Assembly: GCF_000265295.1 (NCBI RefSeq) | Contig: NC_018002.1 | Span: 1,240,001 to 1,304,000 of the forward strand | DNA: 64,000 nucleotides | Direction: 5' to 3' | Origin: Sulfurospirillum barnesii SES-3 | Lineage (GTDB): Bacteria; Campylobacterota; Campylobacteria; Campylobacterales; Sulfurospirillaceae | In this document: in pieces, positions 1 to 64,000 of the stretch | Position numbering within the stretch: position 1 is the stretch's first letter | Layout: every line of letters starts with the position of its first letter | Made by a program: the position numbers and the translations under genes | The notes under the pieces: generated by a model | Database searches by the model: none | What the model saw: the letters and a program-made list of their open reading frames with translations, nothing else | What the model was told of the DNA's origin: nothing

Positions 1-624
1 TTACAGCAACAGACCCATGCGCATTTACATGTAGACTTAATTATTGGCTTGCCAGGGGAGAGTTTAGCGGGGTTTGGGCGTAATTTGGACATGCTCTATG
101 CACTTACTCAGTGTGAAATTCAAATTGGCATTTTAAAAAAGCTCTCAGGCACCACCCTTTCACGTCACGATGAAATCTATGGTATGGAATACTGCGATAA
201 ACCGCCTTACGATATTTTACAAAATGACTTAATTCCCTTTGCACAGATGCAAAAAATGAAGCGCTTTGCCCGTTTTTGGGATATGGTCTACAACAGTGGA
301 AATTTTAAAAGAAGTGCAGCGCTTTTATGGAAAGAGGGCAAGGTCTATGAGGGCTTTTACGCTTTTAGCGAATGGCTTTATAGCCAAACGGAGTCCACAT
401 GGCAGATTTCACTTGACCGTTTGGCTCAGCTGATTTTTCGCTACCTCTGTGAGGTTTTAGACCATGAAGAGGAAGAAATCAAAGCAATATTGATTGAAGA
501 TATTATGACGGTTCGTGGACGTAAAATGCCCTCATTCTTAAGGGAAAACTACGTACCCAAAGAGGAGCAAAAAGAGGGTGTTGCTAAGCTCAATAAACGT
601 CAGTTAAAACATGCCACAGTATAA
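1..624 (+). CDS. C-terminal part of a B12-binding-type radical SAM protein (DUF4080-like)
   Basis: The reading frame is open from base 1, so the gene is cut by the window edge and the first ATG at 49 is internal. The visible start contains DLIIGLPGES, the conserved strand and loop late in the radical SAM barrel. The rest is a helical tail of about 180 residues with aromatic-rich segments, which fits the DUF4080 tail found after a B12-binding and a radical SAM domain. The 4Fe-4S CxxxCxxC motif would lie upstream and cannot be seen. Substrate is unknown. A one-mismatch copy of the window's repeated palindrome lies at 25-34 and encodes Leu-His-Val-Asp. Confidence 0.7.
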   Translation, partial: LQQQTHAHLHVDLIIGLPGESLAGFGRNLDMLYALTQCEIQIGILKKLSGTTLSRHDEIYGMEYCDKPPYDILQNDLIPFAQMQKMKRFARFWDMVYNSGNFKRSAALLWKEGKVYEGFYAFSEWLYSQTESTWQISLDRLAQLIFRYLCEVLDHEEEEIKAILIEDIMTVRGRKMPSFLRENYVPKEEQKEGVAKLNKRQLKHATV

Positions 625-651
625 TGGCACGATTTTTTAAAAGGAGAATAA

Positions 652-1362
652 ATGATACTCGATAAAAGCTGGCTCACCAATCTTGCAAGTATGGTTGTTA
701 TACTGCTTTCATTTGCCCTGCCAGAACCTTATGCCAAATGGTCTTTACTCGCAGGGCTTTTTGCGCTCTCAGGTGCTATTACCAATCAAATTGCCATTCA
801 TATGCTCTTTGAAAAAGTCCCTTTTTTCTATGGAAGTGGTGTCATTGAGCTTCGTTTTGAGGCGTTTAAAACCTCTATTAAAAACCTCATGATGACACAG
901 TTTTTTACCAAAGAACAGCTGGATGCTTTTTTTACCAAAGAAGAAAAACACCTTGATTTAGCGCCGATTATTGCAGAAATGGACGTGAGCCCTGCCTTTG
1001 ATGCATTGACCAAAACCGTTATGGAGTCCTCTTTTGGAGGAATGCTAGGCATGTTTGGTGGAGCAAGTGCCCTAGAGGGACTTCGTGAACCTTTTAGTGC
1101 TAAACTGAAAAATTCCATTGTTGAAATTGCAAAAAGTAATGAATTTCAGCAAAAAATAGCACAAAATATACAAAATTCATCACTCAGTCACGATATGCTT
1201 CAAACGGTTGAGCAAATGATCGATGTAAGACTGAATGAGTTAAGCCCTAAAATGGTCAAAGAGATTGTTCAAGAGTTTATGAGAGAACACCTTGGTTGGT
1301 TGGTCGTTTGGGGTGGTGTTTTTGGTGGACTGATTGGTTTGCTTTCAAACGCTGTTCTTTAA
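652..1362 (+). CDS. DUF445 family membrane protein
   Basis: A 236-residue protein with two hydrophobic segments near the N-terminus (about 8-25 and 28-52) and one at the C-terminus (about 215-235), separated by an amphipathic helical middle. The segment SGAITNQIAIHMLFEKVPF is the family's hallmark: small residues, Asn, then Ala-Ile-x-Met-Leu-Phe. DUF445 (YheB/YjiN-type) proteins are bacterial inner-membrane proteins with no settled biochemical role. The start is well supported by AAGGAG seven bases upstream. It follows the radical SAM gene by 27 bases and may be cotranscribed with it; trmA follows after 42 bases. Confidence 0.75.
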   Translation: MILDKSWLTNLASMVVILLSFALPEPYAKWSLLAGLFALSGAITNQIAIHMLFEKVPFFYGSGVIELRFEAFKTSIKNLMMTQFFTKEQLDAFFTKEEKHLDLAPIIAEMDVSPAFDALTKTVMESSFGGMLGMFGGASALEGLREPFSAKLKNSIVEIAKSNEFQQKIAQNIQNSSLSHDMLQTVEQMIDVRLNELSPKMVKEIVQEFMREHLGWLVVWGGVFGGLIGLLSNAVL

Positions 1363-1404
1363 TACATATAATTTTACATATAAAAATACATAAACTGGAG
1401 ATTC

Positions 1405-2508
1405 ATGGAGTGTTCATATTTTGGAAAATGTGGGAGCTGTACGCTCTATGCGTTAGATTATGAAGCGCAAGTTACCCATAAAAAAGAGGCGATGCAAACC
1501 CTCTTTGAATCTTTACATGTAAAGAAGTTTGATTTTTTTGAGTCAGCTTCAGAACACTACCGTGGACGGGCTGAGTTTCGCATTTGGAAAGAGGGTGAGA
1601 AGATTTCCTACGCCATGGGTGCGATGGATAAAAAAGGAGCGGTATGCATTGATGCCTGTCCAAAGGTAGAAGAGCGCATTGACACACTCATGCCAAAATT
1701 ACTCAAAGCGATTGAGGATGTCCGCGTGCTTCGTGAACGCATTTTTGCCATTGAGTTTTTAAGCTCTTCAGAGCATCTTTTAGTGACACTTATCTACCAC
1801 AAACCTTTAGATGAGGCATGGGAAGAAGAGGCTAAAAAGCTTGAGAAAGCGTTTGGTATTTTTGTAATTGGGCGCAGTCGTGGCATGAAAAAGGTATTTA
1901 GTCAAGATTTTGTCGAAGAGCGTTTTTCACTGGAGGGTAAAGCCTATCGCTACCATATCATTGAGGGTGGATTTTCCCAACCCAACCGTGCGATGAATCA
2001 GAAGATGATTGGCTGGGTGTTAAGCCATCTTGAATCGTGTGAGGATTTGTTGGAACTCTACTGTGGCTATGGTAATTTTACGCTTCCCATGGCTGGAAAA
2101 TTTAAAAAAGTGCTCGCTACTGAAATTTCAAAAACCTCTATTGCCTCGGCACTGAAAAACTGTGAACTCAACGATGTCTCTAACATCACCTTTTTACGCT
2201 TAAGTGCGGAGGAGCTTACTTCTGCTCTGAACAAAGAGCGTGTCTTCAACCGTTTGGCGGGTATTGATTTAGATGCGTATGCGTTTTCACATGTCTTTGT
2301 TGACCCACCTCGTTCAGGCATGGATGAGAAGAGTTTAGCGTTTATCTCACGTTTTGAGACAATTATTTACATCTCCTGTAACCTCCAAACCCTCAAACGT
2401 GATTTAGAGGTACTCTCTCAAAACTACTCCATTGAGCATTTTGCCCTGTTTGACCAGTTCCCAAATACGGAGCATTTGGAATCTGGGGTGATTTTAAAAC
2501 GGCTTTAA
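1405..2508 (+). CDS. trmA: tRNA (uracil-5-)-methyltransferase TrmA, with extra cysteine cluster
   Basis: Predicted to make m5U54 in the tRNA T-loop using SAM. The 367-residue length matches E. coli TrmA (366), and the sequence follows TrmA through HYRGRAEFRIW, FSQPNRAMNQKM (RNA-binding surface), LLELYCGYGNFTLP (SAM site), FVDPPRSGMD, YISCNLQTL (nucleophilic Cys) and the C-terminal FPNTEHLESGV with the general-base Glu. Unlike E. coli TrmA, the N-terminus has Cys3, Cys9 and Cys12 plus Cys81/Cys85, spaced like the 4Fe-4S ligands of RlmC/RlmD. A TTACATGTAA copy at 1513-1522 encodes Leu-His-Val. The start has GGAG eight bases upstream. Confidence 0.88.
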   Translation: MECSYFGKCGSCTLYALDYEAQVTHKKEAMQTLFESLHVKKFDFFESASEHYRGRAEFRIWKEGEKISYAMGAMDKKGAVCIDACPKVEERIDTLMPKLLKAIEDVRVLRERIFAIEFLSSSEHLLVTLIYHKPLDEAWEEEAKKLEKAFGIFVIGRSRGMKKVFSQDFVEERFSLEGKAYRYHIIEGGFSQPNRAMNQKMIGWVLSHLESCEDLLELYCGYGNFTLPMAGKFKKVLATEISKTSIASALKNCELNDVSNITFLRLSAEELTSALNKERVFNRLAGIDLDAYAFSHVFVDPPRSGMDEKSLAFISRFETIIYISCNLQTLKRDLEVLSQNYSIEHFALFDQFPNTEHLESGVILKRL

Positions 2509-2511
2509 GGC

Positions 2512-2521
2512 TTACATGTAA
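2512..2521. repeat. TTACATGTAA palindrome copy, intergenic
   Basis: A perfect 10-base palindrome directly after the trmA stop codon. It is one of 30 copies in the window. Here it is a single copy without a partner, so it does not by itself make a long hairpin. Confidence 0.9.
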
Positions 2522-2588
2522 AAAAGATAATCCCAATAAAAGCTACGAAGTGCTACACTTTTGGCTTAATTTATTTTAAGGAGCCAAA

Positions 2589-3023
2589 ATGGAATGTGAA
2601 ATTTCAAACATTAAAATGCCTGATGATGCAGGTATTCAAGATATTTTTTCGATGTGCAAAAGCATTGCCATTATTGGACTCTCTCCTGATCCAACCAAAG
2701 ATAGCCATAAAGTAGCACGCTATTTGCAAGAAAAAGGGTTTAAAATTTACCCCGTTTATCCTAAAGAAGAGACGATTTTAGGGGAAAAAGTGTACCGAAG
2801 TCTTTTAGACATTCCAGAACAAGTGGATATGGTAGATATGTTTCGTAAGCCTGAAATTGCGAATGGTTTACTTGAAGAAGTCTTGCAAAAAGGTGGTGTG
2901 AAAGTGTTTTGGTTACAGCTTGGCATTGTGAACAATGACGCATGTGAAAAAGCAAAAGCACATGGGCTAATAGCCATCCAAAATCGATGTACAAAAGTAG
3001 AATATGAAAGGTTAATGAAGTGA
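2589..3023 (+). CDS. CoA-binding domain protein (YccU-like)
   Basis: A 144-residue single-domain Rossmann protein of the CoA_binding_2 family. The nucleotide-binding start IAIIGLSPDPTKDSHKVARY lies at about residues 25-44, followed by IYPVYPKEETILGEKVYRSL and the conserved VFWLQLGI and NRCTKVE segments typical of E. coli YccU and of succinyl-CoA synthetase alpha N-domains. The family binds CoA; its physiological role is not settled. Start supported by AAGGAG upstream at about 2578. The stop overlaps the downstream ilvA start (GTGA), indicating translational coupling. Confidence 0.82.
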   Translation: MECEISNIKMPDDAGIQDIFSMCKSIAIIGLSPDPTKDSHKVARYLQEKGFKIYPVYPKEETILGEKVYRSLLDIPEQVDMVDMFRKPEIANGLLEEVLQKGGVKVFWLQLGIVNNDACEKAKAHGLIAIQNRCTKVEYERLMK

Positions 3024-4231
3024 TCCCTCTTAGTGAAATAATACAAGCAAAACGACAAATCAGTCATATTATCACCAATACGCCTTGCGCACTAGCTCCG
3101 CTTTTAAGTGAAGAGGTTGGAGCGCAGGTCTATCTTAAAAAAGAGAATTTGCAAATTACAGGGGCGTATAAACTTCGAGGAGCGTACAATAAAATCGCCT
3201 CTTTGAGTGAAGCAGAACGCCAAAAAGGTGTCATTGCAGCCAGTGCTGGAAATCATGCGCAAGGTGTGGGGTATAGTGCTCGTAGTTTTGGTATTTCGGC
3301 AACCATTGTTATGCCTGAGGCAACGCCACTTTTGAAAGTTTCAGGCACTAAAGCCTTAGGTGCAGAAGTTATTTTACATGGCGATAACTATGATGAAGCC
3401 TATGCGTACGCATTGACCTATGCTAAAGAGCATGGGCTTACGTTTATTCACCCGTTTGAAGATGAAAAAGTCATAGCAGGGCAGGGAACCATCGCTTTAG
3501 AGATGATTGATGAAATTAATGATTTAGATATAGTGGTCATTCCTATTGGCGGAGGAGGGCTTATTAGCGGTATGGCATCTGCGATTAAACAGATTGACCC
3601 GAAGATTAAAATTATTGGTGTGAATGCCGCAGGCGCACCTGCTATGTGTACATCCTTTCATGCTAAAAAAGCCATTAACTCTAAGAGTGTACGCACCATC
3701 GCTGATGGTATCGCCGTGCGTGATGTGAGTGCGTCTAATTTAGAGCATATACTAGAGTGTGTCGATGAAGTAGTCACCGTGGATGAAGAGGAGATAGCAG
3801 CGGCTATTTTATTTTTACTTGAGCGTCAAAAACTAGTCGTTGAAGGTGGTGGGGCTGCAAGTGTGGCGGCCATTATGCATCAAAAATTCCCATTTGAAAA
3901 AGATGCTAAAATTGGTGCGGTTTTAAGCGGCGGAAACATTGATGTGCAGATGCTCTCAATTATTATTGAGAAGGGTTTGATTAAGTCTCACCGTAAGATG
4001 AAGTTGGTTATTACACTTATCGACAAGCCAGGCTCACTGATGCGCCTCACTGACCTATTCAAAAATGCCAATGCCAATATTATTCAAATAGATTATGATC
4101 GTTTTTCAACCAAGCTCTCTTATGGTGATGCACAAATTACCATCATGTTAGAAACCAAAGGGGCAGAACATCAAAATGAGATTCGAAGACTTTTAAACGA
4201 AGCAGGGTATCTTTTTAAAGAAGAAGTGTGA
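3020..4231 (+). CDS. ilvA: Threonine ammonia-lyase (threonine dehydratase) with C-terminal ACT-like domain
   Basis: Pyridoxal-phosphate enzyme converting L-threonine to 2-oxobutanoate, the first step toward isoleucine. The PLP lysine is in GAYKLRGAYNK (about residue 50), followed by the SAGNHAQG loop and the phosphate-binding PIGGGGLISG stretch. Residues from about 328 to 403 (MKLVITLIDKPGSLMRL onward) form an ACT-like domain, giving the common 400-residue form. The start is GTG at 3020, overlapping the stop of the upstream gene. The acetolactate synthase for the next pathway steps is 27 kb away. The C-terminal codons form half of a terminator-like hairpin shared with the convergent gene. Confidence 0.9.
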   Translation: MIPLSEIIQAKRQISHIITNTPCALAPLLSEEVGAQVYLKKENLQITGAYKLRGAYNKIASLSEAERQKGVIAASAGNHAQGVGYSARSFGISATIVMPEATPLLKVSGTKALGAEVILHGDNYDEAYAYALTYAKEHGLTFIHPFEDEKVIAGQGTIALEMIDEINDLDIVVIPIGGGGLISGMASAIKQIDPKIKIIGVNAAGAPAMCTSFHAKKAINSKSVRTIADGIAVRDVSASNLEHILECVDEVVTVDEEEIAAAILFLLERQKLVVEGGGAASVAAIMHQKFPFEKDAKIGAVLSGGNIDVQMLSIIIEKGLIKSHRKMKLVITLIDKPGSLMRLTDLFKNANANIIQIDYDRFSTKLSYGDAQITIMLETKGAEHQNEIRRLLNEAGYLFKEEV

Positions 4232-4253
4232 GGAAATCCTCACGCTTCTTCTT
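4218..4253. terminator. Bidirectional hairpin formed by the two convergent gene ends
   Basis: Bases 4218-4234 and 4237-4253 form an inverted repeat of 17 pairs with one G-T pair and a two-base centre. It contains both stop codons: ilvA (4229-4231) on + and the small membrane-protein gene (4240-4242) on -. It could end transcription from both sides. There is no long T-run, so termination is inferred from structure and position only. Confidence 0.55.
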
Positions 4254-4704
4254 CCTCATCTAAGCGCTCATACGCTTCTAATAAACGCTCTCTAAGGGCA
4301 TCACTTAATGCTTCGCCATCAACACAAAACTCTTTTAAAAAGTGCTCTAATCCATTTAAAACATCAAAAAGTTCTGCTTCAATTTCACGTGCACTTTTTT
4401 GTTTTGCCATAAGCGTCTCAAAAAAGACCAATTTACGAATGAAATCAGAGAGGATTTCAAGAGCGTCACGTTCATCTTTTCCTTCTAAAAGCACATAAAC
4501 AGCTTTATCAATACTTTTGGAGGTATCAATATTTTGTTTTATTTCACGCACCTCTTCTTGAATAATGCTTGAAAATTTGGCGTAATGCTCATACGACTCT
4601 GTCTTGGAAAAGGTATCCAGTTTGGTAGTAATTTTTCCTATTTGCTTTGCGAGCACAAAGGCAACCATCGCAACAATCATTAAAACAGGAATTAATTGCT
4701 CCAT
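4240..4704 (-). CDS. Small membrane-anchored hypothetical protein
   Basis: I do not recognise this family. The 154-residue protein has one N-terminal hydrophobic helix (about residues 4-20, IPVLMIVAMVAFVLA), then a soluble, strongly acidic, helical remainder likely facing the cytoplasm. It ends in a run of glutamates. It lies 23 bases downstream of the amino-acid transporter ATPase gene and may be read from that operon, although a palindrome copy sits in the gap. The stop codon is inside a hairpin shared with ilvA. Codon use is like the neighbours, so it is probably a lineage-conserved gene rather than an acquired one. Confidence 0.6.
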   Translation of the reverse strand: MEQLIPVLMIVAMVAFVLAKQIGKITTKLDTFSKTESYEHYAKFSSIIQEEVREIKQNIDTSKSIDKAVYVLLEGKDERDALEILSDFIRKLVFFETLMAKQKSAREIEAELFDVLNGLEHFLKEFCVDGEALSDALRERLLEAYERLDEEEEA

Positions 4705-4713
4705 TTCACATCC

Positions 4714-4723
4714 TTACATGTAA
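4714..4723. repeat. TTACATGTAA palindrome copy, intergenic
   Basis: A perfect copy in the 23-base gap between the transporter ATPase gene (stop at 4728) and the small membrane protein gene (start at 4704), both on the - strand. It falls in the region where the downstream gene's ribosome binding site would be. Confidence 0.9.
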
Positions 4724-4727
4724 AGAA

Positions 4728-5474
4728 TTAGTGCGACAAAATTTGCTCCAAAAAGAGTTTTAGGCGGTCTGATTCTGGATTTTTGAAAAAGTTTTCAGGT
4801 GTGTTCTCTTCCACAATTTGCCCCGCATCCATAAAAATAATGCGATCGGCCACCTTCTTTGCAAAACCCATTTCATGTGTCACACACACCATTGTTTTGT
4901 CTTCACGGGCTAATTCTATCATAACATCCAAAACTTCGGCAACCATTTCAGGATCCAGTGCAGAGGTTGGCTCATCAAAGAGCATAATTTTAGGATTTTT
5001 ACAAAGACTTCTGGCAATGGCAACACGTTGTTGTTGTCCACCTGAGAGTTGATTTGGGTATTTATGCGCTTGGTTGGCAATGCCCACACGCTCTAAATAC
5101 TTCATAGCAATCGCCTCAGCCTCTTTACGAGGCATTTTTTTAACCCAAATAGGCGCTAAGGTAAGATTATCTAAAATGGTTAAATGCGGGAAAAGATTGA
5201 AGTGTTGAAACACCATTGCCACTTCTTCACGAATGGCTTTAATTTTTTTGACATCATTGACAAGTTCGATACCATCGACAATAATTTCACCCTCTTGAAA
5301 CTGCTCAAGGTAATTGATACAACGAATGAGAGTTGATTTTCCTGAACCTGATGGTCCACATACCACAATAATTTCACCTTTATTAATTTTAAGATTGACA
5401 TCTTTTAAGACGTGAAAATCCCCATACCACTTGTTTAAATTTTTTATTTCAATAATTTCTTTTCTATCTTTCAT
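4728..5474 (-). CDS. aapP: Polar amino-acid ABC transporter ATPase (AapP/GlnQ type)
   Basis: Energises uptake of polar amino acids through the two permeases encoded just upstream. At 248 residues it has the usual GlnQ length. Visible motifs are Walker [10 protein letters not shown] (about 40-48), the Q-loop region [11 protein letters not shown], signature LSGGQQQR, Walker [14 protein letters not shown], and the switch His in CVTHEMGFA. It is the last recognisable gene of the operon binding protein-permease-permease-ATPase, with an 8-base gap to the permease. Substrate class (general L-amino acid or glutamate/aspartate) is inferred from gene arrangement, not from sequence. Confidence 0.88.
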
Positions 5475-5482
5475 GATTTTTC

Positions 5483-6568
5483 CTATCGTAAATTGGTATT
5501 AAATCGTTTTTCAAGCCTTTGACTAAAGCTTGACATTGAGTAGCAAAAGAACCAGAAAATAAAGGTAACAAAAACATACCCTTCTGTTTCATATCCTAAC
5601 CAGTAAGAATCAGCCGCACTTAATCGCACCATGGCAAGGAGGTCAAAAAGGCCAATAATTAAAACAAGTGTTGTATCTTGAAACAGAGCAACAGCAACAC
5701 TCAAAAGGTTAGGAATAGCTACTTTTAACGCTTGAGGTAAGATTACCAGTCCCATTTTTTGCCAGTATGAAAGCCCAATGGCATCTGCTGCTTCAAATTG
5801 TCCCTTAGGAATAGATTGTAAGCCACCTCGAATATTCTCTGCGATATAGGCTGCTTCAAACATGGCAATACCAATGAGTGCACGCAATAACTTGTCAAAA
5901 CTCACCCCCTCAGGGAAAAAGAGTGGCAAAATGATAGAAGACATAAATAAAATAGTAATCAAGGGAACACCACGAATAAACTCAATGTAGGTCACACTCA
6001 TGCTCTTAATAATCGGTAGGTGTGAAGCACGTCCAAGGGCTAAAATAATCCCTAAAGGAAAGGCTGCTAAAATCCCTACCGCTGCTACCATGATAGTCAA
6101 CATCAATCCACCCCATTTATCCGTGGGTACACTCTCTAACCCAAAAAAGCCTCCATACACTAAAATAAACCCAGAAATAAAATAGAGATTGGCTAAGAGA
6201 AGTTTTGCTTTAGGACTGGATAGGTACTTAAAGAGTGCGATAAGTACAAAAAAGAGCCCATACACTGTATTCACTCTCCAACGCTCTGCAGAGGGATAAA
6301 AACCATACATAAACATATCGATTTTCATATGAATAAAAACCCAACATGCCCCACCGCTTGTACAATCTTCTCGTGTGGTTCCAACAAAATTAGCATCAAT
6401 GTATGCCCACTTAATAAAGGGAGGAATAATCCAAAATAAAATCATTACACCCAACATACTTAGGGCAACATTGAGGGGTGTTGAAAAAAGATTTGCGCTT
6501 AGCCAATGGGATAAACCTTTGGTATTGCTGCGCGCTTTACGTGGATTAATTTTTTCATAGATTGCCAT
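5483..6568 (-). CDS. aapM: Amino-acid ABC transporter permease (AapM-like)
   Basis: A 361-residue inner-membrane permease of the HisM/GlnP class. After an N-terminal hydrophobic segment (about 33-53) and a periplasmic loop with two cysteines, the conserved permease core occupies roughly residues 150-350, including [13 protein letters not shown], the [13 protein letters not shown] segment and the cytoplasmic EAA loop ([22 protein letters not shown]). The long N-terminal extension is the feature that separates AapM from short HisM-type permeases. One base separates it from the upstream permease stop, so both are translated from one message. Confidence 0.85.
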
Positions 6569-6569
6569 T

Positions 6570-7724
6570 TTAGCGCTCCTTAATTTGCATTTTATGGTTA
6601 AACCAATTGAGAAATGCCGATACCAAAAGGCTGATGATGAGATAAACCAGCATGGTCATCGTAATAATTTCAATTGCTTGCCCCACTTGATTGAGTGAGG
6701 TTCCTGCAAAAACAGTCACGATTTCAGGATAACCTACTGCCGTTGCAAGAGAAGAGTTTTTCAGTAAATTGAGGTATTGATTAATAATAGGTGGAATTGC
6801 AATACGAATGGCTTGAGGTAAAATAACAAGTTTTAAAGATTGATAACCACTAAACCCCAGTGAGATAGCTGCTTCTTTTTGTCCATAATTCACCGCTTGA
6901 ATGCCTGAACGTACCGCTTCGGCAATAAAGGTAGCCGTGTAAATAGAAAGGGCAAAGGCCAGTGCTAAAAATTCAGGAGAAAGTGTTTTGCCACCTTTAA
7001 AATTAAACCCTCGTAGCTCTGGAAAACTAAAATTGAGGGTAGCCCCACTGATAAAATAAGCAAGCATGGGCACAACCAATAACAGCATTACGAAAATAGG
7101 CCATACCATAAAATCTTTTCCACTCAATGCTTTTCGACGATTCGCCCAAATATTAAGAGCTATAGAACCTATGATAACGAGAATAAAACTAAAAAGTATG
7201 CTAAAAAACGTTGTGTTATATTCAGGAAGTGGAAAATAAAGACCTCGGTTATTAATAAAAAACATATTGAAAAATGTATAACTCTCTTTGGGACTTGGCA
7301 TAGAGCGCAAGACAACATTGTACCAAAAGAGAATTTGAAGCAAAAGGGGAATATTTCTAAAAAAATTAATATAGGCTTTGGCAAGTTTTGCAATCAGCCA
7401 GTTATTAGAGAGCTGTAAAATACCAATCATAAGACCTAAGAGTGTTGCAAATACAATCCCCACACAGGCAATAATAATCGTATTTAAAAGACCTACAACA
7501 AAAACACGCCCATGCGTATTCTCTTCTGTATAAGCAATAGGGGATTGATCTATCCCAAAACCAGCGGTACCTTCTAAAAAGCCAAACCCTGTTTGAATGC
7601 CTCTTTGTTCAATATTGGAAAGGGTATTACTTCCAATGTACCATAAAAATGCAACCAATCCTATAACGGTTAAGGCCTGAAAAAGAAGGCCGCGAATCTT
7701 TTGATTTCTTAAAAATACAAACAT
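6570..7724 (-). CDS. aapQ: Amino-acid ABC transporter permease (AapQ-like)
   Basis: A 384-residue permease partner. One N-terminal membrane helix (about 14-30) precedes a periplasmic region, then a split permease domain: INFFRNIPLLLQILFWYN near residue 120 and the EAA loop (EAAISLGFSGYQSLKLVILPQA) near residue 310, with a large insertion containing two further membrane helices between them. That interrupted layout is typical of AapQ. It is the first gene after the binding protein, separated from it by 77 bases that hold an inverted repeat. Pairing with the AapM-like protein is expected from the family. Confidence 0.85.
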   Translation of the reverse strand: MFVFLRNQKIRGLLFQALTVIGLVAFLWYIGSNTLSNIEQRGIQTGFGFLEGTAGFGIDQSPIAYTEENTHGRVFVVGLLNTIIIACVGIVFATLLGLMIGILQLSNNWLIAKLAKAYINFFRNIPLLLQILFWYNVVLRSMPSPKESYTFFNMFFINNRGLYFPLPEYNTTFFSILFSFILVIIGSIALNIWANRRKALSGKDFMVWPIFVMLLLVVPMLAYFISGATLNFSFPELRGFNFKGGKTLSPEFLALAFALSIYTATFIAEAVRSGIQAVNYGQKEAAISLGFSGYQSLKLVILPQAIRIAIPPIINQYLNLLKNSSLATAVGYPEIVTVFAGTSLNQVGQAIEIITMTMLVYLIISLLVSAFLNWFNHKMQIKER

Positions 7725-7751
7725 AGCTATCCTTTAATCTGTTAATCATAC

Positions 7752-7771
7752 AGGGTAGAATTTTCTACCCT
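7752..7771 (-). promoter_or_regulatory. Intercistronic hairpin between binding protein and permease genes
   Basis: Bases 7752-7760 and 7763-7771 form a 9-base inverted repeat with a two-base centre, transcribed after the binding-protein stop and before the permease start. No T-run follows on the - strand. Such hairpins commonly protect the upstream message so that binding protein exceeds permease; that role is inferred. Confidence 0.5.
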
Positions 7772-7801
7772 ATACATACGTTTTTGTATTTTTGTAAGTT
7801 A

Positions 7802-8830
7802 TTATCTAAAAGGAGGAGCGTATTGTAGGCCACCTTGTGTCCAAAGTGCATTGTAGCCACGTGAAATTTTAAGAGGGGAGCCATTACCAACATTTTTTTC
7901 AAACGATTCGCCATAATTCCCAACATGCTTGATAATAGAGTAGGCAAACTCTTTTTTGAGACCTAGATTTTCACCCATTTGTCCCTCAACACCTAAGAGG
8001 CGTTTAACATCTGGATTATCAGATTTAAGCATGGCATCAACATTTGCACTGCTTACGCCTGCTTCTTCAGCGCTTAACATGGCAAAAAATGACCATCTCA
8101 CAATATCAAACCATTTTCCATCACCCTTGCGAACAACAGGACCTAAAGGCTCTTTGGAAATAACTTCAGGAAGAACAATAGACTCATCAGGTTTTAAAAG
8201 TTTAATTCTCAATCCGTACAATTGTGATTGATCAGAGGTTAAAACATCGCATCGGCCACTTTCATATGCCTTAACCACTTGGTCATTGGTATCATAAGAG
8301 ACCAATTTGTATTTCATTTTATTGCTTCTAAAATAATCCGCTACATTGAGTTCTGTAGTCGTACCCGTTTGCAAACAAATTGAAGCGCCATCAAGCTCTT
8401 TAGCACTTTTTACACCCAACTTTTTGGTGACCATAAAACCTTGACCATCGTAATAATTAATGCCTGCAAAATTTAGCCCCAAAGAGGTGTCTCGAGTTTG
8501 TGTCCATGTGGTATTTCGTGAAAGCATATCAATCTCACCTGATTGAAGGGCGGTTAAACGCTCTTTTGCATTGAGTGCAATGTATTTAACTTTTTTATCA
8601 TCACCAAAAATGGCAGCAGCAACCGCACGGCACACATCAACATCAAGACCCTTGTAAATACCATCACTACCCACTTCAGAAAAGCCAGGGAGTCCACCAT
8701 CAACACCACACTTCACAAAACCTTGTTTTTGTACATCACTCAGCGTATCCGCATACAAGGCGGTTGAACTAAGCGCTAAAAAGCTCATTGTTGCTAAAGA
8801 GACTTTAGCGAATTTAGAATGTAACATCAT
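7802..8830 (-). CDS. aapJ: Periplasmic amino-acid-binding protein (AapJ-like)
   Basis: A 342-residue solute-binding protein. Residues 1 to about 27 are a signal peptide (positive start, FAKVSLATMSFLALSSTALYA, cleavage likely before Asp). The mature part shows SBP-bac-3 features: VKCGVDGGLPGFS, GIYKGLDVDVCRAVAAAIFGD, the DMLSRNTTWTQTRD ligand-site stretch and GFMVTKKLGVKSAKEL. The length and the NTTWT pattern fit the AapJ/BztA branch rather than short glutamine-binding proteins. It is first in the operon, with a good ribosome site (GAAAGGAAG) and a -10-like TAGAAT upstream. Confidence 0.87.
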   Translation of the reverse strand: MMLHSKFAKVSLATMSFLALSSTALYADTLSDVQKQGFVKCGVDGGLPGFSEVGSDGIYKGLDVDVCRAVAAAIFGDDKKVKYIALNAKERLTALQSGEIDMLSRNTTWTQTRDTSLGLNFAGINYYDGQGFMVTKKLGVKSAKELDGASICLQTGTTTELNVADYFRSNKMKYKLVSYDTNDQVVKAYESGRCDVLTSDQSQLYGLRIKLLKPDESIVLPEVISKEPLGPVVRKGDGKWFDIVRWSFFAMLSAEEAGVSSANVDAMLKSDNPDVKRLLGVEGQMGENLGLKKEFAYSIIKHVGNYGESFEKNVGNGSPLKISRGYNALWTQGGLQYAPPFR

Positions 8831-8863
8831 CTATCTTCCTTTCTAGTTTGAGATATGAGGACA

Positions 8864-8869
8864 ATTCTA
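8864..8869 (-). promoter_or_regulatory. Candidate -10 box for the amino-acid transporter operon
   Basis: On the - strand TAGAAT lies 34 bases before the binding-protein start codon, followed by an AG-rich ribosome site. The matching upstream sequence is AT-rich without a clear -35, as is usual in this phylum. The 8831-9068 gap otherwise holds the promoter of the divergent aroG gene. Confidence 0.4.
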
Positions 8870-9010
8870 GCATGAGATGATTTGTTTATTGTGCATTATT
8901 ATGATTATTTATTAATCAGTAAAATGCTTATAGATTTAATAGTTAAAAAAATAGACGTTGCAAATAACTACAGAAAACCTAAAGATATAGGGTTGTTTAA
9001 AATTCATTCA

Positions 9011-9039
9011 ATTGTCTTTAAAGGCAATCTCATTATAAT
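9011..9039 (+). promoter_or_regulatory. Candidate aroG promoter with operator-like palindrome
   Basis: TATAAT at 9034-9039 is a perfect -10 box 29 bases before the aroG start. Just upstream, 9011-9028 is an imperfect 18-base palindrome (one mismatched pair) placed where a repressor or RNA polymerase -35 contact would sit. The regulator is unknown. Confidence 0.45.
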
Positions 9040-9068
9040 AAAGAAAAATCAGTATGTAAGGGTCTTGT

Positions 9069-10430
9069 ATGAGTTCTTGGACGCGTTCATCATGGAGAGA
9101 AAAACCAATTAAGCAACAGCCGCTTTATGCCAATCAAGAGATGCTAAAAAGTGTCGAGCAAGAATTAAGTAAATATCCACCCCTTGTTTTTGCAGGCGAA
9201 GTAAGACAACTCAAAGCCTCTTTAGCGGATGTGGTTGCAGGTAAGGCATTTTTACTTCAAGGGGGTGATTGTGCGGAGAGTTTTACCGAATTTAATGCGG
9301 TAAACATTCGTGATATGTTTAAAGTCATGCTTCAAATGGCAGTTGTTTTGACCTTCGCAGGAGGTTGTCCTATCGTTAAAGTAGGGCGTTTAGCAGGGCA
9401 GTTTGCAAAGCCACGCTCCAGTGATTATGAAGAGATGAATGGCGTATCACTTCCGAGCTACCGTGGTGATATTATCAACGATATGGATTTTACAGAAGAG
9501 GCACGTGTGCCTAATCCTAAACGTATGCTCAAAGCCTACAACCAATCCGCTGCAACCATGAACCTTTTACGTGCATTTTCGAGGGGTGGTTTGGCAGATT
9601 TGCATCAAGTGCATAAATGGACATTGGGTTTTGTCTCCAAAAGCCCTTTGGGTGAGCGCTATCAGCATCTGTGTGATCGTATATCTGAGACCTTAGCATT
9701 TATGGAAGCGTGTGGCATCACTTCTGCCAATACACCCAATATTAACGAAACCGTTGTGTACACATCCCATGAGGCACTTTTACTCAACTACGAAGAAGCG
9801 CTGACGCGTCAAGACAGTTTGACAGGGGATTGGTATGACTGTTCAGCGCATATGCTTTGGATTGGAGATAGAACGCGCAATGTTGATGAAGCCCATGTGG
9901 AATTTTTAAGTGGGGTAAAAAATCCTATTGGCATTAAAGCAGGACCAACGACTACGGTTGAGAGTTTAATGGCATTGATTCAAAAGCTTAATCCTGAAAA
10001 TGAAGCGGGTCGTTTAAATATTATCGTGCGCATGGGTGCAGATAAAATCGAAACTGAATTTCCAAAGTTAGTCCGTGCCGTGAAAGCAGCAGGCGCCCAT
10101 GTGTTATGGAGCATTGATCCGATGCATGGCAATACTATCAAAGCCTCTAATAACTACAAAACACGCTCGTTTGATGAAGTCTTACGTGAAGTGAAGGGCT
10201 TTTTTAAAGTGCATGAAGAAGAGGGCACCTTTCCAGGAGGCGTTCACTTAGAGATGACAGGGCAAGATGTGACAGAGTGTATCGGTGGTGCGCAAGAAAT
10301 TACCGAAGAAAACCTTGCGTGTCGTTACCATACTCAGTGCGACCCACGCCTCAATGCCAACCAAGCGTTAGAGCTTGCCTTTTTAATTGCAGACTCTTTA
10401 AAAGCGGCACGTCAGCGCTTTTTAGCGTAG
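9069..10430 (+). CDS. aroG: DAHP synthase, class II (plant type)
   Basis: Condenses phosphoenolpyruvate and erythrose-4-phosphate to DAHP, committing carbon to the shikimate pathway. The 453-residue length and the start [17 protein letters not shown] are typical of class II enzymes, unlike the ~350-residue class I. Conserved stretches include [12 protein letters not shown] (metal Cys), the RAFSRGG loop, [21 protein letters not shown] (PEP-binding), IDPMHGNT and [12 protein letters not shown]. It is a single gene facing the DedA gene; the two are separated by a hairpin built from two TTACATGTAA copies. Feedback control cannot be judged from sequence. Confidence 0.93.
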
Positions 10431-10439
10431 TGAAACCTT

Positions 10440-10473
10440 TTTACATGTAAAGATATAAATCTTTACATGTAAA
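10440..10473. terminator. Terminator-like hairpin made of two TTACATGTAA copies
   Basis: Between the convergent aroG and DedA genes, palindrome copies at 10441-10450 and 10463-10472 lie in flanks that match each other. Bases 10440-10454 and 10459-10473 form a perfect 15-base stem with the loop ATAA. Since each copy is also self-complementary, two small cruciforms are an alternative. Position between two stop codons supports bidirectional termination. Confidence 0.7.
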
Positions 10474-10476
10474 GCC

Positions 10477-11082
10477 TTATTGTTTACGTTTTTTCCTTTG
10501 GTGCAACCACACATAAATTACCCCAATAAACACCACCAATGCCACAACCATTAGTGTTACTAGATGTAAATTCTCTTGAAGCAGTGCCTCGTTTTGACCA
10601 AAATAATAGCCAAGCAGGGCTAAAATGCTGACCCAAATACCAGCACCCACACCTGTATAAAAAGCAAAAAGTCCAAGATGCATACGTGCCAAACCCGCAG
10701 GTAAAGAGATGTATTGGCGCACCACAGGCACCAACCTACCACTGAGCATAGAAAAAGAGCCGTGGGTTTTAAAAAAGCGCTCCACTTTATCAAGGGTCTC
10801 TTTGGTAAAAAAAACATAATGTCCGTATTTCAAAAGCAATCTACGTCCAAGTTTAACCGCCAAATAGTAGTTAAACAGTGCGCCTGCAATGCTCCCACCA
10901 ATGCCCACAAAAATAGCCATCCAAAGGTTCATCTCGCCTTTGTAGCTCAAATACCCAGCAGGAATCATCACCACTTCAGAGGGAAATGGAAAAAAACTAC
11001 TCTCTAAAAACATCATTACAAAAATACCTAAATAGCCTAAACTACTCACCGTTTGAACAATCCAATCAATAATAGCGTGCAT
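10477..11082 (-). CDS. DedA family membrane protein (SNARE-associated/VTT domain)
   Basis: A 201-residue integral membrane protein. It shows the DedA hallmarks: [20 protein letters not shown] (acidic residue and FPxPSE re-entrant helix, about residues 24-43), the [25 protein letters not shown] stretch split by a Gly-rich helix, [27 protein letters not shown] (conserved Arg pair), and a C-terminal helix followed by a basic tail. DedA proteins are linked to undecaprenyl-phosphate or phospholipid flipping and membrane homeostasis. It stands alone on the - strand, convergent with aroG. Confidence 0.85.
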
Positions 11083-11140
11083 AAAACTCCTACATTTTTT
11101 ATTAGAATTCTTATAAAAACTCTACACGTTGCGTAAAAGC

Positions 11141-11530
11141 TTATATCACACGAATTTCAAGTTCATCCCCTTGCCATACACCGTGTTTAGTACAATAGCA
11201 TTGGGCATTAAAATGATAAACATCTTTATTAGGCACAATAGAAAATGCAACTTCAGCATTGCCTCTACGCTCTTCTGCACTTACAATACATGCAGCCAGT
11301 TCCACTTTGGCAAGCATACGATCCGCATCAAAAAGTGTAATCGTAGAGATATAATGATTAAAATCATCAATATGCGCATGCTCACGACCCACTCGTACAT
11401 GTACCATGAGTGGAACACCTTTTTGAGCTATACCATCACAAGAAATATAAGGGGTATGTTTATCAATAAAATCTTTGCGAGATTCACGCTCTTCGGGGCT
11501 AAAACTATCTGATGTAAAAATTTTTGGCAT
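11141..11530 (-). CDS. Superoxide reductase-like protein (neelaredoxin type)
   Basis: Predicted cytoplasmic non-heme iron protein reducing superoxide to peroxide. The 129-residue length fits the one-iron class without the desulforedoxin domain. Iron ligands can be placed by spacing: His25 in the KHTP motif (with the catalytic Lys24), His53 and His59 six residues apart, Cys113 and His116 as C-x2-H. This matches the family pattern of four His and one Cys. The catalytic Glu before Lys is Asp here. It stands alone, downstream of the ABC ATPase gene, with AAGGAT upstream of the start. Annotation rests on ligand spacing, so the exact activity remains inferred. Confidence 0.75.
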   Translation of the reverse strand: MPKIFTSDSFSPEERESRKDFIDKHTPYISCDGIAQKGVPLMVHVRVGREHAHIDDFNHYISTITLFDADRMLAKVELAACIVSAEERRGNAEVAFSIVPNKDVYHFNAQCYCTKHGVWQGDELEIRVI

Positions 11531-11590
11531 AAGGTATCCTTTTTGAAAAAATGGTTAATTTTGAAAGCAATAGTATCAAAACGAAAGTGC

Positions 11591-12169
11591 TTAAGATTTT
11601 AATTCAATCATTCTATCGCCACACCATTGCGCAAGCGCTTTATCGTGTGTAATAAGTAAAATACCCACACTATCCAAACATTGCATCAGTAATTGCATGA
11701 CATGCAAACCTGTAATATTATCCAGCGCAGAGGTTGGCTCATCCGCTAAAAGTAGCTTTGGTTTCATCAATAAAGCCCTTAAGATAGAGCATCTTTGTAA
11801 CTGTCCACCGCTGAGTTGGTGTGGTTTTTGATGCAAAAGCACTTCATCTAAATTCAATGCTTCACATAAAACATCTAATCCATCCAAAGAAGCGACATCT
11901 TTGATTTGATTTAAAATGGTGTAGGTCGGGTGAAACGAAGTGTAGGGGTCTTGAAAAATTTGCGACAAAGAAGCGGCATGAATGTTTCCTCTTTGCGCCT
12001 TCACATTTCCTGAAATAAGCTCAAAAAGCGTACTTTTTCCACTCCCGCTTGCACCTACAATACACACCACCTCTCCGATGTTTACATGTAAAGAGAAGTC
12101 TTCATATAAAAGCCTCTCTTGGGTGTAGCCAAAATCAAGGTTTTCAATCGCTAAAACCTTCTCACTCAT
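11591..12169 (-). CDS. Orphan ABC transporter ATP-binding protein
   Basis: A compact 192-residue ATPase with Walker A VGASGSGKST, Q-loop IFQDPYTSFHP, signature QLSGGQLQR, Walker [13 protein letters not shown] and switch His in LLITHDKAL. The SFHP segment after the Q-loop is typical of dipeptide/nickel (DppF/NikE-like) ATPases, but it lacks the ~60-residue C-terminal tail of those proteins and no permease or binding protein is nearby. It starts inside the proA stop (ATGA overlap), so it is translationally coupled to a proline-biosynthesis gene with no obvious link. A palindrome copy (12082-12091) encodes Leu-His-Val. Substrate unknown. Confidence 0.7.
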   Translation of the reverse strand: MSEKVLAIENLDFGYTQERLLYEDFSLHVNIGEVVCIVGASGSGKSTLFELISGNVKAQRGNIHAASLSQIFQDPYTSFHPTYTILNQIKDVASLDGLDVLCEALNLDEVLLHQKPHQLSGGQLQRCSILRALLMKPKLLLADEPTSALDNITGLHVMQLLMQCLDSVGILLITHDKALAQWCGDRMIELKS

Positions 12170-13401
12170 GCGCGAATTTGACCTTTACCATACACCTTGA
12201 ACTTATACGTTGTCAAATCATTAATCCCCATAGGTCCTCGTGCATGAAGTTTATTGGTACTAATGCCTACTTCCGCACCGAAACCAAACTCACCACCATC
12301 GGTAAAACGAGTGGAGGCGTTCACATACACACTGGCCGCGTCCACTTCATTTAAAAAGCGCTCCGCCGTCGTGTAATTTTCGCTCAAAATCGCTTCAGAA
12401 TGAGAAGAGCCATACGTTGCAATATGTGCAATCGCTTCATCCACACTTTCAACGATTTTAATGTTTAGCGCATTGCATAAATGCTCTGTATGATAATCTT
12501 CTTCGCTTGCAAGGCTTACATGTAAAAGTGCTTGTGTCTTCTCACACCCTTTTATCTGCGCACCGCTTGCATCCAACGCCTCTTTCATCGATGGTAAAAA
12601 CGTAGCAGCAATGGCTTCATGCACCAAAAGAGTTTCGAGGGAATTACACGCACTAGGACGTTGGCATTTGGCATTGAGGACAATGGCTATAGCTTGCTCT
12701 AAATTGGTATCTTTATCCACAAAGGTATGACAGACCCCTTTATCGTGTTTTACCACAGGAATAGTCGCATTTTCGCTCACATAACGAATGAGCGCTTCAC
12801 CGCCTCTTGGGATGATGACATCCACGTATTTATCCATTTTAATGAGCTTAGCAACCCCTTCACGACTCGCATCGGGTAAAAGAGAGATAATGGCTTTAGG
12901 AAGCCCGTACGCCTCTAAGACTTCTTGCAAAATGGTCGCAATAATAGTGTTGCTATGGTGTGCCTCTTTGCCACCTTTGAGTACACACGCATTGCCACTT
13001 TTAAAACAAAGTGCAGCAGTATCGCTCGTGACATTAGGACGACTCTCATAGATAATAGCAACCACACCAATAGGAATGCTCACTTTTTCAATTCTAAGCC
13101 CACTAGGAACAACCCATCCTTCCAACACTCGCCCTACAGGCTCTTTAAGCGCTGCAATTTCTCGAATCGCTTTTGCCATATCGGCGATACGTTTAGGATT
13201 GAGTAAAAGTCTGTCCATGAGTGCGGCACTTAAGCCATTTTTCTTACCTTCTACTAAATCCTTTTGGTTTTCATCAATAATACGTTCACAGCTCTTTTCA
13301 AGGGCATCTGCCATGGAGAGCAACACATCACATTTTGTTTTAGGATCAAGTGTGGCAATAACCCGACTGGCTTGTTTGGAATGTTCTAAAAATATTTGCA
13401 C
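12166..13401 (-). CDS. proA: Gamma-glutamyl phosphate reductase
   Basis: NADPH-dependent reduction of gamma-glutamyl phosphate to glutamate semialdehyde in proline synthesis. The 411-residue length is standard. Visible features are the N-terminal helical dimer region, VSIPIGVVAIIYESRPNVT, GNACVLKGGKEA, VIIPRGGEALI, VVKHDKGVCHTFVD, the active-site Cys in KCQRPSACNSLETL, and the C-terminal RFTDGGEFGFGAEVGIST. Start codon is GTG with a weak AAGG just upstream. It overlaps the ABC ATPase gene by four bases. In C. jejuni proA also neighbours the oxidoreductase encoded divergently here. A palindrome copy at 12516-12525 encodes Leu-His-Val. Confidence 0.93.
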   Translation of the reverse strand: MQIFLEHSKQASRVIATLDPKTKCDVLLSMADALEKSCERIIDENQKDLVEGKKNGLSAALMDRLLLNPKRIADMAKAIREIAALKEPVGRVLEGWVVPSGLRIEKVSIPIGVVAIIYESRPNVTSDTAALCFKSGNACVLKGGKEAHHSNTIIATILQEVLEAYGLPKAIISLLPDASREGVAKLIKMDKYVDVIIPRGGEALIRYVSENATIPVVKHDKGVCHTFVDKDTNLEQAIAIVLNAKCQRPSACNSLETLLVHEAIAATFLPSMKEALDASGAQIKGCEKTQALLHVSLASEEDYHTEHLCNALNIKIVESVDEAIAHIATYGSSHSEAILSENYTTAERFLNEVDAASVYVNASTRFTDGGEFGFGAEVGISTNKLHARGPMGINDLTTYKFKVYGKGQIRA

Positions 13402-13478
13402 CTTATTGCCTTTCTTATGCGATAATTTCGTAAGATTTTACACTTTTTATATTTAATGTGTCATAAGTATGTCCACGC

Positions 13479-13484
13479 TATAAT
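13479..13484 (+). promoter_or_regulatory. Candidate -10 box for the oxidoreductase run
   Basis: A perfect TATAAT lies 34 bases before the ATG at 13519 in the 117-base gap separating it from the divergent proA. An AAGGA ribosome site precedes the start. The + strand genes from here to 21132 are tightly packed and may share this promoter at least in part. Confidence 0.45.
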
Positions 13485-13518
13485 CTGAACTATAAAAGAT
13501 ACTAAACAAGGAAATGTC

Positions 13519-14484
13519 ATGCAGCAAATTTATGATATCGCCATTATTGGTGGAGGGCCAGGAGGAATTGGAGCGGCCGTTGAAGCAAAGGTATTTGGCA
13601 TTCAAAATATTTTGATGATTGAAAAAGGAGATAACCACTCTCAAACCATTCGTAAATTCTACAAAGATAACAAACGTGTCGATAAAAATTATAAAGGTCA
13701 AGAGATTGTATTAGAAGGAACGATTGACTTTAGAGATGGAACCAAAGAGAGTACACTCAATTACTTTGACTCCTTACTGGATAAGGGTGAAATTGACACT
13801 GCTTTTAACAGCGAGGTGGAGAGCATTACGAAAACAGGTGATGAATTTCAAATTGTTACGAGCAAAGCAGGCTATATTGCAAAATACGTTATTGTGGCTA
13901 TTGGAACCATGGGAAAACCCAATAAACCAGACTATACTTTACCTATTTCCCTTAAAGAACGTATTAACTTTAACCTCGACAAATGCTCCCAAAATGAGAA
14001 AATCTTACTCGTAGGAGGAGGAAATTCCGCCGTAGAGTATGCCCTTGAGCTTTCAAAAACAAACAACGTGACGTTAAATTATCGAAAAGAGAGCTTTAGC
14101 AGACTGAACGATATTAATCTTCAAATGATTCAAGAGTACAATGGTCGGGAAAAACTGCGATTGCGTCTGGGAATGGATATTGTAAGCATTGAAAATGAAA
14201 ATGGTTTACCCAAAGTGCACTTTACCGATGGGTATGACACGGTGTATGATAGAGTGATTTATGCCATTGGAGGAACAACCCCGATTGATTTTCTCAAAAA
14301 ATGTGGTATTAGCTTCAATGAAGAGAATAAAGCAGAATTTGATGAAAATTATGAAACCAAAACCAAAGGCTTATACCTTGCTGGGGATATTGCCGTTAAA
14401 AGTGGAGGAAGCATTGCAATTGCGCTCAATCATGCATACCACATTATCTCCCACATTCTTAAATCACACCAAAAACAAGGTTAG
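13519..14484 (+). CDS. FAD-dependent NAD(P) oxidoreductase, thioredoxin reductase-like without CxxC
   Basis: A 321-residue flavoprotein with two Rossmann motifs: GGGPGGIGAAVEA (FAD, near residue 11) and GGGNSAVEYALEL (NAD(P), near residue 166), plus the late FAD motif GLYLAGDIAV. The redox-active CxxC of thioredoxin reductase is absent, so it cannot reduce thioredoxin by the usual route. This resembles the YpdA/ferredoxin-NADP reductase-like branch; the electron acceptor is unknown. It is divergent from proA, as in C. jejuni, and ends two bases before the coiled-coil gene, suggesting coexpression. Confidence 0.75.
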   Translation: MQQIYDIAIIGGGPGGIGAAVEAKVFGIQNILMIEKGDNHSQTIRKFYKDNKRVDKNYKGQEIVLEGTIDFRDGTKESTLNYFDSLLDKGEIDTAFNSEVESITKTGDEFQIVTSKAGYIAKYVIVAIGTMGKPNKPDYTLPISLKERINFNLDKCSQNEKILLVGGGNSAVEYALELSKTNNVTLNYRKESFSRLNDINLQMIQEYNGREKLRLRLGMDIVSIENENGLPKVHFTDGYDTVYDRVIYAIGGTTPIDFLKKCGISFNEENKAEFDENYETKTKGLYLAGDIAVKSGGSIAIALNHAYHIISHILKSHQKQG

Positions 14485-14486
14485 GA

Positions 14487-16532
14487 ATGGAGAAACATAA
14501 GCTCTTAGGTTCGCAATTCTTCGCACTTTTATTTTTGATGCTTCTTGTGATTGGCGGTATAGCCTCGTACACCTTAGGAAATTTTGGAGGTGTCTCTTTT
14601 GATGAACTAGGAGAGAAGTACATTCCTAAAGACGATGTTAAGTTTAGTGACCTGCCTTTAGAAACTCAAAAGCGCTACATTGATAAAGAAGCAACTCTAG
14701 CACAAAGCAAAGAGGCAAATGCCTTAGAATTAGAAAACTATGTCGATGAATTTGGTAAAGCTATTCCTGAAAATGCTGTGAACATGCAAGATTTAAAGCG
14801 TATGATTACCCGTTTGCAAAAAACCCTTCTTTTCTTGCATCATGACTATTTTTTAATGACCAATGAAAAAGATGAACTTGTTCAAAAAATAGAGATGCAA
14901 CAAAAAGAGTACGAAAAAGAAAAACAAGCATGGCTACAGCAGAGCACACAACGCCTTAATGAAGCAGAAGAGCATCATTTTAAAAATATCAGCGAATTGA
15001 CCCTAAAATTAAATGATCTTCAAAAAGAAAACCTTTTACTCTCCCATAAAATAGAGAGTGAATCCAATGACTTAAAATCAGAAATTGAATCGCAAAAAGC
15101 AAAACAAGCACAAGATGATGCCAAAAAACATCAAGAAATTCACCTAGCACGAGAAGAAGAACGGGCTAAATTTCTTAGCTATGAGACAAGTATTGCAGAA
15201 CTTAACACAAATCTTGACGCATTAAAAGAAAAGCTTCACCTTCAAGAAGCAGAATATCAAACACGTTTTGAAAATGAAAAAAAAGAACTGGAAATAAAAA
15301 ATCAACTCCTTGAATCTTCCACAAAACAGCTTCAAGAGTTGGAAGCGAAACATACAGAAACCTTACGATTAAAAGAAGAAGCTATTGTTAAAGAAAATGC
15401 CACGCATGAAGAAGAAGTGAAACACCTAAAATCAGAGCTTTCAAGTGCAAAAAAACATGTTGATGCTTTACTTTTAGAGAGTGAAAAAGATTTGGCAAAA
15501 TTTAAACACTATCTTGATGAGGAAAAGAAGCGTTATAGCGAACTAAGCTTTGAAAATCAACACTATAAAGAAGCGATGCAAGCCAAAATTGAAACCTTAA
15601 CCCTCACAGTGGAAAAAGCCAAAGAAGAGGCTGCTCAAAAAGAACAAAAGCTTCAAGAATTAACCCAAACCATCACAAAGCTTCAAGCCATTACGCAGGA
15701 TATTGATAAAGAAGTTGAAAAACGTGTCGATGAAATCAGCCAAACTCACAACAAAAACTACCGTATTTTTAATGAAAAAATGGCTCATTTTGAGAGATAC
15801 AAACAAGAACTACTCCAACAACTCGATGGTCAATTAAACGAATATAAAGCAACTGCTAAAGAAAATTTTGAACGTATAGAGCACCAAAACAAAGAACTCA
15901 CCCAGAAAAATGAAGCCTTGAGTTTGGAAAAAGAAAACTACGCAAAAGAACTTCAAACCGTTCAACAACAGCTGATACTCTTGCGTGAAAAACATGAGGC
16001 GATGCAGCAAGCCGATATGCAAAAACTCAAAGAAACACATGAGTCACTCCTAAGACTGCAAGAACAACTCAAAGCAAAGGATGAAAGTATAAAAACCTTA
16101 CATGTAAATCATAAAGAAGCACTCAAATCAAAAGAGAATGCTCCTCGCTCAAATGAGCCATTGAACTATATAGCTCAAATAAACTGTGAAGATATGGGAA
16201 CAGGAGTGGATGCCCTTTCTGAAAAATGCAAAACAGATATAAAAAGCTTTTTATCACGCTATGATCGTTCTTATTTCTTTGAAATAACACCCATTGTGGA
16301 CAATTCAGGCTTTGCTTCTTTAGCGCTTCTTAAAACAAAGAAAGTTGGCATTGAAGAGAGTGAGATTGAGCGTATTAGTGCTCTTGCTAACATTGGACTT
16401 GGCAAAGCCAGAGCCAAAGCAGGTGGTGAGTTGGTTACATCTTACGTAGGAGAGGGGGCAAAAATAAGCTATGCCCTCTCAAACATTGAACAAGCTAAAG
16501 CACGGGGTTTTCAGATCAAGGTGTATCGCTAA
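14487..16532 (+). CDS. Large membrane-anchored coiled-coil protein
   Basis: I do not recognise a named family. The 681-residue protein has one N-terminal membrane helix (about 10-32, FFALLFLMLLVIGGIASYTL), a short globular stretch, then about 450 residues of Glu/Lys/Gln-rich heptads (roughly 110-565) that must form a very long coiled coil. A compact C-terminal domain of about 110 residues begins near NYIAQINCEDMGTG and contains two cysteines and a mixed pattern ending ARGFQIKVYR. The layout suggests a cell-envelope spacer with a distal binding domain. It is two bases after the oxidoreductase stop and abuts the methyltransferase gene. A palindrome copy at 16098-16107 encodes Leu-His-Val. Confidence 0.6.
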   Translation: MEKHKLLGSQFFALLFLMLLVIGGIASYTLGNFGGVSFDELGEKYIPKDDVKFSDLPLETQKRYIDKEATLAQSKEANALELENYVDEFGKAIPENAVNMQDLKRMITRLQKTLLFLHHDYFLMTNEKDELVQKIEMQQKEYEKEKQAWLQQSTQRLNEAEEHHFKNISELTLKLNDLQKENLLLSHKIESESNDLKSEIESQKAKQAQDDAKKHQEIHLAREEERAKFLSYETSIAELNTNLDALKEKLHLQEAEYQTRFENEKKELEIKNQLLESSTKQLQELEAKHTETLRLKEEAIVKENATHEEEVKHLKSELSSAKKHVDALLLESEKDLAKFKHYLDEEKKRYSELSFENQHYKEAMQAKIETLTLTVEKAKEEAAQKEQKLQELTQTITKLQAITQDIDKEVEKRVDEISQTHNKNYRIFNEKMAHFERYKQELLQQLDGQLNEYKATAKENFERIEHQNKELTQKNEALSLEKENYAKELQTVQQQLILLREKHEAMQQADMQKLKETHESLLRLQEQLKAKDESIKTLHVNHKEALKSKENAPRSNEPLNYIAQINCEDMGTGVDALSEKCKTDIKSFLSRYDRSYFFEITPIVDNSGFASLALLKTKKVGIEESEIERISALANIGLGKARAKAGGELVTSYVGEGAKISYALSNIEQAKARGFQIKVYR

Positions 16533-17234
16533 ATGCTCAATTTATTGCAATTAAAAGAAGGGTATCGCTACAACAGCGATTCTTTATTACTGTATGATTT
16601 TATAAGCACCTTAAATCCAAAAGGGAAGCTCTTGGATGTTGGATGTGGATGTGGTATTTTAGGACTTTTACTCAAACGTGATTTTCCTTCTTTACATGTA
16701 AGCCTTTTGGATATTCAAGCGAAAAATTGTGAAATTGCACACGCCAATGCTTTAGCCAATCATTTAAGCATTGAATCCTTTACATGTAAAGATTTTTTAG
16801 AAGTAAAATTTGAAGAGAAATTTGACCATATTATCTCCAACCCTCCTTTTTACCATCAAGGAGGCGTTAAGAGCGAAAAGGATACGCTAAGCCTTAGCAG
16901 ACATAGTAGTGCGCTCCCTTTTGAAGCTTTCGCAAAAAAGGTGAGTAAAACACTTTCCAATCGTGGGTATTTTACCTTTTGTTATGATGCTAAACAACTT
17001 GATATGCTTATGCATGCGCTACTTAGCAATGGTTTAAATGTAGAAAATCTCTGTTTTGTACATCCTAAAATTGACAAAGAAGCTTCTTTGGTACTTGTTT
17101 GTGCACGTAAAAACTCAAAGTCATTGTGTAGGATTCATGCGCCTTTGTTGATGTGCGAGGAAGAACAGTTTACTAAGCGTGTGAAAGCTATTTTTGAAAA
17201 ATCAAAAACAAAGAGCCTTGAATGGATGGATTAA
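16533..17234 (+). CDS. TrmN6-like tRNA(1)Val (adenine-N6)-methyltransferase
   Basis: A 233-residue Rossmann SAM methyltransferase. GYRYNSDSLLLYDF at the N-terminus matches the opening of YfiC/TrmN6 proteins, followed by the SAM motif LLDVGCGCGILGLLL and the catalytic NPPF motif of N6-adenine methylases (HIISNPPFYHQGG). In E. coli this family makes m6A37 in tRNA1(Val). Specificity here is inferred. It starts directly at the coiled-coil gene stop and its own stop overlaps an ATG of the next gene. It carries two palindrome copies 88 bases apart: 16692-16701 (Leu-His-Val) and 16780-16789 (Phe-Thr-Cys-Lys). Confidence 0.75.
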   Translation: MLNLLQLKEGYRYNSDSLLLYDFISTLNPKGKLLDVGCGCGILGLLLKRDFPSLHVSLLDIQAKNCEIAHANALANHLSIESFTCKDFLEVKFEEKFDHIISNPPFYHQGGVKSEKDTLSLSRHSSALPFEAFAKKVSKTLSNRGYFTFCYDAKQLDMLMHALLSNGLNVENLCFVHPKIDKEASLVLVCARKNSKSLCRIHAPLLMCEEEQFTKRVKAIFEKSKTKSLEWMD

Positions 17235-17602
17235 TGTATCAAGAGGGCTTTAAGTATGCTTTTAATCCAAAAGCCTGCCAAAGCTGTGAAGGAAAATGCT
17301 GCATTGGAGAGAGTGGGTATATTTGGGTGAGTCAAGAAGAAATAGAAGCTATTGCTGAAAAACTTTTGTTAAGCAAAGAGAGCTTTATCAATAACTATTT
17401 ACTAAAAATTCGCTATCGTTTCACGATTAAAGAGATTGCGTATGAAGGTGGCTATGGGTGTGTCTTTTTTGATAGAGAAAAAAAGATGTGTACCATCTAC
17501 GATGTGCGTCCATCTCAGTGCCGAACCTTTCCCTTTTGGGAATATTTTAAAGAAAACATTGACGAGGTAGTTTCAGAATGTCCCGGTATTATTCGCTTAT
17601 AA
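17234..17602 (+). CDS. YkgJ family cysteine-cluster protein
   Basis: A small protein with the zinc- or iron-binding pattern CQSCEGKCC near the N-terminus, GYGCVFFD and CTIYDVRPSQCRTFPFW, which define the YkgJ/UPF0153 family (putative Fe-S oxidoreductases of unknown function). Two ATGs are possible, 17222 and 17234; I prefer 17234 because it overlaps the previous stop (TAATG) and gives the usual short start before the first Cys. The gene overlaps the TPR lipoprotein gene by 25 bases. The same neighbours (lipoprotein, trpC, HIT) follow the homologue in C. jejuni as I recall. Confidence 0.75.
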   Translation: MYQEGFKYAFNPKACQSCEGKCCIGESGYIWVSQEEIEAIAEKLLLSKESFINNYLLKIRYRFTIKEIAYEGGYGCVFFDREKKMCTIYDVRPSQCRTFPFWEYFKENIDEVVSECPGIIRL

Positions 17603-18843
17603 TTGTTCTTTTCTTCTTGGTGGGATGCAGCACCAAAGAAGTTGTCGTTCTTAATGAAACCACAAAAAAAGTTTTTGAAGAAGAGGACAATCTTATCTTG
17701 CAAGCGTTGCATTATCAACAAAAAGGTGATTATACAAACGCCCGTAAAATCTACCATTCACTTTATGAGCAGAGCCAAAAAAAGGTTTATTTAACCGAAG
17801 ATGCAGGCTTGGCTTTTGTATTGGGCGATCCTGATGCCCCAGCATTGATTGCGGAGGGACTTCAAAAATACCCTGATGAGAAAAATTTTAACCGTCTTTT
17901 GGTAGGGCAATTGGTGAAAGAAAAGCGTTACAAAGAGGCAGAACACGAGATTTTAAAACTCATTGAACACGATAAAAGTATCCAGCATTTAAGCATTGCT
18001 GGCAATTTATACCTTCAAATGAAAGCCTATGATTTGGCACTGAAATATTTTGAAAGTGCGTACAAACAAGAGCAGTCTGAAGATTTATTGATGAATATTG
18101 TTGAATTGCAGTACCGTTTTTTAGAAAGACGTGACGATGCGATTGCACATTTAGAAACCTATGCAAATATGGAAGGATGTGGAAATAAAACCTGTTTCAA
18201 ACTCATCGAAATTTATGGCAAAGAACGTAATGTTCAAGGTTTAATTGCAACGTATAAAAAACTTTACAAAGAACATCATAACGAAGAGTTATCTAAAAAA
18301 ATTGTTGAACTCTTATTGTATGTAAGAGATACAAAAGGAGCGATTGAATTTTTAAAAAACTCACCGTTTAATCAAGATATGCTTTTACATATTTATGCCA
18401 CCCAAAAACGCTTTATGGATGCTTACGCTTTAGCTGAGCGTTTATATGACGAGAGTAAAAACCTTGACTACTTGGGCAAAATGGCAATTTATGAGTATGA
18501 ACATCACAAGAACACCCTCACACCCGAGATTCTTCACGCCATTACACTCAAGTTTGAAGAAGTCACAAGTGTTTTACGGGATTCTGTCTATTTTAATTAC
18601 TATGGCTATTTGTTAATTGACCATGACATAAATGTCCAAAAAGGTATTTATTTGGTACAAGAAGCCCTCAAAATTGAGCCGAATTCTCCTTTTTATCTTG
18701 ATTCTTTAGCATGGGGATATTATAAATTGGGTCAATGCGAAAAGGCGTATGAAGTGATGCAAGGTCTTGGTGAATCAATGATGGAAGAAGAGGTTGTTGT
18801 GCATTTGAATGCCATTAAGAAATGTTTGAAAGAGAAAAAATGA
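17578..18843 (+). CDS. TPR-repeat outer-envelope lipoprotein
   Basis: A 421-residue predicted lipoprotein: basic start, hydrophobic stretch [14 protein letters not shown] with a good lipobox ending at Cys17. The mature part is a series of helical pairs spaced like tetratricopeptide repeats (for example [62 protein letters not shown]), with the last one the most canonical. TPR lipoproteins act as scaffolds for envelope complexes; partner unknown. It overlaps the upstream gene by 25 bases and its stop overlaps the trpC ATG. Confidence 0.75.
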
Positions 18844-19628
18844 TTTTAGATGAAATTATAAAACGTACCCATGAAGACTTAGAAAAGAAAAAGAAAGAAT
18901 ACACCATAGATTGGCTAGGCAGGAGCCTTGCCTTTAATCCGTTTATGCCACGCGATGTTAAACCGTATCTTAAAGCAACACCCCAAAATCCGTATCGTAT
19001 TATTGCAGAAGTTAAAAAAGCAAGCCCTAGCAAGGGAATTATTAAAGAAGATTTTGACCCTTTACTCATTGCCAAAGCGTATGAGTTAGGAGGGGCAGAT
19101 GCGATTTCTGTGCTGACTGAGCCACACTATTTTAAAGGTAATTTAGAGTATTTAACCCAAATCCGCCGTTATGTACCAACACCGCTGTTGCGAAAAGATT
19201 TTATTATTGATGAGTATCAGATACTTGAAGCCCTTGTTTACGGCGCCGATTTCATTTTATTGATCGCAAAAGCACTTTCAAAAGCTGAGTTAAAACACCT
19301 ATTAGAGTATGCATTACGACTAGGACTGGAAGTTTTAGTCGAAATACATGATAAAGAGGATTTGGTCAAAGCCATTTTTGCAGGAGCGAATATCATCGGT
19401 ATAAACCACCGAAATTTAGAGACCTTTGAGATGGATATGAACTTAACCCAGAAGCTTATGCCACTGATTCCTCAAGGAAAGATCATCGTAGCAGAGAGTG
19501 GATTGAACGATAAAGAGACGATTAAACACTTAAGTCAGATGGGAGCAGATGCGTTTTTAATTGGAGAATATTTTATGAGGGAAAATGACATAGAAACATC
19601 TCTAAAATCTTTCAAAAAGGTAGACTAA
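18840..19628 (+). CDS. trpC: Indole-3-glycerol phosphate synthase
   Basis: Converts carboxyphenylamino-deoxyribulose phosphate to indole-3-glycerol phosphate in tryptophan synthesis. A single-domain TrpC of 262 residues from the preferred ATG at 18840, which overlaps the upstream stop as ATGA; an in-frame ATG at 18822 would add six residues. Catalytic stretches are visible: [19 protein letters not shown] (Lys), [15 protein letters not shown] (Lys/Glu), [20 protein letters not shown] (Asn) and VAESGL. No other trp genes are nearby, so trpC is detached from the pathway operon, as in C. jejuni. Confidence 0.93.
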
Positions 19629-20119
19629 TGGATTACATGTATGCCCCATGGCGCAGTGCTTATTTTTGTGAAAGACCTCAAGGATGTGTGTTTTGTAATA
19701 TTTCAGAACATCCCGAAAAAGACGATGAGCACCATGTACTCTACCGTGATGAGCACTGTTTTATCGTGATGAACCGCTATCCGTATTCACCTGGCCATTT
19801 TATGGTGATTCCACATTACCATACCGATTGTGTCGAAGCACTTGACCCACAGGTGTGGGTGCATATCTCTTTACTCATTCAACGCTGTGTTCTTATGCTT
19901 AAAGAAGGCATTGGCGCACAAGGGGTCAATTTGGGAATGAATTTAGGCAAAAGTGGTGGAGCAGGCATTGCTGAGCATATTCACTATCATGTGATTCCCC
20001 GTTGGAGTGGCGATACGAACTTTATTACCACCATTGCTGACACCAGAGTTTATGGAGCGGATTTTGAAAAAATTTATCAGCATTTAAAAGGGTTAATTCC
20101 TGAGTATCTTGCATGCTAA
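19628..20119 (+). CDS. HIT family nucleotide hydrolase/transferase
   Basis: A 163-residue histidine-triad protein. The triad is visible as EHIHYHVIPRW (H-x-H-x-H), near residue 120, and the fold's earlier CVFCNISEHPEKDDEHHVLYRD and MNRYPYSPGHFMVIPHYHT are present. The two N-terminal cysteines in CVFC with downstream His resemble the zinc site of AP4A phosphorylase/hydrolase-type HIT proteins. It starts inside the trpC stop codon. Likely substrates are dinucleoside polyphosphates or AMP adducts; not determinable here. A one-mismatch palindrome (TTACATGTAT) covers the start region. Confidence 0.85.
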   Translation: MDYMYAPWRSAYFCERPQGCVFCNISEHPEKDDEHHVLYRDEHCFIVMNRYPYSPGHFMVIPHYHTDCVEALDPQVWVHISLLIQRCVLMLKEGIGAQGVNLGMNLGKSGGAGIAEHIHYHVIPRWSGDTNFITTIADTRVYGADFEKIYQHLKGLIPEYLAC

Positions 20120-21132
20120 ACGAGTTGGACATTGATGCCTTTATGGAGAAAAAATCTTCATTTGAGCTTCTTATTGATGTGCGTAGCCCTAAGGAATTTG
20201 AAGCGTCTCATATGGTGGGGGCGGCTAATTACTACGTCTTAAATGATGCAGAGCATTGTGAAGTAGGGACGTTGTATAAAAATGTTTCTCGCAATGATGC
20301 AAAACTTTTAGGAGCCCATTACATTTGTCAAAACAGTGCACAACATCTTTTAGAAATTGCTAAAACGTGTAAAATAGGTTCTAAAATAGGCATTTACTGT
20401 GCAAAGGGTGGTCTTCGTTCTAGTTCTCTTGCCAGCATTCTTGCACACATAGGCTATCAAGTGTATCGGCTTAAAGGGGGATACAAAAGCTACCGTTTTT
20501 ATGTTCTTAGCTACCTTGAAAATCTTCCTCATCACCGTTTTATTGTCTTAGGGGGCAACACAGGGTGTGGTAAAAGTGAGTTACTAACCAAACTTTCACC
20601 TTCTTTAGACCTCGAAAAAATGGCAAATCATTTAGGATCCAGTTTTGGTCATATTAAAGGTATTCAACCAAACCAAAAAACATTTGAAAATAATCTATGC
20701 GAAATTTTACATAAAATCGACCCTCATACGTATATCTTTGTTGAGGCAGAGAGTAAAAAAATGGGCACATGCACCATTCCTTCTCGTTTATACAAACATA
20801 TACATCAAGGAATTCGTGTTGAAATAACAGCGCCTCTTCCACAGAGAATTGAGCGCATTTTAAAAGATTACGCTTCTATGTCAGCTGATTTTTTTTACTC
20901 ATCCATGCAAAAAATTGCACCTTATATTCAAAAAAGTGTTAAAGAAGAGATTTTTAGAGCCTATGAAAACAAACAGCTTGAAAAAGTGGTTGAACTGCTT
21001 TTACTGAAGTACTATGATGTTGTCTATAAAAAACCACAGCACAGTAATTTTTTTCTTGAATATGCAAAAGAACAAACAACGTATGATGCTTTAAATGCCT
21101 TACATGTAAACCTTTCCTCTACGAATCTTTAA
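20113..21132 (+). CDS. mnmH: tRNA 2-selenouridine synthase
   Basis: Replaces sulfur by selenium in the wobble 2-thiouridine of tRNAs, using selenophosphate. The protein has an N-terminal rhodanese domain with LIDVRSPKEFEASHMVGA and the catalytic Cys96 in YCAKGGLRS, followed by a P-loop domain beginning GGNTGCGKSELL near residue 148. This rhodanese plus P-loop order and 339-residue length are diagnostic of MnmH (SelU/YbbB). Its presence implies selenophosphate synthase elsewhere in the genome. It overlaps the HIT gene by seven bases. A palindrome copy (21100-21109) encodes Leu-His-Val near the C-terminus. Confidence 0.9.
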   Translation: MLNELDIDAFMEKKSSFELLIDVRSPKEFEASHMVGAANYYVLNDAEHCEVGTLYKNVSRNDAKLLGAHYICQNSAQHLLEIAKTCKIGSKIGIYCAKGGLRSSSLASILAHIGYQVYRLKGGYKSYRFYVLSYLENLPHHRFIVLGGNTGCGKSELLTKLSPSLDLEKMANHLGSSFGHIKGIQPNQKTFENNLCEILHKIDPHTYIFVEAESKKMGTCTIPSRLYKHIHQGIRVEITAPLPQRIERILKDYASMSADFFYSSMQKIAPYIQKSVKEEIFRAYENKQLEKVVELLLLKYYDVVYKKPQHSNFFLEYAKEQTTYDALNALHVNLSSTNL

Positions 21133-21160
21133 GTCTTTTTTTACCTCTTTAGTGAGACAA

Positions 21161-21177
21161 TAATAAGTTATTTATTA
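21161..21177 (+). promoter_or_regulatory. Inverted repeat upstream of the nickel/cobalt transporter
   Basis: TAATAA-N5-TTATTA lies in the 71-base gap between mnmH and the transporter operon, in an AT-rich promoter-like region. It could be an operator for a metal regulator, but it does not fit the spacing of the H. pylori NikR consensus as I know it. Confidence 0.3.
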
Positions 21178-21203
21178 AAATATTATTTAAGAGGAGTATT
21201 TGT

Positions 21204-21950
21204 ATAAAAATATTATTGGCTTCCATTGTATGCGCATCGTCTTTGTTTGCACATTTTCAAACAGTGATGACAGACAAATCTGTGATCGAGCAAGGTAGTA
21301 GCCCAAAAGTAGCGGTTCAGTATGAATTTACCCATCCCTTTGAACAAAACAGTATGAATATGGAAAAGCCTAAAGAGGCAGGCGTTTTTGCTGAGGGCAA
21401 AAAAACATCGCTTCTGTCTTCCTTTAAAGAGGTCAAAAAAGGCGCAATGACATCATGGACAAGTGAATACACGATTAAAGAACCAGGTGTATACCAATTC
21501 TATGTCGATCCTGTGCCGTATTTTGAGCCTGCTGAGGAGAAATTTATCCGCCATCAAACCAAAACGATTGTGGATGCGTTTGGTTCAGGCGAGGGTTGGG
21601 ATAAACCCATTGGTCTTAAAGCAGAAATCATCCCACTTTCTCGCCCTTATTCACTCTATGCAGGCAATCTGTTTAGCGCCCAAGTGCTTTACAAAGGCAA
21701 ACCCGTTGCGAATGCCGAAGTTGAAGTAGAATTCTACAACACAAAAGGGCTCAAAGCGCCCAATGAAATGTACGTTACGCAAGTGTACAAAGCCGATCAA
21801 AATGGCGTCTTTCATGTGGCACTCCCTCAAGAAGGCTGGTGGGGATTTGCAGCATTAATGGATGATGATGAAAAGATCAAAAAAGAGGGTAAAAGTTACC
21901 CTGTCGAATTGGGTGCTGTGCTGTGGCTCAAAACGGAGGCGATGAAATAA
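21204..21950 (+). CDS. nikK: Periplasmic DUF4198 component of an ECF nickel/cobalt transporter (NikK-like)
   Basis: DUF4198 protein of about 248 residues. From the codon at 21204 it reads [16 protein letters not shown] then HFQ, a clean signal peptide, and the perfectly spaced AGGAG (21192-21196) points to that codon, which is ATA. The nearest ordinary start is TTG at 21216, 19 bases beyond the ribosome site and with a truncated signal peptide. The mature protein has beta-rich DUF4198 stretches ([72 protein letters not shown]). It heads a four-gene operon and likely presents Ni2+ or Co2+ to the membrane component. Start codon uncertain. Confidence 0.72.
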
Positions 21951-21951
21951 A

Positions 21952-22665
21952 ATGCACCTCAGTGAAGGATTACTCAGACCTGAGATTTTAATCGGTGGAG
22001 CAGTCGTTTCGGCTGCTTTTACCCTGTATGCGTTTAAAACACTCAAAGATGATGAAATTCCTAAAACGGCCGTACTTTCAGCGCTGTTCTTTTTGGCGTC
22101 GTTCATTCATGTCCCCATTGGTCCCACATCGGTACACCTTGTTTTAGGGGGCATTATAGGCGCTATGCTAGGCATAAGAGCTTTCATTGCTATCTTTGTC
22201 GCCCTTTTACTCCAAGGCGTTCTTTTTGGCTTTGGAGGACTTACGACGCTGGGTATCAACCTCTTCAATCTTGCCACGCCAACACTGGTTGGGTATTGGC
22301 TTTTTATGCTTCCTCCCACCAAACGCTGGCACAAAGATTTGCTCTGGTTTTTAATTGGGTTTGTTCCTTTAGCGCTTTCAGCCGTAAAGCTCTTAGATGC
22401 GAACCAAAAAGAGCTTTTAACCCTTAAAACCGATGATGAGGGCAAAGCATCCGCCACATTGCCTGCGGCTGAATTTGACATTATCCTTGAAGCAGGCATG
22501 GGACACCAAACACAAACACACTATATCGCTCAAAGTCACACCAAAGAAGAGGCAAAAACATTGCCCTCCGATACACCTTGGGATAAAATGCTCTTGGGAT
22601 TGGCTATAATTGTTTTTTTCTTTGGAGCACTTTTTTGGATAAAACGCAAACCCAGCCACGCATAG
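21952..22665 (+). CDS. nikM: ECF nickel/cobalt substrate-specific component with added periplasmic domain (NikM-like)
   Basis: The N-terminus MHLSEG carries the conserved metal-binding amino terminus and His2; a further conserved His62 lies in TSVHLVLGG. About five membrane helices fill residues 11-145 (CbiM/NikM core). Residues about 146-208 are then predicted periplasmic, with LKTDDEGKASATLP and AGMGHQTQTHY, a pattern I associate with NikL-type beta domains, followed by a last membrane helix (213-230) and a basic tail. This looks like a NikM-NikL fusion with reduced length. It starts one base after the NikK-like stop and overlaps the T-component gene by 31 bases. Confidence 0.78.
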   Translation: MHLSEGLLRPEILIGGAVVSAAFTLYAFKTLKDDEIPKTAVLSALFFLASFIHVPIGPTSVHLVLGGIIGAMLGIRAFIAIFVALLLQGVLFGFGGLTTLGINLFNLATPTLVGYWLFMLPPTKRWHKDLLWFLIGFVPLALSAVKLLDANQKELLTLKTDDEGKASATLPAAEFDIILEAGMGHQTQTHYIAQSHTKEEAKTLPSDTPWDKMLLGLAIIVFFFGALFWIKRKPSHA

Positions 22666-23312
22666 CACCGACAACAGCGCTTCTTTTAGCGTTGTTGTAC
22701 AGCACCGTCGTGGCATTACAAGAGCATCTTTATCTCCCCATACTTTTGCCACTGCTGTTGCTTGGTTGGCTACAAAAAGCGTCACTGTGGAGCATCTTCA
22801 AGCGACTCTTTTTGCTCAATACCCTCATTGCCATCGTTGTGGCAAGCATGCTTTGGCAAGAAAACTATGAATTGGCACTGCTTATTTTTTTACGATCCAA
22901 TTTTATTTTACTGTTTGTATTAACGATTTTTCAAGGCAAAGATGAATTTTCCATCGCCATTGCGATGCAGCGTTTGCATCTGCCGCACAAACTCACCTCC
23001 ATCTTCTTTTTCACGGCAAAGTCCATTTTTCTCATCAAACGAGAGTTTACACTTTTCAAAAATACCTTACATGTAAGAGGATTTATTCCTAAAACCAATC
23101 TTCTAACCTATAAAACAATGGCAGGATTTGTGGGCATTTTGTTCATTAAAGCATTGGAGCGCTCACTTTGGCTTCAAAAAGCGATGCACCTGCGTGGTTT
23201 TTGCGGTGAAGTCTATACTCTAGAAGCGCATCAAGACTTGAGCGCTTACGATACGCTACTTGCTTTTATCACGATTTTATCGCTCGTTTGGCGACAAGGA
23301 GCCCTTATATGA
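22635..23312 (+). CDS. nikQ: ECF transporter transmembrane (T) component (NikQ/CbiQ-like)
   Basis: A 225-residue membrane protein with helices near 10-30, 37-50, 60-75 and 86-100. Two A/L-x-x-R-G coupling motifs that bind the ATPase are visible: NTLHVRGF near residue 143 and KAMHLRGF near residue 180. These are the hallmark of CbiQ-type T components. The start at 22635 overlaps the NikM-like gene by 31 bases; no better start is evident. A palindrome copy at 23067-23076 lies exactly on the first coupling motif and supplies its Leu-His-Val. Confidence 0.8.
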   Translation: MDKTQTQPRIAPTTALLLALLYSTVVALQEHLYLPILLPLLLLGWLQKASLWSIFKRLFLLNTLIAIVVASMLWQENYELALLIFLRSNFILLFVLTIFQGKDEFSIAIAMQRLHLPHKLTSIFFFTAKSIFLIKREFTLFKNTLHVRGFIPKTNLLTYKTMAGFVGILFIKALERSLWLQKAMHLRGFCGEVYTLEAHQDLSAYDTLLAFITILSLVWRQGALI

Positions 23313-24010
23313 GCTGTTCGGTGAATATCAAAAACCTCTCGACCTCACGCGATGGTGTGCGTTTGTATGAAAATGTGACACTCGATGTCTCACATAAAGA
23401 GAAGATTGCCATTATTGGTCCCAATGGCTGTGGCAAAACAACGCTTTTAGAGATTATCGCAGGGCTTAGAAGCTTAGAAGAAGGCACTTTAGAGCTCTTT
23501 CACCAGCCGATGCACTCTTTGGAAGATTTTAAAAGCATGCGTCATCTCATCGGTTACCTGTTTCAAGATTCAGACAACCAGTTTTTAGCGCCTGTGGTTG
23601 AAGATGATGTCGCCTTTAGCCTTTTGGCGAGTGGTGTTTCCAAAGAGGAAGCCAAACTCAAAACAGCGATGATGCTGCAAGATTTGGGCATTGCACATTT
23701 GGCAAAAAAGATCGTCTATCATCTCTCAGGCGGAGAGAAAAAGCTGGTCGCATTGGCAGGCGTTTTGATTATGGAGCCCAAACTCATGCTTTTGGATGAA
23801 CCCACCAATGGACTCGATCAAGCGATGCAGTTACGCTTGGTGGATATTTTAGGACGCATTGATAAGAGTATTATTATTGTCTCGCACCATAAAGCGTTTA
23901 TAGAATCTGTTGTGGAAAAAATATACGAGATAACCCCACAAGGCGTTATCTGTCTACCCAATCATGCTACCCCTAAGTATCCTAAAGATACACAAGGTAG
24001 CAGGGATTAA
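23309..24010 (+). CDS. nikO: ECF nickel/cobalt transporter ATPase (NikO/CbiO-like)
   Basis: ATPase powering the importer. I choose ATG 23309, which overlaps the T-component stop as ATGA, rather than an upstream TTG. Motifs: Walker A IGPNGCGKTT, Q-loop YLFQDSDNQFLAPVVEDDVAF (the SDNQF-x-VxxDVAF stretch is typical of ECF ATPases), signature HLSGGEKKLVALAG, Walker B LMLLDEPTNGLD, switch His in IVSHHKAF. Length is about 233 residues. It ends four bases into the convergent pdxA gene's stop region with no visible terminator between. Confidence 0.87.
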   Translation: MSCSVNIKNLSTSRDGVRLYENVTLDVSHKEKIAIIGPNGCGKTTLLEIIAGLRSLEEGTLELFHQPMHSLEDFKSMRHLIGYLFQDSDNQFLAPVVEDDVAFSLLASGVSKEEAKLKTAMMLQDLGIAHLAKKIVYHLSGGEKKLVALAGVLIMEPKLMLLDEPTNGLDQAMQLRLVDILGRIDKSIIIVSHHKAFIESVVEKIYEITPQGVICLPNHATPKYPKDTQGSRD

Positions 24011-24942
24011 AAGGTCAGTAGTTTTTTTGCTGTGGCAAGTTTAACCGCTTCTTTAATCGCATTAATATAGCTAAGCGTTGAAGGATTGGCATCTTTGTAC
24101 GCAATATCAAAAGCGGTACCATGATCCACAGAGGTTCTTACAATACCTGCATTCAGACTGACGTTAATGCTCTCCTCAAAATAGAGTGCTTTTAAAGGAA
24201 TTAACCCTTGATCATGGTACATACAAACAAAATAGCGAAACTTATCACGGTTGGTTTTCGTAAACGCCATATCAGGTACAAAAGGGCCTACAAAGACCTC
24301 ACGCTCTAAAAAATTATTGGCTTTAGTAATCGCTTTTTTTATCTCCTCTTCCTCATCGCCAATGACGCCATTATCGCCTGCATGAGGGTTGAGTCCCAAA
24401 ACAGCGATTTTATCTTCGCCTAACTCCTCATAGACCTTCAAGAGAAAGGGCTTGAGCTTTTTCGTTTTAATTTCATGCGGGACATCACATAAAGGGATAT
24501 GATGCGTGTAAAGAATGGTAAACATCGCTTCACATCCGAGCATCATAATGGCTTCACATCCGAGTAAATCACTGAGTGCATCGGTGTGTCCTTTGTACTC
24601 CAATCCTGCCATCGCCCATGATTCTTTGTTGATGGGCAAGGTGACGATGCCACTTACTTCATTGCTCTTAGCCAATGCCACAGCCGTAATAAACGAGTCA
24701 TAAGAACTCTCACCCGCTTCTGCGGAGCAAACACCCGCTTCAATTTCAAAGACCTTGCCACAATCACGTATCTCAAAATCCAAAGGAATATCTAGCCCTA
24801 AGAGTGCTGAACCCCAACCTAGCATATTTTCATTGATACAATAAATTGGATGACACACTTTTTTCACTTCATCATGCGCTTTGAGTGCAATTTCTAACCC
24901 AATACCGTTTAAATCCCCAAGACTAATGGCTATTTTTTTCAT
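24007..24942 (-). CDS. pdxA: 4-hydroxythreonine-4-phosphate dehydrogenase
   Basis: Oxidises 4-phosphohydroxy-L-threonine in the DXP-dependent pyridoxal phosphate route. The 311-residue length is normal. Zinc ligands and substrate motifs are visible: ISLGDLNGIGLEI at the N-terminus, INKESWAMAGLEYKGHTDAL (His), LGLNPHAGDNGVIGDEE, YHDQGLIPLKAL (His) and RTSVDHGTAFDIAYK (His). It starts inside the pdxJ stop (four-base overlap), the same coupling as in other Campylobacterota. Its stop overlaps the convergent transporter ATPase gene by four bases. Confidence 0.93.
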   Translation of the reverse strand: MKKIAISLGDLNGIGLEIALKAHDEVKKVCHPIYCINENMLGWGSALLGLDIPLDFEIRDCGKVFEIEAGVCSAEAGESSYDSFITAVALAKSNEVSGIVTLPINKESWAMAGLEYKGHTDALSDLLGCEAIMMLGCEAMFTILYTHHIPLCDVPHEIKTKKLKPFLLKVYEELGEDKIAVLGLNPHAGDNGVIGDEEEEIKKAITKANNFLEREVFVGPFVPDMAFTKTNRDKFRYFVCMYHDQGLIPLKALYFEESINVSLNAGIVRTSVDHGTAFDIAYKDANPSTLSYINAIKEAVKLATAKKLLTF

Positions 24943-25718
24943 CGTAATAATCCTAACATCTCTTTAACTGCATTTTCAAATCCAACAAACACGGAACGAG
25001 CAATAATACTCTGCCCAATATTAAGCTCACAAATCTCTTTAATCTGGACAATACGCTTCACATTATGATAATTTAATCCATGCCCAGCAGCAACTCTAAG
25101 CCCTAATTGATGGGCATATTTTGCTGATATTTCAAGTTCATGTGTGGCTTCAATAAGTTTTACATGTAAGGTTTCTCTATCTAACTCCAACTCCTGAATA
25201 CTATGACGTGAGCGGGAAAGATTGGAGTAGAGCATGGCGTAAATATTGGCATATAACCCCGTATGAAGTTCTATCCATTGTGCACCTATTTCATGAGAGG
25301 CATCGATCATGGCACTGTTTGGATCAATAAACAAAGAGAGTTCAATATGCTCTTTTTTTAATCGCTTAGCAATGTCAATCATCACCGCTTTATTTTTAAC
25401 CACATTCAAGCCACCCTCTGTGGTGACCTCTTCACGTTTTTCGGGGACTAATGTTGCACGGTGTGGGCGAAGAGCGAGTACTGTTTCAATAATTTCTTCA
25501 TTGATAGAACACTCTAAATTCACAGGAACATGCGCATTCTCGATAATACTTTTAGCATCTTCATCGTTAATATGACGGCGGTCTTCTCGTAAATGAATGG
25601 TGATCTGATCAGCACCCGCACGCTTCACCAAAGAGACAGCCTCTAAAGGATCAGGGTCATTTATTTTTCGTGCTTCTCTTAAAACCGCAATATGATCAAT
25701 ATTTACACCTAGAAGCAT
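24939..25718 (-). CDS. pdxJ: Pyridoxine 5'-phosphate synthase
   Basis: Joins 1-deoxyxylulose 5-phosphate with the PdxA product to form pyridoxine 5'-phosphate. The 259-residue TIM barrel has the diagnostic start LLGVNIDHIAVLREAR, then GADQITIHLREDRRHI, VNLECSINEE, LVPEKREEVTTEGG, SLFIDPN, IELHTGLYA and VAAGHGLNYHNV. It leads the pdxJ-pdxA pair. A palindrome copy at 25160-25169 encodes Leu-His-Val within a helix. The 63 bases upstream are AT-rich and may hold its promoter. Confidence 0.94.
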   Translation of the reverse strand: MLLGVNIDHIAVLREARKINDPDPLEAVSLVKRAGADQITIHLREDRRHINDEDAKSIIENAHVPVNLECSINEEIIETVLALRPHRATLVPEKREEVTTEGGLNVVKNKAVMIDIAKRLKKEHIELSLFIDPNSAMIDASHEIGAQWIELHTGLYANIYAMLYSNLSRSRHSIQELELDRETLHVKLIEATHELEISAKYAHQLGLRVAAGHGLNYHNVKRIVQIKEICELNIGQSIIARSVFVGFENAVKEMLGLLR

Positions 25719-25781
25719 TCAAATTCCTTTATTGTTTTTAACGATTATAGCAAAAGATAATGTGAAAAAAATTTCTTTACT

Positions 25782-26936
25782 TTACGGACGCCGAATATGC
25801 GCTTTATCTAAAATACCGTATTCGAAATCTTTATGACAGGCAAAACAGTTCGATGCACTTTTGACATCCACTGGTAACACCACATTTTCATGAATGTCTC
25901 TCCAATAAGGCACTTTTTTCATGGAAAGTGGACGAAGTTCTCCTAGCGATTGGAGGGTTTTAAGTGCCAATGTGTGGTTTGAATCTTCAGCACTGTGTGC
26001 GATTAAATAAGCATAAATACTTTCTTGATCTGCTTTTGTAATATTATGTTCGCTAATCGTTTCACCAAAATGATTTTCCAACCCTTGCATAAGTTTTGCC
26101 CATGAATCCTTTGGAAGCATAAAAGGAGGGTAGGGTTTATGACAACTTGAGCATTGCTTGTAGGCACTATTTTCAGCTTGAAAATCACGTTTTTCAACAT
26201 ACGTTTGTGTTAAAAAAGTCTCTTCATAACTCTTTACATGTAAAACAATAAAAAGGCATAAAGCGATGCTACCATACGCAAAAATATGTAAAGGTAAAGA
26301 GACATGGGCATCTTCTCCTGTTGCTTTCTTATAACCTGTAATCATCGCAAACACCATATGTGTTTTATGGTAAAATTGTTCGATCAAAACACCTAAAATA
26401 TGAATCATACTACAGGCAAAAAGCGTGTAGGCAAGAACGCTATGCAGCCACATAAAATGTGTAGAAAATTGAAAATAAGATGGATGTAAAAATCCCAACA
26501 ATCCACTAGCGTCTTCAATGCCTTGCACCACTAAACCACTGATGACAATCAGTATTCCAAAACTTAAGACAATGATGGTAAACCAACTAGAAGCGGCATT
26601 GTGACCTGCATGAATGGTGCGCCATCTGTTCTGAATTTTTTCAACAAAATAGTATTTTAAGGCATTGAGGCTAAGTTGAAAGGTTTTAAAGGTGGCATAA
26701 TGAGGTCCGATAAAACCCCAAATAATGCGAAAAAGTAATACCACTCCAAAAATAAAGCCAAAGCAAATATGCCACACATACCATTGATAAAAAAATGAAG
26801 TGATAAAAGCAAGTAAAAAAGAGGTCGCAATAATCCAATGGATGATACGTGTACACAGTGGCCAGACAAACACTCTTTTTGGTGTATTCATAGTGCAGGC
26901 GGATGTTTTTTGATGCGTTTTTTCACCAAAAAACAT
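25782..26936 (-). CDS. Cytochrome b561-type membrane protein fused to a diheme cytochrome c domain
   Basis: A 384-residue membrane cytochrome. The N-terminal ~230 residues hold five hydrophobic helices with histidines placed as in b-type cytochromes of hydrogenase/b561 class (TRIIHWIIATSFLL, WHICFGFIFGVVLLFRIIWGF, FMWLHSVLAYTLFACSMIHILG). The C-terminal periplasmic part has two heme c sites, CSSCH at about 262-266 and CFACH at about 364-368. It probably exchanges electrons between quinone and periplasmic carriers. It follows the cytochrome c and SQR-like genes and likely forms one module with them. An internal ATG at 26891 is an alternative start. A palindrome copy (26234-26243) encodes Leu-His-Val at the end of helix 5. 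Confidence 0.75.
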   Translation of the reverse strand: MFFGEKTHQKTSACTMNTPKRVFVWPLCTRIIHWIIATSFLLAFITSFFYQWYVWHICFGFIFGVVLLFRIIWGFIGPHYATFKTFQLSLNALKYYFVEKIQNRWRTIHAGHNAASSWFTIIVLSFGILIVISGLVVQGIEDASGLLGFLHPSYFQFSTHFMWLHSVLAYTLFACSMIHILGVLIEQFYHKTHMVFAMITGYKKATGEDAHVSLPLHIFAYGSIALCLFIVLHVKSYEETFLTQTYVEKRDFQAENSAYKQCSSCHKPYPPFMLPKDSWAKLMQGLENHFGETISEHNITKADQESIYAYLIAHSAEDSNHTLALKTLQSLGELRPLSMKKVPYWRDIHENVVLPVDVKSASNCFACHKDFEYGILDKAHIRRP

Positions 26937-26947
26937 CCCTATCCGTT

Positions 26948-27322
26948 CTATTTTGCTTGATTGAAGGTTGTGAAAATATAATTCGCCATTGCTTTAATGT
27001 CGTAGTCATACCCTTTTTCAGTCAGCTTTTTCATATTGTGTTCCATTACTTCATGCTCACTAGCCGTTGATTGCCCAAGCCCACCGTTTTTAATATCAAA
27101 CAATGCCATCTCCAACTCTTGAATACTTAGTTTATTAATGGCAGGACTTTTCTTTTCAGCAACACCTTCACCTTTTGCCCCATGACAGTGCAAGCAGGTC
27201 TCTTTATAAACAACATCCGTAGTGTATTTATACGTTTTTACTTCCTCTTTTGGCTTAGAGTTACAGCCACTTAAAACAACCAAGGCAACCATAAGCGAGA
27301 GTGCTATATTTATTTTTTTCAT
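26948..27322 (-). CDS. Small periplasmic c-type cytochrome (lipoprotein)
   Basis: Start chosen at 27322 (KKINIALSL), because AAAGGA is well spaced there; an upstream ATG at 27343 adds seven residues. A lipobox LSGC follows the hydrophobic signal, so the protein is probably lipid-anchored. One heme site, CLHCHGAKGEG, lies about 25 residues into the mature protein, and a Met-containing segment (EHEVMEHNMKKL) could provide the axial ligand, giving a class I monoheme cytochrome near 105 mature residues. It sits between the SQR-like flavoprotein and the membrane cytochrome and is the natural electron shuttle between them. Confidence 0.8.
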   Translation of the reverse strand: MKKINIALSLMVALVVLSGCNSKPKEEVKTYKYTTDVVYKETCLHCHGAKGEGVAEKKSPAINKLSIQELEMALFDIKNGGLGQSTASEHEVMEHNMKKLTEKGYDYDIKAMANYIFTTFNQAK

Positions 27323-27349
27323 TATTAATCCTTTTTGTGTCATCGTTAA

Positions 27350-28819
27350 TTAAGCGCGGCCTGAGAGCATACCATAGATGGTCATTGGCTTAAGCGCATA
27401 GACTTTTACCAACCACCAAAACCATCGCTCCTGCGTTGGGTCAAGTGGCACAGATGGCGTTGGTTTTGCCGTCCAATTAAACTCCGCCATCATAACCGTT
27501 CCAATACTGGTAATTAAAGGACAAACCGTATAACCATCGTATGCGGAAGGAAGAGATTCTTTCTTCTCCATAACCGCAATAAGATTATCCGCTACAACAC
27601 CGTATTGCTTACGTGCGCTTCCGCCTGTTTTGCCCATAGGAAGTGCAGCAACATCACCAATGGCAAAAACATTTTTATATTTGACATGTTGTAAGGTCTC
27701 TTTTACCACAGGTACCCAGCCTTTGTTGGAGCCAAGAGGTGAGTTACCAACAACATCAGGTGCTTTTTGAGGCGGTGTTACATGGATAAAGTCATATTTT
27801 TTCTCAACATTTTCACTTTTAACCACCATGGTATATTCTTGTAAATCCTCGTCGTATTCACCTTTTTCAAGCCATTTTTTCTCAAAAGTTGCTATTTTTT
27901 TGTCAGTATCAATCGCAATGAGATTGGTTTTGTACTCCCATTTAAAATTTCTTACTTTAAATTGCTCGAGAATCGCCTCGTGGTATTCAGGAACACCAAA
28001 CATTTTATCACCCGATGGACAGAATATCAGCTCAACCTTATCTCTAACCCCCGCTTTACTCAATAAATCATGGGTAATATACATAATTTTCTTCGGTGCC
28101 CCACCGCATTTAATAGCTGTATCAGGGTCGGTAAAAAGTGCCTGTAGCTTTTCACTTCCTGTATGAGCTTTAGCTTTTACAATTAACTCTTGAATTCCTT
28201 TATAAGTATCAACAGCACCGTCTGCAAAATAGATAGAATAAACACCATCCTTACCTAATTTCTTTTTGACGATTTCATTTTCGCCTGAAGAGGTGATTTC
28301 ACCTTCTAATCCTTTAATAGCCCCAAAATTTAAATGCAGTCCTGTTGCAACAATCAAATAATCATAACTGACTTCTGTTCCATTTTTTAAACGCACTTTA
28401 TTTGCATCAGGATCAAACCCAACCACAAAATCTTGAATCCATTTTACGCCACTAGGAAGAAACTTAGCCGTTTCATATTCAATGTCGCTTTTTTTCCAAA
28501 TACCAGCAGCAATCAGTGTTTGTCCTGGCTGGTACGAAACTGATTTTGGGTTTGGTTCAATAATAGTAATGTCTGGGTTTGAAAGCGTGTGTGTGAGTCT
28601 TGCGGCTGTTGCCATACCTGCAAGCCCAGCGCCAACAATGACGATTTTACCTTTTGCATTTGAAGAAGCCTTTGCAGCAACTGGAACGCTAGCACTTCCC
28701 AAAACACCTGCGGCTATAGGAGAGAGTGCTAAAAGTTTCATCGCCTCTCGACGTGAGAGTATACCCTCTTGTTTTTCAATCTCATGAAGTACTTCTTCAA
28801 TGATTTTGTTTTGTTTCAT
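27350..28819 (-). CDS. Tat-exported sulfide:quinone oxidoreductase-like flavoprotein
   Basis: From ATG 28819 (AAAGGA upstream) the protein is 489 residues. The N-terminus has a twin-arginine motif, SRREAMKLLALSP, with a hydrophobic stretch, so it is exported folded with FAD. The FAD motif IVIVGAGLAGMATAARL and late FAD motif FAIGDVAALPMGKTGGSARKQ are clear. Cys238 in IKCGGAPKK and Cys433 in GYTVCPLITS match the two redox cysteines of type II-like SQR; the extra FAD-binding cysteine of some SQRs is not seen. Sulfide oxidation or polysulfide chemistry is inferred. It heads a three-gene - strand cluster with cytochromes. Confidence 0.78.
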   Translation of the reverse strand: MKQNKIIEEVLHEIEKQEGILSRREAMKLLALSPIAAGVLGSASVPVAAKASSNAKGKIVIVGAGLAGMATAARLTHTLSNPDITIIEPNPKSVSYQPGQTLIAAGIWKKSDIEYETAKFLPSGVKWIQDFVVGFDPDANKVRLKNGTEVSYDYLIVATGLHLNFGAIKGLEGEITSSGENEIVKKKLGKDGVYSIYFADGAVDTYKGIQELIVKAKAHTGSEKLQALFTDPDTAIKCGGAPKKIMYITHDLLSKAGVRDKVELIFCPSGDKMFGVPEYHEAILEQFKVRNFKWEYKTNLIAIDTDKKIATFEKKWLEKGEYDEDLQEYTMVVKSENVEKKYDFIHVTPPQKAPDVVGNSPLGSNKGWVPVVKETLQHVKYKNVFAIGDVAALPMGKTGGSARKQYGVVADNLIAVMEKKESLPSAYDGYTVCPLITSIGTVMMAEFNWTAKPTPSVPLDPTQERWFWWLVKVYALKPMTIYGMLSGRA

Positions 28820-29023
28820 AACAATTACCCGTCCTTTATATTGAGTGTTTCCCCATTCTACTTCCACTAATCTAAGGTTTTCCTTGCTTAAAAAAATTAT
28901 ACCTGATTATTTTACTTGTTTATAGTTTTCTAAAAATATTGCAACTATGTAACACACAAAAAACCTACTCTTAAGTTATATTTGCTTAAAATCACTCTTT
29001 ATTTCTTTAAGTAAGTGAAGCCT

Positions 29024-29248
29024 ATGAAAAAAGAGTGTGCTATTTTTATTATATTGCTTTTTGTGTTGTCATTGGGCATCCATATGAATCAGTGGATAGC
29101 CTATCCCATCGAACATTTCAAGCACTTAGCTGAGCATCAAATGCCTTACCATCCGCTGCTGTATACCTTTATTGTCTATCTTTTACTGGGCATCATTCGT
29201 CTAGTGATTCACGGCATTATTAAACTTTTTACCCTACGTAGCCGTTAG
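29024..29248 (+). CDS. Small two-helix membrane protein
   Basis: I do not recognise a family. From ATG 29024 the protein is 74 residues, with two membrane helices (about residues 6-22 and 48-68) joined by a His-rich linker, and a basic C-terminus, so both ends are probably cytoplasmic. An upstream in-frame GTG at 29015 is less likely. It is followed after nine bases by the Ppx/GppA gene, with which it may be cotranscribed. Confidence 0.6.
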   Translation: MKKECAIFIILLFVLSLGIHMNQWIAYPIEHFKHLAEHQMPYHPLLYTFIVYLLLGIIRLVIHGIIKLFTLRSR

Positions 29249-29257
29249 GAAATATCA

Positions 29258-30220
29258 TTGATTGCCTGTGATTTGGGGTCCAATACTTTACGTATTGTGG
29301 AAATAGACTGTGTCAGTAAGAAAAAATTAAATACCTATGAAAAAATTGTACGCACGGCTAAAGATTTGCATCGCACGCATATGATTTGTGAAAGCTCTCA
29401 AAATGCTATTTTTGAAGCCCTTGAAGAGGCTTCTAGGCTCTTTGATTTTAAAGCTGAGCCTTGCGTATGTGTTACAACGCAAGCCATGCGTGTCGCACAC
29501 AATGCTCTCCCTATTTTAGAAGAGATAAAACGTCGTTTTGGGCTTAATTTTAAAATTATTTCAGGAGAAACAGAAGCATATTTGACCTCTTTAGCCATTG
29601 AGTATGCCCTTAAAAGAGAAGGTTTGAATGAAAAAACCTATGTTCTTTTTGACTTAGGCGGAGGTTCTACCGAATTTGTTTTTTGCAAAAATGGAAAAAA
29701 AGTAACACAAAGCTTTCCTTTTGGCATTGTTAGTGTTGCCGAACAATATAAAGATAATATTGAGCAAAATGTAACACATGTGGTTGAAAGTATTGAGACA
29801 TTTCTAAAAGATATTCCTCTAATTCAAAAAAATTATTTACAATTAGTAACAACAGCTGGGACACCAACCACCGTTGCTGCGTTTTTAGAAGGTCTTGATT
29901 ATGCACATTATGATGCATCTGTGGTGAATGGTAAAGTTTTACATGTAAACGATTTTGAAAAAGCGTACCAACAACTTAGTAGCCTAAATGAAGCGGATGC
30001 AGAGCGTTACACAGGTACCAATCGCCGTGATTTAGTTGTTGTAGGCATTTTAATCGTAAAAGCGATTATGAAAAAATTAGGTTTTGTACATTGTGTTGTT
30101 ATTGATGATGGCTTAAGGGAAGGTGTTGCACTTGCTCATTGCGACGCTTCATCTAAAGAGAAAGAGATTCTTATACACCAAAACAAACGTCATTTAGGAC
30201 ATATGCTACAAGAAGTTTAA
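29258..30220 (+). CDS. ppx: Ppx/GppA family phosphatase
   Basis: Exopolyphosphatase / guanosine pentaphosphatase family of the actin-like ATPase fold. The N-terminal phosphate loop ACDLGSNTLRIVEID and the second loop LFDLGGGSTEFVF near residue 130 are clear, plus TTAGTPTTVAAFLEG. At 320 residues only the catalytic domains I-II are present, without the long C-terminal HD-like domain of E. coli Ppx. The start is TTG at 29258 with AGGA eight bases upstream; no ATG is near. Whether polyP or pppGpp is the substrate cannot be told. A palindrome copy (29939-29948) encodes Leu-His-Val. Confidence 0.8.
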   Translation: MIACDLGSNTLRIVEIDCVSKKKLNTYEKIVRTAKDLHRTHMICESSQNAIFEALEEASRLFDFKAEPCVCVTTQAMRVAHNALPILEEIKRRFGLNFKIISGETEAYLTSLAIEYALKREGLNEKTYVLFDLGGGSTEFVFCKNGKKVTQSFPFGIVSVAEQYKDNIEQNVTHVVESIETFLKDIPLIQKNYLQLVTTAGTPTTVAAFLEGLDYAHYDASVVNGKVLHVNDFEKAYQQLSSLNEADAERYTGTNRRDLVVVGILIVKAIMKKLGFVHCVVIDDGLREGVALAHCDASSKEKEILIHQNKRHLGHMLQEV

Positions 30221-30305
30221 TGTTTCTTTGCTATAATAACCCACTTTTTTACAGACCGTAAATGCTACAAAAGGTAAAGAATTTAAAAATTTACTTTATG
30301 TTTTT

Positions 30306-30366
30306 TTACATGTAAAGATTCACAACGCCATGTTGCATAGGTCTTTGTGCTTTGCATTACATGTAA
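30306..30366. repeat. Two TTACATGTAA copies in the ilvB leader
   Basis: Perfect copies at 30306-30315 and 30357-30366 lie in the 246-base gap before ilvB, 41 bases apart. Unlike the paired copies at convergent gene ends, their flanks do not extend into one long stem. Confidence 0.9.
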
Positions 30367-30439
30367 AACATTCTGCCTCACAAGAGGCAAGCTTTAGCGC
30401 CAAGTGCAACGATAGGTTTTTAAGCAAAGCTTAAAAACC
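30327..30439 (+). promoter_or_regulatory. Structured ilvB leader
   Basis: The leader before acetolactate synthase contains a 6-base hairpin (30374-30379 with 30384-30389, loop ACAA) and an 11-base hairpin (30415-30425 with 30429-30439, loop AAA) ending 27 bases before the start codon. Two imperfect direct repeats begin GCCA and end ATAGGT (30327-30342 and 30399-30417). This could be an attenuator or RNA regulatory leader. No run of Ile/Val/Leu codons typical of peptide attenuation was found. Confidence 0.4.
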
Positions 30440-30466
30440 GTTATTAAAAATATGAAAGGAGAGGTC

Positions 30467-32158
30467 ATGGAGTTAAGCGGTTCCCAAATGGTCATAGAAG
30501 CACTACGTAAGGAGAATGTCAGCGTCGTCTTTGGCTATCCTGGTGGTGCGATTATGAATGTTTATGATGAAGTTTATAAACAAAATTATTTCAAACATAT
30601 TTTAACCAGACACGAACAAGCAGCGATTCACGCAGCCGATGGTTATGCAAGAGCGAGTGGTGAAGTAGGCGTTGCTTTTGTCACCAGCGGTCCTGGTTTT
30701 ACCAATGCTGTTACAGGTCTTGCAACGGCGTATATGGATTCGATTCCTATGGTGGTTATTAGTGGTCAAGTTCCTATTAGTATGATTGGGACAGATGCAT
30801 TTCAAGAAATCGATGCAGTGGGTATTAGTCGCCCTTGTGTTAAACATAACTATTTGGTCAAAGATGTTAAAGATTTGCCTCGTATTTTAAAAGAGGCATT
30901 TTACATTGCACGCAGTGGCAGACCAGGTCCCGTTCACGTGGATATCCCAAAAGACGTTACGGCACAAATGGGGCATTTTGCGTATCCATCTGAAATAAAA
31001 ATGCAAACCTATAAGCCAACCTACAAAGGCAATCCACGCCAGATTAAAAAAGCGATTGAAGCAATTCAAGCTGCTAAACGCCCGGTACTTTACATCGGTG
31101 GTGGTGCGATTCATTCTAATGCCAGCGCTGAAGTAAGAGAATTTGCCAAAATTTGTGGTATTCCTGCGGTTGAAACTTTAATGGCACGAGGTATTATGGG
31201 TCATGAAAATCCCTTATTACTCGGAATGTTGGGGATGCATGGTTGCTACAGTGCTAACATGGCAATGAGTGAAGCTGACTTAATGATAGCCTTTGGCCCA
31301 CGCTTTGATGATCGGGTTACAGGCAAACTCAGCGAATTTGCGAAGCATGCTAAAATTATTCATATCGATATTGATCCTAGCAGTATTGGTAAAATTGTTC
31401 CTATTGATTACCCTATCGTTGGGGATTTGAAAAATGTTATTGAGGCGATGATTCCCCTAGCAAAAGAGCATATCAAAGAAGAAAAATATAAGCCATGGCG
31501 TGACCTTTTAAATCGTTACGATGAAATTCATCCACTCAAGTATGAAGATTCCAATGAAGTGATTAAACCGCAATGGGCAATTGAAAGAGTAGGGCATCTT
31601 CTAGGTGATAAAGCGATTATTTGTACGGATGTTGGTCAGCATCAAATGTGGTCAGCACAGTTTTATCCTTTTTCGTATCCAAGACAATGGCTAACAAGCG
31701 GTGGTTTAGGCACTATGGGCTATGGTCTTCCAGCAGCGTTGGGTGCAAAAGTAGCCGTTCCTTCTAAAACAGTCATTAATTTTACGGGTGATGGTTCTAT
31801 TTTAATGAACATTCAAGAACTTATGACAGCAGTTGAGAGCAAAATACCTGTTATTAATATTATTCTAAACAATCAATTTCTAGGTATGGTTCGTCAATGG
31901 CAAACCTTTTTCTATGATAAACGCTACTCATCGACAGATTTAACGATACAACCTGATTTTGTAAAATTAGTCGAGAGTTTTGGGGGACGTGGTTTTAGAG
32001 TAACCACCAAAGAAGCGTTTGATAAAGCGCTTGAAGAAGCCATTGCTTCCAATACGGTGTGTATGATTGATGTTAATATTGATCGTTTTGAAAATGTTTT
32101 ACCGATGGTTCCAGCAGGTGGAACGTTGTACAACATGATGCTTGAGTATAAGGAGTAA
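30467..32158 (+). CDS. ilvB: Acetolactate synthase, large subunit
   Basis: Thiamine-diphosphate enzyme forming acetolactate or acetohydroxybutyrate for Val/Leu/Ile synthesis. Start placed at 30467, which has an excellent AAAGGAGAGG nearby; the in-frame ATG at 30452 lies before that site. Conserved features: [13 protein letters not shown], catalytic Glu in [47 protein letters not shown]-region GMLGMHG and [12 protein letters not shown], and the ThDP motif GDGSILMN...[11 protein letters not shown]. Three bases separate it from ilvH. The leader is long and structured, suggesting regulation by transcription attenuation or a small RNA. Confidence 0.94.
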
Positions 32159-32161
32159 ACG

Positions 32162-32632
32162 ATGGAACATATAAGACGCGTTTTATCGGTTATTGTTCTC
32201 AATGAAGATGGTGTTTTGTCACGTATTTCTGGGCTTTTTGCAGGTCGTGGGTATAATATTGACTCTCTTACAGTCGCTCCCATTCCTAAAACAAATCTCT
32301 CTCGCTTGACCATTGTGACTTCAGGAAATGCTCCTGTGTTAGAACAAATTGTCAAACAATTGCATAAACTGATTCCAATTTATAAAGTCATCGAATCTGG
32401 TCAGTTTGTTGAAAAAGAATTAGCCCTTGTTAAAATTCCTCTTAATGAAGATTTCAATGGTCTGGATGCCATGCTAAAAGCCTACAATGGAACGATTGCT
32501 AGTAGTGGTGAGGAGTTTATTGTGGTTATGGTTGCGGATGATTATGATCGTATTGATAATTTTTTAAAAGCTGTTAAAAAATACAACCCCACAGACATCG
32601 TTAGAAGTGGCTCTGTCGCATTGGATATGTAA
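32162..32632 (+). CDS. ilvH: Acetolactate synthase, small regulatory subunit
   Basis: The 156-residue regulatory subunit activates the large subunit and mediates valine feedback. An N-terminal ACT domain (VLSVIVLNEDGVLSRISGLFAGRGYNIDSLTVAPI) contains the Gly-x-Asn valine site, followed by VKQLHKLIPIYKV and a C-terminal ferredoxin-like domain (ELALVKIPLN onward). The stop codon overlaps the lpxD start region by one base, so the amino-acid and lipid A genes are translationally linked, an order also present in C. jejuni. Confidence 0.93.
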   Translation: MEHIRRVLSVIVLNEDGVLSRISGLFAGRGYNIDSLTVAPIPKTNLSRLTIVTSGNAPVLEQIVKQLHKLIPIYKVIESGQFVEKELALVKIPLNEDFNGLDAMLKAYNGTIASSGEEFIVVMVADDYDRIDNFLKAVKKYNPTDIVRSGSVALDM

Positions 32633-33585
32633 TGATGAAACTCAGTTTTTTAGCACACGCTATGCATTTAAGCTTTGAGGGAGATGATTTTGATGTCATC
32701 TCCTTTGCACCCCTAAAAGAAGCAACCCCATCACATATCTCTTTTTTCTCAGATAAAAAACTCTTAGAAGATTTAAAAACAAGCAAAGCAGGGGCAATCA
32801 TTGTTACCCCTGAATTTCAAAGTTTTGTTCCTTCCCATTCTCAAATTTTACTCAGTGAAAATCCTTACTTAAGTATGGCATATGCCAGTAAACTTTTTGC
32901 ACATAAACCTTTTGAAACCTCAATGCCCGCCACCATCTCTCAAGAAGTGCATCTAGCACCAAATGTAGTTATCGGTAGTGGTAGCATCGTAGAAGAGGGG
33001 AGTTATATTATGCCCAATGTGACTATTGGCGCTAATGTACGTATTGGAAAAAATGTAACTATTTATCCAAACGTTGTTATTTATGACAACGCTATCATTG
33101 GAGATGATTGCATCATTCAAGCAGGAGCAATTATTGGAAGTGATGGTTTTGGCTATGCCCATACCAAAATGGGTGAACATATCAAAATTTACCATCATGG
33201 CAATGTGATTCTTGAAGAAGAAGTAGAAATTGGAGCGAACAGTACCATTGATCGTGCTGTTTTTGGCTCAACCATCATTAAAAAAGGGACAAAAATAGAC
33301 AACCTTGTTCAAATTGGGCATAACTGTGAAATTGGGGCATACAGTATTATTGTTGCACAAGCAGGTTTGGCTGGGTCAAGTAAACTTGGACGAAATGTGG
33401 TTATGGGTGGACAGAGTGCAACGGCTGGGCATTTAGAAATTGGTGATTTTGCAACGATTGCCGCACGTGGTGGCGTTTCAAAATCCATTGAAGGGGGAAA
33501 AGTTTATGGTGGATTTCCCCTTACATTACAAAGTGAGTGGTTAAAAAATAACGCTAAACTTGCTCGATTTTTTAAAAAGAATTAA
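32632..33585 (+). CDS. lpxD: UDP-3-O-acylglucosamine N-acyltransferase
   Basis: Third step of lipid A synthesis: adds an acyl chain from acyl-ACP to UDP-3-O-acylglucosamine. The 317-residue protein has an N-terminal uridine-binding domain and, from about residue 100, a left-handed beta-helix of hexapeptide repeats (IGSGSIVEEG, IGANVRIGKNVTIYPNVVI and so on). The catalytic His is in DNLVQIGHNCEIG. The C-terminal helix LKNNAKLARFFKKN is present. It follows ilvH with one-base overlap. Confidence 0.93.
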   Translation: MMKLSFLAHAMHLSFEGDDFDVISFAPLKEATPSHISFFSDKKLLEDLKTSKAGAIIVTPEFQSFVPSHSQILLSENPYLSMAYASKLFAHKPFETSMPATISQEVHLAPNVVIGSGSIVEEGSYIMPNVTIGANVRIGKNVTIYPNVVIYDNAIIGDDCIIQAGAIIGSDGFGYAHTKMGEHIKIYHHGNVILEEEVEIGANSTIDRAVFGSTIIKKGTKIDNLVQIGHNCEIGAYSIIVAQAGLAGSSKLGRNVVMGGQSATAGHLEIGDFATIAARGGVSKSIEGGKVYGGFPLTLQSEWLKNNAKLARFFKKN

Positions 33586-33597
33586 AAGGAAAATACA

Positions 33598-33843
33598 ATG
33601 GGTGGAAAAAATACAATACTGACAAAATTTGCATTAGCAGGCACGAAAAATGGAACCATTTCTGTTTCACATTTAGAAGAACCCTATGGAAATGGTTCCT
33701 TTCCTGTGGTAAGCATTGGTATCTCATTAAAAAGTAATGCTCAAGAACCTGATTGGAAAGCACATATTCCTTATGAAAATATTGATGAGCTGATTAATGC
33801 CCTTAAAGATGCAAAAGAACATTTTAATACAGAAGTCAAATAA
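33598..33843 (+). CDS. Small hypothetical protein
   Basis: An 81-residue soluble protein that I do not recognise. It has no signal peptide or membrane helix. The first half is Gly/Ser/Thr-rich and beta-like (GTKNGTISVSHLEEPYGNGS), the end is an amphipathic helix (ENIDELINALKDAKEHF). A good AAAGGA site precedes the ATG 12 bases after lpxD, and a strong hairpin terminator follows, so it is very likely a real, final gene of the ilvB-ilvH-lpxD operon. Confidence 0.6.
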   Translation: MGGKNTILTKFALAGTKNGTISVSHLEEPYGNGSFPVVSIGISLKSNAQEPDWKAHIPYENIDELINALKDAKEHFNTEVK

Positions 33844-33845
33844 TC

Positions 33846-33886
33846 AAAAGCTTTACATGTAAAAATCTTTTACATGTAAAGCTTTT
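33846..33886. terminator. Strong bidirectional terminator built from two TTACATGTAA copies
   Basis: Copies at 33853-33862 and 33870-33879 sit in matching flanks, so 33846-33864 and 33868-33886 make a perfect 19-base stem with a three-base loop, A-rich on the 5' side and T-rich on the 3' side. It lies between the convergent small-protein gene and the GltD-like gene and serves both. Confidence 0.85.
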
Positions 33887-33889
33887 TTA

Positions 33890-35086
33890 TTATAAAGAAG
33901 CGATATACTCCTCAATTGCTGATGATGCTCGTTTAGAAAAAGAAACGGCTTCAACCACTGTTCTAGCCCCTGTGACCACATCACCCGAAGCGAAAACACC
34001 TTGCATCGTTGTTCTACCACTTTCATCGGTAATCACGAGACCCTTACCATCCACTTCAATCTCTCGTGCTCCTTGGATAATATTATCCTTGGCTGTTTGA
34101 CTAATAGCAATAAGAACGGAATCTGCTTCCAAAAGACCCTCTGATTGTTCTTCATCGGTCGTTCGATATTTTACACCTGCATCTGTAATTTCAATAGGTT
34201 GCTTATACAAATCAAATTTCACACCATCTATTTTGGCACATTCAACTTCATGATGTGATGCGGGAATATCTTCCATTCCTTTTCGATACATAATAATGAC
34301 TTCTTGAGAACCATTACGTACCGCTGTTCTTGCTACATCCATCGCTACATTTCCCGCACCCAAAACAATCACTTTTTTACCCAGGTGATGCACGGAGGGA
34401 TTTTTAAGATAATCAATCGCAAAGTGAACATGCCCTAAACTTTCACCCTTAATACCAAGCTTTTTAGGTGACCAAACCCCCGTTCCTATAAACACCGCTT
34501 TAAATTCATCTCTAAAAAGATCGCCAACGGTGATATTTTTACCCACGGTGATATTGGGACGAATTACGACACCTAATTCTTCTAGTTTGAGAACCAACGT
34601 ATCTAAAATCGTTTTATTGAGCCTAAAATCAGGAATACCATAACGAAGCACACCCCCGATTTTATCATGAGCGTCATACATAGTAATAGCATACCCTTTT
34701 GCCGCTAGAATAAATGCCAATGAAATACCTGCAGGTCCACTTCCAATAATGGCTACTTTATGACCATTTTTCAGTGGTTTTTCAAAATGTTTATCATGAA
34801 TATACAGGTCTGAAATATAATTTTCGATACTCCCCACACTAACAGCTGTCCCTTTTTTATTAAGAATACAATGTCCCTCGCAATGTTTTTCATGGGGACA
34901 CACAAGTGAACAAATTACAGAAAGAGGATTGTTTTCAAAAAGCATTTGTCCTGCTTTTTTAATATCACCCGCCAAAAAAAGGCGAATCATCTCTGGAATT
35001 GGAGTCTGTACAGGACACCCTTTTTGACAGGCAGGTTTTTTACATCCTAAGCATGTATTAGCAAGTGTAATGACATATTTGTTCAT
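33890..35086 (-). CDS. NAD(P)-linked FAD/Fe-S oxidoreductase (GltD/PreT-like)
   Basis: A 398-residue protein like the small subunit of glutamate synthase and PreT/NfnB flavoproteins. The N-terminal ~100 residues carry two Cys clusters for 4Fe-4S centres (CLGCKKPACQKGCP and CSLVCPHEKHCEGHC). Then come the FAD motif AIIGSGPAGISLAFIL with YDAHDKIGGVLRYGIP, the NADPH motif VLGAGNVAMDVARTAV and the late FAD motif GVFASGDVVTGARTVVEAV. No large GltB-like subunit is nearby, so the partner is unknown; a role in NAD(P)H-ferredoxin electron transfer is possible. It is followed by the bidirectional terminator. Confidence 0.82.
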   Translation of the reverse strand: MNKYVITLANTCLGCKKPACQKGCPVQTPIPEMIRLFLAGDIKKAGQMLFENNPLSVICSLVCPHEKHCEGHCILNKKGTAVSVGSIENYISDLYIHDKHFEKPLKNGHKVAIIGSGPAGISLAFILAAKGYAITMYDAHDKIGGVLRYGIPDFRLNKTILDTLVLKLEELGVVIRPNITVGKNITVGDLFRDEFKAVFIGTGVWSPKKLGIKGESLGHVHFAIDYLKNPSVHHLGKKVIVLGAGNVAMDVARTAVRNGSQEVIIMYRKGMEDIPASHHEVECAKIDGVKFDLYKQPIEITDAGVKYRTTDEEQSEGLLEADSVLIAISQTAKDNIIQGAREIEVDGKGLVITDESGRTTMQGVFASGDVVTGARTVVEAVSFSKRASSAIEEYIASL

Positions 35087-35202
35087 CTCTGTACCCTTTA
35101 TCTGTGTAAAAATTGTGTCAGAATTGTACCCAAATCATGGGACTTTTGTAAGAAGTTTTTCACCAAAGAGCTTGTTTTAACACATGCCCTTTGGTGAAAG
35201 GT

Positions 35203-36372
35203 TTATTTGTAGTTTTCAACAAATGCTTTAATACGCCCAATACCATCTTTAATAGTAGCATCATCGGTTGCAAATGAGAATCTAAAGTACCCATCACTTC
35301 CAAACCCAAGACCAGGAACCACTGCAACACCCGTTTCTTCAAGAAGTTTAGAGCAAAATTTCATGGAATCATTTTCAACGGCTTTGGTGTTTACATAAAG
35401 GTAAAACGCACCTTCTGGCTTCATAACGGAAAGACCTTTAATGTTATTGAGTAAATCATATGCCATATTTCGACGTCTTTCAAATGCAGCACGCATCGTT
35501 TCAATATCAACGTCTACATCCCCATTGAGTGCAGGAATCGCCGCTTTTTGCGTAATTGTGTTAATGTTTGATGTACTTTGACCTTGAAGATCAACAATGG
35601 CATCGACAATCTCTTTGATAGGACAGGCAAGATAGCCAAAACGCCAACCTGGCATTGCAACAGATTTGCTAAGACCATTCACAGTAATGGTACGATGAAA
35701 CATATCTTCACTAATAGACGCAACAGAGGTAAAGGTTAGATTGTCAAATAAAATCTTTTCATACATTTCATCTGAAACGACTAGAACATTGGTACCTTTT
35801 AAAACTTCTGCTATGGCTTCTAAATCACTTTTTGAATAGACTGCACCTGTAGGATTAGAAGGGGTATTAAATAAAAGCACTTTTGTTTTAGGCGTAATTG
35901 CAGCTTTTAATTGGGCAGGTGTGATTTTAAAATCACTGGACTCATCCGTTTCAATATACACAGGCGTTCCCCCTGAATATTTAACAATTTCAGGATAAGT
36001 GACCCAATAAGGAGCAGGAATAATCACTTCGTCACCTTCATCAATAATGGCTTGAAAAATGTTAAACAAAGAGTGTTTAGCACCCACATTCACAACAATT
36101 TGAGAAGGTTTATAATCAAGGTTGTTTTCACGCTTAAGTTTACCTGCAATGGCTTTAAGCACTTCAGGTGTGCCAGCAACAGCTGTGTATTTTGAGCAAC
36201 CGTGTTGGATCGCTTCAATCGCAGCATCTTTTACACCTTGAGGTGTATCAAAATCGGGTTCACCCGCAGAAAAGCTTAAAATATCTTTTCCTTGAGCTTT
36301 AAGATCTCTTGCCAAAGCGGTAATGGCCAAGGTTAAAGAGGGTGATAAAACTTGAATTCTTTGTGACAGCAT
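35203..36372 (-). CDS. aspB: Aspartate aminotransferase (class I)
   Basis: PLP enzyme exchanging the amino group between aspartate and 2-oxoglutarate. The 389-residue length and class I-gamma features are clear: SFSAGEPDFDTP, KYTAVAGTPEVLKAI, PAPYWVTYPEIV, NTPSNPTGAVYS, VVSDEMYEKILFD, the PLP Lys in NGLSKSVAMPGWRFGYLA and the substrate Arg in GYFRFSFAT. It precedes nothing on the same strand within 100 bases and sits downstream of cysE, as in C. jejuni (aspB-cysE-speA). Confidence 0.92.
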   Translation of the reverse strand: MLSQRIQVLSPSLTLAITALARDLKAQGKDILSFSAGEPDFDTPQGVKDAAIEAIQHGCSKYTAVAGTPEVLKAIAGKLKRENNLDYKPSQIVVNVGAKHSLFNIFQAIIDEGDEVIIPAPYWVTYPEIVKYSGGTPVYIETDESSDFKITPAQLKAAITPKTKVLLFNTPSNPTGAVYSKSDLEAIAEVLKGTNVLVVSDEMYEKILFDNLTFTSVASISEDMFHRTITVNGLSKSVAMPGWRFGYLACPIKEIVDAIVDLQGQSTSNINTITQKAAIPALNGDVDVDIETMRAAFERRRNMAYDLLNNIKGLSVMKPEGAFYLYVNTKAVENDSMKFCSKLLEETGVAVVPGLGFGSDGYFRFSFATDDATIKDGIGRIKAFVENYK

Positions 36373-36441
36373 GAAGATTTCCCCTGTAAAAATATCGTGC
36401 TGATTATATCAAAAAATTAACCTATTTCTTCCAAAAAAATT

Positions 36442-37155
36442 TTATTCTTTGACCGATTCGAGGTAGCATTTATAAATGGTTTCTAGCTCATCATCTTTTA
36501 CTTTTGCATCATGATGGCTGTTTAAAACAGCTTCTTCTAAAATCTTAATCCGTTTAAACATATAAATAAAAAGCTCTTTATTAATGTCAGGAATTTTATT
36601 ATGTGCCATAGGATTTTTATCACGCCCTTTTTCAATGATACGAGCGGGGATTCCCACGGCTGTAGAATCATTTGGAATGCTTTTAACCACAACGGAATTT
36701 GATCCAATACGGCAATTTTCTCCAATACTAATATCACCCAAGACTTTGGCTCCTGAACCAATCACCGTTTTATTGCCAATGGTTGGATGGCGTTTGACCC
36801 CTCTATCCAAACTAACACCCCCCAATGTGACGCCTTGATAAATCAAGACATCATCACCCACAATAGCTGTTTCTCCAATAACAACACCAAAAGCATGATC
36901 AAAAAAAACACGGCGACCAATGGTACATGCAGGGTGAATATCAATATTAGTGATTATCTGAGAAACACCCATAATGACACGAGCAATCCTTTTAAATCCC
37001 TTTACATGTAACGCATGAGCCATACGGTAATTGACCAATGCCCAAACACCAGGATAATTGAAAAAAAGCTCTATTTTAGAGTTAATTGCAGGGTCTTGTA
37101 AAAGCGGTTGAGAAAAGTCCTCTTTGATTTGCCCCCACAAAGAAATATCACGCAT
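36442..37155 (-). CDS. cysE: Serine O-acetyltransferase
   Basis: Acetylates serine for cysteine synthesis. An N-terminal helical domain (IKEDFSQPLLQDPAINSKI) is followed by a left-handed beta-helix: DIHPACTIGRRVFFDHAFGVVIGETAIVGDD, VTLGGVSLDRGVKRHPTIGN and GIGSNSVVVKSIPNDSTAVGIPARI-type repeats, with the catalytic His in FDHAFG. I prefer the ATG at 37155 (RDISLWGQ), since the earlier ATG at 37170 lies further inside speA. A palindrome copy (37002-37011) encodes Leu-His-Val. The C-terminal ~60 residues form an added helical tail. Confidence 0.9.
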   Translation of the reverse strand: MRDISLWGQIKEDFSQPLLQDPAINSKIELFFNYPGVWALVNYRMAHALHVKGFKRIARVIMGVSQIITNIDIHPACTIGRRVFFDHAFGVVIGETAIVGDDVLIYQGVTLGGVSLDRGVKRHPTIGNKTVIGSGAKVLGDISIGENCRIGSNSVVVKSIPNDSTAVGIPARIIEKGRDKNPMAHNKIPDINKELFIYMFKRIKILEEAVLNSHHDAKVKDDELETIYKCYLESVKE

Positions 37156-39001
37156 TGTTCGTACCTTCATTATTACTATTAATGGTTTTAAGATAACCGT
37201 TGTCGTTCAAGAAAAGATAAATCTCACCCAAAATATATTTTTTCTCTTTTTCACTGATAATATCAGACGCTTCAATACGCTCATTGAGATTTTCTTGCAC
37301 TTCTCTAATATCATAATCAAGGTCTTCTAAAATATCACTAATACTTTGTGATTCAAGAATATTTTTTATTTCAAAACTATCATCATCAATGATAATTGTT
37401 GCTTCTGTTGGATGGGTAAATAAGTTATGTTTCATTCCTAAGACTTCTTGATACGCACCTACAAGAAAAAAGCCTAAGAAATAGTCACGATTTTTAATAT
37501 CTACATCGTGTAAGAAAAGTGGCGTTTCGGTATTAAACCCAATTTCTCCATCACTATCGCAGGTAATATCCCATAAAGAAGCGGAACGTGTGGGTGTTTC
37601 ATCGAGTCTATCCAATGGCATCACAGGGAATGTCTGCTCAATACCCCAAAAGTCAGGTAGGCTTTGAAACAACGAAAAGTTAACCAAATAGCGCTCTTGC
37701 ACACGGTCTTGAATATCTAAAATTTCACTCAATTTTTTATCGGCAATAAGTCCAACCGCTTTTTTAATAATGAGATTCACCAAAATCTCTGTATTGGAGC
37801 GATCTTGCAAATCAATGTAACCCAAATCAAAGAGGGTGAGTAATGACTCCATATGGTCAATACTATCGTGTAAAAACTCTAAGGCATTTTTACGATTCAT
37901 CGTATTAAAGAGGTCAAAAAGTTCTTGCACAAGGGGTGGATTGTTCTCTTTAAGGTGTAACTTTTGATCCGTATACTCTTGAGAAAAGAGTTCCAACACA
38001 GGTGCTACTAAAACTGCATGGTGTGCGGCAACAAAACGACCCGATTCGATAAAAATATCAGGTTCAGAAACATTCTTACGATTGGCAATATCTTTTAATA
38101 AATAAACAACATCGTTGGCATATTCACTTAAGGAGTAGTTTTTGTGCAATGTCGTTTTATGCTGAGAATATTCAACGGCTAAACCACCACCAAGATTAAT
38201 GGCTTTAAGATTCGTAGCTCCCATGCGGCAAAGTTCTGCATAAATATTTCCTGCCTCACGAAGCGCTTTTTTAAGCGGAGCAATATCGGTGATTTGCGAG
38301 CCAATATGAAAATGAATCATCGTAAATTTATCAAGTAAATTGGCATCTCGAATCATATTGACCGCTTCAAGAAGCTCTGTGGATGTTAAGCCAAATTTGG
38401 AGTTAATACCCCCACTTTTTGCCCAAATACCAATACCTGAGCTGTGCAAACGAATACGAAGCCCAATGTTGGGCACACACCCAAAACGATCTTTGGCAAT
38501 AGAAATAATACTCTCAAGCTCATTAAGACCCTCAATGGTTAACGTGATGTTATGTCCCATTTCCGCAGAAATAAAACCGAGCGAAATCATCTCATTGTCT
38601 TTGAAACCATTGACCGTAATAGGAGCATTAGGATTATTATATGCCATGGCTAAAAGAAGCTCTGCTTTAGAACCCGCTTCAAGTCCATAGTTGTATTTTT
38701 CCCCCAAAGAGACAAGATTTTTTACAAAATTTGGAAATTGATTGACTTTAAGAGGATAAACCGCATTAAAACTTCCCTCGTAGCTAAACTCTTTCCTTGC
38801 ATCAGCAAAACTTTTATAAATCATACGAATCTGTTTTTGGATTAAATGAGGAAATCGAAGTAAAATGGGGCCGCGAATACCATCTTTTCGAATTTCTTGG
38901 ATAATTTCCATCAAAGAGGGTTCACACCCTGTATTTACCTTTACTTTACCATCTTCAATAAAGAAGTTGTCATTTCCCCACGTTTTAATACCATAATCCA
39001 A
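37148..39001 (-). CDS. speA: Arginine decarboxylase, biosynthetic
   Basis: PLP enzyme making agmatine from arginine, entry to polyamine synthesis. The 617-residue length matches the SpeA family. The PLP Lys lies in NAVYPLKVNQ near residue 90; other conserved stretches are YGLEAGSKAELLLAM, IGLRIRLHSSGIGIWAKSGG, FHIGSQITD, NLGGGLAVEYS and CDSDGEIG (specificity Cys-Asp-Ser-Asp). It lies 11 bases after hisS and overlaps cysE by eight bases, keeping the aspB-cysE-speA-hisS order. Confidence 0.93.
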   Translation of the reverse strand: MDYGIKTWGNDNFFIEDGKVKVNTGCEPSLMEIIQEIRKDGIRGPILLRFPHLIQKQIRMIYKSFADARKEFSYEGSFNAVYPLKVNQFPNFVKNLVSLGEKYNYGLEAGSKAELLLAMAYNNPNAPITVNGFKDNEMISLGFISAEMGHNITLTIEGLNELESIISIAKDRFGCVPNIGLRIRLHSSGIGIWAKSGGINSKFGLTSTELLEAVNMIRDANLLDKFTMIHFHIGSQITDIAPLKKALREAGNIYAELCRMGATNLKAINLGGGLAVEYSQHKTTLHKNYSLSEYANDVVYLLKDIANRKNVSEPDIFIESGRFVAAHHAVLVAPVLELFSQEYTDQKLHLKENNPPLVQELFDLFNTMNRKNALEFLHDSIDHMESLLTLFDLGYIDLQDRSNTEILVNLIIKKAVGLIADKKLSEILDIQDRVQERYLVNFSLFQSLPDFWGIEQTFPVMPLDRLDETPTRSASLWDITCDSDGEIGFNTETPLFLHDVDIKNRDYFLGFFLVGAYQEVLGMKHNLFTHPTEATIIIDDDSFEIKNILESQSISDILEDLDYDIREVQENLNERIEASDIISEKEKKYILGEIYLFLNDNGYLKTINSNNEGTNNA

Positions 39002-39012
39002 TGTCTTGCTCC

Positions 39013-40221
39013 TTAAAATTCTTCAATAGCGATACTTTTTTCTTCTTTACTTTCCAAATCTTTAATCCAAATCTTCCCACAAGAGAGCTCATCTTCTCCT
39101 ATGCATACACAATATTTTACATCGTTTTTATCTGCAATTTTTAGATGATTTTTTAATGACTTTGCCTCATAACTGCTTAGCACTTTAGCCTCATGACGCT
39201 TACTATTCACCAATGTATACACCTGAGGCAATGCTTCATCGCACAACGCACCTATGTAGTATCCCTCACGAGTTTTTTCAGGCATTTTCACCAAATCCAT
39301 CAAACGCTCAATCCCCATAGCAAAACCAATAGCAGGGGTTGCTTTCCCTTCTAAAAATTCAACCAGTCTATCGTATCTTCCCCCTCCAGCAATGGCACTT
39401 TGCGCACCAATCTCAGAGCTTACAAATTCAAAAGCGGTTTTAGAATAATAATCAAGCCCACGAACAAGCTTTGGATTGACGCTATATTGAATATCAAATT
39501 GATCCAAAATCGCTTTTAATGTACTAAAATCTTCTTTACATGTAACGCATAAATTTTCTACAATTAAAGGCGCATCTGCAAGTAACATTTTGCAGTGCTC
39601 ATTTTTACAATCCAAAACCCGAATGGGATTGGTAAGTTTTCGGCGTTCACAATCTTCACACAGTCCCTCAAGTGAATCTAAAAAACGCACCAACTGACTT
39701 CGATAGTGTGGCATACACGCAGGACAGCCTAATGAATTAATCTCTAGGCTATATTTAATTCCTAGTGCTTCAAACATTGCCTTAAGCATTAAAATAATTG
39801 TTGCATCTTCTCGCACATCGGCTTCCCCAAAACTCTCAACACCAAATTGGTGAAATTGACGTAAACGTCCTTTTTGAGGTCTTTCATAACGAAACATCGG
39901 TCCGTGATAAAAAAAGCGTTTTGTGCCACCAGCTTTGTCATATTTTTGTTGAATAAAAGCACGTACAACGCCTGCTGTTCCCTCAGGACGCAAGCAGACA
40001 TCATTTCCACCTTTATCAGTAAATTGATACATCTCTTTACCCACAATATCACTGCTTTCACCTACGCTTCGTTTAAAGAGTGCTGTTTCCTCTAAAATAG
40101 GTGTCTCAATCAATGTAAATCCATAATTTTGTGCAATGCGTGTACACGTCTTAATAATATACTCATACACTTCATTTTCAGGAGATAAAGTGTCTTTCAT
40201 TCCACGTAAGGCATTAATCAT
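39013..40221 (-). CDS. hisS: Histidyl-tRNA synthetase
   Basis: Charges tRNA-His. Class II synthetase of 402 residues: MKDTLSPENEVYEYI at the N-terminus, motif 2 around RYERPQKGRLRQFHQFGVESFGE, histidine-specific LVRGLDYYSKTAFEF, AIAGGGRYDRL, and motif 3 AIGFAMGIERL, followed by the anticodon-binding domain. The extra CPAC and CEDCERRK/CVTCKED cysteines form a likely zinc-type insertion. A palindrome copy at 39536-39545 supplies the Val-Thr-Cys-Lys of that insertion. It overlaps tmk by eight bases. Confidence 0.94.
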   Translation of the reverse strand: MINALRGMKDTLSPENEVYEYIIKTCTRIAQNYGFTLIETPILEETALFKRSVGESSDIVGKEMYQFTDKGGNDVCLRPEGTAGVVRAFIQQKYDKAGGTKRFFYHGPMFRYERPQKGRLRQFHQFGVESFGEADVREDATIILMLKAMFEALGIKYSLEINSLGCPACMPHYRSQLVRFLDSLEGLCEDCERRKLTNPIRVLDCKNEHCKMLLADAPLIVENLCVTCKEDFSTLKAILDQFDIQYSVNPKLVRGLDYYSKTAFEFVSSEIGAQSAIAGGGRYDRLVEFLEGKATPAIGFAMGIERLMDLVKMPEKTREGYYIGALCDEALPQVYTLVNSKRHEAKVLSSYEAKSLKNHLKIADKNDVKYCVCIGEDELSCGKIWIKDLESKEEKSIAIEEF

Positions 40222-40798
40222 TTAAAAATTCCTCAATCTGTCTGTAAATTGTCTCAATACTTTGAGAAGCATCGACTTCTAAAACCTGAATGGGTAAGGT
40301 TTTTACAATGCGACGCATTATATCTTGAATCTGTAACAAATAGCTTACACCACGCTCTTCAATCGCATCGTGTTCTTTTGCCCCCAAACGCTCTTTGATC
40401 AAAGCTTCATTGGTGAGAAAAAGAACTATTTTTTCAGGATAATTTTCTTCTAATGCCAAACGGTTCATTTGAAGTAAAAAAGCACCATCAATATCGCTGT
40501 GATTAGCACAAGCATACGCAATACCCGATAAAAAGCCTCTATCACTAATCACCAAATGAGTCGTGCGCATAGGTTTTACCACCGTATCATAATGAAAAGC
40601 ACGATCGGCTAAAAAGAGAAAAAGCTCTGCGTTAAACGAACCTTTCAGCTCACCACCTAAGAGTATTTCACGCAGTTTCGTACCTAAGTGGGTTCCTCCT
40701 GGCTCTTTTGTAGCCAAAACATTTTTATTTGATTGAGCAAAAAGCGAAACTTGGGTACTTTTACCTGTCGTATCCACGCCCTCAAAAATTACATACAT
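40214..40798 (-). CDS. tmk: Thymidylate kinase
   Basis: Phosphorylates dTMP to dTDP. The 194-residue protein opens with the P-loop FEGVDTTGKSTQ and continues with ATKEPGGTHLGTKLREILL (DRx/EPGG substrate motif), LFLADRAFHY and VISDRGFLSGIAYA (the DR of the family). The lid region is short. It overlaps coaD by ten bases upstream and hisS downstream. A one-mismatch palindrome (ATACATGTAA) covers its start codon. Confidence 0.93.
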   Translation of the reverse strand: MYVIFEGVDTTGKSTQVSLFAQSNKNVLATKEPGGTHLGTKLREILLGGELKGSFNAELFLFLADRAFHYDTVVKPMRTTHLVISDRGFLSGIAYACANHSDIDGAFLLQMNRLALEENYPEKIVLFLTNEALIKERLGAKEHDAIEERGVSYLLQIQDIMRRIVKTLPIQVLEVDASQSIETIYRQIEEFLND

Positions 40799-41271
40799 GT
40801 AAACCTGCTTTTGATATAAGGTTGAATAATTTCAGGCACTAAATGCCCAACATCACCCCCGTATTTAGCGATAGAACGTACCACAGAAGAACTAATAAAC
40901 GCATTTTTTAGACTGGGCATCAAATAAACGGTTTCAATCTCATTCCACAAAGAAGCATTGGCATAACCCATTTGAAGCTCAAATTCAAAATCACTCACCG
41001 CACGCAATCCCCGTATCATCACACGAATATCTTTCAATTTTGAAAAATTAACCAATAACCCATCAAAAGGTTCAACGTCAACCCCATCCATATCAGCAAT
41101 AGCAACCTTTACCATTTGTACACGAGTCTGAATATCAAATAAAGGGCGTTTTTCTTCAGAGAGCGCCACTGCAACTAAGACTTTATCAAACAGTTTTCTT
41201 GCACGTTTAATCACATCCATATGCCCATTGGTAATAGGATCGAATGTTCCTGGATAAATGGCAACTCTCAT
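40789..41271 (-). CDS. coaD: Phosphopantetheine adenylyltransferase
   Basis: Adenylates 4'-phosphopantetheine in CoA synthesis. Start placed at 41271 (RVAIYPGTFDPITNGH), which overlaps the ubiX stop as ATGA; an upstream ATG adds four residues. Signature motifs are GTFDPITNGHMDVI (T/HxGH nucleotidyl transferase), the RGLRAVSDFEFE stretch and the SSSVVRSIAKYGGDV motif. Length about 160 residues is normal. Confidence 0.94.
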   Translation of the reverse strand: MRVAIYPGTFDPITNGHMDVIKRARKLFDKVLVAVALSEEKRPLFDIQTRVQMVKVAIADMDGVDVEPFDGLLVNFSKLKDIRVMIRGLRAVSDFEFELQMGYANASLWNEIETVYLMPSLKNAFISSSVVRSIAKYGGDVGHLVPEIIQPYIKSRFTCM

Positions 41272-41795
41272 GCACCCTCCCATCGTTTAAACAACGTGTG
41301 TTCAATCCCTAAAAGATCAAACCATTTTCCAATTAAAAAATTCTCCATAGCATCGAGTGTATCATTTTGTGCATAATATCCCAAAACAGGTGGTGCGATA
41401 TGCACCCCTAGCATAGAGAGTTTGAGCATATTTTCTAAGGCAATGGAAGAAAAAGGCATTTCACGAGGAGCAAGTAGAAGAGGGCGCCTTTCTTTAAGCA
41501 TTACTGCTGCGGTGCGTGTGAGTAAATTATCCGCAATACCATGCGTAATTTTAGCTAAAGTGTTCATACTGCAAGGAATAATCACCATAGCATCTGTTTT
41601 AAAGGAACCTGAGGCTGTAATGGCACCAATGTTGTTATCATCAAGTAAAATCGTATTGGATTCTTTATTGAAAACGATCTTTGCATGGTCTGAAATAATA
41701 AGGTATTTTTCAATCTCTAAGGGGAGTGCTTGAACAAATTTTAAACCTAATTCAACCCCACTTGCACCACTAATTCCTATAACTATTCTTTTCAT
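41268..41795 (-). CDS. ubiX: Flavin prenyltransferase UbiX
   Basis: Makes prenylated FMN, the cofactor of UbiD-type decarboxylases. The 175-residue protein has the FMN-binding start VIGISGASGVELGLKFV, GSFKTDAMVIIPCSMNTLAKI (Ser/Cys at the FMN site), ADNLLTRTAAVMLKERRPLLLAPREMPFS and the C-terminal NFLIGKWFDLLGI. The order coaD-ubiX-flgA matches C. jejuni. It overlaps flgA by four bases. Confidence 0.92.
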   Translation of the reverse strand: MKRIVIGISGASGVELGLKFVQALPLEIEKYLIISDHAKIVFNKESNTILLDDNNIGAITASGSFKTDAMVIIPCSMNTLAKITHGIADNLLTRTAAVMLKERRPLLLAPREMPFSSIALENMLKLSMLGVHIAPPVLGYYAQNDTLDAMENFLIGKWFDLLGIEHTLFKRWEGA

Positions 41796-42678
41796 TTGAG
41801 GATGATCGCTTCTTTGGAAGATATGATTTTTGCATTCAAAACCTTACCATGTTCTGTTTTGATTTTTACCACATCACCAATATCAGCATCGCTTAACACT
41901 GTTGCTTCTATTTCTATAATCAATCCTTCCTCTTTAAAAAGTGCCTTGATACGATCTTGTTTCGAAAATAATTTCTTACTACTAAGATGGTAATCTGCTA
42001 AAATTTGACCTGCCTTAAGGCTTCCCTTTACCACAGCACTACGAGGCAATTCTTGTATTAGTGCACGAAGGGGTATAGCGTCTAAATTAAGCCAAATACT
42101 CTCGTAATCATCGTTGTTCAGGATTTTACCGTTATGCAAATTATGTTTTGCTTTAAAAACAAGCGCTTTAGCCTTCATTTCATAAAAAAAATAGAGCTTC
42201 TTTTCTTGATTACCTGTACGAAATTGAGCAAAAAAAGAACCACTGTTTTTACGTAACATTGTATTGGGAATATCAATAAAGAGAAGTTCATAGCGTTCAA
42301 AATCTTCAGGCAATGAAGTTTTTACAAATACATACGGTTTTTCTTCTATGAGAATTGTGGGTGCAAGCTCATGAAACTTTTTAACAAAAGCCTCACTGAG
42401 TATTTCAGCTTTTCCCATCAACGCACAATCACGCTTAAAGGTAACAACACCTTCACTACTATCTATAATAGATATATTATGATCTTGAAAAAAAGTGAGG
42501 ATTGTACTTGAAGAGATAGCATAATGGGCACGTTCTGTTGGAATTTCTAAGATAACACTGTCTGTGCCTTTATACCCAAACAATGAGGCTTTAATGGTTT
42601 TGTCTTCAATGCAATAGTTTTTATCAATATAGAGTGTTTCAGAGAAAGAAGAAGTAAAAAAAAGAAGTAAAAAAAAGA

Positions 42679-42679
<1 letters not shown>
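41792..42679 (-). CDS. flgA: Flagellar basal-body P-ring chaperone FlgA (start unresolved)
   Basis: Periplasmic chaperone for P-ring assembly. The mature protein of about 280 residues ends in an SAF/ChapFlgA domain ([63 protein letters not shown]), and a signal-like stretch [12 protein letters not shown] is read at 42679-42640. No ATG, GTG or TTG lies between the end of tRNA-Gly and this stretch; the only in-frame candidates are ATC at 42679, or GTG 42739 inside the tRNA, or ATG 42775 beyond it. I list the ATC position to avoid the tRNA. Placement after ubiX matches C. jejuni. Confidence 0.75.
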
Positions 42680-42753
<74 letters not shown>

Positions 42754-42826
42754 AAAACGGACGAAATTTTAGCAAAAAAAACCCTTTATGTCAATATTTT
42801 CTGGGTTAATTGTAACACAAAGTGAT

Positions 42827-44452
42827 TTAAACTTTAAAAATAGCAATCTCTTTTTCCAATTCCACGGAAGAATGGTTCAAATCAGAAGAGACATTTAATA
42901 AATTATCAGCAATGGTTTTATTCGCATGGGCTAAGCCTGTTGCTTCATTAACACCTTGGGATAAACGCTCAATTTCCGCTGAAATACTCAGTGCTTTTTC
43001 ATACGATTGAGTTGTAATGTCTAAACTTTTTGCTGTTTTTTCTTTGGTTTCATTCGCCATAGAAGAGATTTGAATGGCATTTTGATTGAGCTGCGCCACT
43101 TTATGGCTATTTTCTTGAATACTCTCACTAGCATTAGAAACACTTTGAACCACAACACTAATGGTCGCATCTATCTCCATCAATGATTTTTGTGTGCGTT
43201 CTGCCAATTTTCTTACTTCATCCGCAACCACCGCAAATCCACGACCATGTTCACCTGCACGGGCTGCTTCAATGGCCGCATTAAGTGCTAATAAATTGGT
43301 TTGATCTGCAATCTCTTTAATCATCTCTAAGACGGAACGAATTTGTGTTGTTTGTTGCGCAAGTTGATTCATTTTAGACGAAATTGCCTCTTCATCATGA
43401 CTGACATGATCAATGCTTTCTACAATCGTATCAAGGGTCATAATCATCTTATCTAACATAGCATAATCTTCTTTCATATATACAGCACTAATTTCAGAGA
43501 TAGAACACGATGCTTGTAACTCTTTATTAATTTGAACGGTCAGAGATTTTACATTTTCAACAATACGATCTTGTTCTTGTGCTGTACGAGTGATTTGATG
43601 TGAAAAATCTTGCATCGTTTGGTTGATTTTTGAATGAGAGACAACGGTTTCTTTCGCTTTGAGCAGGGCTTGCTGAAGGGTACTCAAAAGTGTATTAATC
43701 GTGTGGCTAATTTCGCCAATTTCATCATCGTTTGCAACCACAATAGGACGATTGAGCGCCAAATCTCGTGTAATAAGTGATAAATGTTCACCAATACGTC
43801 GTATACGTCCTACAATATAACGACTCATAATCAATAAGAGTACAGATGAAACCACCAAAACAATGGCAGAAACCCACAAAACTTGATAGTAATTTTGACT
43901 CAACTGCATGCTAATCGTGTGACTGATTTCTTTAACGCGTTGATTGGTAAAGTGTGACATGTTTGCAAAGCGCTCGCTAATATAACGACAGTCTGCCTCA
44001 ATTTCCACCGCCATATCCCCAATATCTTCTCGATGATCAATGCTGTAAAGTTCAGTGATTTCTTTATATTTTGGAACGATTTTTTGAGTATAGCGGGTAT
44101 AGGCTTCATGAAGATTTTGCGACAAAGTAGGGTCTGAAAAAAACTCACTTTTTAATGCTTTTGTAAAAAAAAGTTCCATTTTCTCTTGCGTCACACTCAG
44201 ACGAGTTTTCGCTTGCCCTGTAGGTAAAAATTCGCTGGTGACATAAATAAGATCTTTTAAAATCATATCAAACGTTTCTTGCGCTTTTGTAATTTCAGTA
44301 TCAGGAATAACATTCTTTTCATAAATGGTAACCAGTGAGTTTTTTCCAATAAGACTTGAGTAAATACTAAGATACGAAAGAACCAAAAGCCCAAAAACAG
44401 TAAAACAAGAGATTAAGAGTAATTTCGTTGAAATTTTCATTGCCTTAAGCAT
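42827..44452 (-). CDS. Methyl-accepting chemotaxis protein
   Basis: A 541-residue transmembrane chemoreceptor. Membrane helices at about 10-31 and 190-212 enclose a ~155-residue helical periplasmic sensor of four-helix-bundle type; a HAMP linker follows ([14 protein letters not shown] to about 265). The cytoplasmic signalling tip [25 protein letters not shown] is fully conserved, so it should couple to CheA/CheW. There is no C-terminal CheR/CheB pentapeptide. Ligand unknown. AAAGGA lies six bases before the chosen ATG. It stands alone between tRNA-Gly and moeA. Confidence 0.9.
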
Positions 44453-44561
44453 TCTTTTCCTTTAACGAGTTCTTTATGCATACAAGCGTCAATGGTAACA
44501 AAAATGAAAAACAAGGTCAAGTTTTTAAAGAAAAAATATAATTTTTTTTACAAAATAAAAC

Positions 44562-45758
44562 TTAAAGTAACAAAATTTTAATCTTTTCATCCACTTCAAC
44601 AGAACGCTTACTCTCATCACTGATCCAAAGAGCATTGCTTCCAACCAAAGGCTTTACCATTCCTGATCCGTACATGTTTTTATCAAAAGCATGAAAAACA
44701 CCCTCGCTAAAAGAGCCTAAAACAAAATTAACACGACCAGAGCGCAGGGCAAAAGTCTCTTTATTAAGCGCATCAATACGTTCAAAGTGAAACACTTTTT
44801 GACCTTGCAATTTTTTTAACACAGGGAGTAAAAATACAAAGGTATTGACATATGCAGCTAAAGGGTTCCCTGGCAGCGATGCCACAAGGGTATCACCCAT
44901 TTGACCCATCATCATAGGCTTTCCAGGCTTAATATTAATACCATGAAAAGAGGCTTCAAAGCCATTTGCCAACAAGGCACGTTCCACAAAATCAGCTTCG
45001 CCCATACTCACACCACCACTGGTGATCACTACGTCGTATTGCTTCATCTGTGTAAAATACGCTGTTGCTGATTCCAAATTATCAGGAATGACACCACAAT
45101 AGTGTGCCTCAAACCCATATTCTTTCAATAAAGAGAGTAAAGCAAGGGCATTAATGTCGTAAATTTCATCTTCACTGGCATTTTCCCACGGTGATTTAAG
45201 CTCATCTCCTGTGGAAAAAATCGCAACATGAAGTTTTTTATAGACCTCCACCATCATGATTCCTTGCGAAGCCAAAAGAGCAATATCTCGGGAATTAAGA
45301 TGCACTCCTTCTTCTAAAAGTATTGTGCCTACATCTGCTTCTTCCCCTTTTAAGCGAAGAGCATTTCCTTTTTTAATCTTCTCAGGTAACCTAACCATGG
45401 TTTCACCGTGTAGTTCGCACATCTCAAACGGCACAATCGTATCCGCATCAAACGGCACTTTTGCTCCTGTCATAATTTTATAGCATTCATTTCCCATCAA
45501 ACACGCATCCACCACACTGCCTGCTAAAATGGTTTTTTTAATGTGCAATTCTCGTAAACCTTCTTTATACGTAAAAGCATAACCATCCATGGCAGCGTTA
45601 TTATACGAGGGAAGATTTTTTTTACATGTAATCTTTTTTGCAAGGGTACGCCCAAGTGCATCAAAAAGACTAACCCACTCTGTATGAGGCTTATCTTTAA
45701 CTAGGGCTAAAGAGCGGATAATAGCGTCATCATAAGAGACAATATCTTCGTACGCCAT
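44562..45758 (-). CDS. moeA: Molybdopterin molybdenumtransferase
   Basis: Inserts molybdenum (or tungsten) into adenylylated molybdopterin. The 398-residue MoeA layout is complete: PSYNNAAMDGYAF, IMTGAKVPFDADTIVP, VAIFSTGDEL, DINALALLSLL, VVITSGGVSMGEADFV, KPGKPMMMGQ and SLPGNPLAAYV, then a C-terminal beta domain. A palindrome copy at 45622-45631 supplies Ile-Thr-Cys-Lys near residue 43. It follows murA by three bases; the pair moeA-murA is also adjacent in C. jejuni. The product serves molybdoenzymes such as formate dehydrogenase or nitrate reductase, not seen here. Confidence 0.93.
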   Translation of the reverse strand: MAYEDIVSYDDAIIRSLALVKDKPHTEWVSLFDALGRTLAKKITCKKNLPSYNNAAMDGYAFTYKEGLRELHIKKTILAGSVVDACLMGNECYKIMTGAKVPFDADTIVPFEMCELHGETMVRLPEKIKKGNALRLKGEEADVGTILLEEGVHLNSRDIALLASQGIMMVEVYKKLHVAIFSTGDELKSPWENASEDEIYDINALALLSLLKEYGFEAHYCGVIPDNLESATAYFTQMKQYDVVITSGGVSMGEADFVERALLANGFEASFHGINIKPGKPMMMGQMGDTLVASLPGNPLAAYVNTFVFLLPVLKKLQGQKVFHFERIDALNKETFALRSGRVNFVLGSFSEGVFHAFDKNMYGSGMVKPLVGSNALWISDESKRSVEVDEKIKILLL

Positions 45759-45761
45759 GGC

Positions 45762-47030
45762 TTACTCCTCTAATCGTTGAATGTGTGCACCAAGCATGGA
45801 AAACTTACCCTCTAAGTTTTCATACCCACGATCTAAGTGATAAATTCTATGAATCTTTGTCGTTCCCTCAGCAACAAGTGCTGCTAAAATAAGTGCTGAG
45901 CTGGCTCTTAAATCCGTTGCCATAACATCAGCGGCATTCAAAGACATAGAACCTTCAACCGTAGCACTATGCCCTTTTAGCTTGATATTAGCACCCATAC
46001 GAGACAGTTCACTGACGTGCATAAAACGGTTTTCAAACAATCTTTCATCAATAATACTCGTCCCTTTTGCTTGCGTGCACAATGCCATAAATTGGGCTTG
46101 TAAATCCGTTGGAAATCCTGGGTACTCAGAGGTTTCAATATCACATGGCATCATTTTCTCACACGGATAAATGGTCAAAGTATCTTCGGTCTCATCAATC
46201 TTAAAGCCCATCTGTCCTAGTTTTAAAATCACCGCTTCTAAGTGTTTAGGGTTGACATTTAAGAGGGTGATTTTTGATTGGGTAATAGCTGCTGCACACA
46301 AGTAGGTTCCCGCTTCAATGCGATCAGGAATCACACTAAAATCAGGAATATTAAGCAGTTTTCCACCACTTCCCTCAATAATGAGTTTTGAACTCCCAAT
46401 ACCCTCAATCACCACACCTCCAAGGGCTAATATTTCACACAATTGCACCACTTCAGGCTCTTTGGCAACATTGACTAAGGTGGTTTTGCCATGCGCAAGA
46501 GCTGCTGCCATAATGATATTTTCACTGCCAGTCACCGTGACTTTATCAAAAACGATGGTCGCTCCTTTAAGCCCATCAGGTGCTTTGGCTAACACATACC
46601 CTTGTTTAATCTCAATAACCGCTCCCATTTGTTCTAAAGCTTTTAAATGCAAATCAATCGGGCGCTGACCAATAGCACATCCACCAGGTAAAGAGACTTC
46701 ACAATGACCAAAACGAGCTAAAAGGGGTCCTAGTGTTAAAATAGACGCACGCATTTTACGCACAATATCATAATTTGCACACGCTGAATTTACCGTTGTT
46801 GCATCCACTTCAAACACATTTTTTTCTTTACATGTAAACGAACCACCTAAATTACAAAGTAACTGCAATAAGGTCTTAACATCTGCAACTTCAGGCATAT
46901 TTGAAATGGTTATTTTTCTATCAGAGAGAAGCGTGAGGGCTAAAAGAGGTAATGCGGCATTTTTTGCACCTGAGATGCTGATACTTCCGCTTAATGTTTG
47001 TTTTCCCTGAATTGCCAAATAATACATCAT
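45762..47030 (-). CDS. murA: UDP-N-acetylglucosamine 1-carboxyvinyltransferase
   Basis: First committed step of peptidoglycan synthesis: transfers enolpyruvate from PEP to UDP-GlcNAc; target of fosfomycin. The 422-residue protein shows [14 protein letters not shown] (PEP-site Lys), [16 protein letters not shown], the active loop [13 protein letters not shown] with the fosfomycin-binding Cys, [28 protein letters not shown] and the C-terminal [18 protein letters not shown] palindrome copy at 46828-46837 encodes Phe-Thr-Cys-Lys near residue 63. It is divergent from the PilZ-like gene. Confidence 0.95.
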
Positions 47031-47132
47031 GGATTGTTTCCTTATTAAAAATTAAGGCATTGTAGTTAAAAAATGATTAAATTTTCTATGAATTTTGGTA
47101 GAATGTAAATGAGATGATTATGAGGAAGAAAA

Positions 47133-49019
47133 ATGCTTTTAGAAGATTTCTTACACGAAACTCGCTCGTTATCAGTAGCTCACCTTTATTTTCATGAACC
47201 AAAACTCACACTTTTTGAAAATGCAAAACAAACGCATCCTCATTTTCTTTCCTTTAATTTAGAGGAAGAGAACAACACACCCTTGAGTGCTGATATTTTA
47301 TTTATTGAGGTAGCAGAAGCCAGTAAAGAAAAACTCAAACGTCTTGTCAGTATTTTGGGTAAATATAAACCTACGATTACCTATCTTTTTGCAGAGGATG
47401 TTGAGAATAGATTGCTTTTAAAATTCGCCTTGCATTTTAATGTCACCGATGTTTTGCCACTTATAAATGAAGAACACGTGTTGCTTTCTATTTTTTCACA
47501 AAACCCCACTAAACTCGATGAAAAACTCTATACATTCCAAAAAATAGAGCTTGAGAAAAAGATAGAACACTTTTTTCCTTTTTTCCTTTTTCAAGGCAAA
47601 CATCTTCTATATGCCAACGCCAAAGCAGAAAAACTGTATGAGACGACCCATCTTGTGAGCATGCAAGAGAAAATACATGAAAATGAAGATTTGTACAATG
47701 CCCTTGAAAGCAACGAAGATGCGCAAGGTATTATCTACCTTCATTCACGCCCTTATATGTGTCTTATTAAATGTTTTGCCAAAAATAATGAAAAACTGCT
47801 GACGTTGATTGGTGATATGGAAGAGGAAGAGAGAACCTGTTCTTCCATGCTCAATCGCTTCGACTTTGTAGACATGCTCAAAGACCGCCTTGCACAACAA
47901 AGTGTCACGCAAACAGCTATTACGCTTACTTTTGTTAACATTGCAAACCTTGAAAAACTCTCAAAAAGTTTTAAAGGAACTGCTTTGCATGATGCCTTTA
48001 AAAATTTGCTCCAAACCTTCTTTCAGCTCAAAGAAACGTGGCAAGAACTGGTGCAATGGAGCCCAAGCCTTTACATTTTTATGTCTGAAAAACGCCATTT
48101 TGAAGAGACGTGTAAACAAGCAAACTATATTCAAAAAGAGCTGTTTACAACCCATATCCATGAAAAAATAAGCCCTATTATCGTCACATCCGTTATGGAT
48201 ATAAAAGAGATGAATCTCAATAATCTCATTGAAATAATTGAAAAAATAAATACAAAAACCCTCACAACAAACGATACCCAAAATATAGATTATTATGAGG
48301 TTGAGTATCTTGAAAATATCAGTAATGAAAATGAGCAAATTTCTTACCTTATGCACCACTGTTTTAACAACAAAATTCCTATTAAACTCCTTAATATTTA
48401 CAAGGGGCTTTGCATCAATACGGCTGCAGATATTTTAAAAATTTCACATGATAGCTATCATATCTCTTGCGAAAACCTACAAGCTTATGTGATGCAACTT
48501 GAGGGGCAAACCGTTCTTCAAGCCTCGAGCTTTCCAAAAGACATCAAAGCTGAAGTCTCATTTTTAGATATTAAAAAATCTTTTGCCATTATCAAAAATC
48601 TATCGTTTTTACATAACAGTGCTAACAATCGCCAACACACCCGTGTTCAAACGAGTTTTCGAACACCTATTGTGATGAAATACGCACGCCATGCCTCTGC
48701 TCAAGGAGAGATCGTTGATATTTCAGTCAATTCAATTGCCATGAGAATAAAAAAACTTTTTCGAGAAGAAGAGCTTAAAGGAAGCCTTGTGCATCTTAAC
48801 TTCTCCTTGCCCAATGAAACAGGAGAATACGGTTATGTAGTGATGGATATTGAAGCAAAAATCACCTATATTGCCCAAAGAGATACCGAATCAACCAAAA
48901 TTGTTGTGATGCTTGAAAACCTTCCAAAACCTTACAGTGAGTATCTTTTGCAGTACATGTACACACGGCAAAAAGAGCTGATTACCGAGATAAAACGAGC
49001 CACAAAAGCCTACCATTAA
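47133..49019 (+). CDS. Degenerate REC/GGDEF-like protein with C-terminal PilZ-like domain
   Basis: A 628-residue soluble protein with no membrane helix. The first ~120 residues resemble a receiver fold without obvious phospho-acceptor; residues ~135-230 look PAS-like; ~230-375 resemble a GGDEF fold (RFDFVDMLKDRL, ITLTFVNIANLEKLSKSF, LVQWSPSLYIFM) but lack the GGDEF signature. The last ~130 residues resemble PilZ: RQHTR gives R-x3-R and DISVNSIAM gives D-x-S-x2-S, with Ser where Gly is usual. A c-di-GMP effector role is therefore possible but not secure. It is a single gene with AGGAAG upstream, divergent from murA. Confidence 0.55.
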   Translation: MLLEDFLHETRSLSVAHLYFHEPKLTLFENAKQTHPHFLSFNLEEENNTPLSADILFIEVAEASKEKLKRLVSILGKYKPTITYLFAEDVENRLLLKFALHFNVTDVLPLINEEHVLLSIFSQNPTKLDEKLYTFQKIELEKKIEHFFPFFLFQGKHLLYANAKAEKLYETTHLVSMQEKIHENEDLYNALESNEDAQGIIYLHSRPYMCLIKCFAKNNEKLLTLIGDMEEEERTCSSMLNRFDFVDMLKDRLAQQSVTQTAITLTFVNIANLEKLSKSFKGTALHDAFKNLLQTFFQLKETWQELVQWSPSLYIFMSEKRHFEETCKQANYIQKELFTTHIHEKISPIIVTSVMDIKEMNLNNLIEIIEKINTKTLTTNDTQNIDYYEVEYLENISNENEQISYLMHHCFNNKIPIKLLNIYKGLCINTAADILKISHDSYHISCENLQAYVMQLEGQTVLQASSFPKDIKAEVSFLDIKKSFAIIKNLSFLHNSANNRQHTRVQTSFRTPIVMKYARHASAQGEIVDISVNSIAMRIKKLFREEELKGSLVHLNFSLPNETGEYGYVVMDIEAKITYIAQRDTESTKIVVMLENLPKPYSEYLLQYMYTRQKELITEIKRATKAYH

Positions 49020-49022
49020 TCT

Positions 49023-49032
49023 TTACATGTAA
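49023..49032. repeat. TTACATGTAA palindrome copy, intergenic
   Basis: A perfect copy filling most of the 15-base gap between the stops of the convergent PilZ-like gene and larB. Only one copy is present here, so any terminator would rely on the 10-base palindrome alone. Confidence 0.9.
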
Positions 49033-49034
49033 CG

Positions 49035-49781
49035 CTAGAGATGGTTAATAATACTCGCATTATACGCTGCGCCAAAGCCGTTGTCGATGTTGACGACACT
49101 GACTCCACTGGCGCAACTATTGAGCATGGAAAGCAGTGCTGCCACACCTCCAAAACTAGCACCATAGCCGACACTGGTAGGAACGGCGATGACAGGTTTA
49201 TCGACTAGCCCACCAATCACACTGGCAAGTGCTCCTTCCATGCCTGCGATGACAATGACCACTTTGGCATTTTGGATGAGTTCTAAATGCGCAAACAAGC
49301 GGTGAATCCCCGCCACACCCACATCGACTACTTTTTTAACCTCATTGCCTAAAATAAGCGCCGTCTCATACGCTTCTTCTACCACGTACATATCAGATGT
49401 TCCCGCAGCAACAATGGCAATATAACTTTGCGGTTTAATCAAATGCTCTTTATATAAAGTAATGGTTCTGCCCATGGCATTGTAGAGTGCTTCAGGAAAA
49501 AGGCGCACAACAGCATCGTATGCTTCTTTATTTGCCCGTGTAATTAAAATATTATTCCCTTTTTCTAAAAGCTTTTGGGTAATGCAGGTGATTTGCTCAG
49601 GTGTTTTACTCTCCCCATAAATGACCTCAGGATACCCTTGACGAAGGGAACGATGGTGGTCAATTTTTGCAAAATCAATATCTTCAAAGGGCAGGGCTTT
49701 CATCTTTTGTAGGGCATCAGCAATGCTTACATTCCCATTTTTCACACCTTCCAATAAGGCTTTAACACTTTGTTCGCACAT
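49035..49781 (-). CDS. larB: Pyridinium-3,5-biscarboxylic acid mononucleotide synthase LarB
   Basis: Carboxylates and hydrolyses nicotinic acid adenine dinucleotide to start nickel-pincer cofactor synthesis. The 248-residue length is standard. The C-terminal PurE-like half shows YIAIVAAGTSDMYVVEEA, VVDVGVAGIHRL, VIVIAGMEGALASVIGGLVDKPVIAVPTSVGYGASFGG. The N-terminal ~90 residues include DHHRSLRQGYPEVIYGESKTPEQ, typical of LarB. It directly abuts larE (one base apart) and ends the larA-larC-larE-larB run. Confidence 0.92.
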   Translation of the reverse strand: MCEQSVKALLEGVKNGNVSIADALQKMKALPFEDIDFAKIDHHRSLRQGYPEVIYGESKTPEQITCITQKLLEKGNNILITRANKEAYDAVVRLFPEALYNAMGRTITLYKEHLIKPQSYIAIVAAGTSDMYVVEEAYETALILGNEVKKVVDVGVAGIHRLFAHLELIQNAKVVIVIAGMEGALASVIGGLVDKPVIAVPTSVGYGASFGGVAALLSMLNSCASGVSVVNIDNGFGAAYNASIINHL

Positions 49782-50573
49782 CTAAATCCCTTTTCTTTGA
49801 CTTTCGTAACGGTATCCCTCTAAATCAAGCATTACATGTAAAAACCCAAACGCTTTTAGGTGCGCAATCATACATGAAAAGTGCGCATCATTCATCAAAC
49901 GCAGAGCATCTTCTTTTTCCATTTCAATGCGTGCCATCCTCTGCTCATAACGTACACGCATCTTTGCATACCCTTTGGCGATTAAGTATGCCTCAGCATT
50001 TTCTACCATCGCTAAGGCGTGTGTCTCAATGGAGACATTATGCGAAAAACGTGTCAACAAACACGCATACGAGGGTTTATCCCATGTACTCAAGCCCAAA
50101 TGTTTCGATAAAGCACGAATCTCTTCTTTATGCAATTGAGCTTCCAACAAGGGCGTTACAATACCAAGTTCTTGCAACGCTTGACGTCCTGGTCGCAGCT
50201 CATGGGTATCATCAACATTGCTTCCCTCGGCTATGGCAAAAAAACCCTTTTGATTCGCAAGGCTTTGCAAGGAAGAGAAGAGGGCATGCTTGCAGACATA
50301 ACATCTGTTTTCTGGGTTATGCTTAAGACTCTCAATCCATGGCGCATCGTGCACCACATGGCTAACGCCTATCTGCGCTGCCACACGCCGTGCATCATCT
50401 ATTTCACCGTGTGCGATATAGGGCGTTTGCACACTGACGCCTAAGACATTTTCACCCAAAACATCGTGTGCGACTTTGAGTAAAAAAGAGCTATCCACCC
50501 CACCTGAAAAGGCAACGACAAGCCGTTTATGCGAGGCTAAAATGGTTTTAAGATTTTCATACTTTTTAAGCAT
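49782..50573 (-). CDS. larE: Pyridinium-3,5-bisthiocarboxylic acid mononucleotide synthase LarE
   Basis: ATP-dependent sulfur transferase that turns the biscarboxylate into the bisthiocarboxylate. PP-loop motif VVAFSGGVDSSFLL near residue 26, the conserved PYIAHGEIDDAR, ENRCYVCKHALF and the sulfur-donor region WDKPSYACLLTRF with Cys. Start placed at 50573, which leaves an eight-base overlap with larC; the ATG at 50600 would lie deeper inside larC. About 263 residues. A palindrome copy (49832-49841) encodes Leu-His-Val. Confidence 0.9.
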   Translation of the reverse strand: MLKKYENLKTILASHKRLVVAFSGGVDSSFLLKVAHDVLGENVLGVSVQTPYIAHGEIDDARRVAAQIGVSHVVHDAPWIESLKHNPENRCYVCKHALFSSLQSLANQKGFFAIAEGSNVDDTHELRPGRQALQELGIVTPLLEAQLHKEEIRALSKHLGLSTWDKPSYACLLTRFSHNVSIETHALAMVENAEAYLIAKGYAKMRVRYEQRMARIEMEKEDALRLMNDAHFSCMIAHLKAFGFLHVMLDLEGYRYESQRKGI

Positions 50574-51765
50574 TCGTGGTGCGCATTGCATGGGCAACAC
50601 TCTCGTAGACTTTAGAAATAGGAACGTGGTAGAGCAGGGCAGCGTGTTTGCAGTGTTCGTATTCGGCTTTGTATTTCAACATTTTTCCCTCATAAAAACT
50701 GCACTTCACCGCAATCTCTCCATAGCATGTGCTCACACTTCGTATCTCACGCTCTAGCGCAATTTTATCAACCCGATAGCGCCTAAGCCCAATAGAGCTT
50801 GTCTCTTCAAATAAAATACGCATCGCTTCATGTTCTATATCAGGAGAGACCAAAACGCTCAATTTGACGCCTAAGCGATTTTTTTTGGTGGTAATAGCGG
50901 TGGTGTAAACATCTTTTACTCCCATAGCAAACAGGCGCTCTTGCACGTAGGCTAAAATTTCAGGGCTCATATCGTCTATATTGGTCTCCAAAACAATTTC
51001 TTCACCCATGTCTTTTTTTTCTTCCATTTCACCTAAGAACACACGCAAAACATTGGGAATTAAAAACTCTTTATGCCCAATGCCATACCCAATTTTTTCA
51101 ACTTTAAAGAAGGGTTTTTCTTCAAAAAGATGCACATTGGCTTTTATAATTGCAGCCCCTGTAGGCGTTGTGGCTTCAGAGCTCACACCATTGAGGCGAA
51201 TGGGAATGTTTTTGAGTATCTCAAGCGTTGCAGGGGCAGGAACGGGCAGGGTACCGTGTGCACACCGCACAAACCCTCCACCCAATTCTATTGTAGAAGC
51301 CATAATTTTCGTTACATGTAAAGCTTCCAAACAGATGGCAGCACCGATAATATCGACAATTGAGTCAATAGCACCTACTTCATGAAACCCAACATCCAAA
51401 GGTGCTTTTCCATGAATTTTTCCCTCAGCCATCGCTACTTCCCAAAACATAGCGATGCTTCGTTGTTTCACCGCTTCGCTGAGCCTGCTTTTTTGGATGA
51501 GCGTTTCAATGCTTTGATACGTTCGATGCGCATGATGGTGTGCTTGTGTGTGCCATTTTTGCGTCAGATGTACCGTCACTTTTGTGCCACAAATGCCCAT
51601 TTTACTACTCTTAGACACGAGCAGTTTAAAGTGCTCATCCAAATCAAGTTTTGAGAGTTCACTTCTTAAATGCGCTTCTTCAACGCCCAAATCCAGTAGT
51701 GCGCCCAGATTCATATCGCCGCTAATCCCACTGAAGCAATCATAATAAAGAACTCTCATAAGCAT
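50566..51765 (-). CDS. larC: Nickel insertion protein LarC, single uninterrupted frame
   Basis: CTP-dependent cyclometallase that inserts nickel into the pincer nucleotide. Visible: YYDCFSGISGDMNLGALLDLGV, the His-rich segment WHTQAHHHAHRTYQ (nickel-binding), FHEVGAIDSIVDIIGAAICLEAL, SSEATTPTGAAIIKA, and the C-terminal domain with ETNIDDMSPEILAY and TTKKNRLGVKLSVL. In Lactobacillus plantarum larC is split and expressed by frameshifting; here a single 399-residue frame covers both parts. A palindrome copy (51312-51321) encodes Leu-His-Val. It ends inside larE and lies two bases after larA. Confidence 0.93.
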   Translation of the reverse strand: MLMRVLYYDCFSGISGDMNLGALLDLGVEEAHLRSELSKLDLDEHFKLLVSKSSKMGICGTKVTVHLTQKWHTQAHHHAHRTYQSIETLIQKSRLSEAVKQRSIAMFWEVAMAEGKIHGKAPLDVGFHEVGAIDSIVDIIGAAICLEALHVTKIMASTIELGGGFVRCAHGTLPVPAPATLEILKNIPIRLNGVSSEATTPTGAAIIKANVHLFEEKPFFKVEKIGYGIGHKEFLIPNVLRVFLGEMEEKKDMGEEIVLETNIDDMSPEILAYVQERLFAMGVKDVYTTAITTKKNRLGVKLSVLVSPDIEHEAMRILFEETSSIGLRRYRVDKIALEREIRSVSTCYGEIAVKCSFYEGKMLKYKAEYEHCKHAALLYHVPISKVYESVAHAMRTTNA

Positions 51766-51767
51766 CC

Positions 51768-53024
51768 TTATTGAGCTACTTTTGGTACCGTAATAGAACC
51801 AAAAGGAAGCACGATGATGCTGGCATCTTTGCCTTTTTCTTTGATGGCATCCTCTAAAGCTACATGTAAATCATGATACGGCTTTAAATGCACCGCTTTC
51901 ATCTCTTCATCACTCAGCTCACTCACTGCCCAACTCTGCGCCCAAAGGTTAATCTCCGCCATCTTCGCCGCTTTGTGATAGCCTAGTTTGTACCCACACT
52001 TGATTTTATCCAAGACTGCTTGTGCTGATGGGGCTGAACTCATGAGTTTAAAAAATCCTTCCTCACCAATGCCTGTGCGGCATTTTGCTACCATGATAAG
52101 AATTCCATTCTCTTTCAAAGCAAGTTTGCCATTATCGAGCGCTTTTTGAGACTGATACAAATCAATGTCCATAGGGTAGGGTGCAACAGAAATGACAATA
52201 TCCGCTTTTTGTGGAATATCCACGCAAAAGACTTCATCGGCTTTGTCAATGCCCGCATAAAAGGAATCACTCAAATCACCCGCACGAACAGCACAAATAT
52301 CGTGGTCGCTGTCCAAAACGGTCATAATCGCAAAGACATCAATGTGTTTTAAAACACCCATCGCATCCATCATATCTTCATGGACAGGATTGCCTTTAAG
52401 GCTGAGGGCTTGTGCGTTAGGATGAAGCGCTAAGAGGTGGTTTTGCGTAATGGTCTCATAAGCGGCAACCCCTGGTAAAAATGCTTTTCGACCACCTGTG
52501 TAGCCTGCAAAATAGTGTGGTTCTACCGAGCCAATGGCGCAGACTTTTTTAGCCTCTGCTACGATTTTATTGAGGTGCATTTCCGTCCCGTTGGTCGAAA
52601 TTCCTAGATAGATCATTGCATCGTTTTTAGAGTCATGACTCCACAAACGATTCTTTACATGTAAATCTTCATAAATCTCTTTTCCTAAAATAAAATGCCA
52701 CTCTTCCTCCGTGGGTGCTCTATGACATCCTGTTGCAACAATGAAAAAAATATCTTTGTCTTTAATTTTAGGATAAATGCGTGCGAGTACTTTTCGTGTA
52801 GGCGTAGGGCGCGTACCATCGTTCACAATGAAAACAATTCTTTCATTGGTGTCAATAAAATGATCAAAACTCTCTTTGCCCAAAGGCTTTTCAAGCGCTT
52901 CATCAATCGCTTTATTGTAATCAATTTTTGCAACACTGTTTGGGTTGTAAACACCAATGAGCTGTTTATCATCAATGTTTAATTCAAACTTTTCATCTTT
53001 ACCATAGCCGACTGTTACTTTCAT
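51768..53024 (-). CDS. larA: Lactate racemase-type nickel-pincer enzyme LarA
   Basis: The 418-residue LarA family enzyme (DUF2088). Key residues can be placed by a constant offset of four from L. plantarum LarA: His170 (His174) in SVEPHYFAGY, Lys180 (Lys184, covalently binding the cofactor) in TGGRKAFLPG, and His196 (Ni ligand His200) in TITQNHLLAL. His101 in TGCHRAPTEEE corresponds to the catalytic His108 region. Interconversion of D- and L-lactate is the best guess; other 2-hydroxyacid substrates occur in the family. It leads a four-gene - strand operon containing the whole cofactor pathway. A palindrome copy (52655-52664) encodes Leu-His-Val. Confidence 0.88.
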   Translation of the reverse strand: MKVTVGYGKDEKFELNIDDKQLIGVYNPNSVAKIDYNKAIDEALEKPLGKESFDHFIDTNERIVFIVNDGTRPTPTRKVLARIYPKIKDKDIFFIVATGCHRAPTEEEWHFILGKEIYEDLHVKNRLWSHDSKNDAMIYLGISTNGTEMHLNKIVAEAKKVCAIGSVEPHYFAGYTGGRKAFLPGVAAYETITQNHLLALHPNAQALSLKGNPVHEDMMDAMGVLKHIDVFAIMTVLDSDHDICAVRAGDLSDSFYAGIDKADEVFCVDIPQKADIVISVAPYPMDIDLYQSQKALDNGKLALKENGILIMVAKCRTGIGEEGFFKLMSSAPSAQAVLDKIKCGYKLGYHKAAKMAEINLWAQSWAVSELSDEEMKAVHLKPYHDLHVALEDAIKEKGKDASIIVLPFGSITVPKVAQ

Positions 53025-53062
53025 GCATTATCCTTTATTGTTGATGTGGTAATTGATAGCAC

Positions 53063-53109
53063 GTCTTATCTTTAAGACCTTTTATTTTATACAAAATATT
53101 TAATATTTT
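53063..53109 (-). promoter_or_regulatory. Inverted repeats upstream of larA
   Basis: In the 204-base gap between larA and fumB, GTCTTA-N4-TAAGAC (53063-53078) and AAAATATT-T-AATATTTT (53093-53109) lie 39 and 69 bases before the larA start. They are candidate operators or the edges of the promoter; the regulator is unknown. Confidence 0.35.
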
Positions 53110-53185
53110 ATCACCGATTATCTTTGTTTAACTTTCCATTTGCAATACAAAAGTACCAAAAAGAAAAAATGATTTTAAAAGAACA

Positions 53186-53210
53186 CCCAAAAGGAATCAA
53201 TCCTTTTGGG
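53186..53210 (-). terminator. Rho-independent terminator of the fumarase operon
   Basis: Bases 53186-53195 and 53201-53210 form a perfect 10-base stem (CCCAAAAGGA arm) with loop ATCAA, 19 bases after the fumB stop. On the - strand it is followed by a U-rich tract. Confidence 0.75.
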
Positions 53211-53228
53211 TTCATTTAGCATAGGGGC

Positions 53229-53792
53229 TTATTCAAACACTTCGTATTGTGCACGACCCATTTTATAAAGGTCAGCACCAAAAGTATCGTTAATAACGGT
53301 TAATGGAAAATCAACCACTTCAAGTCTTCTAATCGCTTCTGGTCCCAATTCTGGGTATGCAATGACTTCAGCACTTTTAATCTGGCGTGCGAGAAGTGCA
53401 CCAGCACCACCTGTTGCACCAAAATAAATAGCTTTAGATTTAACACACGCATCAATAACATCTTGATTGCGTTTGCCTTTACCAATCATACCTTTAAGAC
53501 CTTGCTCATTAATCAATTTTGGAGAGTAAGAATCCATTCTGTAAGATGTTGTTGGTCCCGCACTACCGATTGGGTCACCTGGTTTTGGAGGAGTTGGCCC
53601 AACAAAATAAATGACTGCGCCATTCATATCAAAAGGAAGTTCTTTGCCTTCATCTAAAAGGTCAACCAATTTTTTATGCGCGGCGTCACGTGCGGTATAG
53701 ACAACACCTGTTAAATAAACAATATCGCCTGCTTTAAGTTGTACTACATCTGCTTCATTAAGTGGTGCGGTTAAATGATAAGTTTTGCTCAT
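53229..53792 (-). CDS. fumB: Class I fumarate hydratase, beta subunit
   Basis: C-terminal (beta) part of the two-subunit iron-sulfur hydratase. Start at 53792 (SKTYHLTAPL) has a perfect AGGAG; the further upstream ATG overlaps the alpha gene and lacks one. Conserved: GDIVYLTGVVYTARDAAHKKL, IYFVGPTPPKPGDPIGSAGPTTSYRMD, LIGKGKR-like MIGKGKRNQDV and GGAGALLARQI, with PEAIRRLEVVDFPLTV near the end. Fumarate/malate interconversion is favoured by the adjacent C4-dicarboxylate transporter, though L-tartrate dehydratase has the same fold. Confidence 0.88.
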   Translation of the reverse strand: MSKTYHLTAPLNEADVVQLKAGDIVYLTGVVYTARDAAHKKLVDLLDEGKELPFDMNGAVIYFVGPTPPKPGDPIGSAGPTTSYRMDSYSPKLINEQGLKGMIGKGKRNQDVIDACVKSKAIYFGATGGAGALLARQIKSAEVIAYPELGPEAIRRLEVVDFPLTVINDTFGADLYKMGRAQYEVFE

Positions 53793-53809
53793 TGTATTCT
53801 CCTTATAAC

Positions 53810-54661
53810 TTATAACGTGATGTGCATATGGCGTGAACTGTGGCATTGAACATTAACACTCACAGGTAAACTTGCAATATGGCAAGGGTTTTTCTCAATG
53901 TGAACACCAAGAACCGTTTGTGTACCACCCATACCCATAGCACCAATGCCTAAGTTATTCAGAAGAACCATTAATTCTTGCTCCATAGAATCCAATACGG
54001 GATCAGGATTTTTACTGCCTAAATCTCTAAAAAGTGCATGTTTAGAAGAGATAACGGCTTTTTCAAAGGTTCCACCAATACCTACACCTACCGTAAGAGG
54101 AGGACAGGGATTTGGACCTGCATCCGAAATTACTTGTTTAACGTACTCAATAATACCTTTTCTGCCTTTTGCAGGAGGAAATACGGTCGCACGAGAAACG
54201 TTTTCTGATCCACCGCCTTTTGCAGCATATTCAATTTCAATTTTATCGCCTTCTACAATGTCAAAGTGAATGATAGCTGGCAAGTTATAACCCACTTCAT
54301 CTTTAAGGTTGGCACGTGTGTCCCAATGACAGGTAGATGCTCTTAAATAACCCTCTTTGTACCCAAGTTCCGTTCCCTCGTTGATCGCTTTTTTAAGGCT
54401 TCCACCAACAACTTTAACATCTTCTCCGACTTTCACAAAGAAAACCGCTAAGCCTGTATCTTGACACAAAGGTCTTGCTTCATTTTTAGCAATATCTGCA
54501 TTTTCTAGAATTTGTTTTAAGACTTGTTTACATACTTCACTTTTTTCATTGTCGTATGCATCTTGCATTGCTTTGTAAGAATCTTTTGGCAAATTCGTTG
54601 CACTGTAAAGAATCATGTCCTTTACGCTCTTAACGATCTCTTCGTACTTGATTTCTCTCAT
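53810..54661 (-). CDS. fumA: Class I fumarate hydratase, alpha subunit
   Basis: The 283-residue alpha subunit carries the 4Fe-4S cluster. Three cysteines sit in the expected places: ARPLCQDTGLAVFF, RASTCHWDTRANL and PNPCPPLTVGVGIGG. Also typical are AAKGGGSENVSRATVFPPA and the end MGMGGTQTVLGVHIE. The cluster implies oxygen sensitivity, consistent with a microaerophilic or anaerobic lifestyle. Seventeen bases separate it from fumB. Upstream lie several nested inverted repeats between it and dcuB. Confidence 0.9.
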   Translation of the reverse strand: MREIKYEEIVKSVKDMILYSATNLPKDSYKAMQDAYDNEKSEVCKQVLKQILENADIAKNEARPLCQDTGLAVFFVKVGEDVKVVGGSLKKAINEGTELGYKEGYLRASTCHWDTRANLKDEVGYNLPAIIHFDIVEGDKIEIEYAAKGGGSENVSRATVFPPAKGRKGIIEYVKQVISDAGPNPCPPLTVGVGIGGTFEKAVISSKHALFRDLGSKNPDPVLDSMEQELMVLLNNLGIGAMGMGGTQTVLGVHIEKNPCHIASLPVSVNVQCHSSRHMHITL

Positions 54662-54709
54662 TTTTCCTCTCCGAAAAAGTTAGTTTTGGTCACACATAGT
54701 ACTAGGTGT

Positions 54710-54815
54710 AGAGGTGCTTTGTTGAGTTTACATTTAAAAGGAGAGCACCTCTAAAAATCTTTACATGTAAAGATTTTTAGAAATACTTTTTCTGCCCTTT
54801 AAAAGGGCAGAAAAA
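54710..54815 (-). repeat. Cluster of nested inverted repeats between dcuB and fumA
   Basis: Three structures lie in the 159-base gap. A perfect 30-base palindrome, 54751-54780, is centred on a TTACATGTAA copy (54761-54770) and has A-run and T-run edges like a rho-independent terminator. A 14-base inverted repeat, 54787-54800 with 54802-54815, has a GC-rich core. Arms 54710-54718 and 54744-54752 make a 9-base pair with a 25-base loop that competes with the palindrome by two bases. Together they could uncouple fumAB from dcuB. Confidence 0.6.
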
Positions 54816-54820
54816 TAGAA

Positions 54821-56184
54821 TTAAATTAAACCATAAAGTTTAGCAAATAAATATCCGCAAACGCATGCTGTTGTAACACCAACAAAACCAGGAAGTAAAA
54901 AGCTATGGTTAATAACGAATTTACCAATTTTTGTTGTACCCGCACGATCGAATGAAAGAGCAGCAATGTCACTTGGGTATGTAGGAAGAATCCAGTAACC
55001 ATACGCAGCAGCAGCAAACGCAGCAATCATACCAGGCTCAACGCCTACAGCAAGAGCAATAGGAACCATCGCTGAAACCGCAGCAGCTTGAGAGTTAATA
55101 AGTTTAGAAATTAAAATCAGAACAACGGCATACGCCCAAGGGTAAAGTTTTACAAGATCACCCATACTTGCTTTAATATCTGCAGTATGTGCACCAAACA
55201 TTGTAGAAGTCATCCATGCAATACCAAAAACAGCAATAACCGCAGTCATACCTGCTTTAAATACGTCACTTTCAACAACTGTTTTTGTTTTAAGATCTGC
55301 TACCACATAAATAATTGCAGCGACAGAAAGCATGAACATTTGAATAACATCAACCATTGAAAGCGCTGTTAATTTACCTTTAATGGTAAAGGTTGGAACC
55401 AATGATGGGAACATACCAAGAATTGCAATAATGGCAATAGTACCAAGAAAAAGCCATACAGAAGCATATTGTTTACTTGTAAAAACTTTATCAAGTAATG
55501 TAGCCGATGAACCATAAACGTATTTTTTAGTTTCAGGATCTTTAATAAGCTCTTGAAATTCAGCGTCTTTATCTAAATCTTTACCTCTATACATACTCAC
55601 AAATCCAACAACCAATACACCAATAAGTGCTGATGGCATTGTAATTTGAAGAAGTTGAATCAAACCAAGATCTTGACCATTAACTAAAGGATGACCCTTC
55701 ATAAGTGCGATCATAGAAACAACCGCAACCGATGCAGGTGAAATAACAATACCCATTTGTGCAGCAATTGTACTAGCGGCCATTGCACGTTCTGGTCGGT
55801 TACCTGTTTTAATTGAAATATCATAGATAATAGGAAGAAGTGTATACACAACGTGACCTGTACCACAAAGGAATGTTAAAACAATCGTAGTAAGTGGTGC
55901 CAAAACAGTCACATAACGAGGATGTTTTCGAAGTAGTTTTTCTGCTTGTTGTAACATAACATATCAAGTCCACCAGAAGCTTGAAGCGCAGCACCTGCAC
56001 AAACAACCGAAAGCATAACGAGCATAACATCAATTGGTGGCTTACCTGGTGCTAATCCAAACCCAAAAACGAACATAACAACACCAATACCACCGATAAG
56101 TCCAAGTGCTATACCACTTTTCCTTGCAGCGAAAAACAAGATGACTAATACAGCAAGTAACTGTATCCAAAACATGCTTGACAT
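54821..56184 (-). pseudogene. dcuB: Anaerobic C4-dicarboxylate transporter dcuB, disrupted by a 2-base duplication
   Basis: Encodes a Dcu antiporter for fumarate/succinate/aspartate. The N-terminal 75 residues ([19 protein letters not shown] to LQASGGLD) are read from ATG 56184 with a perfect AAGGAG, but the frame then goes off into a short false tail; the rest ([22 protein letters not shown] onward) continues in another frame to 54821. The E. coli DcuB reading GGLDVMLQ-AEKLLR is restored if one AT of the ATAT at 55961-55964 is removed, giving exactly 454 codons. Either a real mutation or an assembly error. The C-terminal part shows GTGHVVYTLLPIIYDI and many membrane helices with no further damage. 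Confidence 0.88.
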
Positions 56185-56212
56185 GTAAACTCCTTAAAGG
56201 TAATTTTTATAT

Positions 56213-56261
56213 TTTAACTTTAGTTTAAAGTGCAAATATAATTTTCAAAAAGCATTATATT
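56213..56261 (-). promoter_or_regulatory. Candidate response-regulator site and palindrome upstream of dcuB
   Basis: In the 140-base divergent gap, TTTAA occurs at 56213 and 56224, an 11-base spacing like direct-repeat sites of OmpR-type regulators, within the small palindrome ACTTTA-GTT-TAAAGT (56217-56231). A second inverted repeat, AATATAAT-N11-ATTATATT, spans 56235-56261. Binding by the adjacent regulator is only inferred from position. Confidence 0.35.
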
Positions 56262-56324
56262 CCCAGATTTAGGATATAAATGAGACTTTTTTGCTAAAAT
56301 TAAGAAAAAAGTGTCTGGAAACTT

Positions 56325-58511
56325 ATGAGAATCTTAAAAATTATAATTGTATTATTTTTTTATACTTCATTCCTCTATGGAAATGAAATTTTACTCCTTC
56401 ATTCTTACAATAAAGGTCTAAAATGGACAGATGGTATTTCAAAAGGTGTTGAAGATGTGATGAAAAAATATCCACAATATGAACTTACAACAGAATATAT
56501 GGACAGCAAAAAAATAGAATCGGATCAATATTTTGAAGAGCTGTTGGTCTTATACCGTAAAAAATTCGCTCACCGCCACTACAAAGCCATTCTCGTAGCC
56601 GATAATTATGCCTATGAATTTGCACTCAAGTATCATGAAGAACTTTTTCCAAATACACCCGTTGTCTTTTGTGGGGTTGAGAATTTTAATCCTATTGACA
56701 TAACACCCTATCATAAACCTTATTTTACAGGTGTGGTGGAATATAAAGATATTCGTAAAAATATAGAACTGATTCAACAACTCTTTCCTGCTATAAAAAT
56801 GGTTTATATTATGAGTGATGATGCGTACTCTTCCTTGGTGATTAAAGATCAAATTATTGAAGAATCCAATTACTTTAAAGATAAATTTCGTGTGGTCTTT
56901 GACAATGAAATAGATTTTGATAAGATTGATGAAAAAATCAATAAACTCCCTCGTCATAGTGCTATCTTATTTACCAGTTTTTACCGTGACATCAATGGAA
57001 AATATGTTCCCTATCATAAACTTCAAGCTTTTTTTCAACGCTCAAAGTTTCCTGTATTTGCAATTAATCATATTCACTTGAATGAAGGTGTTCTTGGCGG
57101 ATTTGTTGTAAATCCTTATGAACAAGGATCATTAGCGGCTAAAAACGCCTTTGCACTCATTCAAGGAAGAGATATACATACATTACCAGTACAAATACCT
57201 AGAGGTACTTATATTTTTGATAACCATGTCCTGCGCAAATTTGGAATTCCACTCAGTGATGTACCTTCGCCTTCTGAAGTCATTAATGGCGTTGAAAGCT
57301 TTTATGAAAAGCATCAAAAATTTGTTGAAAATGCTTTTGCATTGATGCCTCTTTTACTTCTTTTAACAACTATTTTAATTTTAAATGTCATTAAACGTAT
57401 TTCATTCGAAAAAGAGCTCTTGCGCCAAAATAAACTCGATTATGTTCTTCTCAACAACATTCAAAGTGCTATTTTTTGGAAAGCAAACGATGGAAAGATA
57501 CTAGGCTGTAATGATCTGTTATGTGAAATTTTAGAGCGTGAAAAATACGATATTATTGGAAAACACGTTCAAGAGGTAATGCCTACAATTTGTGATGCTA
57601 TTCAAGAAGTCCCTTTAGATAATCTACAAAGTGCTGAAATTGAAATTTCCATACCTTACCGAGAAAAAAAGATTTTTTCAACCCGTAGAACATACTATAC
57701 CGATGAAAAAAACCATGAAGCAGGTGTGGTAACCATTCTTACAGACATCACAGAGAAAAAGCGTATTGATACAGAACGTAAACGCCACGAACAATTTGTT
57801 ATTCAACGCTCTAAGCAGTCTGAAGTAGGTGAAATGATAGCCAGTATTGCACACCAATGGAAAACCCCATTGGTCGAAATCTCAGCGATTGCGCAAGAGC
57901 TTATTTACAAACGCCGCAAAAAATCTTTAGACGAAGAAGATACCCAAAAATTTGTCGAAGACATTATGACGCAAGTCAAATACATGTCCAATACCATAGA
58001 TGATTTTAGGCAGTTTATCAAGCCCTCAACGAAGCAAACCACGTTTAATGTCCGTGAAGCCATAGACTCTCTTTTAAATGTTTTAAACCATAGCGTCAAA
58101 TACAATTACATCACACTGAACATTCTGCAAGAAGGAAGCACCCCTCTTTTAGCCTTTGGTTATCCTAATGAATTTAAACAGTGCGTTTTAAACATCATTA
58201 ATAATGCAAAAGATAGTATTATAAAAAAAAGGGAGACAAAGCCAACAGAAGGTATGATAAACATTGAACTTAAGAGTGATGAAAATCATATCTATTTGGA
58301 CATCAGTGATGATGGGTGTGGGATTGAGAAAAAGAATTTGGAGAGCATTTTTGATCCCTTTATCAGTACAAAAGAGAACGGGGATGGCTTTGGTTTATAT
58401 ATGGCACGTCTTATTATAGAAGATAAAATGGGTGGTAAAATTATTGCAAAACAAAAAGAAAATGGCGCACAAATTTCTATTCGAGTCAATAAAGCCAAAG
58501 GAGATGCATGA
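56325..58511 (+). CDS. Sensor histidine kinase with periplasmic ABC-binding-protein-like sensor
   Basis: A 728-residue hybrid of sensor and kinase. Residues 1-20 are a signal/anchor, then about 320 periplasmic residues of the ABC_sub_bind type (ILLLHSYNKGLKWTDGISKG, YKAILVADNYAYEFAL, PVVFCGVENFNP), one membrane helix (about 343-363), a PAS domain (~375-490), a HisKA domain with phospho-His in IASIAHQWKTPLVE, and a HATPase (NIINNAKDSI, DISDDGCGIEKKN, GDGFGLYMARLIIED). It overlaps the response-regulator gene (ATGA) and is divergent from dcuB-fumAB, suggesting a signal related to C4-dicarboxylates or another small molecule. Confidence 0.85.
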   Translation: MRILKIIIVLFFYTSFLYGNEILLLHSYNKGLKWTDGISKGVEDVMKKYPQYELTTEYMDSKKIESDQYFEELLVLYRKKFAHRHYKAILVADNYAYEFALKYHEELFPNTPVVFCGVENFNPIDITPYHKPYFTGVVEYKDIRKNIELIQQLFPAIKMVYIMSDDAYSSLVIKDQIIEESNYFKDKFRVVFDNEIDFDKIDEKINKLPRHSAILFTSFYRDINGKYVPYHKLQAFFQRSKFPVFAINHIHLNEGVLGGFVVNPYEQGSLAAKNAFALIQGRDIHTLPVQIPRGTYIFDNHVLRKFGIPLSDVPSPSEVINGVESFYEKHQKFVENAFALMPLLLLLTTILILNVIKRISFEKELLRQNKLDYVLLNNIQSAIFWKANDGKILGCNDLLCEILEREKYDIIGKHVQEVMPTICDAIQEVPLDNLQSAEIEISIPYREKKIFSTRRTYYTDEKNHEAGVVTILTDITEKKRIDTERKRHEQFVIQRSKQSEVGEMIASIAHQWKTPLVEISAIAQELIYKRRKKSLDEEDTQKFVEDIMTQVKYMSNTIDDFRQFIKPSTKQTTFNVREAIDSLLNVLNHSVKYNYITLNILQEGSTPLLAFGYPNEFKQCVLNIINNAKDSIIKKRETKPTEGMINIELKSDENHIYLDISDDGCGIEKKNLESIFDPFISTKENGDGFGLYMARLIIEDKMGGKIIAKQKENGAQISIRVNKAKGDA

Positions 58512-59158
58512 AAATATTAATCCTAGAAGATAACGAACGCTTAGCCAATCTTATTGTTGAAGCCCTAGAGCAAAAGAGATACCATGTTGATCTTTTTAAG
58601 GATGGCAAAAAAGCACTTGAAGCCATTGACAATGGATATGACTGTTTTATTCTAGATATTAATGTTCCAGGTATTGATGGATTAAGTCTTCTAAAAGAGA
58701 TCCGTAGTATGGATAATGCAACACCTGCCATTGTCATTAGTGCCAATGTTGAGTTAGAAACGATTCAAGAAGCTTATTGCAAAGGGTGTGATGAATACTT
58801 AAAAAAACCTTTTTACATGTACGAATTAGAAACGAAGATTGAGAAACTGTGTAAACCCAAAATATCCCTCTTGCAACTGTTTAAAGGTTTTAGCTATTCT
58901 GTTGAGCAAGAAAAACTCATCGATGATAAAGGTGAAGAGATAAAACTTGCCAAAAAAGAGATTTTACTTTTAAATCTTTTTGCTAAAAATTTAGATAAGA
59001 ATATTTCATTTGAGCGCATTGAGCAGTATGTTTGGGGTGGAGAGCTTACGACCACGGAAAATATTCGTGCACTGATCAAACGCTTACGCAAAAAACTTCC
59101 TGATGATACCATCGAAAATCAAGGCGGTGTTGGATACCGACTCAATTACGAACATTGA
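58508..59158 (+). CDS. OmpR-family response regulator
   Basis: The 216-residue partner of the sensor kinase. The receiver has the acidic pair in LEDNERL, the phospho-acceptor Asp in CFILDINVPGIDG, the Thr/Ser switch in AIVISANVE and the Lys in EYLKKPF. The C-terminal winged helix of about 90 residues ends IRALIKRLRKKLP...GGVGYRLNY, the OmpR/PhoB recognition-helix region. It starts inside the kinase stop. A one-mismatch palindrome (TTACATGTAC) is at 58814. Likely targets include the divergent dcuB promoter. Confidence 0.92.
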   Translation: MKILILEDNERLANLIVEALEQKRYHVDLFKDGKKALEAIDNGYDCFILDINVPGIDGLSLLKEIRSMDNATPAIVISANVELETIQEAYCKGCDEYLKKPFYMYELETKIEKLCKPKISLLQLFKGFSYSVEQEKLIDDKGEEIKLAKKEILLLNLFAKNLDKNISFERIEQYVWGGELTTTENIRALIKRLRKKLPDDTIENQGGVGYRLNYEH

Positions 59159-59169
59159 AGGCTAGGAAA

Positions 59170-59448
59170 ATGTACCTAAATATTACAGAAGATTTTTTAC
59201 AATTAGATTATGAAAAAGATATGAAACAATTTGATCCAAAGACCTATTTTGAGGAGGAAGGAAGTGAAAAATTTGATTTAAGCTCATCGTGTGAGATGTT
59301 GATGATGCTCAATCAAATTGGCGAAGATTTACATTTAGATGACTACTCTCTTAAAAAATTAGAAATATTTTTAAAAACAGAGTTACCCTTTTTTGCTGTC
59401 AATCGACGATTGGTGCGTCAATGGGTGCAAAACAATTTTGTTTATTAA
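59170..59448 (+). CDS. Small hypothetical protein
   Basis: From ATG 59170 the protein is 92 residues; an in-frame TTG at 59155 would overlap the response-regulator stop. I do not recognise a family. It is acidic, soluble and probably helical (FDLSSSCEMLMMLNQIGEDLH), with an aromatic and basic C-terminus (RRLVRQWVQNNFVY). It lies 11 bases after the regulator gene and is likely cotranscribed, so it could be an accessory to the two-component system. Confidence 0.55.
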   Translation: MYLNITEDFLQLDYEKDMKQFDPKTYFEEEGSEKFDLSSSCEMLMMLNQIGEDLHLDDYSLKKLEIFLKTELPFFAVNRRLVRQWVQNNFVY

Positions 59449-59468
59449 CAGACGAAAAAAGGCTTAGA

Positions 59469-59969
59469 ATGAAAAAAATTTACTTTATTAGACACGCAAA
59501 AGCAAGTGAGCGTACAGAAATTTTGGAAGATTTTTTAAGACCCCTAAACAGTCGAGGGAAAAATGATGTTTCTTTTATGGCAAAACGGCTTAAACACTTT
59601 CATGTTATGCCTGATATTATCTATTCAAGTCCTGCCAAACGTGCTTTAAAAACGAGTAAAGAAATCGCACTTGAACTAGGATGTCCTAAAAAAACAATTG
59701 TACTGTGTGATGAACTGTATGAAAGTAGTTATGCCTATTATTTAGAGTTGATTCACTCTACAGACGATACACATGAATCAGTGTTTATTGTCGCACACAA
59801 CCCAACGTTAACCGAAGTGGCAGAACACCTAAGCGGTGCTATCTTAAGCAATATTCCTACGTGCGCTATTGTTTGTATCTCTTTTGATGTCAAAAGCTTT
59901 AAAGAAATTCATGAGGAGAGTGGGCATATTCTCTTTTTTGATTACCCTAAAAAACATTTTAAAAACTAG
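59469..59969 (+). CDS. Phosphohistidine phosphatase, SixA-like (histidine phosphatase superfamily)
   Basis: Starts at ATG 59469 with AAGG upstream; an earlier ATG at 59421 overlaps the preceding gene. The 166-residue protein has the catalytic FIRHAKAS (RHG-type His) at residues 6-13, NSRGKNDVSFMAKRL, YSSPAKRALKTSKEIA (second Arg) and the late VAHNPTLTEV with catalytic His, a pattern matching SixA, which removes phosphate from histidine. Its position right after a two-component system is suggestive of phosphorelay tuning, which is an inference. Confidence 0.8.
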   Translation: MKKIYFIRHAKASERTEILEDFLRPLNSRGKNDVSFMAKRLKHFHVMPDIIYSSPAKRALKTSKEIALELGCPKKTIVLCDELYESSYAYYLELIHSTDDTHESVFIVAHNPTLTEVAEHLSGAILSNIPTCAIVCISFDVKSFKEIHEESGHILFFDYPKKHFKN

Positions 59970-60745
59970 AACTTTCTACGAAACAATAAAAAAATTCCAA
60001 TGCTTAACCCCATACACAAGAGCATTAAACCTCCTACAAGGAAAGAACCATTAGCAAGGTTTTCAAAGGGTAATCCTTGTGTATTAATACCAAAATATCC
60101 AACGATGAGATTGAGCGGTAGAAAGACCCCTGAGAGAATGGTCAAAAGATAAATCGTGCGATTCATACGTTCATTATTACGACTCGTATAAAACGTGTAA
60201 AGGTTGTTGAGTTTTTCAATGGCTAGAAGTGTTGAACGATTGGTGCGTTCTAAATGCTCATGAATATCGCTAAAATGGGTCACAAGAAAATCTTCATTTT
60301 CATGATAATGCTTAATAAAATCCTCCATCACTTCCGCACCTAAAAGAAGCAATCGATGAATACGTGCTAAGTCTTTTTTATGATTGAGCCAATACTGCAT
60401 AAAATGAAACCGTGTATTATCATACAATTTCTCCTCCATCCAATCAATACTCGCATGTATAGTAGCTACTCGCTTCATGGTTTCATTGGTGTGTGCATCT
60501 ACTATTTCATACACATTTTGAATACTTTCTAAAGCAACAAAAGTATGCGTTGTTTTATCAAAACGATAATACTGCCCACCCTCGAAAACAAATGCATCTG
60601 AGTCAACTCTTAACTCTTTTTCTTTAGCAGGGAGTGCTAAAATAAGCATAGTATACGCTGCTTCTTCAATAAATATAGAAGGATGTGTAGGGTTTTTAAG
60701 ATCCAGTAAGTGAAAACGGTCAATTAATTCGTATAAATGATTCAT
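59966..60745 (-). CDS. CorA superfamily divalent-cation transporter with GIN instead of GMN
   Basis: From ATG 60745 (GGAA upstream, two bases before the xerH stop) the protein is 259 residues. The last ~75 hold two membrane helices (TIYLLTILSGVFLPLNLIVGY and a second before the basic tail) with the sequence GYFGINTQGLPF between them. Classical CorA has Gly-Met-Asn there; the GIN form is nearer ZntB-type proteins. The cytoplasmic part is helical and shorter than E. coli CorA. Mg2+, Zn2+ or another ion cannot be decided. Confidence 0.78.
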   Translation of the reverse strand: MNHLYELIDRFHLLDLKNPTHPSIFIEEAAYTMLILALPAKEKELRVDSDAFVFEGGQYYRFDKTTHTFVALESIQNVYEIVDAHTNETMKRVATIHASIDWMEEKLYDNTRFHFMQYWLNHKKDLARIHRLLLLGAEVMEDFIKHYHENEDFLVTHFSDIHEHLERTNRSTLLAIEKLNNLYTFYTSRNNERMNRTIYLLTILSGVFLPLNLIVGYFGINTQGLPFENLANGSFLVGGLMLLCMGLSIGIFLLFRRKF

Positions 60746-60746
60746 G

Positions 60747-61807
60747 TCAAATTCCATCCATTGTATCGGCTGCGATTTTGAGGCGTTCTTTATCAAAATG
60801 GGTGTAAATACGAGAGGTATTTAAATCCGCATGACCAAGGGCTTCTTGCACTAAAATTAAATCTCTATTTTTTTGATACAACAAAGTAGCAAAAGTATGT
60901 CGCAACATATGCGCACCGTTTTTTTCTTTGCGAATGCCAGCAACAAGCAACATTTTATCCATCACGTAACTCACATAGGCTTGTGTTAAGGGTTTTCCTG
61001 TGCGACTTTGAAACAACAAAGCAGACTCACTGCTTCGATACGCCATCCATTCATTCAAATCTTTCTCAATGTGTTCAGATTTTATCATCGCCGTTCGTGG
61101 TTTATTTCCTTTGCCACGAATCTGAAAAACAAAATACTCCCCATCTTTAACCATATCTTTTATCTTTATACCCAAGGCTTCACTCACACGCATGCCTGTG
61201 TAAATAATCAGCTTAATTAAAAGGCGATTTTTGGCCTGCACGTAGGGTTTAAACTCCGTCTCTTCAATGGCTTTAAAAAACCGAGAAAGTTCTTCTTTGT
61301 ACATATGAGCAGGTAATTTTTCACCTTTTCTACCACCAAGCCCACCCCAATTTTTAAGCTCAATGCGAAATTGGTGTGCAGCGCCATTTTTTTCCTCATT
61401 TTGTTTATCCATAAATTGAAAAAAAGAGAGTAGGGCAATGCGATAATTCTTTTTGGTAGCATCCGAGAGTGAACCCGTTTGAGAAGCTAAAAACTCACTC
61501 AACAACTCTTCATCAATCTCTTTTAAACTCGCAAGTCCCATAGGCGTAATGTAATAGTAAAACTTCTCAAGAGGATTAATAAAAAGATTAATCCCAATCA
61601 AGCCAATATTTCGAGCTTCTTTAGCAAGATTTTTCAACTCTTGCATGTTTTTGCACCCACGATTAAGGGAGCCAATAATAGAAGAAAGTTTGGCATTTTC
61701 TTCCACGTGACGATTGGAAAGAGAGGTGAGTTTATACTTCACAAAGCGATCAAGCCAAAAAAGTAAACTCTGCTCAAAATTCTCTTTCTCATCGACTTTA
61801 TAGCGCA

Positions 61808-61808
<1 letters not shown>
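60747..61808 (-). CDS. xerH: Tyrosine recombinase, XerH-like
   Basis: A 353-residue integrase-fold recombinase. The catalytic set is complete: Arg in YTGMRVSEALGI, Lys in RGKGNKPRTAMI, His and Arg in HMLRHTFATLL, His in GHADLNTSRIYTHF with Tyr as nucleophile. The N-terminal half is a long helical core-binding domain, larger than XerC/XerD, fitting the single-recombinase XerH system of Campylobacterota that resolves chromosome dimers at difH. It is not next to phage or transposon genes. It lies one base after the tgt stop region and overlaps corA narrowly. Confidence 0.85.

Positions 61809-64000
<2,192 letters not shown>

Follow-up and report, generated by a model that had tools for sequence, protein, structure and literature searches.

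A three-gene unit of Sulfurospirillum barnesii SES-3 encodes an SQR-like flavoprotein of type II with a predicted Tat signal, a lipoprotein cytochrome c, and a cytochrome b561 fused to a diheme cytochrome c (b561/DHC). SQR is viewed as an enzyme of one subunit whose electrons go directly to quinone, with no energy conserved. In Sulfurospirillum and several other sulfur bacteria, the genes for this SQR lie with those for cytochromes and a small membrane protein, joined in other genomes by a polysulfide reductase; this company hints at a wired form of an enzyme that is generally taken to act by itself. The unit most likely links periplasmic sulfide/polysulfide chemistry with menaquinone, by an electron route and in a direction that we infer; the more specific reading, that the genes encode a membrane-wired periplasmic sulfide/polysulfide:menaquinone electron-transfer module, has a probability of about 0.5. 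Should c- and b-hemes connect an exported SQR to menaquinone, the oxidation of sulfide by Campylobacterota could by itself generate proton motive force, or the module could operate backwards in sulfur respiration. Such a module would be a concrete candidate for Sulfurospirillum sulfide oxidation, would bring SQR and polysulfide reductase into one system, and would offer a testable role for an uncharacterised small membrane protein that 110 of the 397 sampled class genomes contain.

Parts of this arrangement are known already: the Tat motif in type II SQRs of Epsilonproteobacteria has been published (PMC4584964), as have CytB/DHC chimeras feeding SHP, in which electrons run from quinol to cytochrome (PMC2909971). 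The combination is apparently new; the open-access literature searched yielded no description of SQR with cytochrome c and b561/DHC, and none of the papers listed covered Sulfurospirillum together with cytochrome b561.

Genes and proteins of the unit

Coordinates here refer to the window, the whole 64,000-nucleotide stretch of DNA that was analyzed. The genes for SQR (27350..28819, 489 aa), the monoheme cytochrome c (26948..27322, 124 aa; ATG at 27322, stop ending at 26948), and b561/DHC (25782..26936, 384 aa) lie in that order on the minus strand, separated by intergenic gaps of 27 and 11 bases; both coordinates and motifs agree with the first-pass annotation, which had described the three genes in this order and on this strand. 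Judged from homologues, the b561/DHC start may instead be the ATG at 26891. A sequence scan of 24900-29400 gave no terminator-like sites (shuffled mean 2.9) and 17 promoter-like sites, a chance-level number (14.8 expected), so the scan is neutral on cotranscription.

The SQR carries a twin-arginine motif (SRREAMK, residues 22-28) and a hydrophobic stretch, as a Tat substrate does, and its export is predicted from the motif. Its only Cys residues among 489 are at positions 238, 267, and 433; R23, R24, C238, and C433 are invariant in 52 aligned homologues, and C238 and C433, which align with the Cys residues of the SQOR motifs, account for the two redox cysteines noted earlier. The domain is Pfam Pyr_redox_2. 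The best solved relative is human SQOR in a single-sequence search (E 8e-73; Aquifex SQR at 9e-20 and flavocytochrome c 1fcd at 2e-19 rank lower), in a profile search (2e-119, against 2e-34 for Aquifex SQR and 8e-28 for 1fcd), and in a Foldseek comparison (1e-44, against 5e-26 for Acidithiobacillus SQR and 2e-22 for flavocytochrome c). The protein is thus nearer to SQOR than to type I SQR or flavocytochrome c and belongs to type II. With the known members of that type (human SQOR 6oi5; PMC4584964) it shares the fold, the redox Cys pair, and the Tat motif of Epsilonproteobacteria, but it is encoded with a cytochrome c, b561/DHC, and a small membrane protein, and elsewhere also with PsrABC; the type II SQR review section of PMC4584964 makes no mention of such partners.

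The cytochrome c has a lipobox (LSGC) and one CXXCH in its translation and belongs to Pfam Cytochrom_C (E 7e-7). Relatives of it adjoin SQR in 22 of the 24 Sulfurospirillum genomes. In one Sulfurospirillum species, a candidate S. deleyianum, the gene bears a 23-base frameshifting deletion; lithotrophic growth of S. deleyianum on sulfide and nitrate is reported in the title of a 1995 paper (in the references of PMC3035281). In sister genera, the gene beside this SQR encodes a cytochrome c that belongs to the same family but has two hemes, and no b561 adjoins the pair, an arrangement that suggests direct contact between SQR and cytochrome c.

The b561/DHC protein matches Pfam Ni_hydr_CYTB (E 3e-18) and DHC (E 2e-24). 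Its predicted structure (mean pLDDT 88.2) has five membrane-length helices and its sequence two CXXCH motifs, as expected of the five-helix cytochrome b with two c-hemes that had been described from the sequence. Both CXXCH motifs and H33, H56, H165, and H179 are invariant in 42 rows, and these four His residues are candidate b-heme ligands. Solved relatives by sequence are DHC (2fw5/3u99) and the hydrogenase-1 b subunit (4gd3), while Foldseek matches the model to DHC and to FdnI of formate dehydrogenase-N (1kqf_C), with further matches amounting to noise. FdnI and the hydrogenase-1 b subunit each have a b-heme domain joining a periplasmic dehydrogenase to menaquinone, a role that the b561 domain may share; in contrast to these subunits, it is fused to DHC and would be fed by a flavoprotein and a cytochrome c rather than by iron-sulfur subunits.

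Conservation and relation to known systems

The annotation had staked its proposal on the three-gene order recurring elsewhere, and it does. The class and genus genomes and the named loci are partly overlapping samples. Within Sulfurospirillum, the same-strand unit is present in 22 of 24 genomes and is truncated at contig ends in the remaining two. Among the best 80 of 184 loci in a scan of named genomes, 62 are non-SHP; of these, 56 have the unit, and contig ends interrupt it in the other six. Records of Sulfurospirillaceae, Sulfurovaceae, Sulfurimonadaceae, and Arcobacteraceae have the order in common, and the genes flanking the unit vary between families. A chance neighbourhood can therefore be ruled out. 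All of the best 80 of 184 loci look like Campylobacterota, which fits the restriction to this phylum that had been suggested; one MAG labelled Proteobacteria groups inside Sulfurospirillum in the b561/DHC tree.

Linkage to SQR also follows the b561/DHC lineage. Among the top 68 matches in the 397 class genomes (three rows were left out, two from genomes of the order and one a paralogue), 26 of the best 28 adjoin SQR and none of the next 40 does, with the division at row 28 set after the data had been seen. In quick FastTree trees, which carry long-branch warnings, a clade of 67 rows contains 63 that are SQR-linked and four at contig ends, 17 rows without SQR lie apart from it, and two of a Hydrogenimonas-type trio are SQR-linked.

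In the b561/DHC tree, the protein of the unit belongs to a separate clade from those of SHP systems. The published SHP/DHC/cytochrome b operons (PMC2909971) likewise encode a CytB/DHC chimera, with sites for two b- and two c-hemes and, in the unit putatively, a link to quinone, but the partner here is an exported SQR, and genes for SHP, soluble DHC, and a sensor kinase are all absent from the neighbourhood. SHP has no match in the window, the DHC probe matches only the fused domain, and no SQR-bearing locus among the best 80 of 184 has SHP or soluble DHC; the unit is therefore not an SHP operon.

PsrABC/PhsABC, a polysulfide or thiosulfate reductase, is a separate enzyme. Of the 33 non-Sulfurospirillum loci that could be scored (among the best 80 of 184), 28 carry an operon of this type on the strand of the unit. 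In the window genome, by contrast, the Psr relative is unlinked from the unit and lies beside rhodanese. An earlier proposal assigns sulfide oxidation in Sulfurospirillum to a polysulfide reductase that works in both directions (PMC4794192).

Electron route, direction, and alternatives

In the proposed mechanism, where we infer cofactor binding, the order and direction of electron flow, the menaquinone partner, and the role of the small protein, the Tat-exported SQR would use FAD and the Cys238/Cys433 pair to interconvert sulfide and (poly)sulfane sulfur. Held at the membrane by its lipid, cytochrome c would dock on SQR and hand electrons to the two periplasmic c-hemes of b561/DHC, whose two b-hemes (putative ligand pairs H56/H165 and H33/H179) would take the electrons through the membrane to menaquinone, as the b subunits of formate dehydrogenase-N and hydrogenase do. 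The small two-helix protein might keep SQR on the membrane or aid assembly. With a linked PsrABC/PhsABC-type reductase, and sometimes rhodanese, in many other Campylobacterota, the module may work together with polysulfide turnover. Sulfide oxidation to polysulfide is somewhat favoured over reduction as the usual direction. A more elaborate version, which we offer tentatively, turns SQR from a lone, electroneutral enzyme into the catalytic subunit of a reversible, energy-conserving redox-loop sulfide:menaquinone oxidoreductase that includes the small two-helix subunit and stands beside Psr; electrons would pass through flavoprotein, cytochrome c, DHC, and two b-hemes, and menaquinone would be reduced at the cytoplasmic side.

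The PsrABC linkage adds weight to the wiring suggested earlier, in which electrons would run from SQR through cytochrome c to the b/diheme protein or in the opposite direction. The broken cytochrome c gene and the many relatives of the window SQR that have no neighbouring cytochrome speak against a strict chain. Some related exported SQRs are accompanied by rhodanese, some by just the small protein, and others stand alone, so the cytochromes are dispensable for the family as a whole. These solo enzymes, the damaged gene, and an intact SQR fold with an SQOR-like C-terminal hydrophobic helix would all suit an SQR that reduces menaquinone by itself, with cytochrome c and b561/DHC as a separate, merely co-regulated quinol/cytochrome c link (e.g., to PsrA or an oxidase). 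There is also no sign that SQR has lost its own quinone site, which weighs against the wired module; a loss read from the short C-terminus can be rejected, since a Mesobacillus relative that has no signal sequence terminates at the matching position. The near-fixed order of SQR, cytochrome c, and b561/DHC in differing contexts nevertheless favours direct contact, as does the sister-genus arrangement in which SQR has just a two-heme cytochrome c beside it, and independent action of SQR appears unlikely.

At standard potentials, electron transfer from menaquinol to polysulfide is energetically uphill. A unit working in reverse, in which b561/DHC oxidises menaquinol and cytochrome c passes the electrons to an SQR-like flavoprotein that forms sulfide from polysulfide or sulfur, would thus need proton motive force or methylmenaquinone; it would be a polysulfide reductase without molybdenum that stands beside Psr. 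In S. indicum, the SQRs reported to be upregulated during sulfur reduction do not include the type II enzyme. This reading is doubtful, although somewhat less so than an SQR acting by itself: a CytB/DHC protein of this architecture has been proposed to carry electrons from quinol to SHP (PMC2909971), which also counts against the oxidation direction, PsrABC-type genes are linked to the unit, a reducing-direction Sqr is claimed for Sulfurovum (PMC10045233), and Sulfurospirillum respires sulfur compounds (PMC4794192).

Flavocytochrome c sulfide dehydrogenase (FccAB; 1fcd, 3vrd, 5n1t) also combines an exported flavoprotein that oxidises sulfide with a cytochrome c, which in the unit is a conserved gene neighbour and putative partner. 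In FccB, the FAD is covalently bound by a Cys of the N-terminal domain, and the FccAB layout is a flavoprotein with a two-domain cytochrome c. The flavoprotein of the unit is a type II SQR rather than FccB, and a membrane b/DHC protein is added; with no Cys in residues 1-237, an FccB-type covalent FAD is absent, and this together with the lower rank in sequence and fold rules out membership in the family. It is highly improbable that the unit is a functional analogue in which SQR and cytochrome c feed electrons to cytochromes of the periplasm and to a terminal oxidase or peroxidase, b561/DHC being a side link to the quinone pool. The sister-genus pairing of an exported flavoprotein with a two-domain cytochrome c resembles the FccAB layout and flavocytochrome c is a lower-ranking structural match, but the membrane b protein that follows cytochrome c in the window and in the SQR loci of the named-genome scan points to quinone.

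The divergent small membrane protein

Overlooked in the first-pass annotation, a divergent gene on the plus strand (29024..29248) encodes a small membrane protein of 74 aa with two helices, which appears to be a fourth partner. It has no confident match in Pfam, and NCBIfam is likewise uninformative. Its loop is rich in conserved His, and H20, P28, H43, P44, Y52, and R59 are invariant in 14 rows. The class genomes that contain it are SQR-positive in 106 of 110 cases, and its gene adjoins SQR across families; 24 small-protein matches have no SQR on the contig among the SQR matches listed, and linked ones may be included in this number. The divergent arrangement with SQR is found in genus relatives as well, and the intergenic region at 28820..29023 is a candidate shared regulatory region of the two genes.

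Composition and conservation of the unit

Three genes lie on the - strand at 25782-28819, in the order described by the first-pass annotation and separated by 27 and 11 bases: a flavoprotein with a Tat motif (27350-28819, 489 aa), a lipoprotein monoheme cytochrome c (26948-27322, 124 aa) and a cytochrome b561/DHC protein (25782-26936, 384 aa). Sequence places the flavoprotein among the type II SQRs (human SQOR, E 8e-73; SQOR again in a profile search, 2e-119), and its structural model (mean pLDDT 87.8) matches SQOR in fold (Foldseek E 1e-44). Two of its three cysteines, C238 and C433, form the conserved redox pair and do not vary across 52 homologues. The b561/DHC protein joins a b561-type domain to a DHC fold; among solved structures it is related to DHC (2fw5, 3u99) and to the hydrogenase-1 b subunit, and FdnI of formate dehydrogenase-N is a further match of its model. 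Both CXXCH sites are invariant in 42 rows, as are H33, H56, H165 and H179, the likely b-heme ligands, and H289 and H349, the putative distal c-heme ligands.

The same gene order, which the first-pass annotation had proposed to seek elsewhere, recurs in other genomes. Within the genus, 23 of 24 genomes have SQR and 22 have the three-gene unit; the unit is not judgeable in G006, where SQR lies at a contig end, or in G003, whose contig stops just behind the small membrane protein described below. When named genomes were scanned with the alignment of b561/DHC proteins, 184 relatives emerged. Among the best 80 of these 184, 56 are preceded on their own strand by SQR and cytochrome c, 18 belong to SHP/DHC-type operons, and 6 show no SQR because their contigs are cut nearby (in one of them, a Hydrogenimonas locus with a different gene order, at Psr genes). 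A tree built from 87 b561/DHC proteins has one well supported branch of 67 rows, with 63 SQR-linked proteins and 4 at contig ends; the 17 SHP-type rows all lack SQR, and a Hydrogenimonas-type trio (2 SQR-linked) is separate. SQR-cytochrome c-b561/DHC is well supported as a unit. It moves as a block, since its flanks differ: in Sulfurospirillum it lies between what we take to be ilvB/ppx and pdxJ (a Ppx/GppA family gene is among these neighbours), in Sulfurovum-like genomes behind presumed pyrG/recJ, and in Sulfurimonas-like genomes behind presumed leuC/mobA-like genes, the names, apart from ppx, coming from the look of the translations.

No description of this combination was found in the literature searched. 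Han and Perner give a Tat motif for all type II SQRs of Epsilonproteobacteria in their table, with no mention of partners in the section consulted (PMC4584964); Ross et al. discuss Sulfurospirillum sulfide oxidation via a bidirectional polysulfide reductase, the term SQR being absent from their main text (PMC4794192); and a 2026 genus paper lists sqr and fcc genes (PMC13209400).

Other Sulfurospirillum genomes have the whole SHP/DHC/b561-DHC operon, accompanied by regulator-like genes (L082:6910-9266); the window's genome has b561/DHC solely as the SQR-linked copy. On the strand opposite the unit, transport genes at 21952-24010 (+) resemble a cobalt/nickel ECF system (CbiM-like, CbiQ and ATPase).

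Proposed electron route and direction

Every element seen fits a chain, unproven as a mechanism, in which electrons would pass from sulfide through FAD and cytochrome c to the DHC hemes, the b-hemes and menaquinone. The b subunits of the FdnI/HyaC class reduce menaquinone with electrons from the periplasm, and in FdnI this reduction builds membrane potential. The potentials of sulfide/polysulfide and menaquinone are close enough for either direction. Sulfide oxidation is favoured, given that SQR is the catalytic subunit, with a probability of about 40% left for reduction. For the SHP operons, which contain the same kind of chimera, flow from quinol outward is proposed (PMC2909971).

Direct reduction of quinone by the SQR is a possible alternative to the chain from sulfide to menaquinone, since its C-terminus is kept SQOR-like, a feature common to a relative without a signal sequence. 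Also counting against the chain are a 23-base frameshifting deletion in the G015 cytochrome c gene (L070:8470-8820), the occurrence of other exported SQRs of the class with rhodanese, with the small protein alone or with nothing, and, in sister genera, a two-heme cytochrome instead of the monoheme one and the absence of an adjacent b561.

Among related exported proteins, an SQR-like paralogue (L083:6084-7481) has both redox cysteines replaced and probably has another function. In Sulfurimonas-like genomes (L128, L130, L135, L052), SQR occurs with a multi-domain rhodanese, suggesting sulfane sulfur transfer; some of these loci have two tandem SQR copies around the small protein.

Linkage to Psr-type operons

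Family scans for Psr-type subunits covered one set of loci. Outside Sulfurospirillum, 33 SQR loci offer 1500 bases or more of downstream sequence, and 28 of these have a molybdopterin subunit on the same strand. Where those 28 extend far enough, most also hold Fe-S and NrfD-type membrane subunits. The top NCBIfam model, PhsA, scores below its cut-off, so the naming as polysulfide or thiosulfate reductase is at the level of class. The linkage is found in 0 of 14 Sulfurospirillum-like loci. In the window's genome, a relative of the subunit (57% over the whole protein) is unlinked to the unit and heads an operon in the order PsrA relative, PsrB, PsrC-like protein, rhodanese; PsrA relatives occur in 22 of the 23 genus genomes searched. 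Arcobacter-type loci hold SQR, Tll0287-like protein, cytochrome c, small protein, b561/DHC, PsrABC and rhodanese in a single block, so that the Sulfurospirillum layout reads as a split version. The Tll0287-like protein, which has one CXXCH, belongs to the cassette at loci of the Arcobacter, Halarcobacter and Hydrogenimonas types (L118:3805-4380, L199, L201, L202, L220, L224).

A small membrane protein beside SQR

Divergent from the SQR gene is a 74-aa protein (29024-29248, + strand) with two predicted membrane helices, many conserved His and Pro in the loop, and no convincing family match in Pfam. It occurs in 110 of 397 class genomes, 106 of which are SQR-positive, against 77 of the 287 genomes without it (an exact test on this association ignores relatedness). 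Its 112 matches comprise 76 within 3 kb of SQR, 12 further away on the same contig and 24 with no SQR on the contig among the SQR matches listed. It adjoins SQR even where cytochromes are absent (L062, L064, L065), and is therefore tied to SQR itself. The charge pattern suggests that both ends are inside and that the His-rich loop is outside, on SQR's side of the membrane. Its role is a matter of guesswork, with membrane holding and assembly as candidates.

Plasmid-borne exported type II SQRs of Paracoccus (L228:3992-5674), Cereibacter (L230:2381-4060) and Salinivibrio (L227:3974-5646) have a small membrane protein within about 12 bases downstream (DUF5368 in Paracoccus and, by alignment, Cereibacter), perhaps an independent case of an SQR with a small membrane partner.
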